In this document: piece after piece, positions 1-64,000 of the stretch | Position numbering within the stretch: position 1 is the first letter of the stretch | Layout: each line of letters begins with the position of its first letter | NCBI GenBank assembly: GCA_029247365.1 | Contig: JAQWLJ010000033.1 | Span: 124,001-188,000, forward strand | DNA length: 64,000 bases | Direction: 5' to 3' | DNA from: Acidimicrobiales bacterium | GTDB lineage: Bacteria; Actinomycetota; Acidimicrobiia; Acidimicrobiales; Aldehydirespiratoraceae | Translations under genes and position numbers: made by a program | Notes under the pieces: model-generated | What the model was told of the DNA's origin: nothing | The model's input: the letters and a program-made list of their open reading frames with translations, nothing else | The model's database searches: none

Positions 1-1493
1 ATGACACCGACGTTGTTGGTGCTCAGGTAGGTGCGGTGCACACCGATCACCGGGTCGCCCCAGTTCCAGACGTTGTTGATCGTCATCTGGTGCTCACCGG
101 CAGCAACACGACCAGCCCATGACGGGAAGTCGGGGGTGGTGTTGACCTCGGCGTCAAAGCCGACATCTTGGAGCTGCTGCACGATGTACTCGGCGTAGGC
201 AAGCTGTGAGCCCGAGACCGGGATGTAGTCGATGGCGAGCGAGATGCTGCTCGGATCGATGCCGGCATCGGCGAGGCGAGCCTGAGCTGCCTCGATGCCG
301 GCGCCGTAATGCTCGGTGTCGGGGTTGTGGAAGGGGCTGCCGGGGTGGATGCCCGTGGTGGCCGGGAACGTCGTGCCCAGATCAAGAACATCGCTGATGA
401 ACTCGCGATCGATCGCATCGGCGATCGCCTGACGAACGACAACGTCCGACAGGGCGGGATCGGCCAGGTTGAACTCGAGCCACTGGACCGGACCAACGGC
501 TGCGTGGCCGTCGGCGGTGACGATCACGTCGTCGTTCTCCTGGAGGCGCACCACGTTGGCTGCACCGCCGAGGGTGGCTGACAGGTCGGTGTCGCCATTC
601 TCGAGGCCGATGACGATCGAAGCTGCGTCGGGCACGATCTCGATGATGATCTCGTCGAGATACGGACGCTCGGGGATGAAGAAGTCCTCGAAAGCCTGCA
701 TGCGGATGATCGAGCCAGCTTCGTACTCCACCAGCGTGAACGGACCCGAACCGACAAAGCAGTCGGTACCGGAGTTGCACGGGTGCTCCTTGATCGGCTG
801 GCCGTCGTTGTAGACGTGCTCGGGGATAACCGGGAGAAGACCCGGCGACATGGCAAGCAGGATCGCCGGATGCGGTTCGCTCAGGTTGATCACAACCGTG
901 TGGTCGTCGGGGGTGTCGACGCTGGCCACCGCCGCAAACATCGTTTTGAACGGGTGGTTGGCCTGCGAGGTCTCGAGTGAGAACTTCACATCGGCGGAGG
1001 TGATTGCTTCACCATCGTGGAAGACGGCGTCCTGCACGAGGTTAAGGGTCACGGTGAGACCGTCGTCGGAGATGTCCCAGCTCTCGGCCAGGTACGGCTG
1101 CGGCTGAAAGTTCTCGTCGAACAACAACGGCGAGGCGTTCAGCTGCGTGCCGGGTACCGCAGTCGCGTAGCCCGACTGAACGGTGCCATTGAGATGACGC
1201 GGCACCTGCGTGCTCTGGATCAACAGCGTGCCACCAGCCACCGGGCCGGAGTCAACTGCGCCTGAGTCACCGGCGTCGCTGTCTTCGGCTTCTTCGGCAA
1301 CGTCGGACATGTCGGCGGTCGACTCGTCGTCGTCCTCGGCAGGTTCGTCGTCGTCGGCCATGTCGTCGCCGGAGTCGTCCTCCGTCGCTGTGTCGTCGCC
1401 GGCGTCGCCGGCGCTGTCGTCGTCACCGCACGCGGCAGCGAGCATTGCGAAGCTGAGCAGGATCGCCAGCAGCGCGAGTAGTCGTTTCCTCAC
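1..1493 (-). CDS. Peptide/oligopeptide ABC transporter substrate-binding lipoprotein (family 5), 3' end cut by the window
   Basis: Extracellular solute-binding protein of the DppA/OppA family (SBP_bac_5) that should deliver peptides or similar solutes to a dipeptide-type ABC permease. About 497 codons are visible and the C-terminus lies beyond base 1. The start is GTG at 1493, with AGGAGG at about 1502-1507 on the minus strand. A lipoprotein signal ends in LAAAC (Cys22). Residues 23 to about 80 are an Asp/Glu/Ser/Ala-rich acidic linker, and the folded domain begins near the GGTLLI segment. The usual family segments follow, including a stretch on the state of target solute release (VFHDGEAITSADV). 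It is divergent from the amidohydrolase at 1625. The permease and ATPase genes would lie to the left, outside the window. The substrate cannot be told from sequence. Confidence 0.9.
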   Translation of the reverse strand, partial: MRKRLLALLAILLSFAMLAAACGDDDSAGDAGDDTATEDDSGDDMADDDEPAEDDDESTADMSDVAEEAEDSDAGDSGAVDSGPVAGGTLLIQSTQVPRHLNGTVQSGYATAVPGTQLNASPLLFDENFQPQPYLAESWDISDDGLTVTLNLVQDAVFHDGEAITSADVKFSLETSQANHPFKTMFAAVASVDTPDDHTVVINLSEPHPAILLAMSPGLLPVIPEHVYNDGQPIKEHPCNSGTDCFVGSGPFTLVEYEAGSIIRMQAFEDFFIPERPYLDEIIIEIVPDAASIVIGLENGDTDLSATLGGAANVVRLQENDDVIVTADGHAAVGPVQWLEFNLADPALSDVVVRQAIADAIDREFISDVLDLGTTFPATTGIHPGSPFHNPDTEHYGAGIEAAQARLADAGIDPSSISLAIDYIPVSGSQLAYAEYIVQQLQDVGFDAEVNTTPDFPSWAGRVAAGEHQMTINNVWNWGDPVIGVHRTYLSTNNVGV

Positions 1494-1549
1494 AGAGGTC
1501 CCCTCCTGTAGTTCAAGATGGCGGCGCCATCTCCACTGGTTATGGACCC

Positions 1550-1563
1550 TAACAAATTTGTTA
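1550..1563. promoter_or_regulatory. 14-bp perfect palindrome in a divergent intergenic region
   Basis: TAACAAATTTGTTA reads the same on both strands. It sits in the 131-bp gap between the divergent peptide-binding lipoprotein (start 1493) and the amidohydrolase (start 1625). This AT-rich block stands out from the high-GC surroundings and has the size and symmetry of a dimeric repressor operator. Which regulator binds is unknown, and the call rests on symmetry and position only. Confidence 0.45.
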
Positions 1564-1624
1564 AGGTGTTTACCAGAGGATTCTGATCGTACTTCCCTAA
1601 CTGGCCGAGCGTCCAAGGACCACT

Positions 1625-3289
1625 GTGAGCGACACCGTCATCTATCTTGCCCGTCGGATCATCACCATGAATCCCGGACTTCCCTTCGCGGAAGCTGTCG
1701 CCGTGCAAGGCGACCGCATCCTCGGCGTTGGTGATCTTGCCGAACTGCGGTCATGGGGCCCACACACCATCGACGAGACATTCGTCGACCACGTGATCAC
1801 ACCGGGCTTCATCGAGGCCCACAGTCACAACATGACCGGCGGCATGTGGGCAAACACGTACCTCGGCTTCTTCGATCGCCGCGATCCCAACGGCAAGGTG
1901 TGGGCCGGCTGCAAGACGATCGAGGCCGTACAGGAACGCCTGCGCGAGGCCGAGATGGAAGTGGACGACCCGAGCGAGACGCTCATCGGCTGGGGGCTCG
2001 ACCCGATCTACCTGCCCGGCGAGCGGCTGGTCGGTCGCCACCTCGATGCCGTGTCTGAAACCCGACCGATCTTCATTCAGCACGCCAGCGGCCACCTCGC
2101 CACGGTCAACTCTGAGATGCTGCGCCGCGAAGAGATCACCGAAAACGACCCGACCCCCGGCATCCAGCTCGGCGACGACGGCAAGCCCAACGGCGAACTC
2201 CAAGAGCCGGCTGCCATGCGGCTGGCGACGTCGGGCTTCCGCAAGATGCGCATCGACATGAACAGCCCGGAGACCAAATGGGGCTTCGCCTACGAGGCTC
2301 GTAATGCCGGGCACACCACCATCACCGATCTGGGCGGCAGCCCGTTCACCGACGAAGGCCTCAACGAGTGGCGCCAGGTCACCGACGACCCCGACTACCC
2401 CGCCCGCGTCATGGTCGCCGGCTCGACGTTCAGCGGGCCGATGGACCTTCACGAACTCGCACAGCTCGTGGTCGATGGCCGCGACAACCCCACGAACGAC
2501 AAGCTCAAGTTCGGCATTATCAAGCTGATGCTCGACGGCTCGATCCAGGGGTTCACCGCTCGGATCACGTGGCCCTACTACCACAACCCGCCAGAAGGCA
2601 ACGCCGAGAACGGCATCTGGGTGATGGCACCCGAGACAATGCCCGACACGCTCGAGATCTTCCATACGGCAGGGCTCACCGTGCACTGCCATTGCAACGG
2701 CGACGAGGCTTCGGAAGTGTTCATCTCCGCGGTCGAAGAGGTGCTCGAGCGGCACCCCCGCTGGGATCATCGCCACACGGTGCAGCACTGTCAGCTCACC
2801 ACACCGTCGCAGTACACCCGCATGGCCGCGCTCGGCATGCAGGCCAACATCTTCAGCAACCACATCTTTTATTGGGGCGACGAACACGCCGAGTTCACCG
2901 TCGGCCCCGAGCGCGCTGCCCGCATGGATGCCTGTGGCACGGCCGAGCGTCTCGGTGTGCCGTTCTCGTTCCACTCCGATGCGCCAATCACACCCATGGG
3001 CCACCTCCACGTCATGTGGTGCGCGGTGAACCGCCAGACCTCCACGGGCAAGACGCTCGGGCCCGACGAGTGCATCTCAGTCGAGACCGCCATGAAGGGC
3101 GCCACCGTTGAGGCCGCCCGCCAGCTCAAGCTCGACCATGAGATCGGCTCGATCCAATCGGGGAAGTACGCCGACTTCGCGATCCTTGAGAAAGACCCGT
3201 ACGAGGTCGACCCGATGGAACTCAAGAACATCGGCGTGTGGGGAACGGTCCTCGGGGGCAAAAAGTTCCCCGCCGCAACCGGTCAGTGA
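1625..3289 (+). CDS. Metal-dependent amidohydrolase, YtcJ-like (Amidohydro_3)
   Basis: Cytoplasmic amidohydrolase-superfamily enzyme of 554 residues, near the usual YtcJ-like length. The start is GTG at 1625, with AAGGA just upstream. Visible hallmarks are the N-terminal composite beta-sandwich strand, GFIEAHSH with the first metal ligand pair HSH (66-68), a histidine-rich HCHCNGDEA segment, HTVQHCQLT, and FHSDAPITP carrying the metal-binding Asp. The C-terminal GSIQSGKYADFAILEKDPYEV is the family's closing strand pattern, here with the usual Gly-Lys-x-Ala-Asp. The true substrate (N-acyl compound, cyclic amide or similar) cannot be assigned. It is divergent from a peptide-type binding protein, which suggests work on an imported amide or peptide, and cobW follows after 4 bp. 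Confidence 0.88.
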   Translation: MSDTVIYLARRIITMNPGLPFAEAVAVQGDRILGVGDLAELRSWGPHTIDETFVDHVITPGFIEAHSHNMTGGMWANTYLGFFDRRDPNGKVWAGCKTIEAVQERLREAEMEVDDPSETLIGWGLDPIYLPGERLVGRHLDAVSETRPIFIQHASGHLATVNSEMLRREEITENDPTPGIQLGDDGKPNGELQEPAAMRLATSGFRKMRIDMNSPETKWGFAYEARNAGHTTITDLGGSPFTDEGLNEWRQVTDDPDYPARVMVAGSTFSGPMDLHELAQLVVDGRDNPTNDKLKFGIIKLMLDGSIQGFTARITWPYYHNPPEGNAENGIWVMAPETMPDTLEIFHTAGLTVHCHCNGDEASEVFISAVEEVLERHPRWDHRHTVQHCQLTTPSQYTRMAALGMQANIFSNHIFYWGDEHAEFTVGPERAARMDACGTAERLGVPFSFHSDAPITPMGHLHVMWCAVNRQTSTGKTLGPDECISVETAMKGATVEAARQLKLDHEIGSIQSGKYADFAILEKDPYEVDPMELKNIGVWGTVLGGKKFPAATGQ

Positions 3290-3293
3290 AACC

Positions 3294-4202
3294 GTGACGG
3301 CCGATCGCGTCGCGGTCACCGTCCTCGGCGGTTACCTCGGCGCCGGCAAGACCACACTGCTCAACCACCTGCTGTCGGTTGCCGACGAACGCATCGCGAT
3401 CATGGTGAACGACTTCGGCGAGCTTGACATCGACGCGCAACTACTCGATCACGGCGACGGGAAGACGGTCACACTTCCCAACGGCTGCATCTGCTGTTCG
3501 CTGGTCGACGGGCTCGCCGGGGCACTCGACGACCTGTCGATGCTCGACCCCCTTCCCGAACGACTCGTGATCGAGGCGAGTGGGGTCGCCGACCCTGCGG
3601 GCATCGCCGCGTTCTGCCATGCCAAGCCGTACCGGCTCGACCTCGTCGTGGTGCTGGTCGACACGGCTGCTATCGGCCGCCACGTCGTCGACCCCTATGT
3701 CGGCGAGACGGTTCGAGCCCAACTCCGTGCCGCCGACCTGATCGTGCTCAACAAGGCCGACCTCGGCGATGCTGCGGCCGCAGCTGCCGTCGTCGCCGAG
3801 CACGCCCCTGACATCCCGACCGTGGCCGCAACCCAGGCCGAGATCGATCCGCAGGTGCTGATCGATCTCGAACCCCAAGCCGACAACGCCGAGCCGGGCC
3901 ACATCCACGATCGTGGGGTGCCGTTCGAGACCTGGAGTTGGCGCGGCGGCACGACCGACGAAGCAACGGTTCGGGCCATGGCCGAAGCGCTGCCGCCCGG
4001 CGTGGTCCGCGCCAAGGGACTCGTCGCAACCCCAACACAGCCGTTCGTCTTTCAGCGGGTCGGCGAGCGGTGGTCGCTCCTCCCAACCGACCAGCTGATC
4101 GGCGAGTCACAAATCGTCGCCATCGGCCTACCTGGGACACTCGACGACCAATGGCTCCCGACCCGCCTCAACGGCGGAGACGACAACCGGCCAGAGGAGT
4201 AG
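3294..4202 (+). CDS. CobW/COG0523-family G3E GTPase (metallochaperone)
   Basis: A 302-residue P-loop GTPase of the G3E family that likely inserts or delivers a metal to a target enzyme. Walker A GGYLGAGKTT is at residues 12-21 and the metal-binding CxCC motif (GCICCS) is at 65-68. NKAD, the guanine-specificity motif, and the small C-terminal CobW_C domain follow. The GTG start at 3294 is chosen because it lies 4 bp after the amidohydrolase stop and leaves the canonical N-terminus; upstream in-frame codons only shadow the preceding gene. The tight spacing suggests co-transcription, so the amidohydrolase is a candidate client metalloenzyme (inference). The dtxR-like regulator follows 9 bp downstream, consistent with a metal-related operon. 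Confidence 0.88.
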   Translation: MTADRVAVTVLGGYLGAGKTTLLNHLLSVADERIAIMVNDFGELDIDAQLLDHGDGKTVTLPNGCICCSLVDGLAGALDDLSMLDPLPERLVIEASGVADPAGIAAFCHAKPYRLDLVVVLVDTAAIGRHVVDPYVGETVRAQLRAADLIVLNKADLGDAAAAAAVVAEHAPDIPTVAATQAEIDPQVLIDLEPQADNAEPGHIHDRGVPFETWSWRGGTTDEATVRAMAEALPPGVVRAKGLVATPTQPFVFQRVGERWSLLPTDQLIGESQIVAIGLPGTLDDQWLPTRLNGGDDNRPEE

Positions 4203-4211
4203 ACTGCGGCT

Positions 4212-4880
4212 ATGTCCGAGTACGAGTCCCCGGAATGGCACCCAGCGTTCGAGGAATACTGCGAAACGATCTACGAACTCGGCGAAGACGACCTCGACGT
4301 CATCCAGGCCCGTATTGCAGAACGGATGGACGTGTCTCGCCCCGCCGTCAGCGAGATGATGAAACGGCTTGAGGCCGAGGGCCTGATCGAGGCCGGCCGC
4401 GAGATCAAGCTCACCACGAAGGGGCTGCATCTGGCCGAAACCGTGGTCCGCCGGCACCGGTTGGCCGAGTGTTTCCTCACCGACATCCTCGGTTTGTCGT
4501 GGGCAGAAGCCCATCAGGAAGCCGGCAAGTGGGAACACGTGATCTCTCCCACGGTCGAGAAGGCCATGATGGCCCGCCTCGACGACCCCACCACCTGCCC
4601 ACACGGGAACCCCATCCCGGGGAGTGCGTACGAAGCGCCGGCGTTGATCACCCTCGAAGAGGTCGGCGTCGGCAACCCGTTCGTGGTCCAACGCATCCCC
4701 GAAGAGCTCGAGTTCACCGAAGGCATGCTCGACTTTCTCGAGTCATCGTCGATCACCCCCGGCTCCGAGGGCACCATCACCGCCATGTCACCCGACGGGA
4801 CCGCCACGGTCCAGATCGGTGGCGCAGCGATCGGCGTCGGTGGATTCGCCAGCGCCCGCATCCTCGTCAGCGCGGGCTGA
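4212..4880 (+). CDS. DtxR/IdeR-family metal-dependent transcriptional regulator
   Basis: Iron- or manganese-sensing repressor, 222 residues, near the three-domain IdeR length. An N-terminal winged helix has the recognition segment MDVSRPAVSEMMKRLEAEGLI (shown in part here). The dimerisation/metal domain carries HRLAECFL, LGLSWAEAHQEA and WEHVIS, then CPHGNPIPG, the DtxR hallmark. An FeoA/SH3-like C-terminal domain starts near residue 150. The ribosome site AGAGGAG overlaps the end of cobW. Downstream and convergent lies a ferric-iron ABC transporter, which makes Fe(II)-dependent repression plausible, but no convincing DtxR box was found in the window. Confidence 0.9.
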   Translation: MSEYESPEWHPAFEEYCETIYELGEDDLDVIQARIAERMDVSRPAVSEMMKRLEAEGLIEAGREIKLTTKGLHLAETVVRRHRLAECFLTDILGLSWAEAHQEAGKWEHVISPTVEKAMMARLDDPTTCPHGNPIPGSAYEAPALITLEEVGVGNPFVVQRIPEELEFTEGMLDFLESSSITPGSEGTITAMSPDGTATVQIGGAAIGVGGFASARILVSAG

Positions 4881-4890
4881 GGCTCGGGAA

Positions 4891-4903
4891 CCGCCCCTGG
4901 CGG
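4891..4903. terminator. Possible small GC hairpin between convergent genes
   Basis: CCGCC-CCT-GGCGG forms a 5-bp GC stem in the 39-bp gap between the convergent dtxR-like gene and the iron permease. There is no T-tract on either strand, so it is only a weak bidirectional terminator candidate. Confidence 0.25.
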
Positions 4904-4919
4904 GTGGGCCGCTCAGCGA

Positions 4920-6572
4920 TCAGTAGTTGTCAATCCGCCGAAGCACAACGGCCCAGGTCAGCACCGCACTCAAGGCAACAAGCACAAGGCTGGCGAGGGA
5001 ACTCTGGGCGAGCGCCCCGGAGTCACCGGCGTTCCAGATCTCGGTCGCCAACGTGTCGAAGCCAATCGGCGCAAGCAGCAGGGTGGCCGGCAGTTCCTTC
5101 ATGGTCGAAAGCATGACCAAACCGGCGCCAGCCAGGAGACCCGGCATCATCAGCGGCAGCTCCACACTCACGAAACGACGGGTGCGCGACGCTCCGAGGG
5201 TGGCAGCGGCATCGCTCATGCGGCGGGGCGCCGCGTCGACCGCGACCCGGGCCGCCCGCGTCGCCTGCGCGCCAAAGTGGAGCACATAGGCGACGATGAG
5301 CAGCGGGAGCGTTTGGTACCAGGCCGAGATCAGCGGCGCGTCGATTGCCCAGAACACGAGCGACAACGCAATCACCACGCCCGGCAAAGCGAACCCTGCA
5401 ACAACCATGGCGTTGGCCGCGCCAGCCAAGCGGCTGCGATGGCGGGCGGTGGCCCAGGCGACCGGGAGTACCACGGCGACCGCCACTGCGGCGGTGAGTA
5501 AACCGGCTTCCGCTGAGTTGATCGTGGGCCCGACGAGCGCACCGAGGTCGGTGGAGAGGCCGACCGTTTCGACGTCGGCGGTGAGGCCGCGCCAGCCCCA
5601 GAAGCCGAGCACAGCAACCGGACCGATGAGGGCATTGCCGAGGAACGCAGCGACCGCCAGCCACACAACCGGCGTCCATCGGCCGAGTGGGACGAGCAGA
5701 GCCTCGCGGGAACGCGTGACCTCGACCTGCTGGCGGCGCCGATCGAGCGAGCGCTCGGCCATCACCACCACGAGCGCCACGCCACCAAGTACCAGCGACA
5801 AACCCATGGCCCGGGGCTGGTTGAACAGGCGGTCGGCGTAGATCTGTTCGGTGAGTGTGTCGTATCCCAACAGCGCAACCGCGCCGAAGTCGCTGACCGC
5901 GTAGAGGAACACGAGCAACACGCCGGCCCAGATCGCCGAGCTGGTCTGGGGGAGGACCACCGTGCGGAACACGACCCACGGCGATCGGCCAAGGAGGCGC
6001 GCCGACTCCTCGAGCGACGGCGGGAGGGCCGAGAGCCGGGCCGCAACCGGGAGATAGACGTACGGGTAGGTGAAGAGTGTGAGCACGAGCCACGCACCTC
6101 GAAAGCCGCGCACGCTTGGTAGAGCGTCAATGCCAAACGGGCTCAGGATCTCCTCAATGAGCCCTCCGGTAGCGAAGCCCGCGAGCAGCGCAGTGGCGCC
6201 AACGAAGCTCGGGAACACAAGCGGCAGCGGGGCAAGGATCCGCCAGACGCGGCGGCCGGGAAGGTCGGTCCGGACCGTGAACCAGGCCAGCCCGGTTCCG
6301 ACCACGGCCGCGCTCAGCGCGACGGTGCTCGCCAACCAGAGACTGCGGCGCAACGGGTGGACAGTATTGGCATCCCAGATGATCTCGCCGAGGTCGGTGC
6401 CGAGATCGACATTGCGCCACACCACGTAGGCGAAGGGGCTGAGGAACACGACGCCAACCGCAACGACCGCCAGCGCAAGCCCGGGCCGAAGTCCGGGGTC
6501 GGCAACGCTGGGAGCAGTGCTCCCAGCGTTCGCCGTCTCGGGCGCAGGGGTGGAACTACTGTTCAATGCCAC
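4920..6572 (-). CDS. Ferric-iron ABC transporter permease (FbpB-like, two fused permease domains)
   Basis: Inner-membrane permease of 550 residues with about 12 hydrophobic segments. It contains two BPD_transp_1 domains, each with an EAA-type loop: one around EESARLLGRSPWVVFRTVVLP and one around DAAATLGASRTRRFVSVELP (given only in part here). This fused layout is typical of Fe(III) permeases. The GTG start at 6572 overlaps the end of the binding-protein gene by 17 bp. A longer in-frame reading to 6782 lies wholly inside that gene and is low-complexity, so I rejected it. The gene order ATPase, binding protein, permease on the minus strand gives a complete importer. Confidence 0.88.
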   Translation of the reverse strand: MALNSSSTPAPETANAGSTAPSVADPGLRPGLALAVVAVGVVFLSPFAYVVWRNVDLGTDLGEIIWDANTVHPLRRSLWLASTVALSAAVVGTGLAWFTVRTDLPGRRVWRILAPLPLVFPSFVGATALLAGFATGGLIEEILSPFGIDALPSVRGFRGAWLVLTLFTYPYVYLPVAARLSALPPSLEESARLLGRSPWVVFRTVVLPQTSSAIWAGVLLVFLYAVSDFGAVALLGYDTLTEQIYADRLFNQPRAMGLSLVLGGVALVVVMAERSLDRRRQQVEVTRSREALLVPLGRWTPVVWLAVAAFLGNALIGPVAVLGFWGWRGLTADVETVGLSTDLGALVGPTINSAEAGLLTAAVAVAVVLPVAWATARHRSRLAGAANAMVVAGFALPGVVIALSLVFWAIDAPLISAWYQTLPLLIVAYVLHFGAQATRAARVAVDAAPRRMSDAAATLGASRTRRFVSVELPLMMPGLLAGAGLVMLSTMKELPATLLLAPIGFDTLATEIWNAGDSGALAQSSLASLVLVALSAVLTWAVVLRRIDNY

Positions 6573-7587
6573 TCGAGCGGATGAGCTCAATCGTGCCAGT
6601 AAGGCCGTCGCCGAGCAGGTCGTAGTCGATGGTGTCGACCGCAAAGCCATCGAGTGCCGGTACCCCATCGGGGCTGGCGACGCCATCGCGAAGCGGATAT
6701 TCCTGCGTCTCGGCTGCAAAGGTCCCCTGCGTCGATTCGCTGAGCATCCATTCGAGGAGCTGCTGGCCGGTGGCCGGCGCATCGCTCGAGCTCAGGACCG
6801 CAGCGCCGGTGACGATGACGAGCGCACCAAGGTCGTCGGCGGGCAGGAAGTGGTTGACCGAAGCAACAGACGGGTCAGCTTCGAGGGCGCGGAGGTTGTA
6901 GTAGTGGTTGACGAGGCCCATCTCGACCTCACCACGACCGACGGCCTCGACGATGGCAGAGTTCTTCGGGTAGTTCGGCGAATCGTTGGCGGCCATACCT
7001 TCGAGCCACACAAGCGTGTCGTCATCGCCGAGTTCGTTTCGCATCGCGGTGACGAAATCCTGGAAGGACCCGTTCCCCGGGGCAACGGCAACGCGACCGG
7101 CGTAGGCCGGGTCGGTCAGATCGAGGACGGAGTCGGGAAGGTCGGCGGCGTCGACGAGATCAGCGTTGTAGACGACGACACGGATCCGGCCGGTGATACC
7201 GACCCAGGTGCTGTCGGAGGCCCGGAAACCAGCGCCGACCATCGACGTGAGGTCGTCGCCCAGGGGGGCAAGACGACCCTCTCCGGCGAGCAGGCCGAGC
7301 GCGCCCGGACTCTGGGAAATAACGACATCGGCGGGCGAACTGCTGCCCTCGGTCTGGATCAGGAGGGCAAGCTCGGCGGAGTCGCCATAGCGGGCCTCGA
7401 CCTCAACCCCCGTCTCGGCGGTGAATGCATCGAGCAGCGGTTGTATGAGGTCTTCGCTACGACCGGAGTAGACGGTGATCGACTCGGACGTGCCACCGTC
7501 GGCAGTGGTCTCGTTGTCGTTACCGCACGCGGTGGCGAGAAAGATGAAGGCGAGGAGGACGCCAAACAGGCGCTTGGAGTTGGTCAT
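6556..7587 (-). CDS. Ferric-iron ABC transporter substrate-binding lipoprotein (FbpA/FutA-like)
   Basis: Iron(III)-binding extracellular lipoprotein, 343 residues. The signal ends in lipobox LATAC (Cys21). The mature part begins with the family pattern ITVYSGRSEDLIQPLLDAF. ADVVISQSPGALGLLAGEG and NHYYNLRAL, the segment that supplies tyrosine iron ligands in this family, are present. Class SBP_bac_6/FutA length is normal. Its start ATG at 7587 follows GAGG on the minus strand. The 47-bp gap to the upstream ATPase gene is AT-rich relative to its surroundings and may hold an extra promoter. Fe(III) specificity is inferred from family and from the fused permease. Confidence 0.88.
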   Translation of the reverse strand: MTNSKRLFGVLLAFIFLATACGNDNETTADGGTSESITVYSGRSEDLIQPLLDAFTAETGVEVEARYGDSAELALLIQTEGSSSPADVVISQSPGALGLLAGEGRLAPLGDDLTSMVGAGFRASDSTWVGITGRIRVVVYNADLVDAADLPDSVLDLTDPAYAGRVAVAPGNGSFQDFVTAMRNELGDDDTLVWLEGMAANDSPNYPKNSAIVEAVGRGEVEMGLVNHYYNLRALEADPSVASVNHFLPADDLGALVIVTGAAVLSSSDAPATGQQLLEWMLSESTQGTFAAETQEYPLRDGVASPDGVPALDGFAVDTIDYDLLGDGLTGTIELIRSSGIEQ

Positions 7588-7634
7588 GAGGAGGTACGGT
7601 ATTGCTGTTAGGCGGACTTAACAAGTGACATTAG

Positions 7635-8711
7635 TCATACTGTACGAGGGAAGGCGATGCTCTTCACCCCCGAGTGCCGCACCGACACCCGATCCCCAAC
7701 ACCAAACGCTGGCGCGCCGGTCGTGCGGCTGCGGACAACATCGCCGGAGCGGGTGCGGACCGAAGTGACGGCGTCGTGGCCGTAGTACTCGACTGCGACC
7801 ACGACAGTGTCACCGCCCGCCTCGAGCACGACGTCTTCAGGACGGACCATGACGTCGACCCCACCGATGGTCCCAGCCTCGAGCGGAACCCGCCCGATCG
7901 CCGTCGATGCGCAATCGCCCCGGGCGTCCCCGGCGAGCACGTCGGCGTCGCCGACGAACCGTGCCAGCCACGGATCGGTGGGGTGGGCGTAGAGCTCGGC
8001 CGGTGGTGCGTGCTGCACGACGACGCCATCGCGCATCACCGCGACCTCGTCGCCGAGCACGAAGGCCTCATCCTGGTCGTGGGTGACAATCACCGCCGTG
8101 ATTGCGAGTTCCCGAAGCAGCGCAGCGACCTCAGTACGAAGCGAAGTTCGAAGGCTGGTATCGAGGCTCGAGAAGGGCTCGTCGAGCAGCAGCACCGACG
8201 GCTTGGGCGCGAGGGCGCGAGCGAGGGCCACCCGTTGCTGCTGGCCGCCCGACAGCGAGCCAGGCATACGGCCGGCGAGTCCGCTGATACCGACCATGTC
8301 GAGAAGGTGCTGCACAGAGGCGCGTGCCCGGGCCTGACCCCGTCGACCGATCGACCAGCGGCCACGCTGATCAGCCGGAAGGCCGTACGCGACGTTTGCT
8401 GCGACTGTCAGATGAGGAAACAGCGCCCAGTCCTGGAAGACCAGGCCGACCCCACGATCCTCGGCCGCAATGTGCGTCGAGCCCGACGCGACCACCCGGT
8501 CGCCGATGGTGATTTCGCCCCCATCGATCAGCTGCAACCCCGCCAACGCCCGCAGCAGCGTGGTCTTGCCGCAGCCACTCGGGCCGAGCACCGCGAGTTG
8601 CTGCCCTGGTTCGGCCCGCAGGTCGACGCCACGAAGCACCTCGCCACCGGCAAGCCGTACGTGAACCGAGTCAACCGAGAACCCCTTCGGGGCCAACGCC
8701 GTGTCAAGCAT
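7635..8711 (-). CDS. Ferric-iron ABC transporter ATP-binding protein (FbpC-like)
   Basis: Cytoplasmic ATPase subunit, 358 residues. Walker A GPSGCGKTT, Q-loop VFQDWALFP, signature [15 protein letters not shown] and Walker B LLLDEPFSSLD with the switch VTHDQDEA are all intact. A C-terminal TOBE-like domain (about residues 270-358) fits CysA/FbpC/PotA-type importers. The iron assignment comes from its partners, the binding protein at 6556-7587 and the permease at 4920-6572. It is the first gene of the transporter set and lies 105 bp downstream of the sucrase/ferredoxin-like gene on the same strand. Confidence 0.9.
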   Translation of the reverse strand: MLDTALAPKGFSVDSVHVRLAGGEVLRGVDLRAEPGQQLAVLGPSGCGKTTLLRALAGLQLIDGGEITIGDRVVASGSTHIAAEDRGVGLVFQDWALFPHLTVAANVAYGLPADQRGRWSIGRRGQARARASVQHLLDMVGISGLAGRMPGSLSGGQQQRVALARALAPKPSVLLLDEPFSSLDTSLRTSLRTEVAALLRELAITAVIVTHDQDEAFVLGDEVAVMRDGVVVQHAPPAELYAHPTDPWLARFVGDADVLAGDARGDCASTAIGRVPLEAGTIGGVDVMVRPEDVVLEAGGDTVVVAVEYYGHDAVTSVRTRSGDVVRSRTTGAPAFGVGDRVSVRHSGVKSIAFPRTV

Positions 8712-8816
8712 CCCTTACACGTTATCGGCAGAGCCCTTGATCAGTTCAAGTCAGCCAACCGCGGCGCCCACGGCGCCGACGAATCGGGGCGGCACGTCAG
8801 CGGGAAGCGGAAGCGA

Positions 8817-9776
8817 TCAGCGTTCGCGAACCGACGTCACCCGAAACTCGCGTCCGGGCTTGGCGGGCAAGCCACCTTCAGCTCGACAGGCGACGGCAGG
8901 GACCGCTCGGCCAGGCACGACCGCGACGTCGAAAATCCGGGCCGCGAGCCGGACCACACACGACCAGCCCTCGTCAGTTTCGCAAACCTCAACGTGGCGG
9001 GCCACATCGTCGACCGACCAGTCCTCCATCACAGCAAACACCGCCCGCTCAGCAACCTGGCCCACGGGTTCGGCCCCCATCCAGCCTCGGCAGCGTTCGG
9101 CGACATCGGCCGGCGACCCGTCTCGATCGACGATGCGTCCCATTTCCTCAGCAGAAACAAACCCCCACATACGGCCGTCAGGGAACGTCAGGCCCGTCGG
9201 AGCGTAGCGGTGACCGCCGGTGTGGCTGACCTTGCGGACCGACAAGTCCGGGCGAACCGCATGCAGCTCGTCGATGAGCCGCACGCCGTCGGCGCCACAG
9301 CAGACGTCATGTGACCCCTGGGCACAGATCGCGACCTCACGGTGACCGGCCGCAACATCGACCCGGTGGCTGTCGGCCGACCCCAGGCCATTACGCAAGA
9401 GCCGGTCGGCGAGGACGGCGATGTCGACATCAGGGGCATGCCATTCGTGCCGAACCATCGGGCCGACACCATCGACGCGTTCGTACGCCACGATGCGTCG
9501 CACGCCGTCATCGAGCGGCACCGCAGCGAGCGCTCGCACCCGACGGCCGGCCTCGCCGGCGGCCATGACGGCTTCAGGAATGTGGGTAAACCCATCAACC
9601 GCCCACACCGGCTTGGGCCACGGCAACGGCACGTCAATCATGACGACCTCGTCAACGTGGAGCGCAGAACCCCCCGGGTCAACAGCGATCGACCACCCAT
9701 GCGCAGCACAACGAGGCGCGTCGCCAGCCGCAGGCAGCAGCGAGACGTCGTAGGGCGGGTTCGCCGTGTCGGTCAC
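8817..9776 (-). CDS. Sucrase/ferredoxin-like protein (thioredoxin-fold [2Fe-2S] family)
   Basis: A 319-residue member of the Suc_Fer-like family, widespread and poorly characterised in actinobacteria. The C-terminal half has the thioredoxin-like ferredoxin pattern: ICAQGSHDVCCGADG, then SHTGGHRYAPTGLTFPDGR and MWGFVSAEE. The Cys cluster and the H/GGHRYAPT segment are the likely [2Fe-2S] ligands. The start overlaps the end of helD by 4 bp (ATGA), so the two are probably translationally coupled. It precedes the iron importer, so an iron-sulfur redox role would fit the setting, but the true reaction is unknown. Confidence 0.82.
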   Translation of the reverse strand: MTDTANPPYDVSLLPAAGDAPRCAAHGWSIAVDPGGSALHVDEVVMIDVPLPWPKPVWAVDGFTHIPEAVMAAGEAGRRVRALAAVPLDDGVRRIVAYERVDGVGPMVRHEWHAPDVDIAVLADRLLRNGLGSADSHRVDVAAGHREVAICAQGSHDVCCGADGVRLIDELHAVRPDLSVRKVSHTGGHRYAPTGLTFPDGRMWGFVSAEEMGRIVDRDGSPADVAERCRGWMGAEPVGQVAERAVFAVMEDWSVDDVARHVEVCETDEGWSCVVRLAARIFDVAVVPGRAVPAVACRAEGGLPAKPGREFRVTSVRER

Positions 9777-11845
9777 GAGCGCAGCATCGCAGGAAGCGGA
9801 TCGACGTGCACAACAGCGACCCGCTTTGTGGCACGGGTCAGCGCAACGTACAGCGACCGAACGCCCTGGGATTCCTCGTCGATGATCCGCGCCGGTTCGA
9901 CCACGACCGCCGAGTCGACCTCGAGCCCCTTCACGAGCCGGACCGGCACCAGCGTGACCCGCTGATCGAGCCCATGCCGGTTGGCACCACCGATCGGGAT
10001 GGCGGCCGCGTCGAAGAGCGCTTTGACTTCCGCAACGAGCGAGCCGGGCACGATCACAGCCACATTGCCTGTGCCAACTGCGTCGAGTTCGGCAAGAACC
10101 GCCTCCACAAGGCCGTCGGCGAGACGGTCGAGCCGAAGAACCGTCGGCACTTCGCCGTCGTCTCGCACCGGCATCGGGGGCTGGAGGCCCGACGCAGCAT
10201 GCGGGAGAACCCGAGAAGCGAGCGTCATCGCTGGCCCCGGAATCCGGTACCCGATCGACAACTCACGACGCTGCACATCGCGTTTCTGGGGGAGTTGAGC
10301 GAGGACGTTGTCCCACCCATCATTGGCCCAGGCGCCGGTCGCCTGGGCGATGTCGCCGACGACGGTCATCGAGCCGTTCAGCGAGCGGCGTCCGACCATT
10401 CGCAGCTCCAGCGGCGAAAGGTCCTGGGCCTCGTCGATGCAAATGTGGCCGTACGTCCGCACGGCGTCCTCGTCGCGCTTGCCCGGCCGATAGCCGAGCA
10501 GCGCTCGCGCCTCGTCGAGCAACGGAACGTCGGGGAAGCGCCAGATGACCTCTTGGGCGTGAGCCGATCGGGCTCGGTGGAGCCGCAAAATTTCGTCGTC
10601 GGTAAACACGCTGTTTGTGCCGACCCGGTTGGCCGAGCGCAGGAGCGCCTTCGATCCGAAGAGATCGTGGAGCAGGTGACCAGGGGTGAGGACTGGCCAC
10701 ATCCGCTCAAACAACTCGCGCAGGGGCATTTTCCCGCGCAGACGCTCGCGCACCGCAGAAGCCTCGACCGGCTTGCGGGCACTCGCCGCCAGCTTCTGAA
10801 AGACGAGGTCCTCGACGATCTTGCGGCCGGAGTTGTGCCCCCGCGACCGACGACGGGCTTCACGGATGATCTCTCGCGAGTCGCCAACGCTGAGACGCAG
10901 CCGTTGAATACCAAAGCCGATGTTGAAGTCCTCGAGCAGGGGCCGTTCGCGATCGTTGACCGCCTTCGCAAGCACCTTCACCATGCGAAGGTCACCCTTG
11001 ACGACTGCGGTGGCTTCATCGTCGAGCTGGTCGACCCGCACCCGCGGCCGCAGCAGATCGCCGAGCACCGCGATCTCGACACCGGCCTCGCCAAGCGATG
11101 GCAGAACCTGCTCGATGTAGGCGAGGAACAACCGGTTCGGGCCGACAACGAGGACGCCCTGGCCCTCAAGGGGAAAGCGGTGGGTATAGAGGAGGTAGGC
11201 GGCTCTGTGGAGGGCGACGACCGTTTTGCCGGTGCCGGGCCCGCCCTGCACCAGCAGGACGCCGGGCATCGGAGCGCGAATGATCTCGTCCTGCTCGCCT
11301 TGGATCGTGGCGACGATGTCGCCGAGCCGGCCAGTGCGCGACGCTTCGATCGCGGCGACGAGTGCACCCTGGCCCCGCACCTCGCGTTCGCCGATTCCCG
11401 ACGCGAGATCACCGAACAGTTCATCGTCGATTCCGAGCAGCGTCCGGCCGCGGGTGGCGAAGTGCCGCCGCCGCTCGATACCCATGGGCTCGCGCCCAGT
11501 AGCCCGGTAGAACGGCTCGGCAATCGGCGCGCGCCAGTCGACGACGACCGTATCCTGCTCGCGGTTCCAGACGCCGAGACGACCGATGTAGAAGGGTTCG
11601 CCCGTTTCCTGCAGGTCAATTCGGCCAAACACGAGGGCTCGGTCGCCGAGGTTCAGTTGTGTCAGTCGCTGGACCGCCACCTCAACGATCGACTCGCGTT
11701 CGTGTCGGTGTTGTTCAGTGCCGCCTCGCTGAGGCTCATACCCGCCGGTGACCCCCGCTGCGCGCTCGCGGGCGTCTTCCATGCACGCGTACGCCAAGTC
11801 GAGATACGTCTGCTCTGCATCGAGTTCGGGATGACGCTCGGACAC
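9773..11845 (-). CDS. helD: HelD-like RNA polymerase-recycling helicase / UvrD-family ATPase
   Basis: Superfamily 1 ATPase, 690 residues, which in characterised actinobacteria removes RNA polymerase from stalled complexes. The N-terminal region up to about residue 190 carries the HelD-type segments FYIGRLGVW and VVDWRAPIAEPFYRA. Walker A GGPGTGKT is at 201-208, IDEAQDLSP is the Walker B box, GDIAQATG is motif III and ALTRATKR is motif VI. The start is GTG at 11845. It is shorter than many HelD proteins but has both ATPase halves. It overlaps the next gene by 4 bp. Class II HelD proteins can confer rifamycin tolerance, which cannot be judged from this sequence alone. Confidence 0.87.
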   Translation of the reverse strand: MSERHPELDAEQTYLDLAYACMEDARERAAGVTGGYEPQRGGTEQHRHERESIVEVAVQRLTQLNLGDRALVFGRIDLQETGEPFYIGRLGVWNREQDTVVVDWRAPIAEPFYRATGREPMGIERRRHFATRGRTLLGIDDELFGDLASGIGEREVRGQGALVAAIEASRTGRLGDIVATIQGEQDEIIRAPMPGVLLVQGGPGTGKTVVALHRAAYLLYTHRFPLEGQGVLVVGPNRLFLAYIEQVLPSLGEAGVEIAVLGDLLRPRVRVDQLDDEATAVVKGDLRMVKVLAKAVNDRERPLLEDFNIGFGIQRLRLSVGDSREIIREARRRSRGHNSGRKIVEDLVFQKLAASARKPVEASAVRERLRGKMPLRELFERMWPVLTPGHLLHDLFGSKALLRSANRVGTNSVFTDDEILRLHRARSAHAQEVIWRFPDVPLLDEARALLGYRPGKRDEDAVRTYGHICIDEAQDLSPLELRMVGRRSLNGSMTVVGDIAQATGAWANDGWDNVLAQLPQKRDVQRRELSIGYRIPGPAMTLASRVLPHAASGLQPPMPVRDDGEVPTVLRLDRLADGLVEAVLAELDAVGTGNVAVIVPGSLVAEVKALFDAAAIPIGGANRHGLDQRVTLVPVRLVKGLEVDSAVVVEPARIIDEESQGVRSLYVALTRATKRVAVVHVDPLPAMLRS

Positions 11846-11878
11846 GGACTTTCCTCAACAGTGGAGCACAAGATCCTA

Positions 11879-11890
11879 TCCAGATCTGGA
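11879..11890. promoter_or_regulatory. 12-bp perfect palindrome between divergent helD and patatin genes
   Basis: TCCAGATCTGGA lies in the 99-bp gap between helD (start 11845) and the patatin gene (start 11945). It is a candidate operator for one or both promoters; no known regulator's box is recognised. Confidence 0.35.
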
Positions 11891-11944
11891 CTCGATCCGG
11901 CCGGGGCAAAACGCCTCACCGGAACAGCTCGATACCCTGCTGAG

Positions 11945-12892
11945 GTGGTCTCGATTGGTGTCGTGTTCAGTGCCGGTGGCCCAAAGGGCGACCCGTGGCA
12001 CAGCGGTGTGATTGGCGCGCTCGCCGAGCACACGGGCTTCGACGCCCGCTCGGCCGAACTGCTGGTCGGCACATCCGCAGGATCGTTCACGTCGACGGCG
12101 TTGCGGGCCGGCCTCGCCCCGGTCGACGTCGAGAACCGGCATCTGAGCCGAGACCTCACACCCGACGGCCAAGCGATCACCGGCCGAATCGTCACGCCGT
12201 ACGACGAGCCGGTTTCTGATCGCGTCAATCTGCCGTCGTCGCCGAAGATGTCGTTGCGCGCCATGTGGCCACCATGGAACGTCGACCCCATCCGGTTTGC
12301 GTTCGGACTCCTACCGAACGGCAACCGCAGTGGCGAAGCGATCGCCACCCGAATCGACGAACTCCTCTCCGACGGCTGGCCCACGCAGCCGCTATGGATC
12401 GTTGCTGTGCGCACCAACGACGGCAAGCGGATCGTGTTCGGACGCGACGACGTTCGCGGCACGCCAGGCGAAGCGTCGCAGGCATCGTCCGCGATCCCAG
12501 CGCTCTACACCCCGACACGTATCGGCGACCGCGAGTACATCGATGGCGCGGTCCACTCGTCGACCAACGCCGATCTGGTCGCAGCGCTCGGTTTCGACCT
12601 CGTGATCATCTCGTCGGTCAAGACGGCCACTCCCGAGACTCGTAGCTGGACCGACGACGCCGAGCGGATGTGGTTCAGCAACAAGCTCGATGCCGAGGTC
12701 GCCGAGATCCGCAGCAAGGGCACCGCGGTGATGGTCGTCGAACCGGCGGCGCCTGAGCTGGCCGAACTCGCTCGAAACGACGACACACTGCGGCACCGGG
12801 CCTGCGAAGCCGGGCGTGCAGCCACTGAGCGCGTGCTCGCTGGTCGCGAAGGCGACGGCATCCGGGCGATCCTCGCCAACGTCGCCGTCTGA
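11945..12892 (+). CDS. Patatin-like phospholipase
   Basis: Predicted cytoplasmic serine acyl-hydrolase with a Ser-Asp dyad, 315 residues. The oxyanion loop is GGPKGDPWHSG (residues 11-21), the nucleophile elbow is GTSAG with Ser44, and the catalytic Asp is in YIDGA (Asp200). The loop lacks the fully canonical GxGGxRG spacing at its start but keeps the Lys and glycines. The start is GTG at 11945, just before the first beta strand VSIGVVFSAGG. The open frame continues far upstream, but that part is only antisense to helD. The 3' end is 4 bp from a convergent lipoprotein gene. Substrate is unknown. Confidence 0.85.
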   Translation: MVSIGVVFSAGGPKGDPWHSGVIGALAEHTGFDARSAELLVGTSAGSFTSTALRAGLAPVDVENRHLSRDLTPDGQAITGRIVTPYDEPVSDRVNLPSSPKMSLRAMWPPWNVDPIRFAFGLLPNGNRSGEAIATRIDELLSDGWPTQPLWIVAVRTNDGKRIVFGRDDVRGTPGEASQASSAIPALYTPTRIGDREYIDGAVHSSTNADLVAALGFDLVIISSVKTATPETRSWTDDAERMWFSNKLDAEVAEIRSKGTAVMVVEPAAPELAELARNDDTLRHRACEAGRAATERVLAGREGDGIRAILANVAV

Positions 12893-12896
12893 CCCG

Positions 12897-13808
12897 CTAG
12901 CAGCCGCCACCGCTGCTGGGGCGGTCAGGAATCGATGTGTCGATCACTTCGATGTGCACGTGAGCGTTCGACGGTTCGGATGTGAACTCGTCGACCTGCG
13001 ACACAAAAGGGAGAATCCGGCCCGACGAGCCAATGAACGTCTCGGTGGCGACAACGCCGTCGCCCACGCCAACGGCCAATCCCTCGAAGTGGAACATCTT
13101 GAGTTCCCAGCCAGGGCGACCGTTGGGTTCGATCACGATGAAGTTGTCGGAGTGATCGCAATAGAGCGTGTAGGTGCCGGCGCGAATGACCGTGCCGGTG
13201 ACGGGAGCAACGATCGGTTCGTTGGGCGGCACGACGATGTCGGCTGCCGTACGCGAACCGGTGCCCCGACCACGCGAGGCCAGGGTCATCCAATCGGTGA
13301 GCCCAACAACGTCGAGCTGGAACGCGCCGTCGTGACCCGACTCGTGGAATCCGACCGTCTCGTAGCGAGTGACCGGTAAATACACGGCGAGATCGCCGGC
13401 CCACGCGAACTGCATGTGGCCGACCTCGTGGTACTCAAGCGGGATCGTCGTGGTGGTCGACGTGAGGGTGGTCGACGTCGTCGGTACCCCGGTCGTTGTC
13501 GTCGCCTCCGGCGCCCCAGTCGTCGTCGACTCGGCTGGCACGGCATCGGGCGAGCCCGATGGCTCAGTCTCGCCAACGTCACCGTCGCTGCCGACCGCTT
13601 CCTCCGGAAGATTCGGAGCCCAACTCGTGGTCGATTCTGGAACCGTTGTCTCCACCACACCGATGGCCGCTTCGACCGGTGCATCCTGAACATCGACTTT
13701 GCCGACATCGGTTTCGGTCGTCGTGTCGATCGAAACCGTGCCACACCCAACTGCGGCCAACGCAGCGACCGCGAGGGAGACGAGGAGGGTGCACCGCATG
13801 CCCCGCAT
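12897..13808 (-). CDS. Lipoprotein with a degenerate M23 (LytM-like) domain
   Basis: About 303 residues with a signal ending near LAAVGC (Cys22), a long Thr/Ser/Glu-rich linker (about 23-123, ending in TSTTTTIP) and a C-terminal beta domain. That domain matches the M23 layout: IVVPPNEPIVAPVTGTVIRAG, then a YTLYCDHSDNFIVIEPNG strand pair, and NAHVHIEV with the HxH pair (283, 285). The first zinc-ligand motif HxxxD reads RTAAD (186-190), so the zinc-binding His is replaced by Arg. This suggests a non-catalytic cell-wall regulator in the style of EnvC/NlpD (inference). The start could be ATG 13808 or 13799, with no strong ribosome site at either. Confidence 0.68.
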   Translation of the reverse strand: MRGMRCTLLVSLAVAALAAVGCGTVSIDTTTETDVGKVDVQDAPVEAAIGVVETTVPESTTSWAPNLPEEAVGSDGDVGETEPSGSPDAVPAESTTTGAPEATTTTGVPTTSTTLTSTTTTIPLEYHEVGHMQFAWAGDLAVYLPVTRYETVGFHESGHDGAFQLDVVGLTDWMTLASRGRGTGSRTAADIVVPPNEPIVAPVTGTVIRAGTYTLYCDHSDNFIVIEPNGRPGWELKMFHFEGLAVGVGDGVVATETFIGSSGRILPFVSQVDEFTSEPSNAHVHIEVIDTSIPDRPSSGGGC

Positions 13809-13863
13809 CGTACGGGTCGCCCAGCTCCTCGTTGATTCACCCAGCACCGGTAGCCTCGGCATC

Positions 13864-14925
13864 GTGAACGCACGGTTCGACAACCACCCCTTTCTTCGAG
13901 CCTGCCGAGGCCTCCCACACGACCGGGTCCCGGTGTGGTTCATGCGTCAGGCCGGCCGGTCCCTTCCGGAGTACCGGGCCATTCGCGGCACGGGAACGAT
14001 CCTCGACGCGATCGCCGACCCTGATCTCTCGACCGAGATCACGCTGCAGCCAGTCCGCCGCTACGACGTCGACGCCGCAATCCTTTACTCCGACATCGTC
14101 GTGCCTGCTCACGCGATCGGGTTCGGTCTCACCGTCACCCCCGGCGTCGGCCCCGAGGTCGAAAAACCGTTCCGCCACGAAGACGACCTCGGCCGCCTGC
14201 GACCACTCGACCCCGAGGTCGACACGCCGTACGTGCTCGAGACCGTCCGGCAACTCGTCGCCGAACTCGACCGGCCGCTCATCGGGTTCGCCGGCGCACC
14301 CTTCACCGTCGCGTCCTACCTGATCGAGGGTCGCCCCAGCCGCGACTACGTCAACACCAAAGCGATGATGTTCGCCAACGAGCCACTCTGGCACGCGCTG
14401 TGTGACCGCCTTGCCGACCTGGCGATCACTTCACTTCGCAGCCAAATCGACAATGGTGCCTCCGCCATCCAGTTATTCGATTCGTGGGCCGGGTCGCTCA
14501 GCCCGACCCAATACCAGCGTTATGTGTTCCCCCACAGCCAGAAAGTCCTCGACGCGATCGCCGAAACCGGCGTCCCTCGCATCCATTTCGGGGTCACCAC
14601 TGGCGAACTGCTGCCCCAGATCGCAGCGACGGGCGCCGACGTGGTGGGCATTGACTGGCGGGTGCCACTCGGAGCCGCACGCGAACGCGTTGGTCCAGGA
14701 AAGGCGCTGCAGGGAAACCTCGACCCAACGGTTGCGTTCGCCGGAGCCGAGGTCGCCTGTGACGCGGCCCGCGACGTGCTCGCGGCCAACGCCGGACACC
14801 CCGGGCATGTCTTCAACCTCGGCCACGGCGTCATGCCGACGACCGATCCCGACGTCCTCACCGAGGTCGTGCGCGTTGTCCACGAGGAGGGAATCGTCAA
14901 CGACCGAGCACCCGAAGGCTCATGA
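13864..14925 (+). CDS. hemE: Uroporphyrinogen-III decarboxylase
   Basis: Converts uroporphyrinogen III to coproporphyrinogen III in the cytosol. The protein has 353 residues, normal for HemE. The signature VWFMRQAGRSLPEYR is at 24-38 with the substrate-binding Arg and Asp-rich pocket (YSDIVVPAHAIG) following; VGIDWRVPL and FNLGHGVMP are the C-terminal hallmarks. The start is GTG at 13864, placing the N-terminal NHPFLRACRG correctly. It overlaps the oxidase gene by 4 bp. With cgoX next door and chdC at 45978 it fits the coproporphyrin-dependent heme route of actinobacteria. Confidence 0.95.
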   Translation: MNARFDNHPFLRACRGLPHDRVPVWFMRQAGRSLPEYRAIRGTGTILDAIADPDLSTEITLQPVRRYDVDAAILYSDIVVPAHAIGFGLTVTPGVGPEVEKPFRHEDDLGRLRPLDPEVDTPYVLETVRQLVAELDRPLIGFAGAPFTVASYLIEGRPSRDYVNTKAMMFANEPLWHALCDRLADLAITSLRSQIDNGASAIQLFDSWAGSLSPTQYQRYVFPHSQKVLDAIAETGVPRIHFGVTTGELLPQIAATGADVVGIDWRVPLGAARERVGPGKALQGNLDPTVAFAGAEVACDAARDVLAANAGHPGHVFNLGHGVMPTTDPDVLTEVVRVVHEEGIVNDRAPEGS

Positions 14926-16283
14926 GCGACCGGGTCGTGGTGGTCGGGGGCGGAATCTCCGGTCTCGCCGCGGCCTACGAGGCCGACCGCCTCGGACGCA
15001 ACGCGGTTGTGTTGGAGGCGACCGACCGTGTCGGCGGGAAGATCGACTCCGGCTTCATCGATGGCGCCGACCTCCCGTTCCCCGTCGACATGGCGGCCGA
15101 TGGCTTCCTAGCCCGCCAGCCCGAGGTTGTCGAGCTCTGCAATGAACTCGGCCTGGGCGACGACCTCGTATCGCCCACCGGGGCGCGCGCCTTCATCTGG
15201 GCAAACGGCGCGCTACGGGCCATCCCATCGCCATCGGTTCTCGGGGTCCCGTTCGACGTCGATGCCGTTGCGGCAAGCGGCATCGTCTCCGCCGCCGGTG
15301 TGGCCGATTTCGCCGACCGGATCGACACAGCCGCTGCGCCCCTCGCCGGCGACGCGTCGGTCGGCGAGGTCCTCCGGCCGCGGGTCGGGAACGAGGTCTT
15401 CGAGCGGCTGATCGATCCACTACTCGGGGGTATCAACGCGGGGAACGCCGACGGCCTGTCGATCGATGCCGGTGCGGCGCAGCTCGCCGAGGCGGCACAA
15501 GCCGGCGGCTCGCTTCGAGACGCGCTCCAAGCGCAGGTGAACAGGGCTCAGGCCGCCGCCAGTGGACCAGTCTTCAACGGCCTCGAAGGCGGGAATCGCC
15601 GCATCATCGACGCGCTCGGGACCAAACTCGGTGAGCAGGTTCGCACCGGCGAGGCCGTCCTCGGCCTCGAACGCAACGGCACCGGGTGGCTCGTGCGCAC
15701 CGAACGTGGGACCCATCCAGCCGACCGAGTCGTTCTTGCGACCCCCGCCTGGATTACCGCCGGCCTGATCTCGCCCCTTGCACCCGACGCCGCGGTTCCC
15801 CTGGCCAATCTCGCCTACGGCGACGCTGTCCTCGTCACGTTCGTGATCGACAAGGCCCAAATCGACCATCCTCTCGACGGTGCCGGGTTTCTCGTCCCAC
15901 GCACTGAGGGCCTGCTCATGACGGCGTGCTCGTGGGCATCATCGAAGTGGAACCACTACGACGACGGCAGGCATGCAATCTTGCGCGTGTCGGCCGGCCG
16001 AACCGACGATGGACGCTGGCTCGACCTCAACCCCGACAACCTCGTTGCCCAGCTCCGTGACGAGCTCGTCGAGACCGTTGGCCTCCGCGGTGAGCCGACC
16101 GTTCGCATCACCCCATGGAGGCAATCGCTCCCGCAGTACCGGCCGGGCCATCTCGACCGCTGTGATGCCCTCGATGCCGCAGTGGCCGCCACCATGCCCG
16201 GCGTCGTGTTGACCGGCGCGCAGATGCGGGGGCTTGGCCTACCCGCCTGTGTTCGGCAGGGTCGCGCCGCTGGCGCCGCCTGA
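14922..16283 (+). CDS. cgoX: Coproporphyrinogen III oxidase / protoporphyrinogen oxidase (HemY-type flavoprotein)
   Basis: FAD-dependent oxidase of 453 residues. The N-terminal Rossmann motif GGGISGLAAAYEA (from residue 9) and VVLEATDRVGGKI bind FAD. The C-terminal GAQMRGLGLPACVRQGRAAG is the usual flavin-contact end of HemY proteins, although the family often has VGA here (GVVLTGA). It overlaps hemE by ATGA, so translation is coupled. Because ChdC is present in the same window, the in vivo substrate is probably coproporphyrinogen III, giving coproporphyrin III. That substrate choice is inferred from the pathway, not from residues. Confidence 0.9.
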   Translation: MSDRVVVVGGGISGLAAAYEADRLGRNAVVLEATDRVGGKIDSGFIDGADLPFPVDMAADGFLARQPEVVELCNELGLGDDLVSPTGARAFIWANGALRAIPSPSVLGVPFDVDAVAASGIVSAAGVADFADRIDTAAAPLAGDASVGEVLRPRVGNEVFERLIDPLLGGINAGNADGLSIDAGAAQLAEAAQAGGSLRDALQAQVNRAQAAASGPVFNGLEGGNRRIIDALGTKLGEQVRTGEAVLGLERNGTGWLVRTERGTHPADRVVLATPAWITAGLISPLAPDAAVPLANLAYGDAVLVTFVIDKAQIDHPLDGAGFLVPRTEGLLMTACSWASSKWNHYDDGRHAILRVSAGRTDDGRWLDLNPDNLVAQLRDELVETVGLRGEPTVRITPWRQSLPQYRPGHLDRCDALDAAVAATMPGVVLTGAQMRGLGLPACVRQGRAAGAA

Positions 16284-16393
16284 CGCAACTGGCCCCACGT
16301 CGAGCGGATCGCTGGCCACGTTGCAAATTGCGGCGGCTCATCGAATCGTGCTGAGGTCGAAACGAGCACAAATCACACAGCTGTGACTTTCGC

Positions 16394-16530
16394 CACAATG
16401 TTGCGGTTGTGTGACGGAACCCGCGTAGCTTTTTGTGAGCTTGTTGGCGTCAGTGATTCGCCCGCCCCCTGCCCACGACCAGCGGTCGTGAGAACGAATC
16501 ACCGGAAAAGACGCCCAATCGGGTCTTAGC
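16394..16530 (+). promoter_or_regulatory. Structured leader before the Rpf-like gene; candidate cis-regulatory RNA
   Basis: The 264-bp gap before the Rpf-like gene holds several inverted repeats. CACAA/TTGTG pairs 16394-16398 with 16407-16411. GTGATTCG/CGAATCAC (16453-16460 with 16495-16502) is a perfect 8-bp stem enclosing CACGAC/GTCGTG (16474-16479 with 16485-16490). A further AAGA..CCC / GGGTCTT hairpin lies near 16509-16530. The ribosome site GGAGGAA follows at about 16535. Upstream, CACAGCTGTG (16376-16385) is a palindrome that could be a protein site. Many actinobacterial rpf genes are controlled by c-di-AMP (ydaO) riboswitches, but I cannot match this leader confidently to that family. 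Confidence 0.45.
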
Positions 16531-16547
16531 CCGCGGAGGAAGCCCTC

Positions 16548-16922
16548 ATGAGCACTCGAATCCGACTCGCCGCGTTTGCGGTGGGCATCATGCTGATCGG
16601 TTCCGCCTGCACCCCCGAGGAAATTGCGCTCTACCTCGAGTCAACCGAACCCACCAGCGACGTCCTCTCCCCCGATGAACTGCTCCGACTTCGCATGTGC
16701 GAATCGACCGACAATTACCAGGCGATCTCGCCGTCGGGCACCTACCGCGGGGCGTACCAATTCGACCAGACCACCTGGAACGACGTAGCCGGCCGCCACT
16801 TCCCCTGGCTCAGCAGCGAAGACCCAATCGACGTCGACCCCTGGTGGCAAGACGCCATGACCCGTGCCCTGTGGAGCGAGCGGGGCCGTCAGCCATGGCC
16901 CGTCTGCGGCAAGCGGGTCTAG
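16548..16922 (+). CDS. Rpf-like transglycosylase-domain lipoprotein
   Basis: Small secreted or membrane-anchored cell-wall enzyme of 124 residues. The signal ends in a lipobox-like GSAC (Cys21). The rest is a compact resuscitation-promoting-factor (Transglycosylas) domain: LRLRMCESTDNYQAISPSG with the catalytic Glu52, then TYRGAYQFDQTTWNDVAGR and a C-terminal WPVCGKR whose Cys should pair with Cys51. It would cleave peptidoglycan glycan strands. The strong GGAGGAA site supports the ATG at 16548. Its long structured leader suggests RNA-level control. lnt follows after 41 bp. Confidence 0.88.
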   Translation: MSTRIRLAAFAVGIMLIGSACTPEEIALYLESTEPTSDVLSPDELLRLRMCESTDNYQAISPSGTYRGAYQFDQTTWNDVAGRHFPWLSSEDPIDVDPWWQDAMTRALWSERGRQPWPVCGKRV

Positions 16923-16963
16923 TTCTGTAGCCTCTTGGCCGTGAACCGGCCCTGGAAAAACGC

Positions 16964-18532
16964 GTGCTAACGGATCGCCGGATCCAGGCCATTGCGTCCG
17001 GTTTTTTCATTGCCTCGGGGCTCCCACCGTGGGGCTGGGGACCGTTAGCGCTCATCGGCATCGCACTCTGGTTCCGGCTGCTGCGGGTCGAGTCGGCCAG
17101 GCAGCGGTTTCGAATCTCGATCCTCGTCGGTTTGGCGTGGGCCACCCCTGCGACCCTGTGGATGGTCGATCTCACGGCACCGGGCTGGCCGGTCGCGGTG
17201 CTCATCTTTTCGCTACTGGCTGGCATTGTCGGAGCCGCGACCCCCACAGATGGCGACTGGACTCGACGGTTTGCGTTCGTCGGCGCGCTCGTCCTCGTCG
17301 AACTGATCCGCTGGAATTACCCGTTCGGCGGCACGCCGATTGCGACCTACGCCATGATCGGAGTCAGCACACCGTGGGCGTTGAGCGCCCGCTTGTTCGG
17401 TTCGCCATTGCTTTCGGGGCTCGTTGCCCTCGCGGGAATCGGCGTCGCGGATCTCTTCGAGCGTCGGTGGATACCCGCCCTCGGTGTCGCTGCTGCGCTC
17501 GCACTCGGCACGATCGGAGGCAACCTTGCCGGCCGGGCCGTCGACACGGTCGACACAATCGACGTCGCAGTGGTGCAGGGCGGCGGTCCCCAGAACACAC
17601 GGGCCGATCTCTGCGAGACACGCGCCGTGTTCGAACGGCACATGGAAGCCAGCGAGTCGATCGACCGCGATGTCGACCTCGTCATCTGGCCCGAAGACGT
17701 CGTCCACCCCTCCCCCGACGACCGTCGGACCCCCGACAGATGCAACGAGCCACTGCTCAGCATCACCGAAGCAACCGATCGGCTCACCCAACACGCTGCC
17801 GACATCGACGCCGTCGTCATCAGCGGCTGGTTCCAGCGCACCGACGACGGCCGTGCGAACGCCAACTATTCGATCGCCCAGTCGCCCGACGGCACCGTCA
17901 CCGATCGGTACGACAAGGTGCGTCTCGTCCCGTTCGGCGAGTTCGTGCCGCTCCGGTCATTCATCGAACGCTTCTCCGACGAACTGCCGTCTCGTGACGT
18001 GCGACCTGGCACCGAGCCCGCAGTGCTCGACACCGACGTCGGCCGCTTCGGTGTTGCCATCTCGTGGGAGATCTTCTTCGACCACCGCGCCCGCGACGCG
18101 ATCGGCAACGGCGGCCAAGCTCTGCTCAACCCGACCAACGGGTCAAGCTATTGGCTCACGATCGTCCAAACGCAACAGGTGGCATCGAGTCGCCTTCGAG
18201 CAATCGAGACCGATCGCTGGGTCCTGCAGGCTGCGCCCACCGGCTTCTCCGCCGTTGTTCACCCCGACGGTCACGTCGAACAACGAACAGCCATCAGCGA
18301 ACAGAAGGTCCTGTACGACACGATCGAACTTCGCAACGGCACGACGCTCGCCGTCCGCTGGGGCGCCTGGCCGATGATCGTGTTCGGTGTCGCAGCCTTA
18401 GCGGTGGCCTGGCGACCGAGCGGCAACAGCTCAGACCTCAAGCGAAAGAGTGACGGGTCCATCGTTGACAAGGGCGACGGCCATCTCGCTGCGGAAGCGC
18501 CCGGTCTCCACGACGGCACCGAGCGCCCGTAG
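16964..18532 (+). CDS. lnt: Apolipoprotein N-acyltransferase family protein with Ser in place of the catalytic Cys
   Basis: Membrane acyltransferase of 522 residues. The N-terminal half has about 6-7 membrane segments and the nitrilase-like domain spans roughly 198-470. In characterised Lnt the triad is Glu-Lys-Cys. Here Glu244 (WPEDVV) and Lys318 (RYDKVRLVPFGEFVP) are present, but the expected Cys is Ser367 (GVAISWEIFF, codon TCG at 18062). Whether a Ser enzyme can form the thioester-like intermediate is doubtful, so function may be changed or weak. The start is GTG at 16964. The last 34 codons overlap dtd on the other strand. Several lipoproteins in the window are potential clients. Confidence 0.85.
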   Translation: MLTDRRIQAIASGFFIASGLPPWGWGPLALIGIALWFRLLRVESARQRFRISILVGLAWATPATLWMVDLTAPGWPVAVLIFSLLAGIVGAATPTDGDWTRRFAFVGALVLVELIRWNYPFGGTPIATYAMIGVSTPWALSARLFGSPLLSGLVALAGIGVADLFERRWIPALGVAAALALGTIGGNLAGRAVDTVDTIDVAVVQGGGPQNTRADLCETRAVFERHMEASESIDRDVDLVIWPEDVVHPSPDDRRTPDRCNEPLLSITEATDRLTQHAADIDAVVISGWFQRTDDGRANANYSIAQSPDGTVTDRYDKVRLVPFGEFVPLRSFIERFSDELPSRDVRPGTEPAVLDTDVGRFGVAISWEIFFDHRARDAIGNGGQALLNPTNGSSYWLTIVQTQQVASSRLRAIETDRWVLQAAPTGFSAVVHPDGHVEQRTAISEQKVLYDTIELRNGTTLAVRWGAWPMIVFGVAALAVAWRPSGNSSDLKRKSDGSIVDKGDGHLAAEAPGLHDGTERP

Positions 18533-18868
18533 CTCGTTCACGACCGCCTCGACCAGCGGCTCGGCCACCTCCGGGCGCGCCGCATCGGCGTAGCCCGGAC
18601 GGCGGCCTTTGCGGGTGTCGCCATAGAGGGTGAACTGACTGATCACGAGCACGGCATGACCTTCGTCGGCCGCGCTGCGGTTCATCACGCCATCAACGTC
18701 GTCGAAAATCCGCAGATTCCACACCTTGTCGGCCAGCTTCTTGGCCTGGGCTTCGGTGTCTTTGTGGGTGATGCCGATCAGCGCCAAAATCCCCGGGCCG
18801 ATCCGGCCGATGGTTTCCCCCTCGACAGTGACTGATGCCTCGCTGACTCGCTGAACCAGTGCTCTCAC
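18431..18868 (-). CDS. dtd: D-aminoacyl-tRNA deacylase
   Basis: Homodimeric enzyme that hydrolyses D-amino acids from mischarged tRNA, 145 residues, the normal length. The N-terminal MRALVQRVSEASVTVEG is canonical after the GTG start at 18868. SQFTLYGDTRKGRRPGY carries the family's SQFTLY motif, and NDGPVTLSLEV holds the GPVT cross-subunit motif that reads the chirality of the substrate. The 3' end overlaps the tail of lnt by 102 bp on the opposite strand. The canonical C-terminus makes dtd the conserved partner of that overlap. Confidence 0.94.
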   Translation of the reverse strand: MRALVQRVSEASVTVEGETIGRIGPGILALIGITHKDTEAQAKKLADKVWNLRIFDDVDGVMNRSAADEGHAVLVISQFTLYGDTRKGRRPGYADAARPEVAEPLVEAVVNELRALGAVVETGRFRSEMAVALVNDGPVTLSLEV

Positions 18869-18910
18869 AGGTCGCAACCTACCCTCCGGTAGCCGTAGCC
18901 TTGACGCCCT

Positions 18911-20194
18911 ATGCCGTGGACGCCCCCCGATCCCGATTCCCCCCTTCGGATCGCCTACCTGACCTACCGCGGCAAGCCGCACGTGGGCGGCCAGGGTGTC
19001 TACAGTCGCCACCTCACGAAGGCACTCGTCGATCTCGGCCACCATGTCGAGGTGTTCGGCGGGCCGCCCTACCCGATCATCGACGAACGTATCCCCTTCC
19101 ATCCACTACCCAGCCTCGACATCTGGGCTGATCCGCACCCGATGCGCAAGCCGCGCCTGTGGGAGTGGAAGGACTGGACCGACGCAATCGAGCACCTGTC
19201 GTTCTCCACCGGCAACTTCTCCGAACCGATGGCGTTCAGCTGGCGGGCATGGCGGGAGCTGAGCAAGCGCCGCGACGACTTCGACCTGATCCAGGACAAC
19301 CAGACGCTCGGCTGGGGCATCTTGAAGCTCCACACGCAGGGGTGGCCGATCCTCGAGACGATCCATCACCCGATCACCGTCGACCGCAAGCTCGAACTCG
19401 AACACGCCCGGACCCCGTGGGAGAAGTTTGGCAAGCGCCGCTGGTACGCCTTCACCAAGATGCAAACCCAGGTCGCGCAGCGGATGCCACGGATCCTCTC
19501 GGTGTCGGAGAACTCCAAGCAAGACATCGCGGCCGACAAGGGTGTCGATCTCGACAAGATCCACGTGGTCCCCGTCGGCGTCGACCCTGACCTGTTCTTG
19601 CCGGTCCCCGGCGTCGAGCGTCGACCTGGCCACATCGTGACTACCGCCTCGGCCGACGTCGCAATGAAAGGCCTCAAGTTTCTGCTCGAGGCAGTTGCCA
19701 AGCTCCGGACCGAGCGCCACATGGAGCTCACGATCATCGGCAAGCGCCGTCCCGACTCACATGCATCGCAAACCATGACCGCACTCGGGCTCGACGACTG
19801 CGTCAACTTTGTGAGTGGGGTACCCGACGAGCGCATCGTCGAGTTGTACAGCGAAGCCGAGATCGCCTGTGTGCCGTCGCTCTACGAAGGATTTTCGCTG
19901 CCGGCGATCGAGGCGATGTCGTGCGGCGTGCCCCTTGTTGCCACCACCGGCGGGGCCCTTCCCGAAGTCACCGGAACCCACGGTGAAACCTGCTTCCAGA
20001 CCGAGCCCGGCGACAGCGATGCGTTGGCCGCCACAATCCGCGAAGCACTCGACGATCCCGAATTGCGGGGCAGGGTCGGTGCAGCCGGGCGCGACCGGGT
20101 CAAGAGCCAGTGGTCGTGGCGCCACACCGCCATCAAGACCGTCGACCAGTACCGCGCCGTGCTCGACGAACACGCAGAGCGAGTCAACCGATGA
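18911..20194 (+). CDS. Glycosyltransferase family 4 (GT-B fold)
   Basis: Cytoplasmic or membrane-associated retaining glycosyltransferase, 427 residues. The N-terminal domain starts RIAYLTYRGKPHVGGQGVYS, with the Gly-rich acceptor/donor loop. The C-terminal GT4 domain has VGVDPDLFLP, the EGFSLPAIEAMSCGVPLV segment with the EX7E donor-binding pattern, and TGGALPE. It is followed by a methyltransferase (start 20250) and an alpha/alpha-toroid protein, all on the plus strand with almost no gaps. The trio looks like a conserved actinobacterial cluster acting on a surface glycan or glycolipid; donor and acceptor are unknown. Confidence 0.88.
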   Translation: MPWTPPDPDSPLRIAYLTYRGKPHVGGQGVYSRHLTKALVDLGHHVEVFGGPPYPIIDERIPFHPLPSLDIWADPHPMRKPRLWEWKDWTDAIEHLSFSTGNFSEPMAFSWRAWRELSKRRDDFDLIQDNQTLGWGILKLHTQGWPILETIHHPITVDRKLELEHARTPWEKFGKRRWYAFTKMQTQVAQRMPRILSVSENSKQDIAADKGVDLDKIHVVPVGVDPDLFLPVPGVERRPGHIVTTASADVAMKGLKFLLEAVAKLRTERHMELTIIGKRRPDSHASQTMTALGLDDCVNFVSGVPDERIVELYSEAEIACVPSLYEGFSLPAIEAMSCGVPLVATTGGALPEVTGTHGETCFQTEPGDSDALAATIREALDDPELRGRVGAAGRDRVKSQWSWRHTAIKTVDQYRAVLDEHAERVNR

Positions 20195-20249
20195 GCGGAT
20201 CTCGAAAGGGTTCGGAGACCTTGGGCCTCATTCCAAGCGAGGAGCACTG

Positions 20250-21026
20250 ATGTTGACGGTCGACTACACAAAGTTCGATGTGCGCGCCGGCGACATGCTC
20301 CTTGATCTCGGCTGCGGCTTCGGTCGCCACACCTACGAAGCGTTGGTGAAAGGTGCCCATGTCGTGAGCTGCGACATGGCGATGCCTGAGCTTGAAGCAA
20401 TCCGCAACACCGCGCCCCTGCTCATCGACGACGGCCTCTTCGATGGCCAACTGATGCATACGCAGGTCCAAGGAGATGGCACCCGCCTGCCGTTCCCCGA
20501 CAACACGTTCGACAAGATCATCGCGAGCGAGGTCCTCGAGCACATCCCCAATGACATCGCGGCCTATGACGAGTTCTTCCGGATTCTGAAGCCCGGCGGA
20601 ACGATCGCGGCCACAATCCCGGCGACCTTCCCCGAGAAGATCTGCTGGAAGATCAGCGACGAGTACCACGCCCCCAAGGCGGTCGGCGGCCACGTACGGA
20701 TCTACACCGAGTCGGAGGTGCGCGAGAAGCTGTCGGGCGCCGGGTTCGACCCCACCGTGTCGTACAAGGCACACGCCCTGCATTCCCCGTACTGGTGGAT
20801 CCGGTGCGCGGTTGGCGTCAACAACGAGGTCGACGACAACTGGTCGGTCCGTACGTACCACAAGCTGCTCGAGTGGGACATCGTCAAGCAGCCGCGGCTC
20901 ACCCGAACAGCCGAGAAGCTGCTCAACCCGGTGCTGGGCAAGAGCCTGATCGTGCAGGCGACAAAATCACCGCTTCGCAACGAGCGTCTCACCGAGATCC
21001 GAGAGGCAGCCAATGCCAGCTCCTGA
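20250..21026 (+). CDS. Class I SAM-dependent methyltransferase (Methyltransf_11 type)
   Basis: A 258-residue SAM-binding protein. Motif I LDLGCGFGRHTYEAL is followed by VSCDMAMPELE (acidic ribose-binding position), GDGTRLPFPDNTFDKIIASEVLEHI (motif for the adenine contact and strand 4), and RILKPGGTIAATIP. The ATG at 20250 has a strong GAGGAG site 5 bp upstream; an in-frame extension to the left lies inside the glycosyltransferase gene. It overlaps the next gene by 14 bp. The partner genes suggest methylation of a sugar or lipid intermediate (inference). Confidence 0.88.
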   Translation: MLTVDYTKFDVRAGDMLLDLGCGFGRHTYEALVKGAHVVSCDMAMPELEAIRNTAPLLIDDGLFDGQLMHTQVQGDGTRLPFPDNTFDKIIASEVLEHIPNDIAAYDEFFRILKPGGTIAATIPATFPEKICWKISDEYHAPKAVGGHVRIYTESEVREKLSGAGFDPTVSYKAHALHSPYWWIRCAVGVNNEVDDNWSVRTYHKLLEWDIVKQPRLTRTAEKLLNPVLGKSLIVQATKSPLRNERLTEIREAANASS

Positions 21027-22086
21027 CCTCCCTGGACTGATCACCGCAGGCCAGATCCGTGACACCGCAGCCCACATCGCGGACTGGCAGCTGCCGTCGG
21101 GCATGATCCCATGGTTCCCCGGCGGTCACGCCGACCCCTGGAACCACATCGAGGCGGCAATGGCGCTTGCGATCGGTGAGCACCGGACCGAGGCCGAAGC
21201 GGCGTACCAGTGGCTGGTCGACATTCAACGCCCAGAAGGCTCGTGGCATCAGTACTACCTCGAGCATGAGGTCGAGCAAGACAAGCTCGATGCCAACGTC
21301 ATCGCCTACATCGCAGCAGGCGCGTGGCATCACTTTCTGCTCTACCGCGACCAGGGCTTTATCGAGTCGATGTGGTCGGTTGTCGATCGAGCGATCGAGT
21401 TCGTTCTCGACCTGCAGCAGCCGCGGGGCGAGATCCTGTGGGCCCGCCATCCCGACGGCACGCCATGGTCGTTCGCCCTGCTCACCGGCTCGTCGTCGAT
21501 CGCTCACTCGCTTCGCTGCGCGATCGCCATTGCGCAAGAACTCGGCCAGGAGCGTCCCGACTGGGAGCTGTCACTCGGCCAGCTCGCCCATGCCATCCGC
21601 CACGAACGAGCCGAGGCGTTCTCGCCGAAACACCGCTGGGCGATGGACTGGTACTACCCAGTCCTCTCTGGCGTGATTTCTGGCGCAGCGGGCCGCGCCC
21701 ATCTCGCCGAGCGGTTCAACACGTTCAGTCTTGAGGACAAGGGCATTCGCTGCGTCAGCGATCGTCCGTGGGTAACCACTGCCGAGACGTGTGAGTGTGC
21801 AATGGCACACCTGGGGGTCGGTGAGCGCAACATTGCAATCGACTTGTTCCGCGCCGCCCAAGCAACGCGAGAGGACGACGGCAAGTACGTCACCGGTATC
21901 GTTCATCCCGACCTCGTGCTCTTCCCAGACGACGAACGGTCGACCTACAGCGCGGCAGCGGTCGTGCTGTGCGCCGAGGCAATTGAAGGCACAAGCCCGG
22001 CGGCGCGCCTGTTTGCGGACCACTCGTTCCTGCCTGCGATCATCGACATCGACCCAGTCGATGCCGAGGCGACGGTCGGCGACTGA
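21013..22086 (+). CDS. Alpha/alpha-toroid protein resembling prenyltransferase/squalene-cyclase folds
   Basis: A 357-residue protein with repeated helix pairs and motifs such as PWNHIEAAMALAIG, WLVDIQRPEGSWHQYY, ILWARHPDGTPW and YYPVLSGVISG. These match actinobacterial proteins often labelled prenyltransferase, but the Gly-Ser-Trp-rich toroid repeats are also found in glycan-processing barrels. No catalytic DDxD-type motif of terpene cyclases is obvious, so no reaction is claimed. It overlaps the methyltransferase gene by 14 bp and is the third gene of the cluster. The C-terminus ends ATVGD at a stop before a 155-bp convergent gap. Confidence 0.7.
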   Translation: MPAPDLPGLITAGQIRDTAAHIADWQLPSGMIPWFPGGHADPWNHIEAAMALAIGEHRTEAEAAYQWLVDIQRPEGSWHQYYLEHEVEQDKLDANVIAYIAAGAWHHFLLYRDQGFIESMWSVVDRAIEFVLDLQQPRGEILWARHPDGTPWSFALLTGSSSIAHSLRCAIAIAQELGQERPDWELSLGQLAHAIRHERAEAFSPKHRWAMDWYYPVLSGVISGAAGRAHLAERFNTFSLEDKGIRCVSDRPWVTTAETCECAMAHLGVGERNIAIDLFRAAQATREDDGKYVTGIVHPDLVLFPDDERSTYSAAAVVLCAEAIEGTSPAARLFADHSFLPAIIDIDPVDAEATVGD

Positions 22087-22241
22087 ACCAGCCGGTTCCG
22101 CCATTGCGAGGAACGCGAGCCAACTGGCGCCTCGACTGGAAGCCACAGGCGGCGAACAACAAACCGGCAAAGGCCACCAAGGGTGACCAGCCGCGTGAAG
22201 CATCACCATCTCGGCGACGAGCACCGAACGCGAACGTGAGA

Positions 22242-22895
22242 TCAGCTTCCTTCGGCGATCCGCTCAAGCCGTCGCAGCGATCCGGTCACCCCGACCTCAC
22301 GGAAGGCCTCCGACTCCACCGCCCGACAGTAGATCTCATAAGGCGGCCGGCCGCCGTCGGCAGGATCGGGAAACACATCGTGGATGAGAAGCGTGCCGCC
22401 CATCGCAACGTGGGGAACCCACAGTTCGTAGTCGCGATGTGCAGGCTCGCTGCCATGACCGCCATCGATGAACAGCAGTGCTAGCGGGATCTGCCAGACC
22501 GAACCGACGGTTGGTGAATCACCGATAAGCCCAACGACCGTACCTTCGAGACCGGCATCGTGGATCGTGCGACGGAAGGTCGGAAGCGTATCCATCTTGC
22601 CGACCGAAGGATCGACGAGATGGGGCTCGTGGTGTTCCCACCCCGCCTGGTTTTCCTCGCTCCCCCGATGGTGATCAAGCGCGAACAGCACTCGACCCTG
22701 CGCCTTCGCGGCAGCGCCCATGTAGATCGCCGACTTGCCGCAATAGCTGCCCACCTCAAGGAACGGGCCTGGTACCGACACAGCTTCCGCCGCATCGAAC
22801 AACGCCAACCCTTCGTCGGGCGGCATGAAACCGCGGGCGGACACGGCAGAAGCGAGGAGGTTCGCGTCGATCGCCACGTCAGGTCGACGCGGCAT
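22242..22895 (-). CDS. Class I SAM-dependent methyltransferase (Methyltransf_24 type)
   Basis: About 217 residues. The SAM site is FLEVGSYCGKSAIYMG, then FALDHHRGSEENQ, LLFIDGGHG and GGTLLIHDVF, the pattern of the O-methyltransferase/cephalosporin-hydroxylase-like class. Start ATG 22895 overlaps the end of the gtrA-like gene by 17 bp. A longer reading frame exists but is only the opposite frame of that gene. It is convergent with the glycosyltransferase cluster. The target molecule cannot be read from the sequence. Confidence 0.82.
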   Translation of the reverse strand: MPRRPDVAIDANLLASAVSARGFMPPDEGLALFDAAEAVSVPGPFLEVGSYCGKSAIYMGAAAKAQGRVLFALDHHRGSEENQAGWEHHEPHLVDPSVGKMDTLPTFRRTIHDAGLEGTVVGLIGDSPTVGSVWQIPLALLFIDGGHGSEPAHRDYELWVPHVAMGGTLLIHDVFPDPADGGRPPYEIYCRAVESEAFREVGVTGSLRRLERIAEGS

Positions 22896-23325
22896 CGGCC
22901 GGTGTGCGCCACATGATCTTGTCGAGCACCACGTACTTCGCGACCCAGACCACGCCGTACGCAACAAGGCTTGTCGCCATCAGAACAAGCGTCGAGTCGG
23001 TGAACTGTTCCATGACGGCGATGGCCGAAACGGCGAACACGAGTCCGATCAGGGCCATGGTCCAAAACGGCAGCACCTCGTTTCGGAAGGAGTCGGGTCC
23101 GCTCTGCTTCCACACCCACCGGCGGCTCAGGATGTACGCCGGGATCGCAGACAAGGTCGCGGAGATCACCTGCGACACAACGCCACCGAAGGCAAAGATC
23201 GTGAGACACAGCGCAAGGAGGCCCTGGCCGGTGAGCACATTGACCACCGACACGCCGCAGTAGCGCATCAGCTTCTCGCCGTGTTCAGCGATGAAGTGGC
23301 GCGCCGGCGCGATCGTCGTAGTCAC
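22879..23325 (-). CDS. GtrA-like membrane protein
   Basis: Small integral membrane protein, 148 residues with four predicted helices. The GtrA hallmarks are MRYCGVSVVNVLTGQGLL at the first helix and SAIPAYILSRRWVWK before the third. Such proteins often assist flipping of undecaprenyl-linked sugars. The GTG start at 23325 is chosen over ATG 23415 because the longer form would overlap the divergent tesB start; no clear ribosome site separates the two. The location next to glycan-type methyltransferase and glycosyltransferase genes agrees with a role in cell-envelope polysaccharide. Confidence 0.8.
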   Translation of the reverse strand: MTTTIAPARHFIAEHGEKLMRYCGVSVVNVLTGQGLLALCLTIFAFGGVVSQVISATLSAIPAYILSRRWVWKQSGPDSFRNEVLPFWTMALIGLVFAVSAIAVMEQFTDSTLVLMATSLVAYGVVWVAKYVVLDKIMWRTPADAAST

Positions 23326-23406
23326 AGGAGTGAAGGTTACTCCCACCGGTCTCCTGTCGGCTGCGGTCGGCCCCGAGTTGAGTGCAGGAGCGGGCAGACT
23401 GGTCTC

Positions 23407-24252
23407 ATGCAGCAAGCCCTCGTCGACTCACTCATCGACCTCCTCGACCTGGAGCCAATCGAGGTCAACATCTTCCGAGGGGTGAATCCCGATGAGGACC
23501 GCCAGCGGATCTTCGGCGGCCAGGTCGCCGGGCAGGCGCTGGTCGCTGCGGCCCGTACCGTCGATGATGACCGTCCAGTCCACTCGCTCCACGCCTACTT
23601 CCTTCGACCGGGCGACCCGAGCGTGCCGGTGTTGTACGAGGTGGACCGCATCCGCGACGGCCGATCGTTCACGACCCGTCGCGTCGTGGCCATTCAGCAC
23701 GACCGGGCCATCTTCCACATGTCGGCTTCGTTCCACGTCGCCGAACCCGGCTACCAGCACAGCGACCCAATGCCCGAGGTGGTCGGTCCCGAGGGCCTAC
23801 CGACTCGCGAGGAACGGTTCGCGGCCGCCAACATCGACGATCGCTGGGGGCCGAGTGCGATCGACATGCGCTACGTCACCACAGACCCGCTCCAACGGAC
23901 CGAACCCGAACCACCCACCCAGCAGGTGTGGCTGCGGGCCAATGGTGAACTTCCCGACGGACAGGTGCTGCACACATGCCTGCTCACCTACGCGTCGGAC
24001 ATGACACTGCTCGACAGCTCGCTTCTCCCCCACGGCCGACCGCCCGAGGGAGAACTGATGATGGCCAGCCTCGATCACGCCATGTGGTTCCACGGTCCGT
24101 TCCGGGCCGATGAGTGGCTGCTCTACGACCAGCACACGCCGTCGGCCACCGGCGGGCGCGGACTCGCCACGGGCCGGGTGTTCACGAGCGATGGACGGCT
24201 GGTTGCCAACGTCGTACAGGAAGGGCTCATCCGCCACATCGACCGGTCATGA
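23407..24252 (+). CDS. tesB: Acyl-CoA thioesterase II (TesB-like)
   Basis: Double hot-dog thioesterase of 281 residues that hydrolyses acyl-CoA. The first domain has RIFGGQVAGQALVAAARTV and VHSLHAYFLRPGD. The second has LTYASDMTLLDSSLLPHG, the region with the catalytic Asp-containing core, and LDHAMWFHGPFRADEWLLYDQ. The ATG at 23407 gives the canonical N-terminus; earlier in-frame codons run through the opposite-strand gtrA. The stop overlaps the next start (ATGA), so it is probably coupled to the sugar dehydrogenase downstream. Confidence 0.93.
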   Translation: MQQALVDSLIDLLDLEPIEVNIFRGVNPDEDRQRIFGGQVAGQALVAAARTVDDDRPVHSLHAYFLRPGDPSVPVLYEVDRIRDGRSFTTRRVVAIQHDRAIFHMSASFHVAEPGYQHSDPMPEVVGPEGLPTREERFAAANIDDRWGPSAIDMRYVTTDPLQRTEPEPPTQQVWLRANGELPDGQVLHTCLLTYASDMTLLDSSLLPHGRPPEGELMMASLDHAMWFHGPFRADEWLLYDQHTPSATGGRGLATGRVFTSDGRLVANVVQEGLIRHIDRS

Positions 24253-25508
24253 CACGTCTCATCTCCTCATTTGCCCTCGCTGCGCTGCTCGCCACTGCCT
24301 GCACTTCCGACGATGGCGTTCACTCCGCTCCGGTCGATGCCGCTACCACTGTCCCCGAAGCCACAACGGCCCCCAGCGACACCGATCGCGGCGAGCAGCA
24401 GTCCAAGAGCAACGACGACCCCGCCGACACGACAGTCACCGCTGACGCGGCAGACCTCCGCCTCGTCGACGTCTCGATCGAGGTTGTCGTGGAACTCGAA
24501 TCGCCGATCGATGCGGTCGTCGCTCCCAACGGCGAGTGGTGGATCGCCGAACGCGGTGGTCTCGTGAAAGTTGTCGATCCCGAGAGCGGCGAGGTCGGTG
24601 ACATCGTGCTCAACATCAATGAAGAGATTCGCACCGGCGGTGAGCGCGGGCTTCTCGGCCTCGCAGTAGATGACGAGGCGCTCTACATCAACTTCACCAA
24701 CGGTCGGGGTGACACCCAGGTCGAAGCGTTCCTGCTCGACGCAGTCGGCCGACCTGGCGAGCGGGTGGTGCTGCTCACGATCGAACAGCCTTTCGGCAAC
24801 CACAACGGCGGAGCACTCGCCATCGGCCCCGACGGTCACCTCTACATCGCAGTGGGTGACGGCGGCGGCTCCGATGATCCGCTCGAGGCGGGGCAGGATC
24901 CCAGCACGGCGCTCGGGAAGATTCTCCGGATCGATCCGACACCATCGGATACCGATACGCCCTACGTCATCCCGACCGACAATCCCTTCGCCGAAGGCGG
25001 CGGCGTTCCCGAGACTTTCCTGACCGGCGTTCGGAACCCCTGGCGCGTGTCGTTCGATCGCGTGACCGGCGACTTCTGGATCGCAGATGTCGGGCAAGAT
25101 CGCTGGGAGGAGATAACCCTCCTACTCAGCGCGAACGGGTGGGGCCTCGGTGCCAACCTCGGCTGGAATCTTCGAGAGGGCGTCGAGGAGTTCCGGGGCG
25201 AACGTCCGGAGGGCAACGTCGACCCGGTGTTCGTCTACGGCCACACCGGCGACCTCAAGGGCTGCAGCATCACAGGCGGCGAGGTCTACCGCGGTGATGC
25301 GATTCCTGACCTCGTCGGCGCGTATGTCTTTGGCGACTACTGCACGGCAGGGCTGTGGGCCATCTCGGTCAACTCTGGAGAGGTCGTCTTTGTCGACCTC
25401 GACATCGGCATACCGGGCGGCGCCCTCGTCGACTTCAGTTTCGACCCGAATGGCGAGATGGTGGCCATGTCACTGTCAGGTGCGGTCGTCCGCCTGCTCC
25501 GATCGTGA
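24249..25508 (+). CDS. PQQ-dependent sugar dehydrogenase-like lipoprotein (aldose dehydrogenase / YliI family)
   Basis: Exported beta-propeller of 419 residues. The signal ends in LLATAC (Cys18), followed by a Thr/Asp-rich linker to about residue 75. GSDH hallmarks include RGGLVKVVD, GERGLLGLAVD, NHNGGALAIGPDGHLYIAVGDGGG, GVRNPWRVSFD and SITGGEVYRG. This family oxidises aldoses using PQQ, but members in actinobacteria are often only predicted, and no PQQ-synthesis genes are visible here. It is coupled to tesB by ATGA and to the following transglycosylase by GTGA, giving a three-gene run. Confidence 0.85.
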   Translation: MTRLISSFALAALLATACTSDDGVHSAPVDAATTVPEATTAPSDTDRGEQQSKSNDDPADTTVTADAADLRLVDVSIEVVVELESPIDAVVAPNGEWWIAERGGLVKVVDPESGEVGDIVLNINEEIRTGGERGLLGLAVDDEALYINFTNGRGDTQVEAFLLDAVGRPGERVVLLTIEQPFGNHNGGALAIGPDGHLYIAVGDGGGSDDPLEAGQDPSTALGKILRIDPTPSDTDTPYVIPTDNPFAEGGGVPETFLTGVRNPWRVSFDRVTGDFWIADVGQDRWEEITLLLSANGWGLGANLGWNLREGVEEFRGERPEGNVDPVFVYGHTGDLKGCSITGGEVYRGDAIPDLVGAYVFGDYCTAGLWAISVNSGEVVFVDLDIGIPGGALVDFSFDPNGEMVAMSLSGAVVRLLRS

Positions 25509-26488
25509 TTCGCCGGCTTGTCCTTGCGTTCGCCGTCGGCGCGCTCGTCGCTGCGTGCGCGGGTGAACGCGCCGAACTAGTTCCAGCGGAGCTGACCACC
25601 TCGACCGCAGTGGACGCGTTCACCACGACGACCACGCCGACCACGACGACCCCACCCGGTCCTCCCGATGGTGAGGTTGCCCCCAATGGCCGACGATACC
25701 CGGGGGTCGCGACCTCTGGCGAAGAAGTGGCCGAACGGATCGTCGAACTCGAGCGCTTGCTGCGCATAACCGACCCGAGCGAGTTGGCCTTCGCCGATCT
25801 CGCCCATGAACAGCAGATGCACTACCGCCATATCGGGCGAAATACCGACTGGCTGGTACCGCTGTGGGCCGCTGCCCCACCTGATCTTTTGTGGACCATC
25901 GAACGTCACGTCACGGCCCGCCAGCAGATCGGCGGCATCCCCGGTGGCGATCCGCCGATGAACGTCCCCGCCTGGGAGATCGTCGAGCCGCTCCCCGCCG
26001 ACGAACTCCTCGCGCTGTATCGACAGGCATCCGACGAGACTGGGATCGACTGGACGTATCTGGCCGCGATCAACCTGCTGGAGACCGGGTACGGGCGCAT
26101 CCGGGGCACGTCGACCGCTGGTGCCCAAGGGCCGATGCAGTTCCTCCCCACGACCTGGCAAGAGGTCAGCAACGGCGACATCAACGACCCCTACGACGCG
26201 ATCCCCGCCGCAGCTCGCTACCTCGTGCGGCGGGGCGGCCCCGACGACATGCAACGAGCACTGTGGGGGTACAACAACACCGACTACTACGTGCGGGCGG
26301 TATCGGCCTACGCCGAACTCTTCCGCGATGACCTTGCGAATTACGTCGCCACCCACCAGTGGGAGATTCATTACTCGGCCGCGATCGGCGATCTATGGCT
26401 CCCAGTCGGTTACTTCCGCACCGAGTCGATACCGGCCGAGGACTACCTCGCCGACGCGCCGTGGTCCGCACCACCCCCTCCGGCGTAA
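25505..26488 (+). CDS. Lytic transglycosylase-like lipoprotein (SLT domain)
   Basis: Lipid-anchored peptidoglycan enzyme of 327 residues. The GTG start at 25505 gives a signal with lipobox VAAC (Cys18), then a Thr/Pro-rich linker. The SLT domain lies at about 175-275: LYRQASDETGIDWTYLAAINLLETGYG holds the catalytic Glu, followed by GAQGPMQFLPTTW and ALWGYNNTDYYVRAV. The end is not fully resolved; the C-terminus after 290 is Pro-rich. It overlaps the dehydrogenase gene by 4 bp and is followed by the GNAT gene. Confidence 0.86.
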   Translation: MIRRLVLAFAVGALVAACAGERAELVPAELTTSTAVDAFTTTTTPTTTTPPGPPDGEVAPNGRRYPGVATSGEEVAERIVELERLLRITDPSELAFADLAHEQQMHYRHIGRNTDWLVPLWAAAPPDLLWTIERHVTARQQIGGIPGGDPPMNVPAWEIVEPLPADELLALYRQASDETGIDWTYLAAINLLETGYGRIRGTSTAGAQGPMQFLPTTWQEVSNGDINDPYDAIPAAARYLVRRGGPDDMQRALWGYNNTDYYVRAVSAYAELFRDDLANYVATHQWEIHYSAAIGDLWLPVGYFRTESIPAEDYLADAPWSAPPPPA

Positions 26489-26500
26489 TACCGTGGCGGG

Positions 26501-26947
26501 ATGGTCGAGGTCACCATCGCATCCGAGGCAACCGCCGATCTGCACGCCGCAATGCAGCGCCTGGTTCCTCAGCTGTCGTCGTCAAATCTGCCGCCGTCGT
26601 TGGACGACCTCGACCGCATCTGCCGTCACGAGGCGAACTCGTTCTTCGTTGCGTCCGACGCCACCGGCGTTCTCGGGGTGCTGACCCTCGTTGTTTTCCC
26701 AATCCCAACCGGTATCCGAGCCTGGATCGAAGACGTCATCGTCGACGACGACGCCCGCGGGAAGGGTGTGGGCCGACTGCTGAACGAGACCGCAATCGAA
26801 CATGCCTTCAACCGGGGGGCGATCACCGTCGACCTCACGTCTCGGCCGTCGCGGGAGGCCGCGAACCGCCTCTACCAACGCATCGGATTCGTGCCCCGGG
26901 AGACCAACGTCTACCGCTACAGCAAGCCCGCACAACTCGACAGCTAA
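26501..26947 (+). CDS. GNAT-family N-acetyltransferase
   Basis: A 148-residue acetyl-CoA-dependent acetyltransferase. The central strand AWIEDVIVDDDARGKGVGRLLNETAI contains the acetyl-CoA loop (R/G-x-G-x-G: RGKGVGR). The later REAANRLYQRIGFVPRETNVYRY is the typical C-terminal end. It starts 12 bp after the transglycosylase stop. The acceptor (small molecule, peptide or protein) cannot be told from the sequence. Confidence 0.85.
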   Translation: MVEVTIASEATADLHAAMQRLVPQLSSSNLPPSLDDLDRICRHEANSFFVASDATGVLGVLTLVVFPIPTGIRAWIEDVIVDDDARGKGVGRLLNETAIEHAFNRGAITVDLTSRPSREAANRLYQRIGFVPRETNVYRYSKPAQLDS

Positions 26948-27109
26948 GCCGCCACCAACGCCCACCGCCCGCCGATTCCACTATCGACGTCGGTGAGCTC
27001 CGAGCTGAGAAACCCGCATCGGACATGGGGCGCCCCCCGACAGCGACTCCTGCACTGGACCCAGCCGCCGACCGATCGGTTGTTTGAGTCACGCCGATAG
27101 CTTGTCCGG

Positions 27110-27979
27110 GTGGCCGAGAAACCCGCTGACGACCTGAACTGGCTCCGGGCCACGCCCGATCTCCGAAACCCCGTTCTCATCGTTGCGTTCGAGGGATGGA
27201 ACGACGCCGGCGACGCCGCCACGATCGCGGCGCGTCACCTCGCCGAACGATTCGACGCCACCCCGCTCGCATCGATTGACCCCGAGCGCTACTACGACTT
27301 CAGCACCACGCGACCACTCGTGCACCTCGATGAGGACCGCAACCGCTCCATCACCTGGCCCGAAAACGAACTCCTCGCGGGACGGGCATCGTCGAGCGGC
27401 AACGACATCGTGGTTTTGCTTGGACTCGAGCCACAGCTTCGCTGGCGTACGTTCTGCGAACAGGTCGTCGCCGTAGCCCGTGCGATCGGTGCCAGTCGAG
27501 TCGTCACGCTCGGCGCACTGCTGGCCGACGTGCCGCACACCCGTCCCGTAGAGGTCTACGGCGCCACTGACGACCCGGCGCTGATGGATCAGCTCGACCT
27601 TGCCGCATCGAGCTATGAAGGCCCCACCGGCATCGTCGGCGTGCTCTCCACCGAGGCCACCGCTGCTGGCTTCCCAACCGCGTCGTTTTGGGCTGCAGTC
27701 CCGTCGTACGTGCCGGGCGCCCCGTCACCGAAGGCAGGGCTCGCCCTCGTGCACAAAGTCTGCGAACTGCTCGGCACCAGCGTGTTCGTCACCGACCTCG
27801 AGATCGCCGCAGCGTCATATGAGCGTCAAGTCGACGAACTCGTCGCCGAAGATGACGACACCCTCGAGTACGTCCGCGACCTCGAAGACGCATGGGATCT
27901 CGACGAGGCCGACGATCTCAACGACGATCCGGAACTTCTCGTTGCCGAAGTCGAAGAGTTCCTCCGCGACGTCGACTGA
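27110..27979 (+). CDS. PAC2-family protein (proteasome assembly chaperone-like)
   Basis: A 289-residue protein of the PAC2 superfamily, common in actinobacteria. The N-terminal VLIVAFEGWNDAGDAATIAARHL and the VTLGALLADVPHTRPV block define the fold; PYVPGAPSPKAGLALVHKV-like segments (here YVPGAPSPKAGLALV) follow. The C-terminus is a very acidic tail rich in Asp/Glu. Its exact function is unknown; the family is named for eukaryotic 20S assembly factors. The start is GTG at 27110. Upstream, 162 bp hold no gene that I can support. Confidence 0.82.
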   Translation: MAEKPADDLNWLRATPDLRNPVLIVAFEGWNDAGDAATIAARHLAERFDATPLASIDPERYYDFSTTRPLVHLDEDRNRSITWPENELLAGRASSSGNDIVVLLGLEPQLRWRTFCEQVVAVARAIGASRVVTLGALLADVPHTRPVEVYGATDDPALMDQLDLAASSYEGPTGIVGVLSTEATAAGFPTASFWAAVPSYVPGAPSPKAGLALVHKVCELLGTSVFVTDLEIAAASYERQVDELVAEDDDTLEYVRDLEDAWDLDEADDLNDDPELLVAEVEEFLRDVD

Positions 27980-27982
27980 GCG

Positions 27983-28816
27983 TCAGACCCCGAGCACGTC
28001 GGTGACCCAACCGGCGCAGGTATCGACGACCTCGAGCCCGTCTGGTTCGTTGAAGACCTCGTGACCGAGGTCGTCGTAGACGATCCGTTTCGCGCCAGGG
28101 ACAGTCTCGAGAATTTCTGATGCACCGACGGGAACCAGCTTGTCCTTCGCGCCGTGGACGCAGAGAACAGGAATGTCGATGTTGCCGATCGTGGCCCGGG
28201 CCTGCTGGATTGCGTCAATCGACTCGAGCGCCAGCGAGATGGTGACGAAGTCCACGCGCAGTGGATCTTCCATAAACCGCTCACCGACCGACACGTCCTC
28301 GGCGAAAACGGTGGCGTCCCACTCGTCGCGATGCTCGAAGCCAGGCGCAACGCGCCGAATAACGGGACCAACGGTCACCAACATCTTCGCCTTGCCGTCG
28401 AGCTCTGCGGCGAGCGCGGGACCCGATGCGATCAACGCGTCGGGCTGAGGACGGTCGGTACCGCAGTAGCCGGTGGCCATCAGGCCGCCGAGTGAGTGAC
28501 CGATCATCGCCGTCGGAAGGCCGAGCGCGCGAACTTCTGCGAGCTGATCTTCGATGTCGTTGTGGAAGTGGCTCCAGTCGTCGACGTAGGCCCGCTTCCC
28601 ACCGGATTGGCCGTAGCCCCGGTTGTCGATCGCGATCGTCTCGATCCCGTGCTCAGCGAGCCGAGTTCCAACGTGTTCGTAGCGACCGCTGTGCTCACCC
28701 ATACCGTGGATCAGCAGTGCTGCAGCCTTGGCCGGACCCGACGGGGTCCAGCGGCGTCGTAACTGGATCAGGCCATCTCGGGTTGTTCCGTGGTCGATGG
28801 TCGCCGTGATGGTCAC
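27983..28816 (-). CDS. Alpha/beta hydrolase, monoacylglycerol lipase-like
   Basis: A 277-residue hydrolase of the Hydrolase_4 (MGL) type. ALLIHGMGEHSGRYEHVGTRLAEHG carries the oxyanion HGxxEHSxRY pattern. The nucleophile elbow is GHSLGG, the acid lies in VHGAKDKLVP and the catalytic His in DDLGHEVFNE. It could release fatty acids from monoacylglycerols or related esters. The GTG start at 28816 overlaps the Nudix stop by 4 bp. It is the last gene of the amtB-glnD-Nudix-hydrolase run, convergent with the PAC2 gene. Confidence 0.88.
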   Translation of the reverse strand: MTITATIDHGTTRDGLIQLRRRWTPSGPAKAAALLIHGMGEHSGRYEHVGTRLAEHGIETIAIDNRGYGQSGGKRAYVDDWSHFHNDIEDQLAEVRALGLPTAMIGHSLGGLMATGYCGTDRPQPDALIASGPALAAELDGKAKMLVTVGPVIRRVAPGFEHRDEWDATVFAEDVSVGERFMEDPLRVDFVTISLALESIDAIQQARATIGNIDIPVLCVHGAKDKLVPVGASEILETVPGAKRIVYDDLGHEVFNEPDGLEVVDTCAGWVTDVLGV

Positions 28817-29508
28817 TCGATCTCCAACATGGGGTCGCCCTTCCAGATGGGATCGCGGGGCGAGTCGAACAAGACGGGGACATCTTCGCCTCGGATCGCC
28901 CGGAATGCATGCTCGGCCCACAGATCGGCACCGGCCGTTGGATCCGGAAGCGCATCTTCGGCGAAGAAGCCAACGTCGGTGCACTCGAGCGGATGCGCTT
29001 CGAGGGCTCCACCGGTGGCCTGGCAGTGGAAGACGAGCGAGACGAGCGGGATTCGGGTAAACCCTCGGCGCTGACCGTCGAGCACGGCGATCGGCCGCAC
29101 CACATTGCACTCGATGCCGGTCTCTTCCTTGACTTCCTTCACCACGACCTCGGCCGGCGAATAGCCAATGTCGGCCCAGCCAGTTGGATAGAGCCAGACG
29201 CCAGAGTCGGCTCGCTGCACCATCAGCAGTTCACCGTCGTCGTTACCGACAACCGCACCCACGGTGATCTTCGGTGTCTGATAGCCGGCGACACCGCTAC
29301 CGATACGGTCGAGCCACTCCTGCACCTGATGGTTCGGGTCGAGCCCGCCCACCACGTGCGAACGGATGTCGGCGGCGATCTCGAGCACCTGCTCGAAGCG
29401 CTCCCGCTCGTACAGATTCTCGGTGAAACCGAGGCCGGTGATCGCAGTGGCCGACAATGCCTCCGCCCAACGCAGCAGCTCTCGTTCGGTGGCAGGGTGA
29501 TCGGTCAC
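28813..29508 (-). CDS. Nudix hydrolase with N-terminal NUDIX_N-like domain (ADP-ribose pyrophosphatase-like)
   Basis: 231 residues. The N-terminal part to about 70 is a helical segment typical of nucleoside-diphosphate-sugar Nudix enzymes. The Nudix box is GWADIGYSPAEVVVKEVKEETGIE (read here in pieces: G, then EVVVKEVKEETG), with Lys where many members have Arg at the first REV position. It should cleave a nucleoside diphosphate linked to another moiety in a Mg-dependent way. It lies 18 bp downstream of glnD and overlaps the hydrolase start. No role in nitrogen control is known for it. Confidence 0.85.
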   Translation of the reverse strand: MTDHPATERELLRWAEALSATAITGLGFTENLYERERFEQVLEIAADIRSHVVGGLDPNHQVQEWLDRIGSGVAGYQTPKITVGAVVGNDDGELLMVQRADSGVWLYPTGWADIGYSPAEVVVKEVKEETGIECNVVRPIAVLDGQRRGFTRIPLVSLVFHCQATGGALEAHPLECTDVGFFAEDALPDPTAGADLWAEHAFRAIRGEDVPVLFDSPRDPIWKGDPMLEIE

Positions 29509-29526
29509 AGAGAAGGCAGCCTCGGG

Positions 29527-31815
29527 TCAGGCGTCGGCGCCAATGGCCGACAGCACGGCGAGTTCAATCTCTGCAAGGTACTCGGGATCGGTGACCTTGG
29601 TACCGCTTGGACCTCGCACGTAGAAGGTGTCGACCACGTCGGAACCAAGGGTCTGGACCTTCGCCCGGATGATGTCGAGGTCGAGTTCGACGAAGGCCCG
29701 GGTGACTCGGTACAGGAAGCCAATCGAGTCCGGCCCACGCACCTCGAGCACCGTCGCCGTGGCCGAGATCTCGTTGTCGACGATCACCTCAGGCTCAGTC
29801 GGTCTCGCCGTCGACACCCGCTGGAAACGATACGACTTGGCCCGCCGGAGGAGGCGCGCGGTGATGGCAAGTTCGCGACGGAGGGCTCGATCGATGTCGC
29901 GAGTGACCGCCCCGGGCCGTTCATGCAACGCAACACCGCCTTCAACCCGGATCTCATCGATCGCCATGCGCTCGGCGGTGGTGAGGTTGGCGTCGAGGAT
30001 GTCGATGCCGTGCAAGGCCAGTGCGCCGGCCACCCGGCTGAACACGCCAGCGCGGTCGGGGGTAACCACCGTGACGAGGTTTCCTTCGATCTTTACGAGC
30101 CGCTCACCGGACGCAGCCTGTTCGAGCAGCTCGACCGACGGGAAGTTCGACGTCGGCTCCTCTTCGTGCTCGCCGCGCAGATAGGCAACGACTCGGGTCG
30201 CCAACTCGCGAACGAGTTCGGCCTTCCAGCCGCCCCACGCTGACTTGCTGGTAGCGATGGAGTCAGCCTCGGTAAGCGCTGCGAGGAGCTCAATGGTGCC
30301 GACCGAACCCACCGCGTTGGCGACCGCAATGATCGTGCCGATGTCATCAAGGTCGCGACGAGACGCGATATCAGGCAACAGCAGGTGATGACGCACCAGC
30401 GCCTCGAGGACCTCGATGTCTTCGGGCGGGTACCCCATGCGCGTCGCGATGGTATTGACCAGTCCGACGCCGACCTCGCTGTGGTCGCCCGGGTAGCCCT
30501 TCCCGATGTCGTGGAACAGTCCGCCAAGTACCAGCAGATCGGGTCGCTCCACCCGGTCGACGAGCTCGGCTGCCTCCGCCGCCGCCTCGAGCAGGTGCCG
30601 ATCAACGGTGAACCGGTGGTACGCGTTGCGCTGCGGTCGGTGGCGATTGGGCGCCCACTCGGGAATAAGACGAGTGACGAGGTCAACCTGATCGAGCGCT
30701 TCCACCACACGGATCATCTCGTGCCCGGTGAGCAGGAGGTCAACGAAGAGATCGCGGGCCTCGTCCGGCCACGGGTCGGGCAGATGCGTGCCCTCGTCAG
30801 CGATGCGGTCAAGCACGTCACGCTCAATGAACGCATCGTGTTGTGCTGCACGGAGTGCGATTCGCAACGGCAGGACCGGATCGGCGGCATCGGTATCGGC
30901 ATCGAGGCGGACCGTGTCATCAGCGAGTTGGATGCCGTGACCGAGGTCGCGGGTCTTGGGGAGCCGGCGCCGACGTTGGCCGCTCAGGTGAATGCGGTGC
31001 AGCACCGCGTCCTGAATGCCCTGCACGGTTCGGCCTGCGGCAGCCACATCGGCCATGAGGTCGTCGGCGTCGCCGTAGCCGAGGCGATCGGCAACCTCGT
31101 CTTGTTCCTGCAACAGAAGCTGGTTGTTGGCCCGGCCCGTCGATCGATGCAGCTCGATACGCGCCGACAGCAAGACGCGGTGCGGCTCGTCAAGGGCTTG
31201 GCGTTCGCTCTCTTCGAGCAGATCGCGGTCGGCAAGGTCGATCCACCGAAGTGTGTGCAGGTCGCGCAGGCCGCCCTGGGAAAGTTTGAGGTCGGGTTCG
31301 AGAAGGAACGCAAGCTCGCCAGACGATGCGTGCCGCTCGCGGCAACGCACGCTCAACTGGTCGAGCATGCCGTTGCGGTTGTCGCGCCACTGCTGGAGGG
31401 CCCGCCGCTTGAGGTCGTCGACCAACGAGTCACTGCCACCGAGGCAGCGGATCTCGAGAAGCGACGTCGCCGTGTCGAGATCATCGGCCGCCAGATCGAG
31501 AGCCTCGTCAACCGTACGTACGGCATGGCCGAGCTTCATACCCGAATCCCAGATCGGGTACCAGATGCGTTCGGCAACACCGGCAGCGGAGCCTTCGAAC
31601 TGGCAGACAAGCAGTAAGTCGAGATCGGAGCCGGGGCTGAGATCGCCGCGACCGTACCCACCGACCGCGGCGAGGGCGAAGCCGGGGAGATCGCCGACCT
31701 CATCGATCACCAAGCTGAGCCAGCCGTCGACTGCAGCGGTGTACGCCTCCGCCAACGCCGTCCCGACCAAAGAACGGTCGGCGACGACATCAGCGGTGGC
31801 GGGAATGGTCTTCAT
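29527..31815 (-). CDS. glnD: [Protein-PII] uridylyltransferase/adenylyltransferase
   Basis: Nitrogen-status sensor, 762 residues, that modifies and demodifies PII. The N-terminal nucleotidyltransferase domain has VGGYGRGDLSPGSDLDLLLV. The HD hydrolase domain has GLFHDIGKGYPGDHSEVG. Two C-terminal ACT domains (VVTPDRAGVFSRVAGALALHG and EVRGPDSIGFLYRVTRAFVEL, partly shown) sense glutamine. It starts 51 bp after amtB. In many actinobacteria glnK sits between them; here there is no room for it, so its PII partner must be encoded elsewhere. Confidence 0.93.
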   Translation of the reverse strand: MKTIPATADVVADRSLVGTALAEAYTAAVDGWLSLVIDEVGDLPGFALAAVGGYGRGDLSPGSDLDLLLVCQFEGSAAGVAERIWYPIWDSGMKLGHAVRTVDEALDLAADDLDTATSLLEIRCLGGSDSLVDDLKRRALQQWRDNRNGMLDQLSVRCRERHASSGELAFLLEPDLKLSQGGLRDLHTLRWIDLADRDLLEESERQALDEPHRVLLSARIELHRSTGRANNQLLLQEQDEVADRLGYGDADDLMADVAAAGRTVQGIQDAVLHRIHLSGQRRRRLPKTRDLGHGIQLADDTVRLDADTDAADPVLPLRIALRAAQHDAFIERDVLDRIADEGTHLPDPWPDEARDLFVDLLLTGHEMIRVVEALDQVDLVTRLIPEWAPNRHRPQRNAYHRFTVDRHLLEAAAEAAELVDRVERPDLLVLGGLFHDIGKGYPGDHSEVGVGLVNTIATRMGYPPEDIEVLEALVRHHLLLPDIASRRDLDDIGTIIAVANAVGSVGTIELLAALTEADSIATSKSAWGGWKAELVRELATRVVAYLRGEHEEEPTSNFPSVELLEQAASGERLVKIEGNLVTVVTPDRAGVFSRVAGALALHGIDILDANLTTAERMAIDEIRVEGGVALHERPGAVTRDIDRALRRELAITARLLRRAKSYRFQRVSTARPTEPEVIVDNEISATATVLEVRGPDSIGFLYRVTRAFVELDLDIIRAKVQTLGSDVVDTFYVRGPSGTKVTDPEYLAEIELAVLSAIGADA

Positions 31816-31866
31816 CGTTCAGCGAACCACTCGACGGTGCATGCCGCCGAGGGTACCGCTTGCCAA

Positions 31867-33066
31867 TCAGTCGACGTAGGCCGTCTCGGCGTGCTGGGTC
31901 TGATCAAGGCCGGCGAGCTCGTCCTCGTTGCTCACCCGGATTCCCATCGTGGCATCGAGCGCCTTGGCGATGGCGTAGGTGACGATGAACGAGAAGGCGA
32001 TGACCGAGATGATGGCGATGAGCTGACTGACCACGAGCGCACCGTCACCGAAGAACAGGCCATCGACGCCACCGATGCTCGCATCGGCGAAGAAGCCGAG
32101 CAGCACACCGCCGACGATGCCGCCGACCATGTGGATGCCAACGACGTCGAGGCTGTCGTCGTAGCCATACTTGCCCTTGAGCTGAATGGCGAAGTAGCAG
32201 CAGACTGAGGCGAGCGCACCAAAGACGATCGGTGAGAGCCCGCCAACGAAGCCCGCAGCTGGCGTGATGGCGACGAGACCGGCGACCACACCGGAAGCCC
32301 CGCCAAGAGTGGTGGCGTGACCGTCGCGGAGTCGCTCGATCAACAGCCAAGAGATCATGCCAGCGGCGCCGGCGACAAAGGTGTTCAGAACAGCTTGGGC
32401 GGCGACGCCGTCGGCGGCAAAGGCCGAACCACCGTTGAAACCGAACCAACCGAACCACAGGATGCCGGCGCCGAGCATGACGAACGGCAGATTGTGGGGC
32501 GGCATCGCCGTGTTGGGCCATCCAACCCGCTTGCCGAGCACCATGACAAGCGCAAGCGACGCAACACCGGCGTTGATGTGGATTGCGGTGCCGCCAGCAA
32601 AGTCGATGGCGGCCGGGTCGAGCTTGCTGTGATGCCAGCCGACGTACACCCAGTAGAAGACCGGCGTGTAGACGAGCAAGCTCCAGACCGGCACGAAGAT
32701 GGCCCAAGCCGAGAACTTCATACGGTCGGCCACGGCGCCGGCGATCAGCGCCGGGGTGATCGCAGCGAACGTCATCGAGAAGGCAACGGCAATCAGCGCG
32801 TCGGCACCCTTAACGTCGGAGAGCCCCAGCACATCGAGGTTGCCGATGAATGCTTCGAGGCCTTCACCGTCGCCACTGTTCCCCAGTGAGAACGTGAGCA
32901 CAACCCACAGCAGCGGCACGATGCCGAGGCAGTAGGTGTTCATGTTGAGCATGTTCAAGACGTTCTTCGAGCGGACCATGCCGCCGTAGAACAGGGCAAG
33001 GCCCGGGACCATGAACAGCACGAGCGCCGTGCTGATCAACATCCAGGCGATGTCGCCACCTTCCAT
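31867..33066 (-). CDS. amtB: Ammonium transporter
   Basis: Membrane channel of 399 residues with about 11 helices. Start ATG 33066 has GGGAGGAAG 5-7 bp upstream. Family marks are ALFYGGMVRSKNVLNML, DFAGGTAIHINAGVASLAL, WFGWFGFNGGS and GIHMVGGIVGGVLLG, which includes the second pore His of the twin-His site (DVVGIHMVGG) and the first in the AIHIN segment. An upstream 38-bp element (33134-33171) has the spacing of a GlnR box, so nitrogen-limited induction is likely (inference). glnD follows downstream. Confidence 0.94.
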   Translation of the reverse strand: MEGGDIAWMLISTALVLFMVPGLALFYGGMVRSKNVLNMLNMNTYCLGIVPLLWVVLTFSLGNSGDGEGLEAFIGNLDVLGLSDVKGADALIAVAFSMTFAAITPALIAGAVADRMKFSAWAIFVPVWSLLVYTPVFYWVYVGWHHSKLDPAAIDFAGGTAIHINAGVASLALVMVLGKRVGWPNTAMPPHNLPFVMLGAGILWFGWFGFNGGSAFAADGVAAQAVLNTFVAGAAGMISWLLIERLRDGHATTLGGASGVVAGLVAITPAAGFVGGLSPIVFGALASVCCYFAIQLKGKYGYDDSLDVVGIHMVGGIVGGVLLGFFADASIGGVDGLFFGDGALVVSQLIAIISVIAFSFIVTYAIAKALDATMGIRVSNEDELAGLDQTQHAETAYVD

Positions 33067-33133
33067 CTGTCTTCCTCCCGATCCACCCCCGCGACGTGTC
33101 CCCGGGGTACAAGCCCAAACGTAAGAAACGAAC

Positions 33134-33171
33134 GTTTCCGGATTGTTTCCGGAGCCTGATCCGTCTGTTAC
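33134..33171 (-). promoter_or_regulatory. GlnR-like box upstream of amtB (11-bp periodic half-sites)
   Basis: On the minus strand four 5-mers recur at an exact 11-bp period: GTAAC, ATCAG, GAAAC, GAAAC, each separated by 6 bases. The actinobacterial GlnR consensus is GTNAC-N6-GAAAC, repeated with the same spacing. Three of the four half-sites match at 4 or 5 of 5 positions. The element ends 67 bp upstream of amtB. In addition GAAACG-AA-CGTTTC (33125-33138) is an inverted repeat overlapping its edge. Confidence 0.62.
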
Positions 33172-33271
33172 CGAACGTCGGCCGTACGGCGAACGCAACG
33201 CTCGGGCGAGCACCAAAGCCTGAGGGCAACCTGACCGACGTTCGGGGGGGCCCACCGAAGGCCCGACCAAA

Positions 33272-33571
33272 TCAGCCGAGCAGCTCCGCAGCGCGGCGAA
33301 AGACGATCGAGCGCGGGAGCGCATCGGCACAACCGGCTGCCTTCGCTGCGACAAGCGCTTCGTCGTCAACGTGCGCGCCGTAAGCGATGACGGTCCGGCC
33401 ATCGGCCACGACAGTGGCCGGGTCGATGCCGAGTGCGAGATCGAGCAGCACCACAGTTGCGTCGGCTAGCTCGCTGGCATCGACCGACCGTACGATCGTG
33501 ACGCCAGGAGCGGCTGACCGAAATCGGCTGCCGTCCATCAGATCTCGGGTGATCACAACCCTCTCAGCCAT
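33272..33571 (-). CDS. Small hypothetical protein, receiver- or NAD-fold-like
   Basis: 99 residues from ATG 33571: a beta-alpha pattern AERVVITRDLMDGSRF, VTIVRSV, ATVVLLDLALG, RTVIAYGAHVDDEALVAAKAAGCADALPRS. The order of VLLDLALG and the IAYGAHVD strand, then a conserved-looking Gly-Cys-Ala-Asp-Ala-Leu end, resembles the alpha/beta core of response-regulator receivers, although no phospho-acceptor pair is fully convincing. I do not recognise the gene. It overlaps the end of the upstream gene by 8 bp, so the two form a pair. Confidence 0.6.
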   Translation of the reverse strand: MAERVVITRDLMDGSRFRSAAPGVTIVRSVDASELADATVVLLDLALGIDPATVVADGRTVIAYGAHVDDEALVAAKAAGCADALPRSIVFRRAAELLG

Positions 33572-34043
33572 GGCCAGCCTCGCGACGACGCCGTAGATGA
33601 ACATGGGCCCGGGCCGCGCCCCACAGCAGTCCCGGCTCGTGGAGCGAGGGGTCAAGGTCGGCAAACGCGGCCGGCCCAAGTTGGTAGGGGTCATTCGGGA
33701 ACTGCCGCTCGTGAAACTCGTCTCTCGGAGGGTGGGGCGACCCCCAGGCAGACAGGCATTCGGTCATCGGTGTGACACCTGCTCTGAGCGACGCCAACGG
33801 AGAGCCCACGCCAGCGTCGACATCGGCTGCGAGAGCGGCTCGAAGCGCGGGCATGACTACGGCGACGGTCTCCTCTGCGACACCGGGCGCAGCTGCTGGG
33901 TTGAAGGCAACACCGCCTATCTCGCGCAGCGAACGCACGACCCAGCCAGAGATCGCGGCTTCGATGCGCTCAGCGAGGTCGAACGCGAAGGCGGCGAGCT
34001 GAGCCTCGTCGTTCGCGAGCGTCGCTTCGGGCTGCGCTTCCAC
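33564..34043 (-). CDS. Conserved hypothetical protein
   Basis: 159 residues from GTG 34043, divergent from acnX by 14 bp. Features: a helical N-terminus LAAFAFDLAERIEAAISGWVVRSLREIGG, an Ala-rich middle, then GVTPMTECLSAWGSPHPPRDEFHERQFPNDPYQLGPAAFADLDPSLHEPGLLWGAARAHVHL (given only as start and end in spirit: the DPYQLGPAAFADL block). The composition and the LSAWG/HPPRDEF segment are typical of a family seen in actinobacteria, but I cannot name it. It is followed by and overlaps the receiver-like gene. Confidence 0.6.
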   Translation of the reverse strand: MEAQPEATLANDEAQLAAFAFDLAERIEAAISGWVVRSLREIGGVAFNPAAAPGVAEETVAVVMPALRAALAADVDAGVGSPLASLRAGVTPMTECLSAWGSPHPPRDEFHERQFPNDPYQLGPAAFADLDPSLHEPGLLWGAARAHVHLRRRREAGHG

Positions 34044-34057
34044 CTCGTCAGACTACG

Positions 34058-35335
34058 GTGACGCCGATGCCGCTCACCCTTGACGACCGCGACCAGGCAC
34101 TTCTCAACGGCGCCGGCGGTGCTGCCGCTGCGCTCGCAATGCGCGTCGTCAGCCGCACCGCCGAAGTAATGCAAGCCCAGCGCCTGATCGACATCACCGG
34201 TGCCCACATCGATTCCTGCCTCTACAACGGCCAAGCAAGCGTCGACTTCGCCCAACGGCTCGCCGACGGTGGCGCCCAGGTATCGGTACCTGCCACGCTC
34301 AACGTCAGCTCCCTCGACCTGATCCACCCCGAACTCTTTCGAGGCGACGCCCATACCGCTGAGCAAGGGCGGCGGCTGATGGAGCTCTACGAGGGAATGG
34401 GCTGCCGACCGACGTTCACGTGCGCGCCGTATCAGGAGGACAACCGCCCGAACCTCGGCGAGCATGTCGTGTGGGCCGAGTCGAACGCGATCGTGTTCGC
34501 GAACTCCGTCCTCGGCGCCCGCACGCACCGCTATGGCGACTTTCTCGACATCTCTGCTGCGATCACCGGCCGCGCTCCGCTCGCCGGCCTGCATCTCGAC
34601 GCCAACCGCCGAGCAACGGTCGTGTTCGACGTGAGCGGCTTGCCCGAGCGGCTGACCGCACTCGACGCGTTCTACCCGTTGCTCGGTCACCACATCGGCC
34701 GGCAGGTCGGAAAAGCCGTACCAGTCGTGGTCGGTGCCCCGGACGGGGTGGCCGAACACGCACTCAAGGCCCTCGGGGCAGCCGGCGCAGCCGCTGGCGC
34801 GGTCGGCATGTTTCACCTCGTCGGCTCGACTCCGGAGGCGCCAACCCTCGATGCGGCGCTCGGTGGGGAACCCGCCGCGCAAACCCATGCGGTGACGACG
34901 GCCGATATCCGGCTGGCTCGAGATCAGCTGACGACCTCGTCGTCGTCTCGGCTCGGCGTCGTCAGTTTGGGCACGCCGCACTACTCGGTCGCCGAATTCG
35001 GACGGGTTGTCGACCTGCTCGACGACCGACCGATCCACCCGAGCGTTCGGCTCTACATCAACACCGGACGCAGCGTTGCCAACGAGATTGCGTTGCGGGG
35101 CTGGACGCCTCGTCTCGAGGCCAGCGGCGTGCAGATCGTGACCGACACCTGCACCTACATCACCCCGATCATCGAAGCCGTCGACGGGATCGCCATGACC
35201 GACTCGGCGAAGTGGGCCTACTACGCCCCTGGAAATCTGGGTCTCGATGTCGCCTTCGGCTCGGTGGAGGACTGTGTCGAGTCCGCTGTGCGAGGCGAGA
35301 TCGTGCGCGATGAGAGCGTGTGGGCCGATGCCTGA
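34058..35335 (+). CDS. AcnX-type dehydratase, large (catalytic) subunit (DUF521)
   Basis: Aconitase-X family, 425 residues. The hallmarks are RLIDITGAHIDSCLYNG, TFTCAPYQ, VVWAESNAIVFANSVLGARTHRYGDFLD and TDTCTYI. The Cys in SCLYNG, TCAPYQ and TDTCTY are the probable Fe-S or metal ligands. Bacterial members include cis-3-hydroxy-L-proline dehydratase, which makes Delta1-pyrroline-2-carboxylate. Archaeal members act on mevalonate 5-phosphate. The neighbouring ornithine cyclodeaminase-like gene favours the hydroxyproline option. The GTG at 34058 is chosen; ATG 34067 is the alternative. It overlaps the small subunit by 8 bp. Confidence 0.86.
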   Translation: MTPMPLTLDDRDQALLNGAGGAAAALAMRVVSRTAEVMQAQRLIDITGAHIDSCLYNGQASVDFAQRLADGGAQVSVPATLNVSSLDLIHPELFRGDAHTAEQGRRLMELYEGMGCRPTFTCAPYQEDNRPNLGEHVVWAESNAIVFANSVLGARTHRYGDFLDISAAITGRAPLAGLHLDANRRATVVFDVSGLPERLTALDAFYPLLGHHIGRQVGKAVPVVVGAPDGVAEHALKALGAAGAAAGAVGMFHLVGSTPEAPTLDAALGGEPAAQTHAVTTADIRLARDQLTTSSSSRLGVVSLGTPHYSVAEFGRVVDLLDDRPIHPSVRLYINTGRSVANEIALRGWTPRLEASGVQIVTDTCTYITPIIEAVDGIAMTDSAKWAYYAPGNLGLDVAFGSVEDCVESAVRGEIVRDESVWADA

Positions 35336-35738
35336 GGCCGAACGAGTCCTGATGCCCGGCGAGGCACGCGGCCCGGTCCTTCACCTCGAAGAGCCGGTCA
35401 GCTTCTGGGGTGGCCTTGACCCGAAGACCGGCATCATCATTGACCAAGCCCATCCCCAGGTGGGCGAATCCGTCGTCGGCCGCATCCTTGTGATGCCGTC
35501 GGGCCGAGGTTCGAGCAGCGGTTCATCGGTGCTGACCGAGGTGCTCCGGGCCGGGATCGGACCGGCCGGCATCGTCATGCAGCAGGCCGACGAAATCTTC
35601 GTGATCGGCGTCCTTGCCGCCGAAGAGCTTTACGACATCACGGTGCCGGTCTTTACGGTCGATACAGCGACCTACACCGCCCTCGCCGCCGCCTCTGCCG
35701 TGCTGATGACGCCGGACGGCACGATTACAGCCGGTTGA
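35328..35738 (+). CDS. AcnX-type dehydratase, small (swivel) subunit (DUF126)
   Basis: A 136-residue swivel domain. VLHLEEPVSFWGGLDPKTGIIIDQAHPQVGESVVGRILVMPSGRGSSSGSSVLTE is the family core; the segments FWGGLDP and PSGRGSSSGSSV are nearly diagnostic. It sits just after the large subunit with an 8-bp overlap, which is the usual split arrangement. The start ATG at 35328 gives the normal length. It would supply the phosphate- or carboxylate-binding swivel for the catalytic subunit. Confidence 0.88.
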   Translation: MPEAERVLMPGEARGPVLHLEEPVSFWGGLDPKTGIIIDQAHPQVGESVVGRILVMPSGRGSSSGSSVLTEVLRAGIGPAGIVMQQADEIFVIGVLAAEELYDITVPVFTVDTATYTALAAASAVLMTPDGTITAG

Positions 35739-35834
35739 ACGAGAGAAGCATTTGCCGTTCATTGTCGACGAGCCCGACGAGACGTCATTCATCTGCCGGT
35801 CAGGGCGCGAACGACAGCTCGCTACCGCTCACGG

Positions 35835-36764
35835 TCAGCCGGTCGCGAGCTGAGCGGCCGCCAGGTCTTCGAGTGCGGTTCCCGCCGACTTGAACATCGT
35901 GATCTCGTCGTCGCTGCTGCGACCGGGATGCGTGCCGGCGACGAGATCGGCGAGATCGGCGACCAGATCAGCACGGGTGAGAACCCCAGATTCGAGTGGT
36001 TGCGCAATATCGCCTGCGATGACCGCATCGTCGTAGGTGTCGACGAAAACCGATGCCCGGCGCACGACGTCATCGTCGGCTTCGCGCATGGCGTGGTTAA
36101 ATCCACCGATCAGATCGACGTGAGCACCCGGGCGCAGCAGTTCACCGCGAACAATCGGCTGGGTGGCTCCGGTGACACACGAGATCACGTCGGCTTGCGC
36201 CACCGCCGTGTCGAGATCAGGGACCACCTCGGCCGAGAGACCCTCCGCAGCGACTGCATCGACGACAGCCTCGGCCTTCGCGGCATCGCGCCCCCACACC
36301 CAGATCGAGTCGAAGTCCCGAACCGCAGCATGGGCCTGCGCCGCCATGGGGGCGAGGGCACCGGAGCCGACGATCAGCAGCGTTCGAGCATCGGCCCGGG
36401 CGAGCCGCTTCGCGGCGACCGCCGAGGCGGCTGCGGTGCGGCGAGTGGTCAGCACGTTTGCCTCACACGCGCCCACGAGCGACCCGGTCGCGCCGTCGAA
36501 CAACAGCATGCCAGCCTGCACCATCGGGAGATCCTGAGCGCCATTGTCGGGGAACACGGTTACGGCCTTCACGCCGATCAGTTCGCCGGCGACCCATCCA
36601 GGTTTCAGCAGAAACGATGCGTCATTCCCTTTGCCGTCGGGCACCGTATGGAGTGTGCGGGCGGGCGCGGTTGCACCCGGCTCGACCAGGATCTGTTCGA
36701 TCGACTCGATCAGTGCGGGCCACGGCAGCGCCGCGCCGATGTCGGCGTCGGTGAAGAACCTCAT
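35835..36764 (-). CDS. Ornithine cyclodeaminase/mu-crystallin family protein; possible Delta1-pyrroline-2-carboxylate reductase
   Basis: 309 residues. NAD(P)-binding motif LIVGSGALAPMAAQAH; upstream LIGVKAVTVFPDNG carries the family Lys; GATGSLVGACEANVLTTRRTAAASAVAAK is the typical bridge. Close homologues reduce Delta1-pyrroline-2-carboxylate to L-proline or act as ornithine cyclodeaminase or ketimine reductase. Convergent acnX genes favour the first. Start ATG 36764 overlaps the Sec-gene stop by 4 bp (ATGA), so it is in the same transcription unit as the AhpD-like gene. A longer start (36779) would lie inside that gene. Confidence 0.86.
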   Translation of the reverse strand: MRFFTDADIGAALPWPALIESIEQILVEPGATAPARTLHTVPDGKGNDASFLLKPGWVAGELIGVKAVTVFPDNGAQDLPMVQAGMLLFDGATGSLVGACEANVLTTRRTAAASAVAAKRLARADARTLLIVGSGALAPMAAQAHAAVRDFDSIWVWGRDAAKAEAVVDAVAAEGLSAEVVPDLDTAVAQADVISCVTGATQPIVRGELLRPGAHVDLIGGFNHAMREADDDVVRRASVFVDTYDDAVIAGDIAQPLESGVLTRADLVADLADLVAGTHPGRSSDDEITMFKSAGTALEDLAAAQLATG

Positions 36765-37342
36765 CTGTCCTCGCCCCAATGGCCCATCGGCGGCTCTGGC
36801 GGATACCAGTCCTCTACCTCGATCCCGAGGCCATCAGCAATCCGGTTGGCGTACGCGTAGTAGGCCGTCACTTCGCAGATATCGAGGACATCGCGGTCGG
36901 TGAAGCCGACAGCCCGTAGAGCGTCGACGTCAGCCTCGACCATTTCGCCCGGCGCCTGCGTGAGCTTCACCGCATAGGTGAGCATCGCGACCCGCTTCGA
37001 ATCGAGCCCCGCGGTCTCCCAGCCCTCGTCGATCCGAGCCACTAGCGCGTCGTCTTTCAGGAGCCGGCGCAGACCGCGCCGGTGGTGTGTGAGTCAATAG
37101 TGACAATCGTTGATGTCGGAAACGACGTAGGCGACCAACTCACGCTCGGCCTTTCGAAGCGTCTTCGTTCCCGCCATCGCCGAGCGGTACAGCCCATCGT
37201 GGGCGGCGACGCTCGCAGCGTTGAGCGAGTGGACGCTCATGATGTTGTCGATCCGGTTCGCACCGCGGTCAGCAACCCGCTCACGGAGCGGTTCGAGATC
37301 GCCGCTCCACTCATCGTCCGGGACCCGTTCGATCCACGCCAT
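36761..37342 (-). CDS. AhpD/carboxymuconolactone-decarboxylase-like selenoprotein (CHYU; TGA read as Sec)
   Basis: Peroxidase-related protein of about 193 residues if the TGA at 37094-37096 (codon 83) is read through. The N-terminal part ends ...VVSDINDCHY; the reading frame then continues LTHHRRGLRRLLKDD and, further on, YAVKLTQAPGEMVEADV and YAYANRIADGLGI, all family-typical. The usual motif is CxYCVxHH, so the TGA replaces the second Cys of CxxC, giving CHYU. The SECIS-like hairpin (37064-37082) lies 11 nt after the TGA. Strong ribosome site AGGAGGAG before ATG 37342. The two halves share one frame and only one base change from Cys. If not recoded, it would be a fresh nonsense pseudogene. 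The OCD-like gene is coupled downstream. Confidence 0.82.
37064..37096 (-). promoter_or_regulatory. Bacterial SECIS element, with the TGA
   Basis: From the TGA (37096-37094) there are 11 nt to a perfect 7-bp hairpin, CCGGCGC / GCGCCGG, whose loop is GGUCU (37071-37075). The number of nucleotides from the U of UGA to GGUCU (21) is the same as in Escherichia coli fdhF, and that loop also carries GGUCU. The E. coli element has a bulged U in the stem that is absent here. The hairpin is entirely inside the coding frame, as bacterial SECIS elements are. Confidence 0.8.
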
Positions 37343-37366
37343 GGCCGCTCCTCCTGTAGGCCGCGG

Positions 37367-37376
37367 ACGCTAGCGT
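37367..37376. promoter_or_regulatory. Short palindrome in a 41-bp divergent gap
   Basis: ACGCTAGCGT is a 10-bp perfect palindrome between the AhpD-like gene (start 37342) and the SDR gene (start 37384). It may be an operator for the divergent pair; length alone makes chance occurrence possible. Confidence 0.25.
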
Positions 37377-37383
37377 ACGGCGC

Positions 37384-38190
37384 ATGACTCACCCGGATCT
37401 CGCAGGAAAGGTCGTCGTCGTTACCGGCGCCGGCAAGGGAATCGGCCAGGCGATCGCTGAGCGCTTCGGCTCGGTCGGCTCGTCGGTGGTCGTCAACGAC
37501 GTTGACGCAGCGACAGCCGGGGCGGTGGCCGCCGGAATCAACGACGAAGGTGGCACTGCGATCGCAGCGGCTGCCGACGTCTCCGACGGCGAGCAGGTCC
37601 AGGGCGTCTTCGATGCCACGATCGAAGCCTTCGGCACCGTCGACGTGCTGGTCAACAACGCGGGCCTCGTCAGCCCGATGCTGCACTTCTTCGATGCCGA
37701 CGAAGCATGGTGGCGACGGATCATCGATGTGAACCTCACCGGGCACTTCCTATGCGGTCACGTCGCCGCCCGCATCATGGCAAAGAAGGGCGGCGGCTCG
37801 ATCATCAATATGAGCTCCGGGGGAGCCACACGAGCCCATCGAAGCTTCACCGCCTACGACGCAAGCAAGGGTGGCATCGAGGCCCTTACTCGCGCCATGG
37901 CGCTCGACCTTGGGCCCTACAACGTGCGAGTCAACGCCTTGATGCCCGGCTCGATCGACACCGCAGGTATGGACACCGAAGCGCGCGCCTACCGCGGGGT
38001 CAACATCCCTGCAGGGCGAATCGGCGACCCGTACGACATGACCGGGCCCGCGCTGTTCCTCGCCAGCGAAGACTCGAGCTACGTCACCGGCGATGTCCTC
38101 AAGGTCGATGGCGGCATGCTCGCCCAGCAGCGCTCAGCGACCGTCGACATCGTCCACCCCGACACATTCCCCGCAGTCGAAGACCTCTAG
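37384..38190 (+). CDS. SDR-family NAD(P)-dependent oxidoreductase
   Basis: Classical short-chain dehydrogenase, 268 residues. Cofactor motif TGAGKGIG is at 14-21, NNAG is at about 98, the Ser of INMSSGG and Tyr/Lys of YDASKGG form the catalytic triad, and a long C-terminus ends FPAVEDL. The presence of Asp at the end of the second strand (VVVNDVDAAT) favours NAD over NADP (inference). The TPP-enzyme gene follows 3 bp after the stop. The substrate, perhaps a hydroxy acid or a sugar acid, is unknown. Confidence 0.9.
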   Translation: MTHPDLAGKVVVVTGAGKGIGQAIAERFGSVGSSVVVNDVDAATAGAVAAGINDEGGTAIAAAADVSDGEQVQGVFDATIEAFGTVDVLVNNAGLVSPMLHFFDADEAWWRRIIDVNLTGHFLCGHVAARIMAKKGGGSIINMSSGGATRAHRSFTAYDASKGGIEALTRAMALDLGPYNVRVNALMPGSIDTAGMDTEARAYRGVNIPAGRIGDPYDMTGPALFLASEDSSYVTGDVLKVDGGMLAQQRSATVDIVHPDTFPAVEDL

Positions 38191-38193
38191 CCC

Positions 38194-39843
38194 GTGGGCG
38201 CCACCCGCACCGGCGGCCAGATCGTGGTCGACACCCTCGTCTCCCACGGGGTCACCCACGCCTTCGGCGTGCCGGGCGAGAGCTACCTGGCCGTGCTCGA
38301 CGCGCTCCACGACACCGACATCAACTTCGTTATCTGCCGCCAGGAAGGCGGAGCTGCCTACATGGCCGAAGCCTGGGGCCGACTCACCGGCTCCCCCGGA
38401 ATCTGCCTGGTCACGCGCGGGCCGGGCGCCACCAACGCCTCGGTCGGCATCCACGCCGCCCGTGAAAACTCACAACCGGTGGTGGTGCTGATCGGGCAAG
38501 TCAGTACCCATGAGATGGGGCGCGAAGCCTTTCAAGAGGTCGACTACCGGCGCTTTCTCGGACCGCTCACCAAATGGGTGACCCAAGTCGACGATGTCGA
38601 CGACCTGGCCGAGACGATGCAGTATGCGTTCAAGATCGCGGTGTCGGGCCGTCCCGGACCGGTGGCAGTCGCACTGCCCGAAGACATGCTCCGGGCTTCG
38701 ACCGAGGTAACCAACGTGGCCCCGTTCGAGGTCGAACGGGCCACGCCGACCAGCACCGAGATCGACGCAATCGTTGCTGAACTGGCAGGGGCTGAACGGC
38801 CGGTCATCATCGCCGGCGGTGGCCGTTGGACCCTCGACGCTCGCGCCGACCTGGCCGCCTTCGCCGAGACCAACGACATCCCAGTCGTCACCGCGTGGCG
38901 GTTCCACGACCTGATGGACAACCACAGCGACCACTACGTGGGTGAGGCAGGCATCAGCATGCTTGCACCCGTGCGCGACACGATCATCGATGCCGATGTC
39001 ATCGTCGGACTCGGCATTCGCTTCGGCGAGATGACCACCGCTGCCTGGACGCTGATCGACCTCAACGAACCCGAGCAGCGGATCGTTCACGTGCATCCCG
39101 AGCGAACCCAGATCGGCCGGATCTACCCAACCACGGTTGGCGTCTGCGGTGACCCGTCGGTGACGATCGGCCTCCTGCGCAACCGCACCGTGACGGGAGC
39201 TGCACAGCGGGCCGAGTGGCGGGCCACGCGTCGGGCTGCGTTCCTCGATGGGTTCGGAGCGCCACCCCAACCCGGCGACCTCGACATGGCCGAGGGGATG
39301 CGGTGGCTCGAAGCCAACCTCCCCGACGACGTGATCATCACCAACGGAGCCGGCAACTTCTCGATCTGGAATGGAAAGCTATTCCGTTACGGTGCCGATG
39401 CTCGGCTCCTAGCTCCCCAGAACGGCACCATGGGGTACGGCTTGCCAGCTGCGATCGCGGCCAAGGCTGCTCATCCCGACCGCACCGTCATCTGCTTCGC
39501 TGGCGACGGTGACCTCCAGATGACGATGCAGGAGCTGGGAACGGCCCGTCAGGCCGGGCTCGAGCCCATCGTGCTCGTATTCGACAATGCGATGTACGGC
39601 ACGATCCGAGCCCACCAGGAACGCAACTATCCCGAACGCATCAGCGGCACGCCGATTGTCAACCCCGACTTCGTTGCCATCGCCGAGGCCTACGGTATGC
39701 ACGCCGAGCGGGTCGAACGAACTGCGCAATTCGGTCCGGCAATGGAGCGAGCGATGGCATCACCGACCGGAGCACTCCTGCACCTACTGATGCCCCCCGA
39801 TCGGTTGACGCCATGGGCGTCCGTCGACGATTTTCGGGCCTGA
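38194..39843 (+). CDS. Thiamine-pyrophosphate enzyme, acetolactate synthase-like
   Basis: A 549-residue TPP enzyme with all three domains. The N-terminal part has FGVPGESYLAVLDAL and the catalytic-Glu segment CRQEGGAAYMAEAWGRL. Middle: PVIIAGGGRW. C-terminal TPP-binding motif GDGDLQMTMQELGTARQAGLEPIVLVFDN, with Mg ligands GDG and N. Related enzymes include acetolactate synthase, glyoxylate carboligase and benzoylformate decarboxylase; the GENPQ flavin region cannot settle it. Immediately after the SDR gene (3-bp gap, GTG start), so they likely work together. Confidence 0.87.
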   Translation: MGATRTGGQIVVDTLVSHGVTHAFGVPGESYLAVLDALHDTDINFVICRQEGGAAYMAEAWGRLTGSPGICLVTRGPGATNASVGIHAARENSQPVVVLIGQVSTHEMGREAFQEVDYRRFLGPLTKWVTQVDDVDDLAETMQYAFKIAVSGRPGPVAVALPEDMLRASTEVTNVAPFEVERATPTSTEIDAIVAELAGAERPVIIAGGGRWTLDARADLAAFAETNDIPVVTAWRFHDLMDNHSDHYVGEAGISMLAPVRDTIIDADVIVGLGIRFGEMTTAAWTLIDLNEPEQRIVHVHPERTQIGRIYPTTVGVCGDPSVTIGLLRNRTVTGAAQRAEWRATRRAAFLDGFGAPPQPGDLDMAEGMRWLEANLPDDVIITNGAGNFSIWNGKLFRYGADARLLAPQNGTMGYGLPAAIAAKAAHPDRTVICFAGDGDLQMTMQELGTARQAGLEPIVLVFDNAMYGTIRAHQERNYPERISGTPIVNPDFVAIAEAYGMHAERVERTAQFGPAMERAMASPTGALLHLLMPPDRLTPWASVDDFRA

Positions 39844-39946
39844 CGCGCGACTCAACCTTGGCAGCGGCAGGGTTACTCGAGATAACGGCGGCGCGACAGC
39901 CACCTTGCCGTCGGCGAATACCTGTTGTCGCCGCCGAAGCCGTGCG

Positions 39947-40690
39947 CTAGCGGTCGCCTTCGCCGAGGTAGCTGGCCCGCAACTCAGGGTTGGCGAGCAG
40001 GTTTGGTGCCGTGTCATCGAGAACGACCCGACCCGTCTGCAGCACCCAGCCCCGATCGGCGATGGAGAGCGCCATGTTGGCGTTCTGCTCAACCATGAAG
40101 ATCGCAACGCCTTCCTCGTGGATCTGCCGGATCAGCTCGAAGTTGGTCTGCACCAACGCCGGCGCCAGACCCATCGACGGCTCGTCCATCAGGAGCACGC
40201 GGGGGTTGGCCATCAGCGCCCGACCCATCGCAACCATCTGCTGCTCGCCACCGGAAAGGGTGCCGGACTTCTGGTTGAGACGCTCCTTGACCCGCGGGAA
40301 CATGCCATAGATCCGCTCGAGGTCTTCCTCAATGCCGTCTCTGTCGTTGCGCAGATAGGCGCCAAGCTCGAGGTTTTCTTTTACCGACAGGCGCTTGAAG
40401 AGCCTTCGGTTCTCGGGGACCATCGTGACGCCGCGCTCGACGCGGTACGACGTGGGCTTGTCGTTGACGACCTCGCCGTCGAGGACGACGTCGCCGGTGG
40501 TCGGGGTGACCATGCCGAGCAGCGTCTTGAGGGTGGTCGACTTGCCCGATGCATTGCCACCAAGCAGACAAACGAGTTCGCCTGGGTAGATCGCGAGGTC
40601 CACATCCTTGAGGATGTGGACTGCGCCATAGTGCGTATTAATGCCGCGCAACTCGAGCAGGGGCGTACGGGCGTCGACGGTCTCGCTCAT
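39947..40690 (-). CDS. livF: Branched-chain amino-acid ABC transporter ATP-binding protein
   Basis: Cytoplasmic ATPase of 247 residues. Walker A GGNASGKST, which has Ala instead of Gly in the usual GxNGAGKST; Q-loop VPENRRLF; signature LSGGEQQMVAMGRALM; Walker B LLMDEPSMGL; switch VEQNANMA. It starts ATGA-coupled with livG. The set livF-livG-livM-livH-livK forms a complete HAAT importer for hydrophobic amino acids on the minus strand. Confidence 0.95.
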   Translation of the reverse strand: MSETVDARTPLLELRGINTHYGAVHILKDVDLAIYPGELVCLLGGNASGKSTTLKTLLGMVTPTTGDVVLDGEVVNDKPTSYRVERGVTMVPENRRLFKRLSVKENLELGAYLRNDRDGIEEDLERIYGMFPRVKERLNQKSGTLSGGEQQMVAMGRALMANPRVLLMDEPSMGLAPALVQTNFELIRQIHEEGVAIFMVEQNANMALSIADRGWVLQTGRVVLDDTAPNLLANPELRASYLGEGDR

Positions 40691-41478
40691 GATGCTTCCT
40701 CCGCAGGACGACCAAGGTAGGCCTCAATCACGTCGGGATTGGTCGACACTTCCTGGTAACTGCCCTGGGCAATCGTCTCACCGTGGTCGAGCACGACCAC
40801 CCGGTCGGACACATCGCGGACAACGCCCATGTCGTGCTCGATGATCACAATCGTGAAGCCCCAGTCGTCGCGGAGCTTTCCAATGAGGCCCGTCAACTCC
40901 TCGGACTCCTTGGGGTTCATGCCCGCCACCGGCTCATCGAGCAGGATGACTTCGGGCCGAGTGGCCATCGCCCGAGCGACCTCAAGTCGACGCCGGTTGG
41001 CGTAGGAAAGCACGGAGGCCGGCTGGTCAAGCCGGTAGCCGACGAGTCGAGAGCCAAAGAAGCCCAGGACTTTCTCACCCCACTCGCGGATCTCTGCCTC
41101 CTCTTCCTTGAAAGCCTCTGTGTTGAACAACGAACCGAACACACCCTGTTTGGTGCGGCAGTGCTGCGCAACCATGACGTTCTCAAGGATTGTCATGTTG
41201 GCGAACAAGCGAACGTTCTGGAACGTGCGAGCGATGCCACGGGCAGTGACCTGGTTGGGGTCAAGACCAACCAGCGACTCACCCTTGAAGACGATGTCGC
41301 CTTCAGTAGGCGCGACCATGCCGGAGATCATGTTGAAGAAGGTGGTCTTGCCGGCACCATTCGGGCCGATGACCGACACGATTTCACCCTTGTCGACGTG
41401 GAAGTCAAGGTTGCGGAGGGCGTGGAGGCCACCGAACGTGACGCTCAGATTGTCGATGGTGAGAAGACGTTCACTCAT
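40687..41478 (-). CDS. livG: Branched-chain amino-acid ABC transporter ATP-binding protein
   Basis: ATPase subunit of 263 residues. Walker A GPNGAGKTT, signature VLSYANRRRLEVARAMA (the LivG-typical variant of LSGGQQ), Walker B ILLDEPVAGMNPKE and switch IEHDMGVV. The C-terminal IAQGSYQEV motif is typical. It overlaps livF by 4 bp and livM by 4 bp, so the three are translated together. Confidence 0.95.
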   Translation of the reverse strand: MSERLLTIDNLSVTFGGLHALRNLDFHVDKGEIVSVIGPNGAGKTTFFNMISGMVAPTEGDIVFKGESLVGLDPNQVTARGIARTFQNVRLFANMTILENVMVAQHCRTKQGVFGSLFNTEAFKEEEAEIREWGEKVLGFFGSRLVGYRLDQPASVLSYANRRRLEVARAMATRPEVILLDEPVAGMNPKESEELTGLIGKLRDDWGFTIVIIEHDMGVVRDVSDRVVVLDHGETIAQGSYQEVSTNPDVIEAYLGRPAEEAS

Positions 41479-43319
41479 GCGGGCGCAACCTCCCCACTCG
41501 GCGCGCCGTCTTCTTCATCGGCATCCACCTGACTCCGCAACCACGCATCCTGCAAGAACTCGTCCTGATGCAGCTCTCGCGTACGGCGGACGTTCGGAAC
41601 GAGACCCTCGGGTCGCTTCAGCATCATGAAGATCAGCAACGCGCCGTAGATCAGCAGCTTGAATTCGGAGAACTCGGCGAGCAGACCTGGTTGCTTCGGG
41701 CCACCGAGCACACCGATCAACACCGCTGCGCCCGCAATCACACCGAGGATGTTGCCCATGCCGCCAACGATGACGACCACCAAGATCACGATTGATACCA
41801 AAATGATGAACGACGTGGGGAAGACCGAACCGACCTTCGCCGCAAAGATCGCACCCGAGAACGATGCCAGCACAGCACCGACCACGAAGGCCATGAGCTT
41901 CGCGTTAACGGTGTTGATGCCCATTGCCTCGGCAACCGACTCGTCTTCGCGAATCGCCATCCATGCGCGACCGAGCCGCGAATTCTCCAAGCGCCACGAA
42001 ACGTAGATCGCGATCGCGCAGAACACGGCAACGAGGTAAAAGACCGCCCGTGGATCGGTGCCTTTGATCTCGACGAAGCCGAGATCAACACCCGGGATAT
42101 TGGTGACGCCCTGCGCGCCACCGGTGTAACCACCCAGCCAGTCCGACAGGAAGAGGAGGCGAATGATCTCGCCGAAACCGAGCGTCACGATAGCGAGGTA
42201 GTCACCGCGCATGCGGATGACCGGGGCGCCGATGAACAAGCCGGTGAGGATGGCGAACAAAATCACCACGATCAACGCAACGAACCAGTGACTCTGCGGC
42301 ATCCAGTCGGGCCACGACTCGCCGCGGTTGGGCGACGTGAGGATGGCCGTGGCGTAGCCACCAACGGCGAAGAACGCCACATAGCCGAGGTCGAGAATGC
42401 CGGCGAGCCCGACCACGATGTTGAGGCCGAGGGCCAGCAAGACGAACAGACCGACGTTGGCGAGGAGTTCGTTAGTGATACGACCCAGCAGCAGCGGCAG
42501 GATCGCAGTGGCGATGCCGCAGGCGATGATGACGAGCGTGTTCGCCCGGGCACGCTCGGGGCCGGCGAGTTGCTTGTAGTTCTGCACCGGCGTGGGGACC
42601 ACTCCCCGCTGGCCAAGCACTCGCAGGTAGCCGAGCGCGCCACCTATGATCGCCACCGTGATCGCACCCTGCTGCGAGAGGCCGCCTCGGATAAAATAGA
42701 ACCAGTCGGTGATGAACTCGAACGGGAGACGTTCGGTGAGCAAATCCATGATCACGGTCTCGAAGACCGCCACGACGAGCACTGCACCGACAATCCACCC
42801 GACGACCGTGCGGGCGACAGACGGGAGGACGTGGAGCGCGCCGCCGAAGAGCCCAAGACCGGAGCCGATGACTGGCCAGATGACCACGCCGAACCCGATG
42901 CCGTTGTCGAAATGCAACAGCTCGAGCAGCGCCGGGCTCCAGTTGACCAGCGGATCGCGGAGGTTGAAGGTGTCGAGCAGGATGACCAGGAGCGACAGGC
43001 CGAGCCCGCCGATGAGACCGACCAGGCCACCGGCCGCGACTTCGCGTGCGCCCTTGTCGTGGTAGGCGATCCCCTCGAGCACCTTCTCCGACGAGACGAC
43101 GAAGCCCATCACGACAGGAATCCAAATCAGCGAGAGGTAGCCCATGCTCAGCAGCGGCTCGATGATCGTGCGGGTATCAAGACTGACCGGCATGTTTGCC
43201 AGCGAGACGAAGATCAGGGCAAGGCCTAAGAGCAGGCCATGGTTGCCGACCTTGCGCCAGTCTTGGTCCAGCGCGTCACGGGAGGGAAGGATCTCGGTGG
43301 TTTCTTCGGTTGTGCTCAT
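41475..43319 (-). CDS. livM: Branched-chain amino-acid ABC transporter permease with an N-terminal extension
   Basis: Permease of 614 residues; typical LivM proteins have about 300-450. The conserved LivM part starts near residue 265 (ANTLVIIACGIATAILPLLL) and includes NIVVGLAGILDLGYVAFFAVGGYATAI, LGFGEIIRLLF and GGMGNILGV. The first roughly 260 residues hold about six extra hydrophobic segments ending in VVPTPVQNYKQLAG. The tail after 580 is acidic. It overlaps livH (4 bp) and livG. No frame break is visible in the extension. Confidence 0.92.
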   Translation of the reverse strand: MSTTEETTEILPSRDALDQDWRKVGNHGLLLGLALIFVSLANMPVSLDTRTIIEPLLSMGYLSLIWIPVVMGFVVSSEKVLEGIAYHDKGAREVAAGGLVGLIGGLGLSLLVILLDTFNLRDPLVNWSPALLELLHFDNGIGFGVVIWPVIGSGLGLFGGALHVLPSVARTVVGWIVGAVLVVAVFETVIMDLLTERLPFEFITDWFYFIRGGLSQQGAITVAIIGGALGYLRVLGQRGVVPTPVQNYKQLAGPERARANTLVIIACGIATAILPLLLGRITNELLANVGLFVLLALGLNIVVGLAGILDLGYVAFFAVGGYATAILTSPNRGESWPDWMPQSHWFVALIVVILFAILTGLFIGAPVIRMRGDYLAIVTLGFGEIIRLLFLSDWLGGYTGGAQGVTNIPGVDLGFVEIKGTDPRAVFYLVAVFCAIAIYVSWRLENSRLGRAWMAIREDESVAEAMGINTVNAKLMAFVVGAVLASFSGAIFAAKVGSVFPTSFIILVSIVILVVVIVGGMGNILGVIAGAAVLIGVLGGPKQPGLLAEFSEFKLLIYGALLIFMMLKRPEGLVPNVRRTRELHQDEFLQDAWLRSQVDADEEDGAPSGEVAPA

Positions 43320-44440
43320 GCCCGGTCCTCCGCAGACAGACGCTCGCCGAACAGGCCGGTGGGCTTCACCAACAGAACGAAGATCAACACGAGGAAGGCG
43401 ACAGCATCACGTAACTGCGATACGCCGTTGACTCCCCATGGTTCGAGCACCATAAGCGGTGCGAGCGATTCGGCCGATCCGAGTGTGAGGCCGCCAGCCA
43501 TCGCGCCACCCAGGTTGCCGATACCGCCAACCACTGCCGCGCTGAACGCCTTGATGCCCGGCAGGAAGCCAGTGGTGTGAATCACCGAGCGGAAAAGGAT
43601 GCCCCAGAGGATGCCGGCCACACCGGCCATTGCGCCGCCGACGGCAAACGTGGTGACGATCGTGCGGTTGACGTCGATGCCCATCAGCGAGGCGATCTCC
43701 TTGTCTTCTGCCACGGCGCGCATCGCTTTGCCAGTCTTGGTGCGTTCGACGAGATACCAGAGGCCCGCCATCGAGATCGCGGCGACAAGGACCACCATCA
43801 TCTTCGTGCCCTCGATCTCGAGGAAGAGGATCGTACGCTTCTGCGACAGCCAGTCCGGCAGGCTCGGATACGACTTGGCGCCGGGGCCCAACAGGACAAT
43901 GGAGATGTTTTGGATGAGGAACGACACGCCGATCGAGGTGATCAGCGGGATCAGACGGGGCGATCCCCGCAGCGGCCGGTAGGCGACCCGCTCCATGATT
44001 ACCGCGGTGGCCGTCGAGCAGACGATGGCGACAAGGATGATGAACACCAGTGCCACGGGAAAGGCGTCTTCCCAAATGCCGGCTTCTTCGAGCTTGTTCG
44101 AGGTGATCATGCCGGTCATCGCACCGACCATGAAAACCTCGCCATGGGCGAAGTTGATGAACCCGAGGACGCCGTAGACCATCGAGTACCCGAGGGCGAT
44201 CAGGCCATACATGGCGCCCTGCGAGAGGCCAGAGATGACCAGACCCTCGAGCTGGTCGGCCGTGAGGCCGGTGGCATCCGGGTTCAGCACCCCAGCGATC
44301 GGATTCTGGGGGTCGATCTGTTGCAAAAGAAAAAGCACAACGCCCGAGATGAAGAAGAAACTCAAGCCGGTCCGCATGACGGTGAGGAACCAGTCGACAC
44401 CGGTGCGCGGAACTGCCCTGGATCGAATTGCTGTGGTCAC
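43316..44440 (-). CDS. livH: Branched-chain amino-acid ABC transporter permease
   Basis: Permease of 374 residues. The GTG start at 44440 has a GGAGGGGGAG site 3-6 bp away; ATG 44455 would start inside that site. Hallmarks: GLSQGAMYGLIALGYSMVYGVLGFINFAHGEVFMVGA (in pieces here), and GGIGNLGGAMAGG. There is a long N-terminal part with a leader hydrophobic segment (WFLTVMRTGLSFFFISGVVLF) that is not in shorter LivH. The intrinsic terminator between livK and livH may reduce expression of this gene relative to livK. Confidence 0.93.
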   Translation of the reverse strand: MTTAIRSRAVPRTGVDWFLTVMRTGLSFFFISGVVLFLLQQIDPQNPIAGVLNPDATGLTADQLEGLVISGLSQGAMYGLIALGYSMVYGVLGFINFAHGEVFMVGAMTGMITSNKLEEAGIWEDAFPVALVFIILVAIVCSTATAVIMERVAYRPLRGSPRLIPLITSIGVSFLIQNISIVLLGPGAKSYPSLPDWLSQKRTILFLEIEGTKMMVVLVAAISMAGLWYLVERTKTGKAMRAVAEDKEIASLMGIDVNRTIVTTFAVGGAMAGVAGILWGILFRSVIHTTGFLPGIKAFSAAVVGGIGNLGGAMAGGLTLGSAESLAPLMVLEPWGVNGVSQLRDAVAFLVLIFVLLVKPTGLFGERLSAEDRA

Positions 44441-44486
44441 TTGCTCCCCCTCCAAAGCACGCGTTTCAGCCCTCTAGGGTAACGCG

Positions 44487-44521
44487 AAACGGCCCCCGCT
44501 CACCCGGAGCGAGGGCCGTTT
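44487..44521 (-). terminator. Intrinsic terminator between livK and livH
   Basis: AAACGGCCC..GCTC pairs with GAGC..GGGCCGTTT across an ACCCG loop, with two small internal mismatches. On the minus strand it follows the livK stop by about 45 bp and ends in TTTCGCG. Terminators between the abundant binding protein and the membrane genes are common in ABC operons and probably allow higher livK levels by partial read-through. Confidence 0.75.
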
Positions 44522-44566
44522 CTAGGATTCGAGAGCTGATCAGACGATCAGCGTCGGATCAGGTGC

Positions 44567-45865
44567 TTACGGGGCGTAATCGAACACAACGTTCGACATA
44601 CCCATGTCCACGTCACTGGAATCGGTGTGCAGAACAACGGTGATCTTCTGCGAACCACAGTCGCCGAAGTCGTCACAGCTGATGGTGCCGATGACACCGC
44701 TGTAGCCGGAAATGGCGTCGAGGGCCATGCGGACGCCGGCGCGGTCGATGATGAGGTTGCCGTCACCGTCGACGTAGCTGGCGGCGTCGATCGCCTCGAG
44801 CAGCATCGCAGCCGAGTCGTAGCTGTGACCCCAGAACGGAGCGGACGGAGCCTCGCCGTGAGCGGCCTCGTAGTCGGCCAGAACCTCAGCAGCGGTCTTG
44901 CCGGTGCTCTCGTTCACGTTGTCGCCGAAGCGGACGTCAGGACCCGAGAAGTAAATTCCCTCGGACTGCTCGAGCTCGAAGAAGGCGCTAACCAGGAGGC
45001 CGTCGGCAGCAAGGAGTTGGGTGTTCTCAAGTCCAGAGACGCCAGCCGCCTGGTCGGCGACGAAGTCACCGGCTGGCTGGAAGATCGGGAAGAACAGAGC
45101 CTCGGGAGAGCCAGCAGCGATCTCGGTGAGGACCGGGACCATGTCGGTGTCTTCCTTGTTGACACCGGTGAAGCCGGTCATGGTGCCACCGAGCTCCTCG
45201 AAGGCGTCATAGAAGGCCTGAGCGAGACCCTGGGTGTAGGGGTCGCCGTCGTGGATGGCAGCCGCAGTGGTCATACCGAGCTCGGTGTACACGAACTCAG
45301 CCATGGCGGCGCCCTGGTACAGGTCGTTGTGCGCGGTGCGGTAGTAACCCGCGTTGTAGTTCTCACCGGCGGTGCCAAGGAGGTCCGAAGTGAGCGCTGG
45401 CGAGGTGTTCGAGCCGGAGATCATGACGAGACCAGCCTCGCTGATCAGCGGAGCAGCGGCGGTAGCAGCGCCTGAGCATGAGGTGCCCAGAACACCGACA
45501 ACCTGCTCGTCAGCGACGATCTGCTGCGCAGCAGCCTGGCCACCGTCGGCAGAGCACAGGTCGTCAAGACCAGCACCGAGATCGACGTCGAAGCCGTGGA
45601 TCTGGCCGTAGTCGGCGATCGCAGCGGCAACGCCACGCTCGTTCGGAATACCGAGGAAGGCAACGTCACCGGAGATCGCGTTCAACGAACGGACCTGGAT
45701 GGCAGCGCCTGGCTCGACGGTAACGGTGCCGAGGGAGCCATCACCGAGGTGATCCCCGGCGGCGGCCGTGCTGGTGTCTTCATCGTCATCACCGCACGCA
45801 GCGGCGATCAGCGAGAAGGAAAGCAGCACGGCAAGCAGCATCATGAGCTTGCGTGAAAGCTTCAT
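44567..45865 (-). CDS. livK: Branched-chain amino-acid ABC transporter substrate-binding lipoprotein
   Basis: 432 residues, Peripla_BP_6 family. Signal ends in LIAAAC (Cys24) and is followed by an acidic linker. Ligand-domain features: LNAISGDVAFLGIPNERGV, GVLGTSCSGAATAAAPLISEAGLVMISGS and AAIHDGDPYTQGLAQAFYDAF. GGAGGGG lies about 9 bp before ATG 45865. A TATACT -10-like hexamer sits at 45929-45934 without a good -35. Three in-frame Cys pairs may form disulphides. It should bind Leu/Ile/Val or a similar amino acid. Confidence 0.93.
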   Translation of the reverse strand: MKLSRKLMMLLAVLLSFSLIAAACGDDDEDTSTAAAGDHLGDGSLGTVTVEPGAAIQVRSLNAISGDVAFLGIPNERGVAAAIADYGQIHGFDVDLGAGLDDLCSADGGQAAAQQIVADEQVVGVLGTSCSGAATAAAPLISEAGLVMISGSNTSPALTSDLLGTAGENYNAGYYRTAHNDLYQGAAMAEFVYTELGMTTAAAIHDGDPYTQGLAQAFYDAFEELGGTMTGFTGVNKEDTDMVPVLTEIAAGSPEALFFPIFQPAGDFVADQAAGVSGLENTQLLAADGLLVSAFFELEQSEGIYFSGPDVRFGDNVNESTGKTAAEVLADYEAAHGEAPSAPFWGHSYDSAAMLLEAIDAASYVDGDGNLIIDRAGVRMALDAISGYSGVIGTISCDDFGDCGSQKITVVLHTDSSDVDMGMSNVVFDYAP

Positions 45866-45977
45866 AGGTTTAGTCCCCTCCATTGGGATAAGCGCGCGGT
45901 GGATGGAACGGCACCGCGAGGCCGTTAAGGCTATGGAGTATAGGCCTGGAAGTCGGAAATGATCGAGAGCCGACCGT

Positions 45978-46655
45978 TCAGCGGGTCCGGGCGACCACTT
46001 CTTCGACCGGCCCAATCATGCCCGTATAGAAGGGTCCGAAGTCGGCGTAGATGGCTGACGCGGTGTCGTAGCGCATCGTGTACACGGTGTCCTTGAGGTC
46101 GTCGAGTTTCGCCCCGAAGAGCGTCACGCCCCATTCCCAGTCGTCAAGACCAGTCGACGAGGTAATGAGCTGGACGATGCGACCCGCAAACTTGCGCCCC
46201 GACGTGCCATGTTCGTACATGAGCGCCTTGCGCTCATCGTAAGGCAGCCGATACCAGTTCTGATCGGCGTCTCGCCGCTTCGTCATCGGGTAGAAGCACC
46301 AGGCGCTCTTCGATTCCGGAGGGAGTTCTGGGTAGAGCCGCATGTTCTTCATCTCGTCGGGGATGCCCTGCGCGTACTCGGAGAGCTCGGTGATCGACAC
46401 GAAGCTGTCGACGACCCTCAGACCGGCGTTGGTCAGACCGGTTTGCAAGTCGCGTAGCTTCCACGAGTCGGCGTGCAGCGCCATGAAGCACAGGTCCGCC
46501 TTGTGTCCGAGGATCGCGACGGCGACGACCTGCACCTCAGTCCCCTGGGCATCCTCGACGGCTGCGATGACGGCGTCATCGTCGGTGTCGGGCGTACGGG
46601 CGCAGAAGAGGTGGACGACAGCAACGCCCTCGGATGTCACGACCGGTTCGAGCAT
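45978..46655 (-). CDS. chdC: Coproheme decarboxylase (HemQ)
   Basis: Chlorite-dismutase-fold enzyme of 225 residues, the final step of coproporphyrin-dependent heme synthesis (coproheme to heme b). Motifs: WCFYPMTKRRDADQNWYRLP with the catalytic Tyr, MYEHGTSGRKFAGR with the heme-binding His, GLDDWEWGVTLFG and MRYDTASAIYADFGPFYTG. Length is typical. It is separate from hemE-cgoX at 13.9-16.3 kb. Whether frataxin-like ferrochelatase cpfC lies elsewhere is unknown. Confidence 0.93.
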   Translation of the reverse strand: MLEPVVTSEGVAVVHLFCARTPDTDDDAVIAAVEDAQGTEVQVVAVAILGHKADLCFMALHADSWKLRDLQTGLTNAGLRVVDSFVSITELSEYAQGIPDEMKNMRLYPELPPESKSAWCFYPMTKRRDADQNWYRLPYDERKALMYEHGTSGRKFAGRIVQLITSSTGLDDWEWGVTLFGAKLDDLKDTVYTMRYDTASAIYADFGPFYTGMIGPVEEVVARTR

Positions 46656-46664
46656 GTAGCGAGT

Positions 46665-47432
46665 CTACGAGGGGTCGCCGGGAGGACTCGAAGCGTGCAC
46701 CCGAAACTGTGCCGGGGTCGTACCGGTGAGGCGACCGAACCGACGGGTGAAGTCGGGTTGGTCGTAGAAGCCACACGCCGCCGCGACCTGGGCGATCGGC
46801 AGATCGGTGTCGGCGAGCATGCGGGTCGCCGCCTCGACCCGCACTCGAAGGATGTGTTGGGTCGCTGTCACACCGAACACCCGCTTCATCCGGCGTTCGA
46901 GCTGGGCTTCAGAACAGCCGGCCACCTCGGCGAGATCGGCCACCCGGATCGGCCCGGGATGACGTTCCTGCACGTGCTGCACCACGCCGCGCAGGTTCTC
47001 GAGACCGACGTTGTCGTCCGACGGCGTGACGAGGTCGCGGCTCACGGAGACGAGACCGACCACGTCTGCCACCTCACCTCGAACCGGGAGCTTCGTCGTG
47101 AGGTACCAGCCGAGCTCACCGTCGATCCGCCGGATCAGTTCGAGTTCGTCGTAGAGCGGCGCGCCCGATTCGACGACGTGAGCGTCCTGTTCCTCGTAAC
47201 GCTCGGCGAGCTCCGGCCCGAAGTGATCGGCGGCGCGCGTGCCGATGACCTCGGCCATCGACGTCCGTCCGGTCCGCCGGACGAACGCGGAGTTCACGGC
47301 GACGTAAGTTCCCGCTCGGTCCTTCGCACAGAAGATGACGTTGATCAGCGTCTCGAAGAGCCCGAGGAGCTCGGGCTGACAGGCGAACAGATCGCCCTCG
47401 TTGTGCGAAATACCAACCATCGGTGGTCGCAT
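46665..47432 (-). CDS. PAS-domain AraC-family transcriptional regulator
   Basis: 255 residues: an N-terminal PAS domain (about 15-130: FETLINVIFCAKDRAGTYVAVNSAFVRRTGR and the loop ERYEEQDAHVVESGAPLYDELE) plus a C-terminal AraC DNA-binding pair of HTHs (about 155-255: RVADLAEVAGCSEAQLERRMKRVFG, VAAACGFYDQPDFTRRFGRLTGTTPAQFR, given in part). It is divergent from putA with a 41-bp gap and is the obvious candidate for control of proline breakdown. The PAS ligand is unknown. Start ATG 47432 or 47420. Confidence 0.84.
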   Translation of the reverse strand: MRPPMVGISHNEGDLFACQPELLGLFETLINVIFCAKDRAGTYVAVNSAFVRRTGRTSMAEVIGTRAADHFGPELAERYEEQDAHVVESGAPLYDELELIRRIDGELGWYLTTKLPVRGEVADVVGLVSVSRDLVTPSDDNVGLENLRGVVQHVQERHPGPIRVADLAEVAGCSEAQLERRMKRVFGVTATQHILRVRVEAATRMLADTDLPIAQVAAACGFYDQPDFTRRFGRLTGTTPAQFRVHASSPPGDPS

Positions 47433-47473
47433 CGTACAAGACCGCCCATCAGCGGATCCTCCACGATGAAGCC

Positions 47474-50400
47474 ATGAATCCGACCGATGACGCCCTGGCG
47501 GCCGCTGCACCCGCCGTCAAACTCGTCGAACGGTGGCTCCTCCAGGCGGCTGCGCACGAGACCCGCCGATCTCGGCAGACGATGGACCGTCTCGAAGGCG
47601 TTGTCGCCGATGCGGCCGGGCTTGCGTTCGTCATGGCGTTCATCGATCGCGTGGCGCGGCCCGACGACGATCGCGTCGCCGCCCGCCAGCTGGCCGGGGT
47701 CGTTCGTTCGGAGCAGTTGCCGTCGTTCCTGTCACCGCTCGATCGGCTCCTGCTTCGCGCCGGCGCGATCGTCGGCCCGATTTTGCCCCGATTGGTGATG
47801 CCCCTCGCCCGCCGGCGGATGCGCACCATCGTCGGCCACCTCGTTGCGCCGTCCGATCCCAGTGCCCTCGCCGCCCACCTCGCCGAGCAGCGAGCCGGTG
47901 GGTGGGCATCGAACGTCAACCTCCTCGGTGAGGCGGTGCTCGGTGATGCCGAGGCCGACCGTCGTCATGCGGCGCTAATCGAACTCCTCGGCCAACCGAA
48001 CGTCGACTACGTCTCGGTGAAGCTCTCGAGCGTGGTGGCGCAGCTCAACCCGTGGGCCTGGGACGACTCGCTTGAGCGCGTCTCCGCCCGTCTCGCCGAA
48101 TTAGCCGACCACGCACGTGCGACATCGCCGCCGACCTTCATCAACGTCGACATGGAGGAGTACCACGATCTCGGGCTCACGCTCGACGCGTTCGAACGTG
48201 TTCTCGGCGCGCCAGAACGGCTCGACGCCGAGGCCGGGATCGTGCTTCAGGCCTACCTGCCCGACGCTCTCCCGGCGCTTCAGCGGCTCAGCGCTTGGGC
48301 GGCGGCGAGGGTCGAGGCCGGTGGGGCGCCGGTGAAGATCAGGCTCGTGAAGGGTGCCAACCTTGCGATGGAGCAGGTTGACGCGGCCCTGCACGGCTGG
48401 GAGCAGGCGCCGTACGACACCAAGTCCGACACCGACGCCAACTACGCCCGCTGCATCGACTGGGTGCTTCATCCTGAACGCCTGCGGGGCCTTCGCATCG
48501 GACTCGCCAGCCACAACCTCTTCCACGTGGCGTGGACGCTGGTGCTCGCCCGAGAGCGTGGCGTGGCCGACCGGGTGCAGTTCGAGATGCTCCAAGGCAT
48601 GGCCGAGGCGCAAACGGGAGCCGTCGCCGCATCGCTGGCCGGCGAGGCCCAGCCCTTGCTCTACACACCGGCGGTCGATCCAGCCGATTTCGACGTGGCG
48701 GTCGGCTACCTCTTCCGTCGCCTCGACGAGAACGCTGCGCCAGACAACTTCCTCCGTGCCCTGTTCGACCTCGAGCCGGGCGGCGCGGTATTCGCCGCCG
48801 AGGCGGCCCGGTTCCACACATCGATCGTCGATCGTGACCGACCTGAGATCGGCGCCCGACGCTCCCAGCACCGCTCGTGCCACTCTGCCCCAGCGGTCGC
48901 CACCGCCGGACTCTTCCGTAACGATGCAGAAACCGATCCGACCCTTCCAGCCAATCGTGCTTGGCTGCAGCGCGTGCGATCCCTCCCGCCAGCGACACTC
49001 GCCACCGCACCGATCACCGAGCCCCACACCGTCGACCAGGCCGCCGAGCGGGCCCGCGAAGCGCGGCTTGCGTGGCGCCGGCGTAGCGCGGCGGACCGTC
49101 GAGACGTGCTCCGCCGCGTCGGCTGCGAGCTGGAGACGCGCCGTGGACTGCTCCTGCAGACAATGGCTGCGGAGGCGGGGAAGACGTTCGGGGAGTCCGA
49201 CGTCGAGATCTGTGAAGCGATCGACTTCGCCCGCTACTACGCGGATCGGTCCACGGAACTCCGGGGCCCGGGTGTCGAGTTCACACCGCTCGGCCTGGTC
49301 GCGGTCGTGCCACCGTGGAACTTCCCGGTGGCGATCCCCGCCGGAGGCGTGCTCGCTGCGCTTGCGGCCGGCAACGCAGTGCTGTTCAAACCGGCGCCGC
49401 AGACCCGCCGTTGCGCGTCGGTCGTCCACGACGCTCTCCTGGCAGCCGGCGTGCCCGCCGATTTGTGCGCCTTCGTCCCGACCGGCGACGACGACGCGGG
49501 CCGCCGCGTGATCGAGCAAGCCGACGCGGTCATCCTCACGGGGGCGAGCGAAACCGCCGACCTCTTTCGCCGCTGGAATCCGGCGCTCAAGCTCTTCGCC
49601 GAGACGTCGGGGAAGAACGCCTTGGTCATCACGCCACACGCCGATCTTGATCTCGCCGTCGCCGACCTCGTTCGTTCGGCGTTCGGGCACGGGGGCCAAA
49701 AGTGCTCGGCCGCGAGCCTTGCGATCTTGGTGGGGTCGATCTACGACTCACCCCGGTTCCGCCGCCAGCTGGTGGACGCCGTCGACTCGCTGCGGCTTGG
49801 GCTTGCAGCCGACCCGACGACGATGATGGTTCCGCTGATCGGCGAGGCCAACGAACGTCTCATGCGAGCGTTCACGGCACTCGACCCCGATGAGTCGTGG
49901 CTGATCAAACCTCGGCTCATCGACGATGACGCAAACCTCTGGTCGCCGGGCATTCGGCTAGGGGTTCGACCGGGCTCGTGGTTCCATCGGACCGAGTGCT
50001 TCGGCCCCGTGCTCGGGCTCATGCGAGCCACGGACCTCGATGAGGCGGTGCGAATCCAAAACGACAGTGCGTTTGGGCTGACCGGGGGGCTTCACTCGCT
50101 CGACCCAGCCGAGGTGAAGCGTTGGTCCGAGTGCGTCGAGGTCGGCAATGCATACGTGAACCGGGCCATCACGGGCGCAGTCGTCCAGCGGCAACCTTTC
50201 GGCGGCTGGAAGCGTTCGGCGGTCGGGCCCGGAGCGAAGGCAGGAGGACCGAACTACGTCGCACAGTTGGGTACCTGGACGCAGCTAACCCCGGAGGCAA
50301 ACGACGACTACGCCATCGCATGGTCCAACCACTTCGCCGTCGACCACGACCCCACCGCCCTCCGGTGTGAAGCGAACGTTTTGCGGTACCGCCCGCTCGA

Positions 50401-50761
50401 CCGCATCGTGCTTCGTCGCGGTCTGGGATCGGACCCCCGAGCCATCGAACTGACCCGGCGAGCTGCAGCGACGGCCGGGGTGCAATTGATCGAGAGCGAC
50501 GCCGCCCACGAACCAGACGCCGAACTCGCAGCCCGACTCGCCAGCCTCGACATCGAGCGGCTCCGTGTGGTCGGCGTGCCGATCGGCGATGAACTAAGGC
50601 ACGCTGCGAACGCAGCCAACGTGTATCTCGCGGATGCGCCCGTCGTCTCCGTCGGCCGGATCGAGCTGCTCCACTTTGTGCGCGAGCAAGCAGTAAGCAC
50701 AACGCTGCATCGCTTCGGCAACCTGCCTCCGGCTCACCGCGTCGCCGCGGCCCCGGCCTAA
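47474..50761 (+). CDS. putA: Bifunctional proline dehydrogenase / L-glutamate gamma-semialdehyde dehydrogenase
   Basis: 1095 residues, without the N-terminal DNA-binding domain of the enteric forms. FAD-linked PRODH domain is about 90-430 (VNLLGEAVLGDAEADRR, YVSVKLSSV, IRLVKGANLAME, YARCIDWVL). The P5CDH domain is about 500-990: VVPPWNFPVAIPAGGVLAALAAGN, FAETSGKNALVI, and the catalytic Cys in GGQKCSAASL. Substrate is channelled from proline to glutamate. The alternative earlier ATG lies in the regulator overlap. The class IV aminotransferase follows within 11 bp. It would also use proline made from cis-3-hydroxyproline. Confidence 0.95.
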   Translation: MNPTDDALAAAAPAVKLVERWLLQAAAHETRRSRQTMDRLEGVVADAAGLAFVMAFIDRVARPDDDRVAARQLAGVVRSEQLPSFLSPLDRLLLRAGAIVGPILPRLVMPLARRRMRTIVGHLVAPSDPSALAAHLAEQRAGGWASNVNLLGEAVLGDAEADRRHAALIELLGQPNVDYVSVKLSSVVAQLNPWAWDDSLERVSARLAELADHARATSPPTFINVDMEEYHDLGLTLDAFERVLGAPERLDAEAGIVLQAYLPDALPALQRLSAWAAARVEAGGAPVKIRLVKGANLAMEQVDAALHGWEQAPYDTKSDTDANYARCIDWVLHPERLRGLRIGLASHNLFHVAWTLVLARERGVADRVQFEMLQGMAEAQTGAVAASLAGEAQPLLYTPAVDPADFDVAVGYLFRRLDENAAPDNFLRALFDLEPGGAVFAAEAARFHTSIVDRDRPEIGARRSQHRSCHSAPAVATAGLFRNDAETDPTLPANRAWLQRVRSLPPATLATAPITEPHTVDQAAERAREARLAWRRRSAADRRDVLRRVGCELETRRGLLLQTMAAEAGKTFGESDVEICEAIDFARYYADRSTELRGPGVEFTPLGLVAVVPPWNFPVAIPAGGVLAALAAGNAVLFKPAPQTRRCASVVHDALLAAGVPADLCAFVPTGDDDAGRRVIEQADAVILTGASETADLFRRWNPALKLFAETSGKNALVITPHADLDLAVADLVRSAFGHGGQKCSAASLAILVGSIYDSPRFRRQLVDAVDSLRLGLAADPTTMMVPLIGEANERLMRAFTALDPDESWLIKPRLIDDDANLWSPGIRLGVRPGSWFHRTECFGPVLGLMRATDLDEAVRIQNDSAFGLTGGLHSLDPAEVKRWSECVEVGNAYVNRAITGAVVQRQPFGGWKRSAVGPGAKAGGPNYVAQLGTWTQLTPEANDDYAIAWSNHFAVDHDPTALRCEANVLRYRPLDRIVLRRGLGSDPRAIELTRRAAATAGVQLIESDAAHEPDAELAARLASLDIERLRVVGVPIGDELRHAANAANVYLADAPVVSVGRIELLHFVREQAVSTTLHRFGNLPPAHRVAAAPA

Positions 50762-50771
50762 CGTGACGCCC

Positions 50772-51692
50772 ATGGCCCGAAGCACGCATCAGGCGCTCGC
50801 CGACGAGCGCAACGAGACGATCGAGATCTACATCAACGGGGAATTCTTCCCCCGCCACGAAGCGAAGATCTCAGTCTTCGACTCCGGCTTCCTCGTCGGC
50901 GACGGCGTGTGGGAGGGCATCCGGCTCCACCACGGCCGATTTGCGCATCTCGACCACCATCTCGACCGACTCTTCGCCGGGGCCGCGGCGATCGATCTTG
51001 ACATCGGGATGGATCGGGCAGGGGTTGAGGCCGCCTTGCGGGCGACCGTCGACCGCAACGGCATGAACGACATGGTCCACGCACGGCTGATGGTGACCCG
51101 CGGCGACAAGAAGACACCGAGTCAGCACCCGTCGAACAACATCGGCGGGCCGAACATGGTCATCATCGCAGAGCACAAGGCCGCCGACCCCGACGTGCGC
51201 GATCGAGGCATCTCGCTCTTCACCGCCACGGTGCGCCGACCGCCGCCCGACACGCTTGATCAGAAACTCAACTGCCACAGCAAGCTTCACGAGGTGATCG
51301 CCCTCATCCAGGCGACCAACGCGGGTGCCGACGAGGCCCTGATGCTCGACCCAACCGGCGCGGTCGCAACCTGCAACGCCACGAACTTCTTCGTGATCCG
51401 CAAGGGCGAAGTCTGGACGGCAACCGGCCAGTACAACCTCAACGGCATCACCTCAGCCCTCGTGTGCGACGTAGCCGAAGCCGCCGGCATCGCCGTGCAC
51501 AAGGCGCCGTTCTCATTGACCGACGTGTACTCCGCCGACGAGGCGTTCGTGACCGGCACATTCGGCGGGCTCACGCCGGTGCACACTGTCGACGGCCGCA
51601 CCATCGGTACCGGCGAGCAGGGCCCAATGACGGTGCGCTTACGCGAGCTCTACGAGGCCGAGATTGAGGCCGACGTGAGCAGCCGTTCGTGA
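50772..51692 (+). CDS. Class IV PLP-dependent aminotransferase (BCAT/D-amino-acid transaminase type)
   Basis: 306 residues. Fold-type IV signs: IYINGEFFPRHEAKISVFDSGFLVGDGVWEGIRLHHG at the start, the PLP-Lys in LNCHSKLHEV, and EALMLDPTGAVATCNATNFFVI. Amino-acid preference is not clear; class IV covers branched-chain and D-amino-acid transaminases and 4-amino-4-deoxychorismate lyase. Start ATG at 50772; GTG 50763 is the alternative. It probably shares a transcript with putA and with the following sulfotransferase-like gene. Confidence 0.88.
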   Translation: MARSTHQALADERNETIEIYINGEFFPRHEAKISVFDSGFLVGDGVWEGIRLHHGRFAHLDHHLDRLFAGAAAIDLDIGMDRAGVEAALRATVDRNGMNDMVHARLMVTRGDKKTPSQHPSNNIGGPNMVIIAEHKAADPDVRDRGISLFTATVRRPPPDTLDQKLNCHSKLHEVIALIQATNAGADEALMLDPTGAVATCNATNFFVIRKGEVWTATGQYNLNGITSALVCDVAEAAGIAVHKAPFSLTDVYSADEAFVTGTFGGLTPVHTVDGRTIGTGEQGPMTVRLRELYEAEIEADVSSRS

Positions 51693-51732
51693 TGTGGCGC
51701 GCTGCCGCGGTCTGCGAATGCGGCGACAAGCA

Positions 51733-52440
51733 ATGATCATCCAATGCTGGTCGGGGCCGCGGAACATCTCGACGGCACTCATGTACTCGTGGCGGGAACG
51801 GGCCGACTTCGCAGTGCTCGATGAGCCGTTCTACGCGTACAACATGACGCTCGACACGCGAGGCCATCCGGATCCGGACGAGGTGATCGCGAGCCAATCG
51901 AGCGACCCAAACGACGTGATCGACAACGTGATCTTTGGCGAGTACCCCACGCCACATCTGTACGTGAAGCAGATGGCGCATCACCTCAAGGGTGTTGATC
52001 GGGCTCATCTAGCCCGCACCCAGAACCTGTTGCTGACTCGCGACCCGGTCCAGATGCTTGCGTCGCTGTCGATTCAGGTGCCGGAGTGCACGCTGGCCGA
52101 CACCGGGCTGACCGAATGTGTCGAACTTCTCGACGCCGTGTTGGTCGAAGGCGGCCGGCCAGTCGTCATCGACTCGCAGCGATTGCTGGCCGATCCGCCA
52201 GCAATTCTCGCCGCCGTGTGCGAATCGCTCGGTTTGACCTTCGATCCGGCGATGCTCTCGTGGCCAGCCGGTCCGAAACCTGAGGATGGCGTCTGGGCCA
52301 AACACTGGTACACCAGCGTCCATCAGACGACAGCCTTCGCACGTCGCTCGCCTTCGAGCCATCCGGTGCCCGATCGGCTCGGAGCGATCCTCGAGGAAGC
52401 GGTTCCGCTCTACGAACGCCTGCTGGAGTTCGCGCTCTAG
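51733..52440 (+). CDS. Sulfotransferase-family-like protein
   Basis: 235 residues from ATG 51733 (upstream in-frame codons from 51694 lack a ribosome site). The N-terminal P-loop-like segment IIQCWSGPRNISTALMYSW resembles the PAPS 5'-phosphosulfate loop, and LLLTRDPVQMLASLSIQ corresponds to the 3'-phosphate-binding RDP motif. Such genes often travel with class IV aminotransferases; a role in the degradation or modification of amino-acid products is possible. Substrate unknown. Confidence 0.75.
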   Translation: MIIQCWSGPRNISTALMYSWRERADFAVLDEPFYAYNMTLDTRGHPDPDEVIASQSSDPNDVIDNVIFGEYPTPHLYVKQMAHHLKGVDRAHLARTQNLLLTRDPVQMLASLSIQVPECTLADTGLTECVELLDAVLVEGGRPVVIDSQRLLADPPAILAAVCESLGLTFDPAMLSWPAGPKPEDGVWAKHWYTSVHQTTAFARRSPSSHPVPDRLGAILEEAVPLYERLLEFAL

Positions 52441-52497
52441 GTTGAACCGTTTTGTGACGGACCAGCTTGTGACAGACCAGGCGATGCTGGGGTCCGA

Positions 52498-53280
52498 CTA
52501 CCAGTTGCAGCGCAGCGACATGCACGAGAGGCCGCCATCGATGCGGGCAGCCTCGTCCGCGTCGATCGTGACCACGGTGTAGCCCGCGCCGCGAAGGGTC
52601 CGCTCCGTTCGGGGGAAACCGGTCCGCATGAGAACGACGTCATTCACCCGGATGAGGTTGGCGGCAGGCTCCTCCCCGTCCGGGCAGACGATGACCTCGT
52701 ACCCCTCGAAGCATCCGCTTGCCGCCAGGCGAGCAGTCGAGAAGATCGTGCCCTCGTCAACGATTGCGCAGTCGGTCTTGAAGTGGAGGACATCAGGCGG
52801 TGTTTCAACAACCCGGACGGGCAGGCCTGTCGGTCCGAGCGCTTGCGCAAGGGCGTCGCTTCCCACCCGGTCGGTGCGGGCCGACAAGCCGACGAGGACC
52901 TCTGAGGTCGTGACAAGAATGTCGCCGCCGTCGACAAAGCCAAGCTCGACGCGTGCCACGGTGGCGAAGCGGGCTTCGAGATCAGCGACAACGGCGTCAG
53001 CCTCGCCCGCCCGGCTCGGCGCGCCTGGCCGTAAAACCGCAGCGTGGGTACCAATGCACAGCGCAGCGTCTTCAACGAACACCGCGTCGGGGTAGCCGGG
53101 CAGCTCGTCCATGACCTCGACGGTTACGCCCGCTGCGTCGAGCGCGTCGAGATAGGCGCGATGCTCATCGACAAATCGGCCGTAGTCGGGATTGGGACCG
53201 TCAATGGCTCGCAAGCCGTCGACAACCGACGGTGATGGCGGACGCACAAGCGCCTGGCGAAATCGGACAGGACTGATCAT
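52498..53280 (-). CDS. Dimethylarginine dimethylaminohydrolase-like protein (DDAH)
   Basis: Guanidine-modifying enzyme, 260 residues. Features: DAVFVEDAALCIGTHAAVLRPGAPSR with the catalytic Glu/Asp region, FVDGGDILVTTSEVLVGLSARTDRVG, HFKTDCAIVDEG with the catalytic His, and the C-terminal GLSCMSLRCNW with the Cys nucleophile. It would cleave methylated arginine to citrulline and (di)methylamine. Start ATG 53280 is 4 bp after the ABC ATPase stop at 53285, so it shares the operon of an amino-acid ABC transporter. Confidence 0.86.
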   Translation of the reverse strand: MISPVRFRQALVRPPSPSVVDGLRAIDGPNPDYGRFVDEHRAYLDALDAAGVTVEVMDELPGYPDAVFVEDAALCIGTHAAVLRPGAPSRAGEADAVVADLEARFATVARVELGFVDGGDILVTTSEVLVGLSARTDRVGSDALAQALGPTGLPVRVVETPPDVLHFKTDCAIVDEGTIFSTARLAASGCFEGYEVIVCPDGEEPAANLIRVNDVVLMRTGFPRTERTLRGAGYTVVTIDADEAARIDGGLSCMSLRCNW

Positions 53281-53284
53281 CGAT

Positions 53285-54022
53285 TCACGTCTCGAGGACC
53301 ATCCGAAGGAACTGCTTGGTGCGATCCTCCTTCGGGTTCCGCAGTACTTCGTCGGGAGCACCCTCTTCGATCACGATGCCGTCGTCCATGAACACGACTC
53401 GATCGGCGACCTCTTGGGCAAAGCCGATCTCGTGGGTAACCACCATCATCGTCATGCCCTCGGACGCGAGGGTGCGCATAACGTCGAGAACTTCCCCCAC
53501 CAGTTCAGGGTCGAGGGCCGACGTGGGCTCATCGAAGAGCATCATCTTCGGCTTCATGCTGAGTGCACGAGCGATTGCGACTCGCTGCTGCTGCCCCCCT
53601 GACAAGTGGGCCGGGTACGCGTGGATCTTGTCGGACAGGCCGACCCGCTCAAGCGTTTCCCGGGCAATACCGATCGCTTCATCCTTGGGACGTTTGAGCA
53701 CGCCGGTCTGCGCAACGGTGAGGTTCTTCAGCACGGTGAGATGCGGGAACAGATTGAACTGCTGGAAGACCATTCCGATGTCGGCACGAAGTTTGTCGAC
53801 ATCGGCATCGATTTCGGTGATGTTGGCCCCGTCGATCAGGATCGATCCACCGTTGGACTCCTCGAGACGGTTGATACAGCGAAGCAGGGTGGATTTTCCC
53901 GAGCCGGACGGCCCGAGTACACAGACCACCTCGCCGGTCTCGACGGTGAAGTCGATGCCCTTCAGAACTTCGAGGTCGCCAAACGACTTGTGGAGTTGTT
54001 GGACATGAATGGCATGCGTCAT
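53285..54022 (-). CDS. Polar amino-acid ABC transporter ATP-binding protein (GlnQ/HisP type)
   Basis: 245 residues. Walker [16 protein letters not shown]-loop [17 protein letters not shown], signature [15 protein letters not shown], Walker [22 protein letters not shown] and switch VTHEIGFA. The chain fits the PAAT subfamily. It overlaps the permease start by 4 bp. With the permease and the binding protein it forms a three-part importer; the linked DDAH suggests arginine derivatives, an inference only. Confidence 0.94.
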
Positions 54023-54819
54023 CGGGCTTTGGCCGCCGATCGTTCGAGGCGCCGCACAAGGAAGGTGAGCGGCAGCGTGATGAGCAGATACAGAACCGCC
54101 ACGACGGTGAGCGGCGTTGCGTTTCGCTCGGCGTTCATGAAGTCGCGAGCAAACTTGGTGAGCTCCTTGGTTCCTGGCGTCGAGCCGAGGATGAAGAACA
54201 ACGATGTGTCCTTGATGAGGAGCACGAGTTCATTGGTCAGTGGCGGGATGATGATGCGGAAGGCCTGAGGCAAGATGATCGTAAACATCGTGCGCGTCTG
54301 CGACATGCCGAGCGATCGGGCAGCTTCAGTCTGCCCTTTTGGCACTGCCTCAATGCCGGCCCGCAGCGTCTCGGCCATGTACGCGCCCGCCACGATGGCG
54401 AGACCGACCGAACCTCGGCCGAGCACACCACCGGGAATGCGAAAGCCGCTGAACGCGATCGGCAACCCGAACCCCACGAACAGGAGCGTGATGAGTGCGG
54501 GCAGGCCACGGAACAGCTCGATATAGGCGATCGCGAACGCACGGAACGGCCTGATGCTCGACAGCCGCATCAGCGCCAGCGCCAGCGCCAGCACCATGCC
54601 GAGCACAAACGACACCGCCGTGTAGAGCGCGGTGTTCTTCACCGCCGAGGTGATGACCTCGGGGAACATGTCGGCCGCAATCTCGGTGTTGAAGAAGTTC
54701 TTCTGAACCTTCGGCCAATCGGCGGCGACGACGATCAGAGCCACGATGACAGCCGCGAGGCCGTACATCGCGATCTGGTAGTAGCGGGCGCGTTGACGCG
54801 GAGTGAGCTTTGGCATCAT
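54019..54819 (-). CDS. Polar amino-acid ABC transporter permease (HisM/GlnP type)
   Basis: 266 residues with about 5-6 membrane helices. The His/Glu/Gln/Arg/opine permease motifs are [23 protein letters not shown] and [34 protein letters not shown] with the EAA loop. It overlaps the ATPase by ATGA. Only one permease gene is seen, so a homodimer is expected. Confidence 0.92.
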
Positions 54820-54830
54820 GAGAAAACGAA

Positions 54831-54862
54831 TGAGGGGCCGGACCTTACGGCCCGACCCCTCA
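54831..54862 (-). terminator. Intrinsic terminator between binding protein and permease genes
   Basis: TGAGGGG..CGG pairs with CCG..CCCCTCA (7 bp plus 3 bp with one mismatch, loop ACCTTACG). On the minus strand it lies 25 bp after the binding-protein stop and 12 bp before the permease start. Like the livK terminator it probably sets a higher level for the binding protein. Confidence 0.7.
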
Positions 54863-54887
54863 TCGGATCAAACGTTGTGATTCAGGC

Positions 54888-55670
54888 TCAGGCGCCCGGG
54901 AACCACTCGCCGTAGATGTCGTCATAGGTGCCGTTGTCTTGCAGCTTGGCAAGCGACTCGTTCACGGCGGCGAGGAGATCCTCGGCGCCGTCTTCCTGGA
55001 CCGCGAAGCCGTAGAACTCGCCAGTCTCATAGGACTCGATGACCATGGCCCCACCGGTGTCGTCGACGTAGCCCTGATTGCCGACGAGGTCGGTGATCAC
55101 ACCGTCGACGTCACCGGCTTCGAGCGCGAGGTACAGCGCACCGATGTCGTCGAATGCAACAACATCGACACCGGCTGGGGTGTTGTCCTGCAGCCAGATC
55201 TCGCCGGTGGTGCCGGACTGAACGGCAACTGCACCAAGGTCGGCGAGAGCGCCGGCGGAGCTGCCGTCGGAGACGAGGAGCGACTGCTTGCCCTCGAAGT
55301 ACGCGTCGGAGAAATCGATGTTCTCTTCGCGCTCTTCGGTGATGGTGATCGACGCTGCGGAGATGTCGCAGTCGCCAGCCTCGGTCGCGAGACCGCTGGT
55401 GATTGCGTCCCAGCCCGGGGTCGCCACGGCGAGACCGAGGCCCAGGTCGTCGGCGATGGCCCGCATCAGCTCGATGTCAAAGCCGGTGAAGCCGCCTTCC
55501 GCATCGGGATCTTCGAACTCCATCGGCGGGTAGGGCACGTCGGTGCAGACGGTGAGCGTGTCGGCCGCGACGAGGCCGAGTTCGCCACCGCCGTCGTCGT
55601 CGCCGCAGGCGGCGGCGAAGAGACCGAGGGTGAGCAGCAGCGCAAGAAGCTGCAGCAGTCGCTTAGACAT
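54888..55670 (-). CDS. Polar amino-acid ABC transporter substrate-binding lipoprotein (family 3)
   Basis: 260 residues. Signal with lipobox FAAAC (Cys22), then an acidic CGDDDGGGE linker. SBP_bac_3 features: CTDVPYPPMEFEDPDAEGGFTGFDIELMRAIADDLG, DISAASITITEEREENIDFSDAYFEGKQ and the closing DIYGEWFPGA. ATG 55670 with GGAGGACTC before it. Binding of Arg, methylarginine, Glu/Gln or other polar amino acids cannot be told apart; the DDAH link suggests Arg-like ligands. Confidence 0.92.
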   Translation of the reverse strand: MSKRLLQLLALLLTLGLFAAACGDDDGGGELGLVAADTLTVCTDVPYPPMEFEDPDAEGGFTGFDIELMRAIADDLGLGLAVATPGWDAITSGLATEAGDCDISAASITITEEREENIDFSDAYFEGKQSLLVSDGSSAGALADLGAVAVQSGTTGEIWLQDNTPAGVDVVAFDDIGALYLALEAGDVDGVITDLVGNQGYVDDTGGAMVIESYETGEFYGFAVQEDGAEDLLAAVNESLAKLQDNGTYDDIYGEWFPGA

Positions 55671-55754
55671 GAGTCCTCCAAGAAAGGGTTTCGCTCTCGA
55701 CATTTGGGGAGAGCCTCAAAAGGCTATCTGAGTCCCGCGCCGAGTGGCACCCTC

Positions 55755-56573
55755 TCACCCGATAGAGCGGGGGAGCATCAGCCCGAGCAGCTCGCGGAAG
55801 AGCTTCGCCGCGACCATCGCCGTGAGGCCGTGGACGTCTCGGTCGGGGTTGATCTCAACAAGGTCAGCGCCGACCACCTCCACGCCCTGCGCACTGACCT
55901 GCGCCAGCGCAACCAAGAGCTGACGAGTCGACCAGCCCCCGGGTTCGAAGTGTGACATGCCAGGAGCGAACGCCGGATCGAGCACATCGATGTCGATCGA
56001 GACATAGACCGGTCCGGTCAGGGCGGGCACGGAGGCCTCGGTGTCACGTGCCTCCAAAACATCAACGCCGAACCGGTCGGCTTGTTTGCGTTGGTGTGGC
56101 GTCATCGTGCGGATCCCCATTTGCACGAGACGGCCAACCTTGCCCTCCTCCATGATCCGGGCGAACGGGCAGGCGTGGGAGTACCGGTCACCGTCGAGTT
56201 CGTCGTAGAGGTCGGGATGAGCGTCGAAGTGAACGATGGTGAGGTCGGCATACCGCTCAGCCATCGCCTGGACCAGCGGCCATGTCACCAGATGGTCGCC
56301 CCCGATGGACAGCAGCTTCGAGCCGTCGGCGATGGCTTTGGCGGCAGCGCTGCGTATTAGCGCGGTCGCCGCGTGGACGTCATCGGGGAGTTCGAGATCA
56401 CCGAGATCGGTCCAATCGGCACCCGTGGCTGGATCGAAGTCACGACCGTCCTCGGTGCACCAATTCGCAGAACCGTTGTTGAGTGCCGTTCGAACGACCG
56501 GCGGCGCGAGAGCTGGGCCCCGAAGGTACGACGAGTGCGTGTCGTAAGGGACGCCAAGAACCTTGATCGTCAA
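55755..56573 (-). CDS. Ureohydrolase (arginase/agmatinase/formiminoglutamase family)
   Basis: 272 residues if TTG 56573 is used, which has a strong GAGGAGG site 5 bp away. ATG 56615 is the alternative but would overlap fdhD more. The binuclear Mn ligands are in GGDHLVTWP, HFDAHPDLYDE and SIDIDVLDPAFAPG. The LGVPYDTHSSYLRGP start is typical of agmatinase-like proteins. It lies 84 bp upstream of the polar amino-acid transporter set on the same strand and could act on arginine, agmatine or guanidino acids. The stop TGA is at 55755. Confidence 0.88.
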   Translation of the reverse strand: MTIKVLGVPYDTHSSYLRGPALAPPVVRTALNNGSANWCTEDGRDFDPATGADWTDLGDLELPDDVHAATALIRSAAAKAIADGSKLLSIGGDHLVTWPLVQAMAERYADLTIVHFDAHPDLYDELDGDRYSHACPFARIMEEGKVGRLVQMGIRTMTPHQRKQADRFGVDVLEARDTEASVPALTGPVYVSIDIDVLDPAFAPGMSHFEPGGWSTRQLLVALAQVSAQGVEVVGADLVEINPDRDVHGLTAMVAAKLFRELLGLMLPRSIG

Positions 56574-56583
56574 CCTGTCCTCC

Positions 56584-57381
56584 TCAGGCGTCAACGTAGA
56601 TCTCGAGCGCGCCATCGCGTGCGAACCCACCGAGCTGAAGGCCAGCTCGTTGCGCGGTAGCAACCGCGAGCGCCGTTGGCGCGCTGACGGCAACCAGAGC
56701 CCGGAAGCCAGCTGCCCACGCCTTATGGACGAGCTCGAAGCTGGCCCGCCCGCTCACCACAACCGCTTTGCCGGTCGCCGGCAACTGACCGTCGAGAAGC
56801 ATCCGGCCCGCGAGCTTGTCGACTGCGTTGTGGCGTCCGACATCTTCTCGGGCCAGCGCAACCCCACCCTCGGCGTCGACCACACCCGCAGCATGCACGG
56901 CACCCGTGGCGTCGAACAGGTCCTGCATGGGCCGGAGCTTGATGGGTGCGTCGGCGAGCACACCCCACTCGATCGCATCCCCGACCAGAGGGTCGAGCTT
57001 CGCAGCGAGCTCATCGATCTCGTCGGTGCCGCAAAATCCGCACGACGAGGTCGTGGTCGCGAGCCGAGGGGTCGGTTCAGGGGCCTTGCCGCCCGTCGAC
57101 ACCGTGACAATGTTGAACGCCGTCGCTGCGGCCGAGCCGTTGGCGCAGTACTTGACCTCAAGCACTTTGTGGCCGTCAAGAAGACCTTCGTTGTGACAAA
57201 AGCCGACCGCAAGCTCGAAGTCATTCCCCGGCGTGCGCATCGTGGTCGCGACTCGGTGGCCGTCAAGCTCGATCGCCATCGGCTCTTCGACGGCAAGAGT
57301 TACCGGTCGGCGGCCACGACTCGGCTCGCCGAACGACCACGGCCGGACTAGTCGCTGCTCGCTGCGCTTGCGCGGGCTCAT
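56584..57381 (-). CDS. fdhD: Formate dehydrogenase accessory sulfurtransferase
   Basis: Moco sulfuration factor for formate dehydrogenases, 265 residues. The sulfur-shuttle Cys pair is in TSSCGFCGTDEI (CxxC). Other marks: DFELAVGFCHNEGLL and EDVGRHNAVDKLAGR. Start ATG 57381; ATG 57411 is an alternative. It overlaps neither neighbour except for the 11-bp spacing to the ureohydrolase. FdhD proteins often serve selenocysteine formate dehydrogenases, which would fit a Sec-using genome, but no fdh gene is in the window. Confidence 0.93.
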   Translation of the reverse strand: MSPRKRSEQRLVRPWSFGEPSRGRRPVTLAVEEPMAIELDGHRVATTMRTPGNDFELAVGFCHNEGLLDGHKVLEVKYCANGSAAATAFNIVTVSTGGKAPEPTPRLATTTSSCGFCGTDEIDELAAKLDPLVGDAIEWGVLADAPIKLRPMQDLFDATGAVHAAGVVDAEGGVALAREDVGRHNAVDKLAGRMLLDGQLPATGKAVVVSGRASFELVHKAWAAGFRALVAVSAPTALAVATAQRAGLQLGGFARDGALEIYVDA

Positions 57382-57559
57382 AGACCCCAGGCTACGCCTG
57401 CGCCAGTCCAACTACCGTCTGTTCATGCCCGCTTCGGCGCGATGCTCAGGTGGGAGAGCCCACCGGAGGACCTCGTATCGAGAGCCACCGCCATTGCGGC
57501 CTGCCTCGAGGACCTCTGGATCATCCAAAACCTCAACAGGGCGGGCGCGATCAGCCCAA

Positions 57560-58048
57560 CTACCCCTGACGGATCAGGCTGCTCGTGAGGTGATGTGTGA
57601 GCGGCTCGCCCATCGCCGCCATCCAGAAGTCACAGGTGAGCGTGCCACCCTTGACCACGTAACGCCGACGGGTCTCTCTCACGAGCTTCGCCGACGGTGC
57701 GGTGTGAACACCGACCGACGACACGTCGACTTCGACGCCAGCCTCTGTCTCGGTGATCGTACCGGTGAGTATCTCGACGATTCCCGACGGCTGGCTCAGT
57801 ACCAACTCGATTGTGCCATCACCCTGCGGTCGGAAGTAGCCAGCCTCGGCATGTAAGGGCAGGCCCGACTCGCGCTCCCTGGTGCGCTGATTCATCGCCA
57901 CAAAAGGCTTGCCGACGTGACCGAACACCAATATCTCGCCATACGAGAACGAATCGATGGTGGGGTAGGCGCCCTCTCCCGATCCCTGCCACTCACCAAG
58001 CAGCGGGATCAGCGTCGCGTTCAACGGATGCAATTCAAGATCCGGCAT
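57560..58048 (-). CDS. Nitrobindin-family heme-binding beta-barrel protein
   Basis: 162 residues. GEWQGSGEGAYPTIDSFSYGEILVFGHVGKPF is the diagnostic nitrobindin N-terminus (GxWxGxGxGxYPT). FRPQGDGTIELVLSQPSGIVEI and a C-terminal EPLTHHLTSSL segment with the conserved His that binds heme. Members bind heme b and react with nitric oxide or peroxynitrite. 178 bp separate it from fdhD; no gene is seen in that gap. Likely cytoplasmic. Confidence 0.9.
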   Translation of the reverse strand: MPDLELHPLNATLIPLLGEWQGSGEGAYPTIDSFSYGEILVFGHVGKPFVAMNQRTRERESGLPLHAEAGYFRPQGDGTIELVLSQPSGIVEILTGTITETEAGVEVDVSSVGVHTAPSAKLVRETRRRYVVKGGTLTCDFWMAAMGEPLTHHLTSSLIRQG

Positions 58049-58082
58049 GGCCGCACCCTAACCCACCGAGAAAACGGGCCCA

Positions 58083-58103
58083 GCCCCCGCACAATGCGAG
58101 GGC
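58083..58103 (-). terminator. Likely groEL terminator
   Basis: GCCC.CGC pairs with GCG.GGGC (one C/A mismatch, ACAAT loop). On the minus strand it lies 75 bp after the groEL stop and is followed by TGGGCCCGTTTTCTC, a partial T-run. The nitrobindin gene begins 35 bp further on. Confidence 0.6.
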
Positions 58104-58177
58104 CGAGCTTCGGTTCTATAGGAACAGCGAGCTTTCTCTGGTCTCAACTGCCTCCTGGAGACTTTCGAGCGTTCGGC

Positions 58178-59852
<1,675 letters not shown>

Positions 59853-59895
59853 TTCAACCGCGGCAGGTCCCGAATCGCAACCCAACGATCACCGA

Positions 59896-60168
59896 TCAGC
59901 CACCAGCGACTGCAGGCACGACCGAGACAACGGAATCAGGACCGAGCAGCGTCTCCAGCCCGTCGAGCGTGCGGCACTCAGCCTCACCGACGAAGACATT
60001 GACGAAGCCGTACAGGCGGCCCGCTTCGTCGATGATCCGGTCCGCAAGGTCCGGGTGCTCGGCCGCAACTGCACGAATTGCTGCGCCGAGATCCTCAGCC
60101 GCAACGCCGATCTCCGCTGCGCCGCCGGCAAGCGGACGCAGCGTGTTTGGGATCCGGAGAAGGGCCAC
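59896..60168 (-). CDS. MoaD/ThiS-family small sulfur-carrier-like protein
   Basis: 90 residues from GTG 60168. It has the beta-grasp order LLRIPNTLRPLAGG, AIRAVAAEHPDLADRII, LYGFVNVFVG and the C-terminal VAGG that would be adenylated and thiocarboxylated. It may serve molybdopterin, cysteine or another sulfur pathway. A matching MoeB/ThiF-like activating enzyme is not in the window. It lies 43 bp upstream of the CIRCE element on the same strand as groEL but likely has its own transcript. Confidence 0.8.
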   Translation of the reverse strand: MALLRIPNTLRPLAGGAAEIGVAAEDLGAAIRAVAAEHPDLADRIIDEAGRLYGFVNVFVGEAECRTLDGLETLLGPDSVVSVVPAVAGG

Positions 60169-60313
60169 CGCCGCTGATGGTAGCGGCCAAGCATGAGGCG
60201 GACGACATGGGCGAGCAGGCCATTGGGGCCATTTCGACAGAAAATGGTTCAGTCGACGGAACTTGGTGACGACACCTCACCTAGCACGCAGCTTTCACCA
60301 CCCGAGGTTCTGT

Positions 60314-60517
60314 ATGCCCACTGATACCGCTCTGCTCAACGACCGGCTGAGCGAACTCGTTGCCTGCCTGAGCGGCAGCCCCGAGATGGTCGTTCGGGAT
60401 GTGGTCGAGCAGTCGATGAACAAAGACAGCCAGGCCGATGCACTCCGCCACGTCGCCGCTGCGCTCGTGAAGCTGCGCCGCGACGACGAGCGCCAACGAG
60501 TCCACTCCCTCGCCTAG
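60314..60517 (+). CDS. Small hypothetical protein
   Basis: 67 residues from ATG 60314: TDTALLNDRLSELVACLSGSPEMVVRDVVEQSMNKDSQADALRHVAAALVKLRRDDERQRV, mostly helical and charged. The codon use looks real, and the frame is divergent from the MoaD-like gene. I do not recognise a family. No obvious strong ribosome site is seen, so a GTG start at 60263 is not excluded. Confidence 0.45.
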   Translation: MPTDTALLNDRLSELVACLSGSPEMVVRDVVEQSMNKDSQADALRHVAAALVKLRRDDERQRVHSLA

Positions 60518-60557
60518 CCGACCGTCCTTGCCCCTCATGCGGTCGTACAATTGCGAC

Positions 60558-60755
60558 ATGACGACGGAGCAACCCGCACCAACAGGCCCATCGCTTCCTG
60601 CCCAGATCTTCATCGGTGCCGTCGTGTTGCTCATCGTCGTGCTGCTGATGCGCTGGATCCTCTTCACGATCCTCGGGACGCTCCGGTTCATCTTGATCGT
60701 CGTCGCGATCGTCGCCGCCGGCTTCTGGGCCATCACGGCGAAAGGAAACCGCTGA
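60558..60755 (+). CDS. Small membrane protein
   Basis: 65 residues from ATG 60558: a polar N-terminus (TTEQPAPTGPSLP), one or two hydrophobic helices (IFIGAVVLLIVVLLMRWILFTILGTLRFILIVVAIVAAGFWAI) and a short TAKGNR end. Function unknown. Its 3' end overlaps the convergent glycerate kinase gene by 23 bp. Confidence 0.6.
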   Translation: MTTEQPAPTGPSLPAQIFIGAVVLLIVVLLMRWILFTILGTLRFILIVVAIVAAGFWAITAKGNR

Positions 60756-61725
60756 CTGCCTCAGCGACACAGTCCGCCGTCTCGGCCATTGCCCGATCGG
60801 CGCCGTAGGTGTCGCTGAGGTCGATCCAGCCCACGCCCCGCTCATCAAGGCGAGCCCGGACGTCAGCGTCGATGACACCACCGACGACGAGTGATGCTCG
60901 CGCCGCAGCCCGGCCGAAATCCACAACCGCACCCACGACCTTGCCATCGAAACTGGTGGCGTCGACACGGCCCTCACCGGTGATGACAAGATCGGTAGCT
61001 TCGATCTGTTCGTAGAGCTCCACGGCCTCCGCGATCAGCATCGCCCCGGACTCGATCCGCGCTCCGGCAGCCACCAACCCCCCGGCGAGACCCCCTGCCG
61101 CCCCTGCACCGGGACACTCGGAGATATCGACGCCATGTTCGTCCTTGTAGACCTCAACCAATCGCTCGAGGCGAGCGGACAGCAGCCTGACCTGCGCCTT
61201 CGACGCCCCCTTCTGGGGGCCGAAGACACGTGCCGCGTCGGTGAACTGCGTCTCGACGTCGCACGCAACGACGAGGTCGACACCCTTGAGCCGCGATGGA
61301 GCTGGCAATGCGCGCAGCGCCCCAAGTCCACCGTCGGTGGTCGCAGACCCGCCGAGGCCGACAATAATCTCGGCCGCACCGGCTTCGACAGCCCGGGCGA
61401 TCAGCTCGCCCGTCCCAGCCGTGGTGGCCTCCATCGGATCGTTGCCGTCAGCACCGCCAGCGAGCAGCAAGCCCGACGCCTCGGCCATCTCGATCACCGC
61501 ACGCCCGCGCGAAAGGCGCCAGCCCGCATCAACCGCGGTGCCGAGCGGACCGGTGACCGCCGTGGTGCGGTTCGCGCCACCGAACGCGGCCAGCGTGCCT
61601 TCACCACCGTCAGCCATCGGTTGGACTGCGACGTCATACCCGGGCGCGCCGGCCGTCACTGCCGCGCCGAACCCGACGGCGTCGAGCGTGCCGCGAAACT
61701 TGTCGGCGCAGGCGAGCAGGCGCAT
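60733..61725 (-). CDS. glxK: Glycerate kinase
   Basis: 330 residues; phosphorylates D-glycerate using ATP. Hallmarks: CADKFRGTLDAVGFGAAV, MADGGEGTLAAFGG with the substrate loop, IIVGLGGSATTDGGLGALRAL and DLVITGEGRVDATSFDGKVVGAVV, typical of the GK-II (GarK/GlxK) family. Alone in this strand; serves glycerate from serine, glyoxylate or hydroxypyruvate. Confidence 0.94.
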   Translation of the reverse strand: MRLLACADKFRGTLDAVGFGAAVTAGAPGYDVAVQPMADGGEGTLAAFGGANRTTAVTGPLGTAVDAGWRLSRGRAVIEMAEASGLLLAGGADGNDPMEATTAGTGELIARAVEAGAAEIIVGLGGSATTDGGLGALRALPAPSRLKGVDLVVACDVETQFTDAARVFGPQKGASKAQVRLLSARLERLVEVYKDEHGVDISECPGAGAAGGLAGGLVAAGARIESGAMLIAEAVELYEQIEATDLVITGEGRVDATSFDGKVVGAVVDFGRAAARASLVVGGVIDADVRARLDERGVGWIDLSDTYGADRAMAETADCVAEAVSGFLSP

Positions 61726-62154
61726 CCACCCATCCTGCCCGAACTCCCGTTGCTCATGGAACCGCGCCGGTTGTTCTTGTTCCTAACGCTGGTCCCACCT
61801 CGTTTGCGGAGGTCGACGGGTAGCTCGTGACCACTAGAGGTAGTGGCGGTCTGCGTGGGGCGCGGGCACCGCTCGTTGCGGGTACCGACGCGACCTCGAT
61901 CGCAGTTCGACTGGCCGACCGCGAACGACCTTGACGACGTGCGGCGTCAGCTAACCAGGGGTCGACCCGGCACGATTACAAGCCACTACGACTCTGCATC
62001 AGTGTTTCCAGCACGTTGGGAATCCCCTGAGAAGGAAGCACCTGATCAGGAGTGGCCGTGTGATCGCAGCGGGTCCGCCGTCGAGGTCCCCGAGCAGTCC
62101 AGACCGCGTGGGGGATCACCTGCACGCCGCCACTGGATGTTTGCCTCGGCTCGG
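61726..62154. other. 429-bp gap without a supported gene
   Basis: Between the glycerate kinase start and the 3' end of the LytR_C gene. No reading frame on either strand shows family features or a ribosome site; no tRNA-like fold, repeat or strong terminator was seen. A partial A/T increase around 61,780 and 61,970 may mark the glycerate kinase promoter. Confidence 0.5.
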
Positions 62155-62808
62155 TCAGCCAAGCACTCGATCGGAGCCAAGGACGACGAAGATGTGGAAG
62201 CCCTCGACCTGGCTGGCGTCGGCAAGCAACGCACCGGGATCTGTTGCGGCCCGCAGTACCGCACCGGTGGCGCCGAGTTCGATGGCGACAGCTTCGGCCT
62301 CAAGGGCGTAACCGTCGATGTAGTACACAGCCGAGAGTTCGGTGTTGGCCGCTGCGTTGACTGCCACGGTCACGAACCCGGCCGTTGTGAGCAGCTGGGC
62401 CTGCTGACCGGCGAGGCCCGAGACGCCGACGCCATTGGCGACCGCCACCTTGACTTCGCCCAGCGGGCGGGTGGTGGGCGTCACCGGCGTGGTGTCCGTA
62501 GTGCTGGTCGTATCGTCGCCCGAACCGTCATCGACCGCAGGGTCCTCGCCACTGTCGTCACCCGAGCTATCGCCGGCATCGGCATCGTCGCTGCCGTCCG
62601 ACGATGCGCCGTCGGCACCGTCGTCGTTCGACGCGTCGTCGGTGGCGGTGACCTCTCCTGAGCTGTCGCCTCCGACGCCGCCTTGCCATAGCAGCAGGAA
62701 GCCAATCACGACCGCAACAGCGATCAGCGCAAGTCCCTTGCTCGCGGCGTTACCGGTGGACTGCGCGAACGATGAATCCGAAGCGGCGTAGCGTCCGTGG
62801 GTGGTCAT
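62155..62808 (-). CDS. Membrane-anchored LytR C-terminal-domain (LytR_C) protein
   Basis: 217 residues: short cytoplasmic N-terminus, one transmembrane helix (GLALIAVAVVIGFLLLWQ, about 30-47), a long Asp/Ser/Gly/Thr-rich acidic linker (about 52-120), then a C-terminal LytR_C domain with VKVAVANGVGVSGLAGQQAQLLTTAGFVTVAVNAAANTELSAVYYIDGYALEA. In actinobacteria such domains sit outside the membrane and are linked to cell-wall polymer attachment. Start ATG 62808 with a modest GAGGGAG site. Confidence 0.85.
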   Translation of the reverse strand: MTTHGRYAASDSSFAQSTGNAASKGLALIAVAVVIGFLLLWQGGVGGDSSGEVTATDDASNDDGADGASSDGSDDADAGDSSGDDSGEDPAVDDGSGDDTTSTTDTTPVTPTTRPLGEVKVAVANGVGVSGLAGQQAQLLTTAGFVTVAVNAAANTELSAVYYIDGYALEAEAVAIELGATGAVLRAATDPGALLADASQVEGFHIFVVLGSDRVLG

Positions 62809-62935
62809 CGGCTGTGAAACTCCCTCATCGAGACGTCGCCCAGCGACGTTCATTCCCGACAGCATGACAGATTCAGCGGCCGCGGCGGCGCCGCGACCTC
62901 TAGCCTGACTCTGTTCGCTCCGTTTTCGGGGCCTC

Positions 62936-63011
62936 GCCCGTGTAGCTCAGTTGGTAGAGCAGCTGTCTTGTAAACAGCAGGTCGCAGGTTCGACTCCTGT
63001 CGCGGGCTCCA
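62936..63011 (+). tRNA. tRNA-Thr (anticodon TGT)
   Basis: A complete cloverleaf with encoded CCA. The 7-bp acceptor stem is GCCCGTG/CGCGGGC, D-loop AGTTGGTAGA, the anticodon arm GCTGT-CTTGTAA-ACAGC reads anticodon TGT (codon ACA), and the T arm is GCAGG-TTCGACT-CCTGT. Discriminator base T precedes CCA. Its 3' end lies one base from the rRNA methyltransferase stop codon on the other strand. Confidence 0.97.
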
Positions 63012-63012
63012 G

Positions 63013-63972
63013 TCAAACGCCGCCAGCTTCGCTGCGGCGGCGGGTGATTTCGTAAACAGCGACCGCCGCCGCGTTGCTGACATTGAGGCTGTCGAGCACG
63101 CCTGCCATCGGGATGCTTGCGACGGTGTCGCAGCGTTCCCGAACTAGTCGGGACAGGCCGGGGCCTTCAGCGCCGAGTGCGAGGGCGATCGGTTCGTCGG
63201 CGACGGGCAGATCGAAGAGGCTGCGATCACCACCGGCATCAAGGCCGGCCGTCCAGATGCCGTTCTGCGTCAAGGTCTTCATCGCCGCAGGCAAGCCGCC
63301 GACAACCGCTATGCGCAGGTGTTCGATCGCGCCTGCCGCCGTCTTCGCAACGGTGGGCGTGATGTGCGCAGCACGGTGCCGAGGAAGAACCACGCCGGTT
63401 ACACCTGCGCACTCTGCGGTTCGCAGAATTGCCCCGAGGTTGCCTGGGTCGGTAATGCCGTCGAGTAACAGCAAGAACGGCAGTGTCCCGTCACGTTCGG
63501 GATCGAGCAGTTCCTCCAGTGGGGTGGATCGAAGCGGCTGCGCCATCGCCAGCACCCCCTGAGCCCCCTCGGTGCGGGTCATCGACTCGAACTTGTTGCG
63601 CGAGAGTTCGCGCAACGTCACCTTCTGCTCGTCGGCCAGATCGATGATGTCGTCGAGGATCGGTGCGGGATCGAGATCGCCGGCCAGGATCACTTCGCGC
63701 GTGCGTCGCGTGCCCGCCATGAGCAGTTCGCGGACGGCGTGACGCCCCTCCACCTGATCGCCACCAAGATGCGCATCTCCGCGCCCCTCGTCAGCGGCAC
63801 GGATCGGTGTGGTCCCGCGCTGGCCATCACTGCGCCGCGGGCCGGGTCCACCTCGTCGGTTGTTCGTCGCGCCCTTGCCACCGCGCTTGGCGGCCTTCTT
63901 CGCCGGCGGACGGCTCCGCCCACCTTTCTGCCCCTTGCCTCCAGAGCCCCGATTCGAGCTGCGGCCGCTCAT
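63013..63972 (-). CDS. rlmB: TrmH-family 2'-O-ribose methyltransferase (RlmB-like, 23S rRNA G2251)
   Basis: 319 residues from ATG 63972. A basic, Gly-rich N-terminal tail (about 1-75, rich in Lys/Arg) precedes the RlmB substrate-binding domain (VEGRHAVRELLMAG) and the SPOUT knot: LDGITDPGNLGAILRTAECAGVTGVVLP, ALGAEGPGLSRLVRERCDTVASIPM and SLNVSNAAAVAVYE. Uses SAM. The reading frame stays open leftwards to the window edge (codon 1 at 63996 is another ATG), so a longer N-terminus is possible. Such genes often follow cysS; that gene would be outside the window. Confidence 0.9.
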   Translation of the reverse strand: MSGRSSNRGSGGKGQKGGRSRPPAKKAAKRGGKGATNNRRGGPGPRRSDGQRGTTPIRAADEGRGDAHLGGDQVEGRHAVRELLMAGTRRTREVILAGDLDPAPILDDIIDLADEQKVTLRELSRNKFESMTRTEGAQGVLAMAQPLRSTPLEELLDPERDGTLPFLLLLDGITDPGNLGAILRTAECAGVTGVVLPRHRAAHITPTVAKTAAGAIEHLRIAVVGGLPAAMKTLTQNGIWTAGLDAGGDRSLFDLPVADEPIALALGAEGPGLSRLVRERCDTVASIPMAGVLDSLNVSNAAAVAVYEITRRRSEAGGV

Positions 63973-64000
63973 CGGACGATCAGGGCGACAGCCCACGCAG

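Follow-up and report, generated by a model that had tools for sequence, protein, structure and literature searches.

Does an in-frame TGA within an AhpD-like gene mark a broken gene, or a codon that is read as selenocysteine (Sec)? The question is raised by a locus of the window, by which we mean the whole 64,000-nucleotide stretch of DNA analyzed here, part of contig C40 of an Acidimicrobiales genome (G000; 3.1 Mb, 75 contigs, 98% completeness). Under table 11 the gene falls into two ORFs, which the initial annotation proposed to be halves of a single probable selenoprotein with a CHYU active site. Our analysis supports this proposal through the Sec machinery, the conserved TGA, a SECIS hairpin and the Cys-containing homologs. 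The gene almost certainly encodes an AhpD-like, Sec-containing oxidoreductase that belongs to the 'peroxidase-related' family TIGR01926/COG2128 and in which UGA is read as Sec, hereafter Sec-AhpD.

The AhpD-like frame and its active site

The coordinates first assigned to the gene are correct when taken on the minus strand (Table 1). Sec-AhpD opens with an ATG at 37342-37340, ahead of which the ribosome-binding site claimed for it is indeed present, and closes with a TGA at 36763-36761; the sole interruption of its 193 codons is the TGA at 37096-37094, within CHYU. The two halves share one frame and form one AhpD-like protein. The translation matches Pfam CMD (1.5e-10) and the NCBIfam model TIGR01926 (132.3 bits against a curated cut-off of 81.8), both matches extend across the TGA, and a search of the DNA with TIGR01926 returned 124.6 bits. 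Moreover, alignment with homologs places a Cys at the position of the in-frame TGA (L050, L051, L060, L062, L099 and others), confirming that the codon occupies the site of the second Cys of CxYC.

Table 1. Features of the Sec-AhpD locus (window positions) and further CxxU frames of the same genome (contig positions).
Feature	Position	Strand	Basis or remark
Sec-AhpD gene	36761..37342	-	193 codons; CHYU = residues 80-83; signature E68-x11-C80-x2-U83-x3-H87
Sec codon UGA, residue 83	37094..37096	-	aligns with second Cys of CxxC
Ribosome-binding site AGGAGGAG	37348..37355	-	upstream of Sec-AhpD ATG
Bacterial SECIS hairpin	37064..37082	-	stem CCGGCGC/GCGCCGG; loop GGUCU (37075-37071); 18 nt 3' of UGA
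Delta1-pyrroline-2-carboxylate/piperideine-2-carboxylate reductase, ornithine cyclodeaminase family	35835..36764	-	NF004793 364.8 bits (cut-off 322); PF02423; synteny
Aconitase X gene of split pair	34058..35335	+	PF04412 6.4e-132; NF051439 414.5 bits; conserved context, outside the selenoprotein
Aconitase X swivel subunit	35247..35738	+	PF01989 2.2e-27; NF051439 2.7e-39; start codon not settled
Short-chain dehydrogenase (SDR), divergent neighbor	37384..38190	+	conserved synteny
Acetolactate-synthase-like thiamine pyrophosphate (TPP) enzyme	38194..39843	+	NF006052 715.5 bits; conserved synteny
CFYU frame (L162)	C69:10579-10851		G000; TGA in CxxU, hairpin
CFFU frame (L163)	C59:15153-15512		G000; TGA in CxxU, hairpin
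CPTU frame (L161)	C15:22785-23102		G000; TGA in CxxU, hairpin

Structure prediction gave an all-helical model with the AhpD fold (pLDDT 77.5, core over 90), and the protein carries the E-x11-C-x2-C/U-x3-H motif. The closest PDB matches of the model, 2pfx and 3c1l (E about 1e-9), are peroxidase-related AhpD proteins, also by sequence. In Mycobacterium tuberculosis AhpD (1knc/1gu9), a proton relay is backed by mutagenesis (PMC3141380). Motif alignment equates U83 with Cys133, C80 with Cys130, and E68 and H87 with Glu118 and His137 of the relay, and the putative roles of these four residues are assigned on that alignment. The two proteins have the Glu-x11-Cys-x2-Cys-x3-His active-site pattern in common, whereas their identity is 9-10% and their fold match weak; the second position of the mycobacterial enzyme is Cys rather than Sec, and its His132 corresponds to Tyr82. 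The Pseudomonas aeruginosa protein PA0269 (2o4d/2ijc), a weak H2O2 peroxidase, resembles Sec-AhpD in its CxYC with a third-position Tyr and in its pair of helices (TM against the model, by target length, about 0.85), but is a shorter protein of the Cys form, with about 22% identity. Sec-AhpD is predicted from its sequence to act as a thiol/selenol peroxidase or disulfide reductase. The U83 selenolate probably attacks peroxide or another oxidized substrate, after which C80 would resolve the intermediate as a selenenylsulfide, to be reduced in turn by a thiol donor.

Sec machinery and the SECIS hairpin

The genome contains all four of selA, selB, selC and selD. The tRNA-Sec gene lies at C51:5269 (64 bits, over the cut-off; anticodon TCA by ARAGORN), and SelA (C51:20994, 374.5 bits) adjoins SelB (C51:22124, 289.3 bits). 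Weaker matches to the tRNA-Sec model elsewhere in the genome were taken as ordinary tRNAs. SelD (L020, C4:70200-71126) contains an in-frame TGA of its own, within GAGUGCK, and judged by its sequence is itself a selenoprotein.

The hairpin of 7 bp and a 5-nt loop (-15.1 kcal/mol) fits the bacterial SECIS model at its 18-nt spacing, satisfying all published criteria: a loop of 3-9 nt, a stem of 4-16 bp, a G within the first two loop positions, a distance of 16-37 nt from the UGA and an MFE of -7.5 or below (PMC13188914). Its energy is unremarkable against shuffles in G+C-rich DNA (z -0.91) and lends no support by itself. Comparable GGTC hairpins follow 7 of the 1691 TGAs on both strands of the window, six of them besides the one in Sec-AhpD. 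It is conservation, rather than energy or uniqueness, that sets the hairpin apart from chance, and the SECIS assignment rests on it.

Among 52 distinct orthologs, selected by the TGA and an HHRRGLR motif (a selection that fixes amino acids, not synonymous bases), the loop codons GGT and CTG are invariant in all 52. The flanking CGG, CGC and CGC codons vary little in the same set: their same-codon probability is 0.82-0.92, compared with a mean of 0.51 for other well-conserved columns and 0.31-0.42 for other Gly columns (third-base identity). Leu and Gly codons outside the hairpin loop vary freely. In 13 distinct hairpins, 91% of cells are paired and two-sided changes occur at three pairs, more than in almost every shuffle and in every slid control. 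A second Sec subfamily, which includes a lineage of about 1-Mb genomes, has a differently paired SECIS of the form GAYCTC/GAGRTC, one pair of which shows two-sided changes in four cells. In a distant relative (L049, 36% identity) the GGUC loop persists, although its stem, CGGAGAA/UUCUCCG, is unrelated. The fdhF gene of E. coli has a similar GGUCU loop at a similar spacing.

Distribution of the TGA and alternative readings

Of 60 relatives searched, 27 have an orthologous or closely related gene in which this codon is TGA, and all 27 possess SelA. The named relatives among the GTDB contigs are Acidimicrobiales/Acidimicrobiaceae MAGs. When the best 28 matches in 61 genomes (our own included) are aligned, the codon is TGA in every one, at identities of 36-91%. 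SelA scored over the cut-off in 28/28 genomes with the gene, and the gene occurred in 0/13 genomes without an over-cut-off selA, a co-occurrence inflated by the relatedness of these genomes, which are not 28 independent trials. Of the strong matches in 395 genomes from the class and 396 from the phylum, most contain one TGA, the position of which was confirmed at the Sec codon for the matches fetched as loci. The relatives keep the TGA and show no further frame damage. The sole exception found in the orthologous clade, L089 (G349 C116:218-763), has TTA (Leu) at the Sec codon and an intact SECIS in which a G-C pair has become U-A by compensated change; its assembly is 79% complete in about 500 contigs. 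Either Sec was lost here recently, in which case residue 83 is not absolutely kept, or the G349 assembly is wrong.

Within a tree of 102 proteins, some long branches of which are unsure and in which the Leu form L089 was scored as Cys, the Sec and Cys forms show strong clustering and require a minimum of three changes. Sec was therefore probably gained or lost more than once in this family. In its lineage of very small genomes (L119-L127 and L138; family f46 of the same class, about 1 Mb), the second Sec-AhpD subfamily has a CEYU site, one copy per genome and the SECIS UCUCC-GGUC-GGAGA. Family f83 (L101, L102) carries a CLFU form within an otherwise Cys branch, with a different hairpin, GGCGCCGAGUUGCGGCGCC, and perhaps represents an independent Cys-to-Sec change.

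These data allow the alternatives to be weighed. Had an ordinary AhpD-like gene with CxxC suffered a random nonsense mutation, the resulting pseudogene would have just such a TGA in its frame and two ORFs under the standard table. This is extremely unlikely, given that the identical codon recurs in dozens of species over the whole range of identity above, that the downstream half is as conserved as the upstream half with no other damage, and that the hairpin codons are frozen. A sequencing or assembly error might be suspected in a draft of 75 contigs, but the same TGA appears in independent assemblies from several projects and the probability of such an error is negligible. An in-frame TGA alone leaves the inserted residue unspecified, and another amino acid might be supplied through reassignment or near-cognate tRNA readthrough. 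However, since Sec-AhpD itself terminates at TGA, the codon is not globally reassigned in this genome, and with the full Sec machinery, a codon exactly at the redox Cys and a SECIS that fits the bacterial model, we regard decoding as any residue other than Sec as highly improbable.

The UGA could also serve mainly as a selenium-sensing switch: when decoding fails, the protein would be cut short and the coupled reductase translated less, such that regulation takes precedence over Sec catalysis. The stop-start overlap, ATGA or similar, that the window shares with many members of the family speaks for this reading, but conservation of the TGA is just as strong at loci that lack such a downstream gene (L036, L037, L040-L042, L044-L048, L059), and the reductase has its own GAGG ahead of its ATG. 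Because the UGA stands at the catalytic Cys and is conserved without the reductase, catalysis explains its conservation better, and we consider a primarily regulatory role very improbable. Returning to the Sec reading, we infer from the gene, the machinery and the conservation observed here that Sec is inserted at this codon: SelB with Sec-tRNA-Sec, bound to the downstream hairpin, would decode UGA 37096-37094 as Sec, and this decoding would yield the CHYU active site.

Known relatives and operon context

Selenoproteins of this kind are already known, and Sec-AhpD is a well-supported further case. The first list of CxxU AhpD-like selenoproteins came from the Sargasso Sea in 2005 (27 sequences, COG2128; PMC1088965), 'AhpD-like 1' selenoproteins are abundant in Global Ocean Sampling data (PMC2398784), and a 2026 catalogue places a CxxU AhpD-like selenoprotein under TIGR01926, with MCB9421940.1 as its example (PMC13188914). 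Sec-AhpD is therefore not new in kind. It has the NCBIfam family, the CxxU position and a SECIS just 3' of the UGA in common with the catalogued protein, from which nothing in kind distinguishes it, and its likeness to MCB9421940.1 is one of family and features; its own are the Acidimicrobiia-type host and the overlap with a pyrroline-2-carboxylate (P2C) reductase gene beside aconitase X. NF041238 (AhpD_rel_CFYUT, the Sargasso 'hypothetical protein 1') likewise combines a CMD/AhpD domain with CxxU, but Sec-AhpD scores 46.4 bits against its cut-off of 175 and so is not a member. In the open-access literature we found no earlier report from Acidimicrobiia or Actinomarina, with hydroxyproline, or on this operon. 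In three more AhpD/CMD-type frames of the same genome the only interruption is a TGA within CxxU, and a hairpin comes after every one of them (Table 1). These are likely further selenoproteins, and the CFYU locus is perhaps of the NF041238 type.

The reductase ATG overlaps the Sec-AhpD stop in an ATGA (36764-36761), through which Sec-AhpD and the reductase may be made together, perhaps as an amino-acid catabolic operon. The surrounding conserved cluster (34058-39843) comprises the split aconitase X, the P2C reductase, Sec-AhpD, the SDR and the TPP enzyme; after it comes a branched-chain amino-acid ABC transporter. The aconitase X gene at 34058..35335 falls below the full-length NF051439 cut-off of 700 bits, the gene being split here. 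Reductase and aconitase X adjoin Sec-AhpD in a large part of the family to which the window's gene belongs, and aconitase X does so also in family f29; elsewhere Sec-AhpD stands without both, which marks the association as local. Aconitase X was rejected as a general partner of the Sec-AhpD family, being near the gene in 2 of 20 loci sampled with flanks of about 6 kb. Bacterial aconitase X supplies a pyrroline-2-carboxylate intermediate to a proline-making reductase (PMC8184944, PMC5144071). To date, the heterodimeric form that has been characterized acts as a mevalonate 5-phosphate dehydratase (PMC8184944), and the substrate of the split enzyme is thus uncertain here. It is conceivable, if doubtful, that Sec-AhpD, rather than being a general peroxidase, serves this cluster as its dedicated redox partner in hydroxyproline/pyrroline-2-carboxylate catabolism, with Sec decoding tying reductase expression to selenium supply via the ATGA.

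The standard code splits this gene, yet Sec-AhpD is encoded in dozens of related genomes of the class and in others of the phylum, and its carriers include a lineage of about 1-Mb genomes. To a known kind of selenoprotein, our analysis adds this clade-wide spread, the three further CxxU candidates in one genome, and the ATGA overlap with a P2C reductase beside an aconitase X pair. The broad sampling of UGA and Cys forms, together with a near-invariant SECIS, makes the family a good case for asking when Sec replaces a redox Cys, and the operon provides a testable metabolic context for the Sec-AhpD selenoprotein family.
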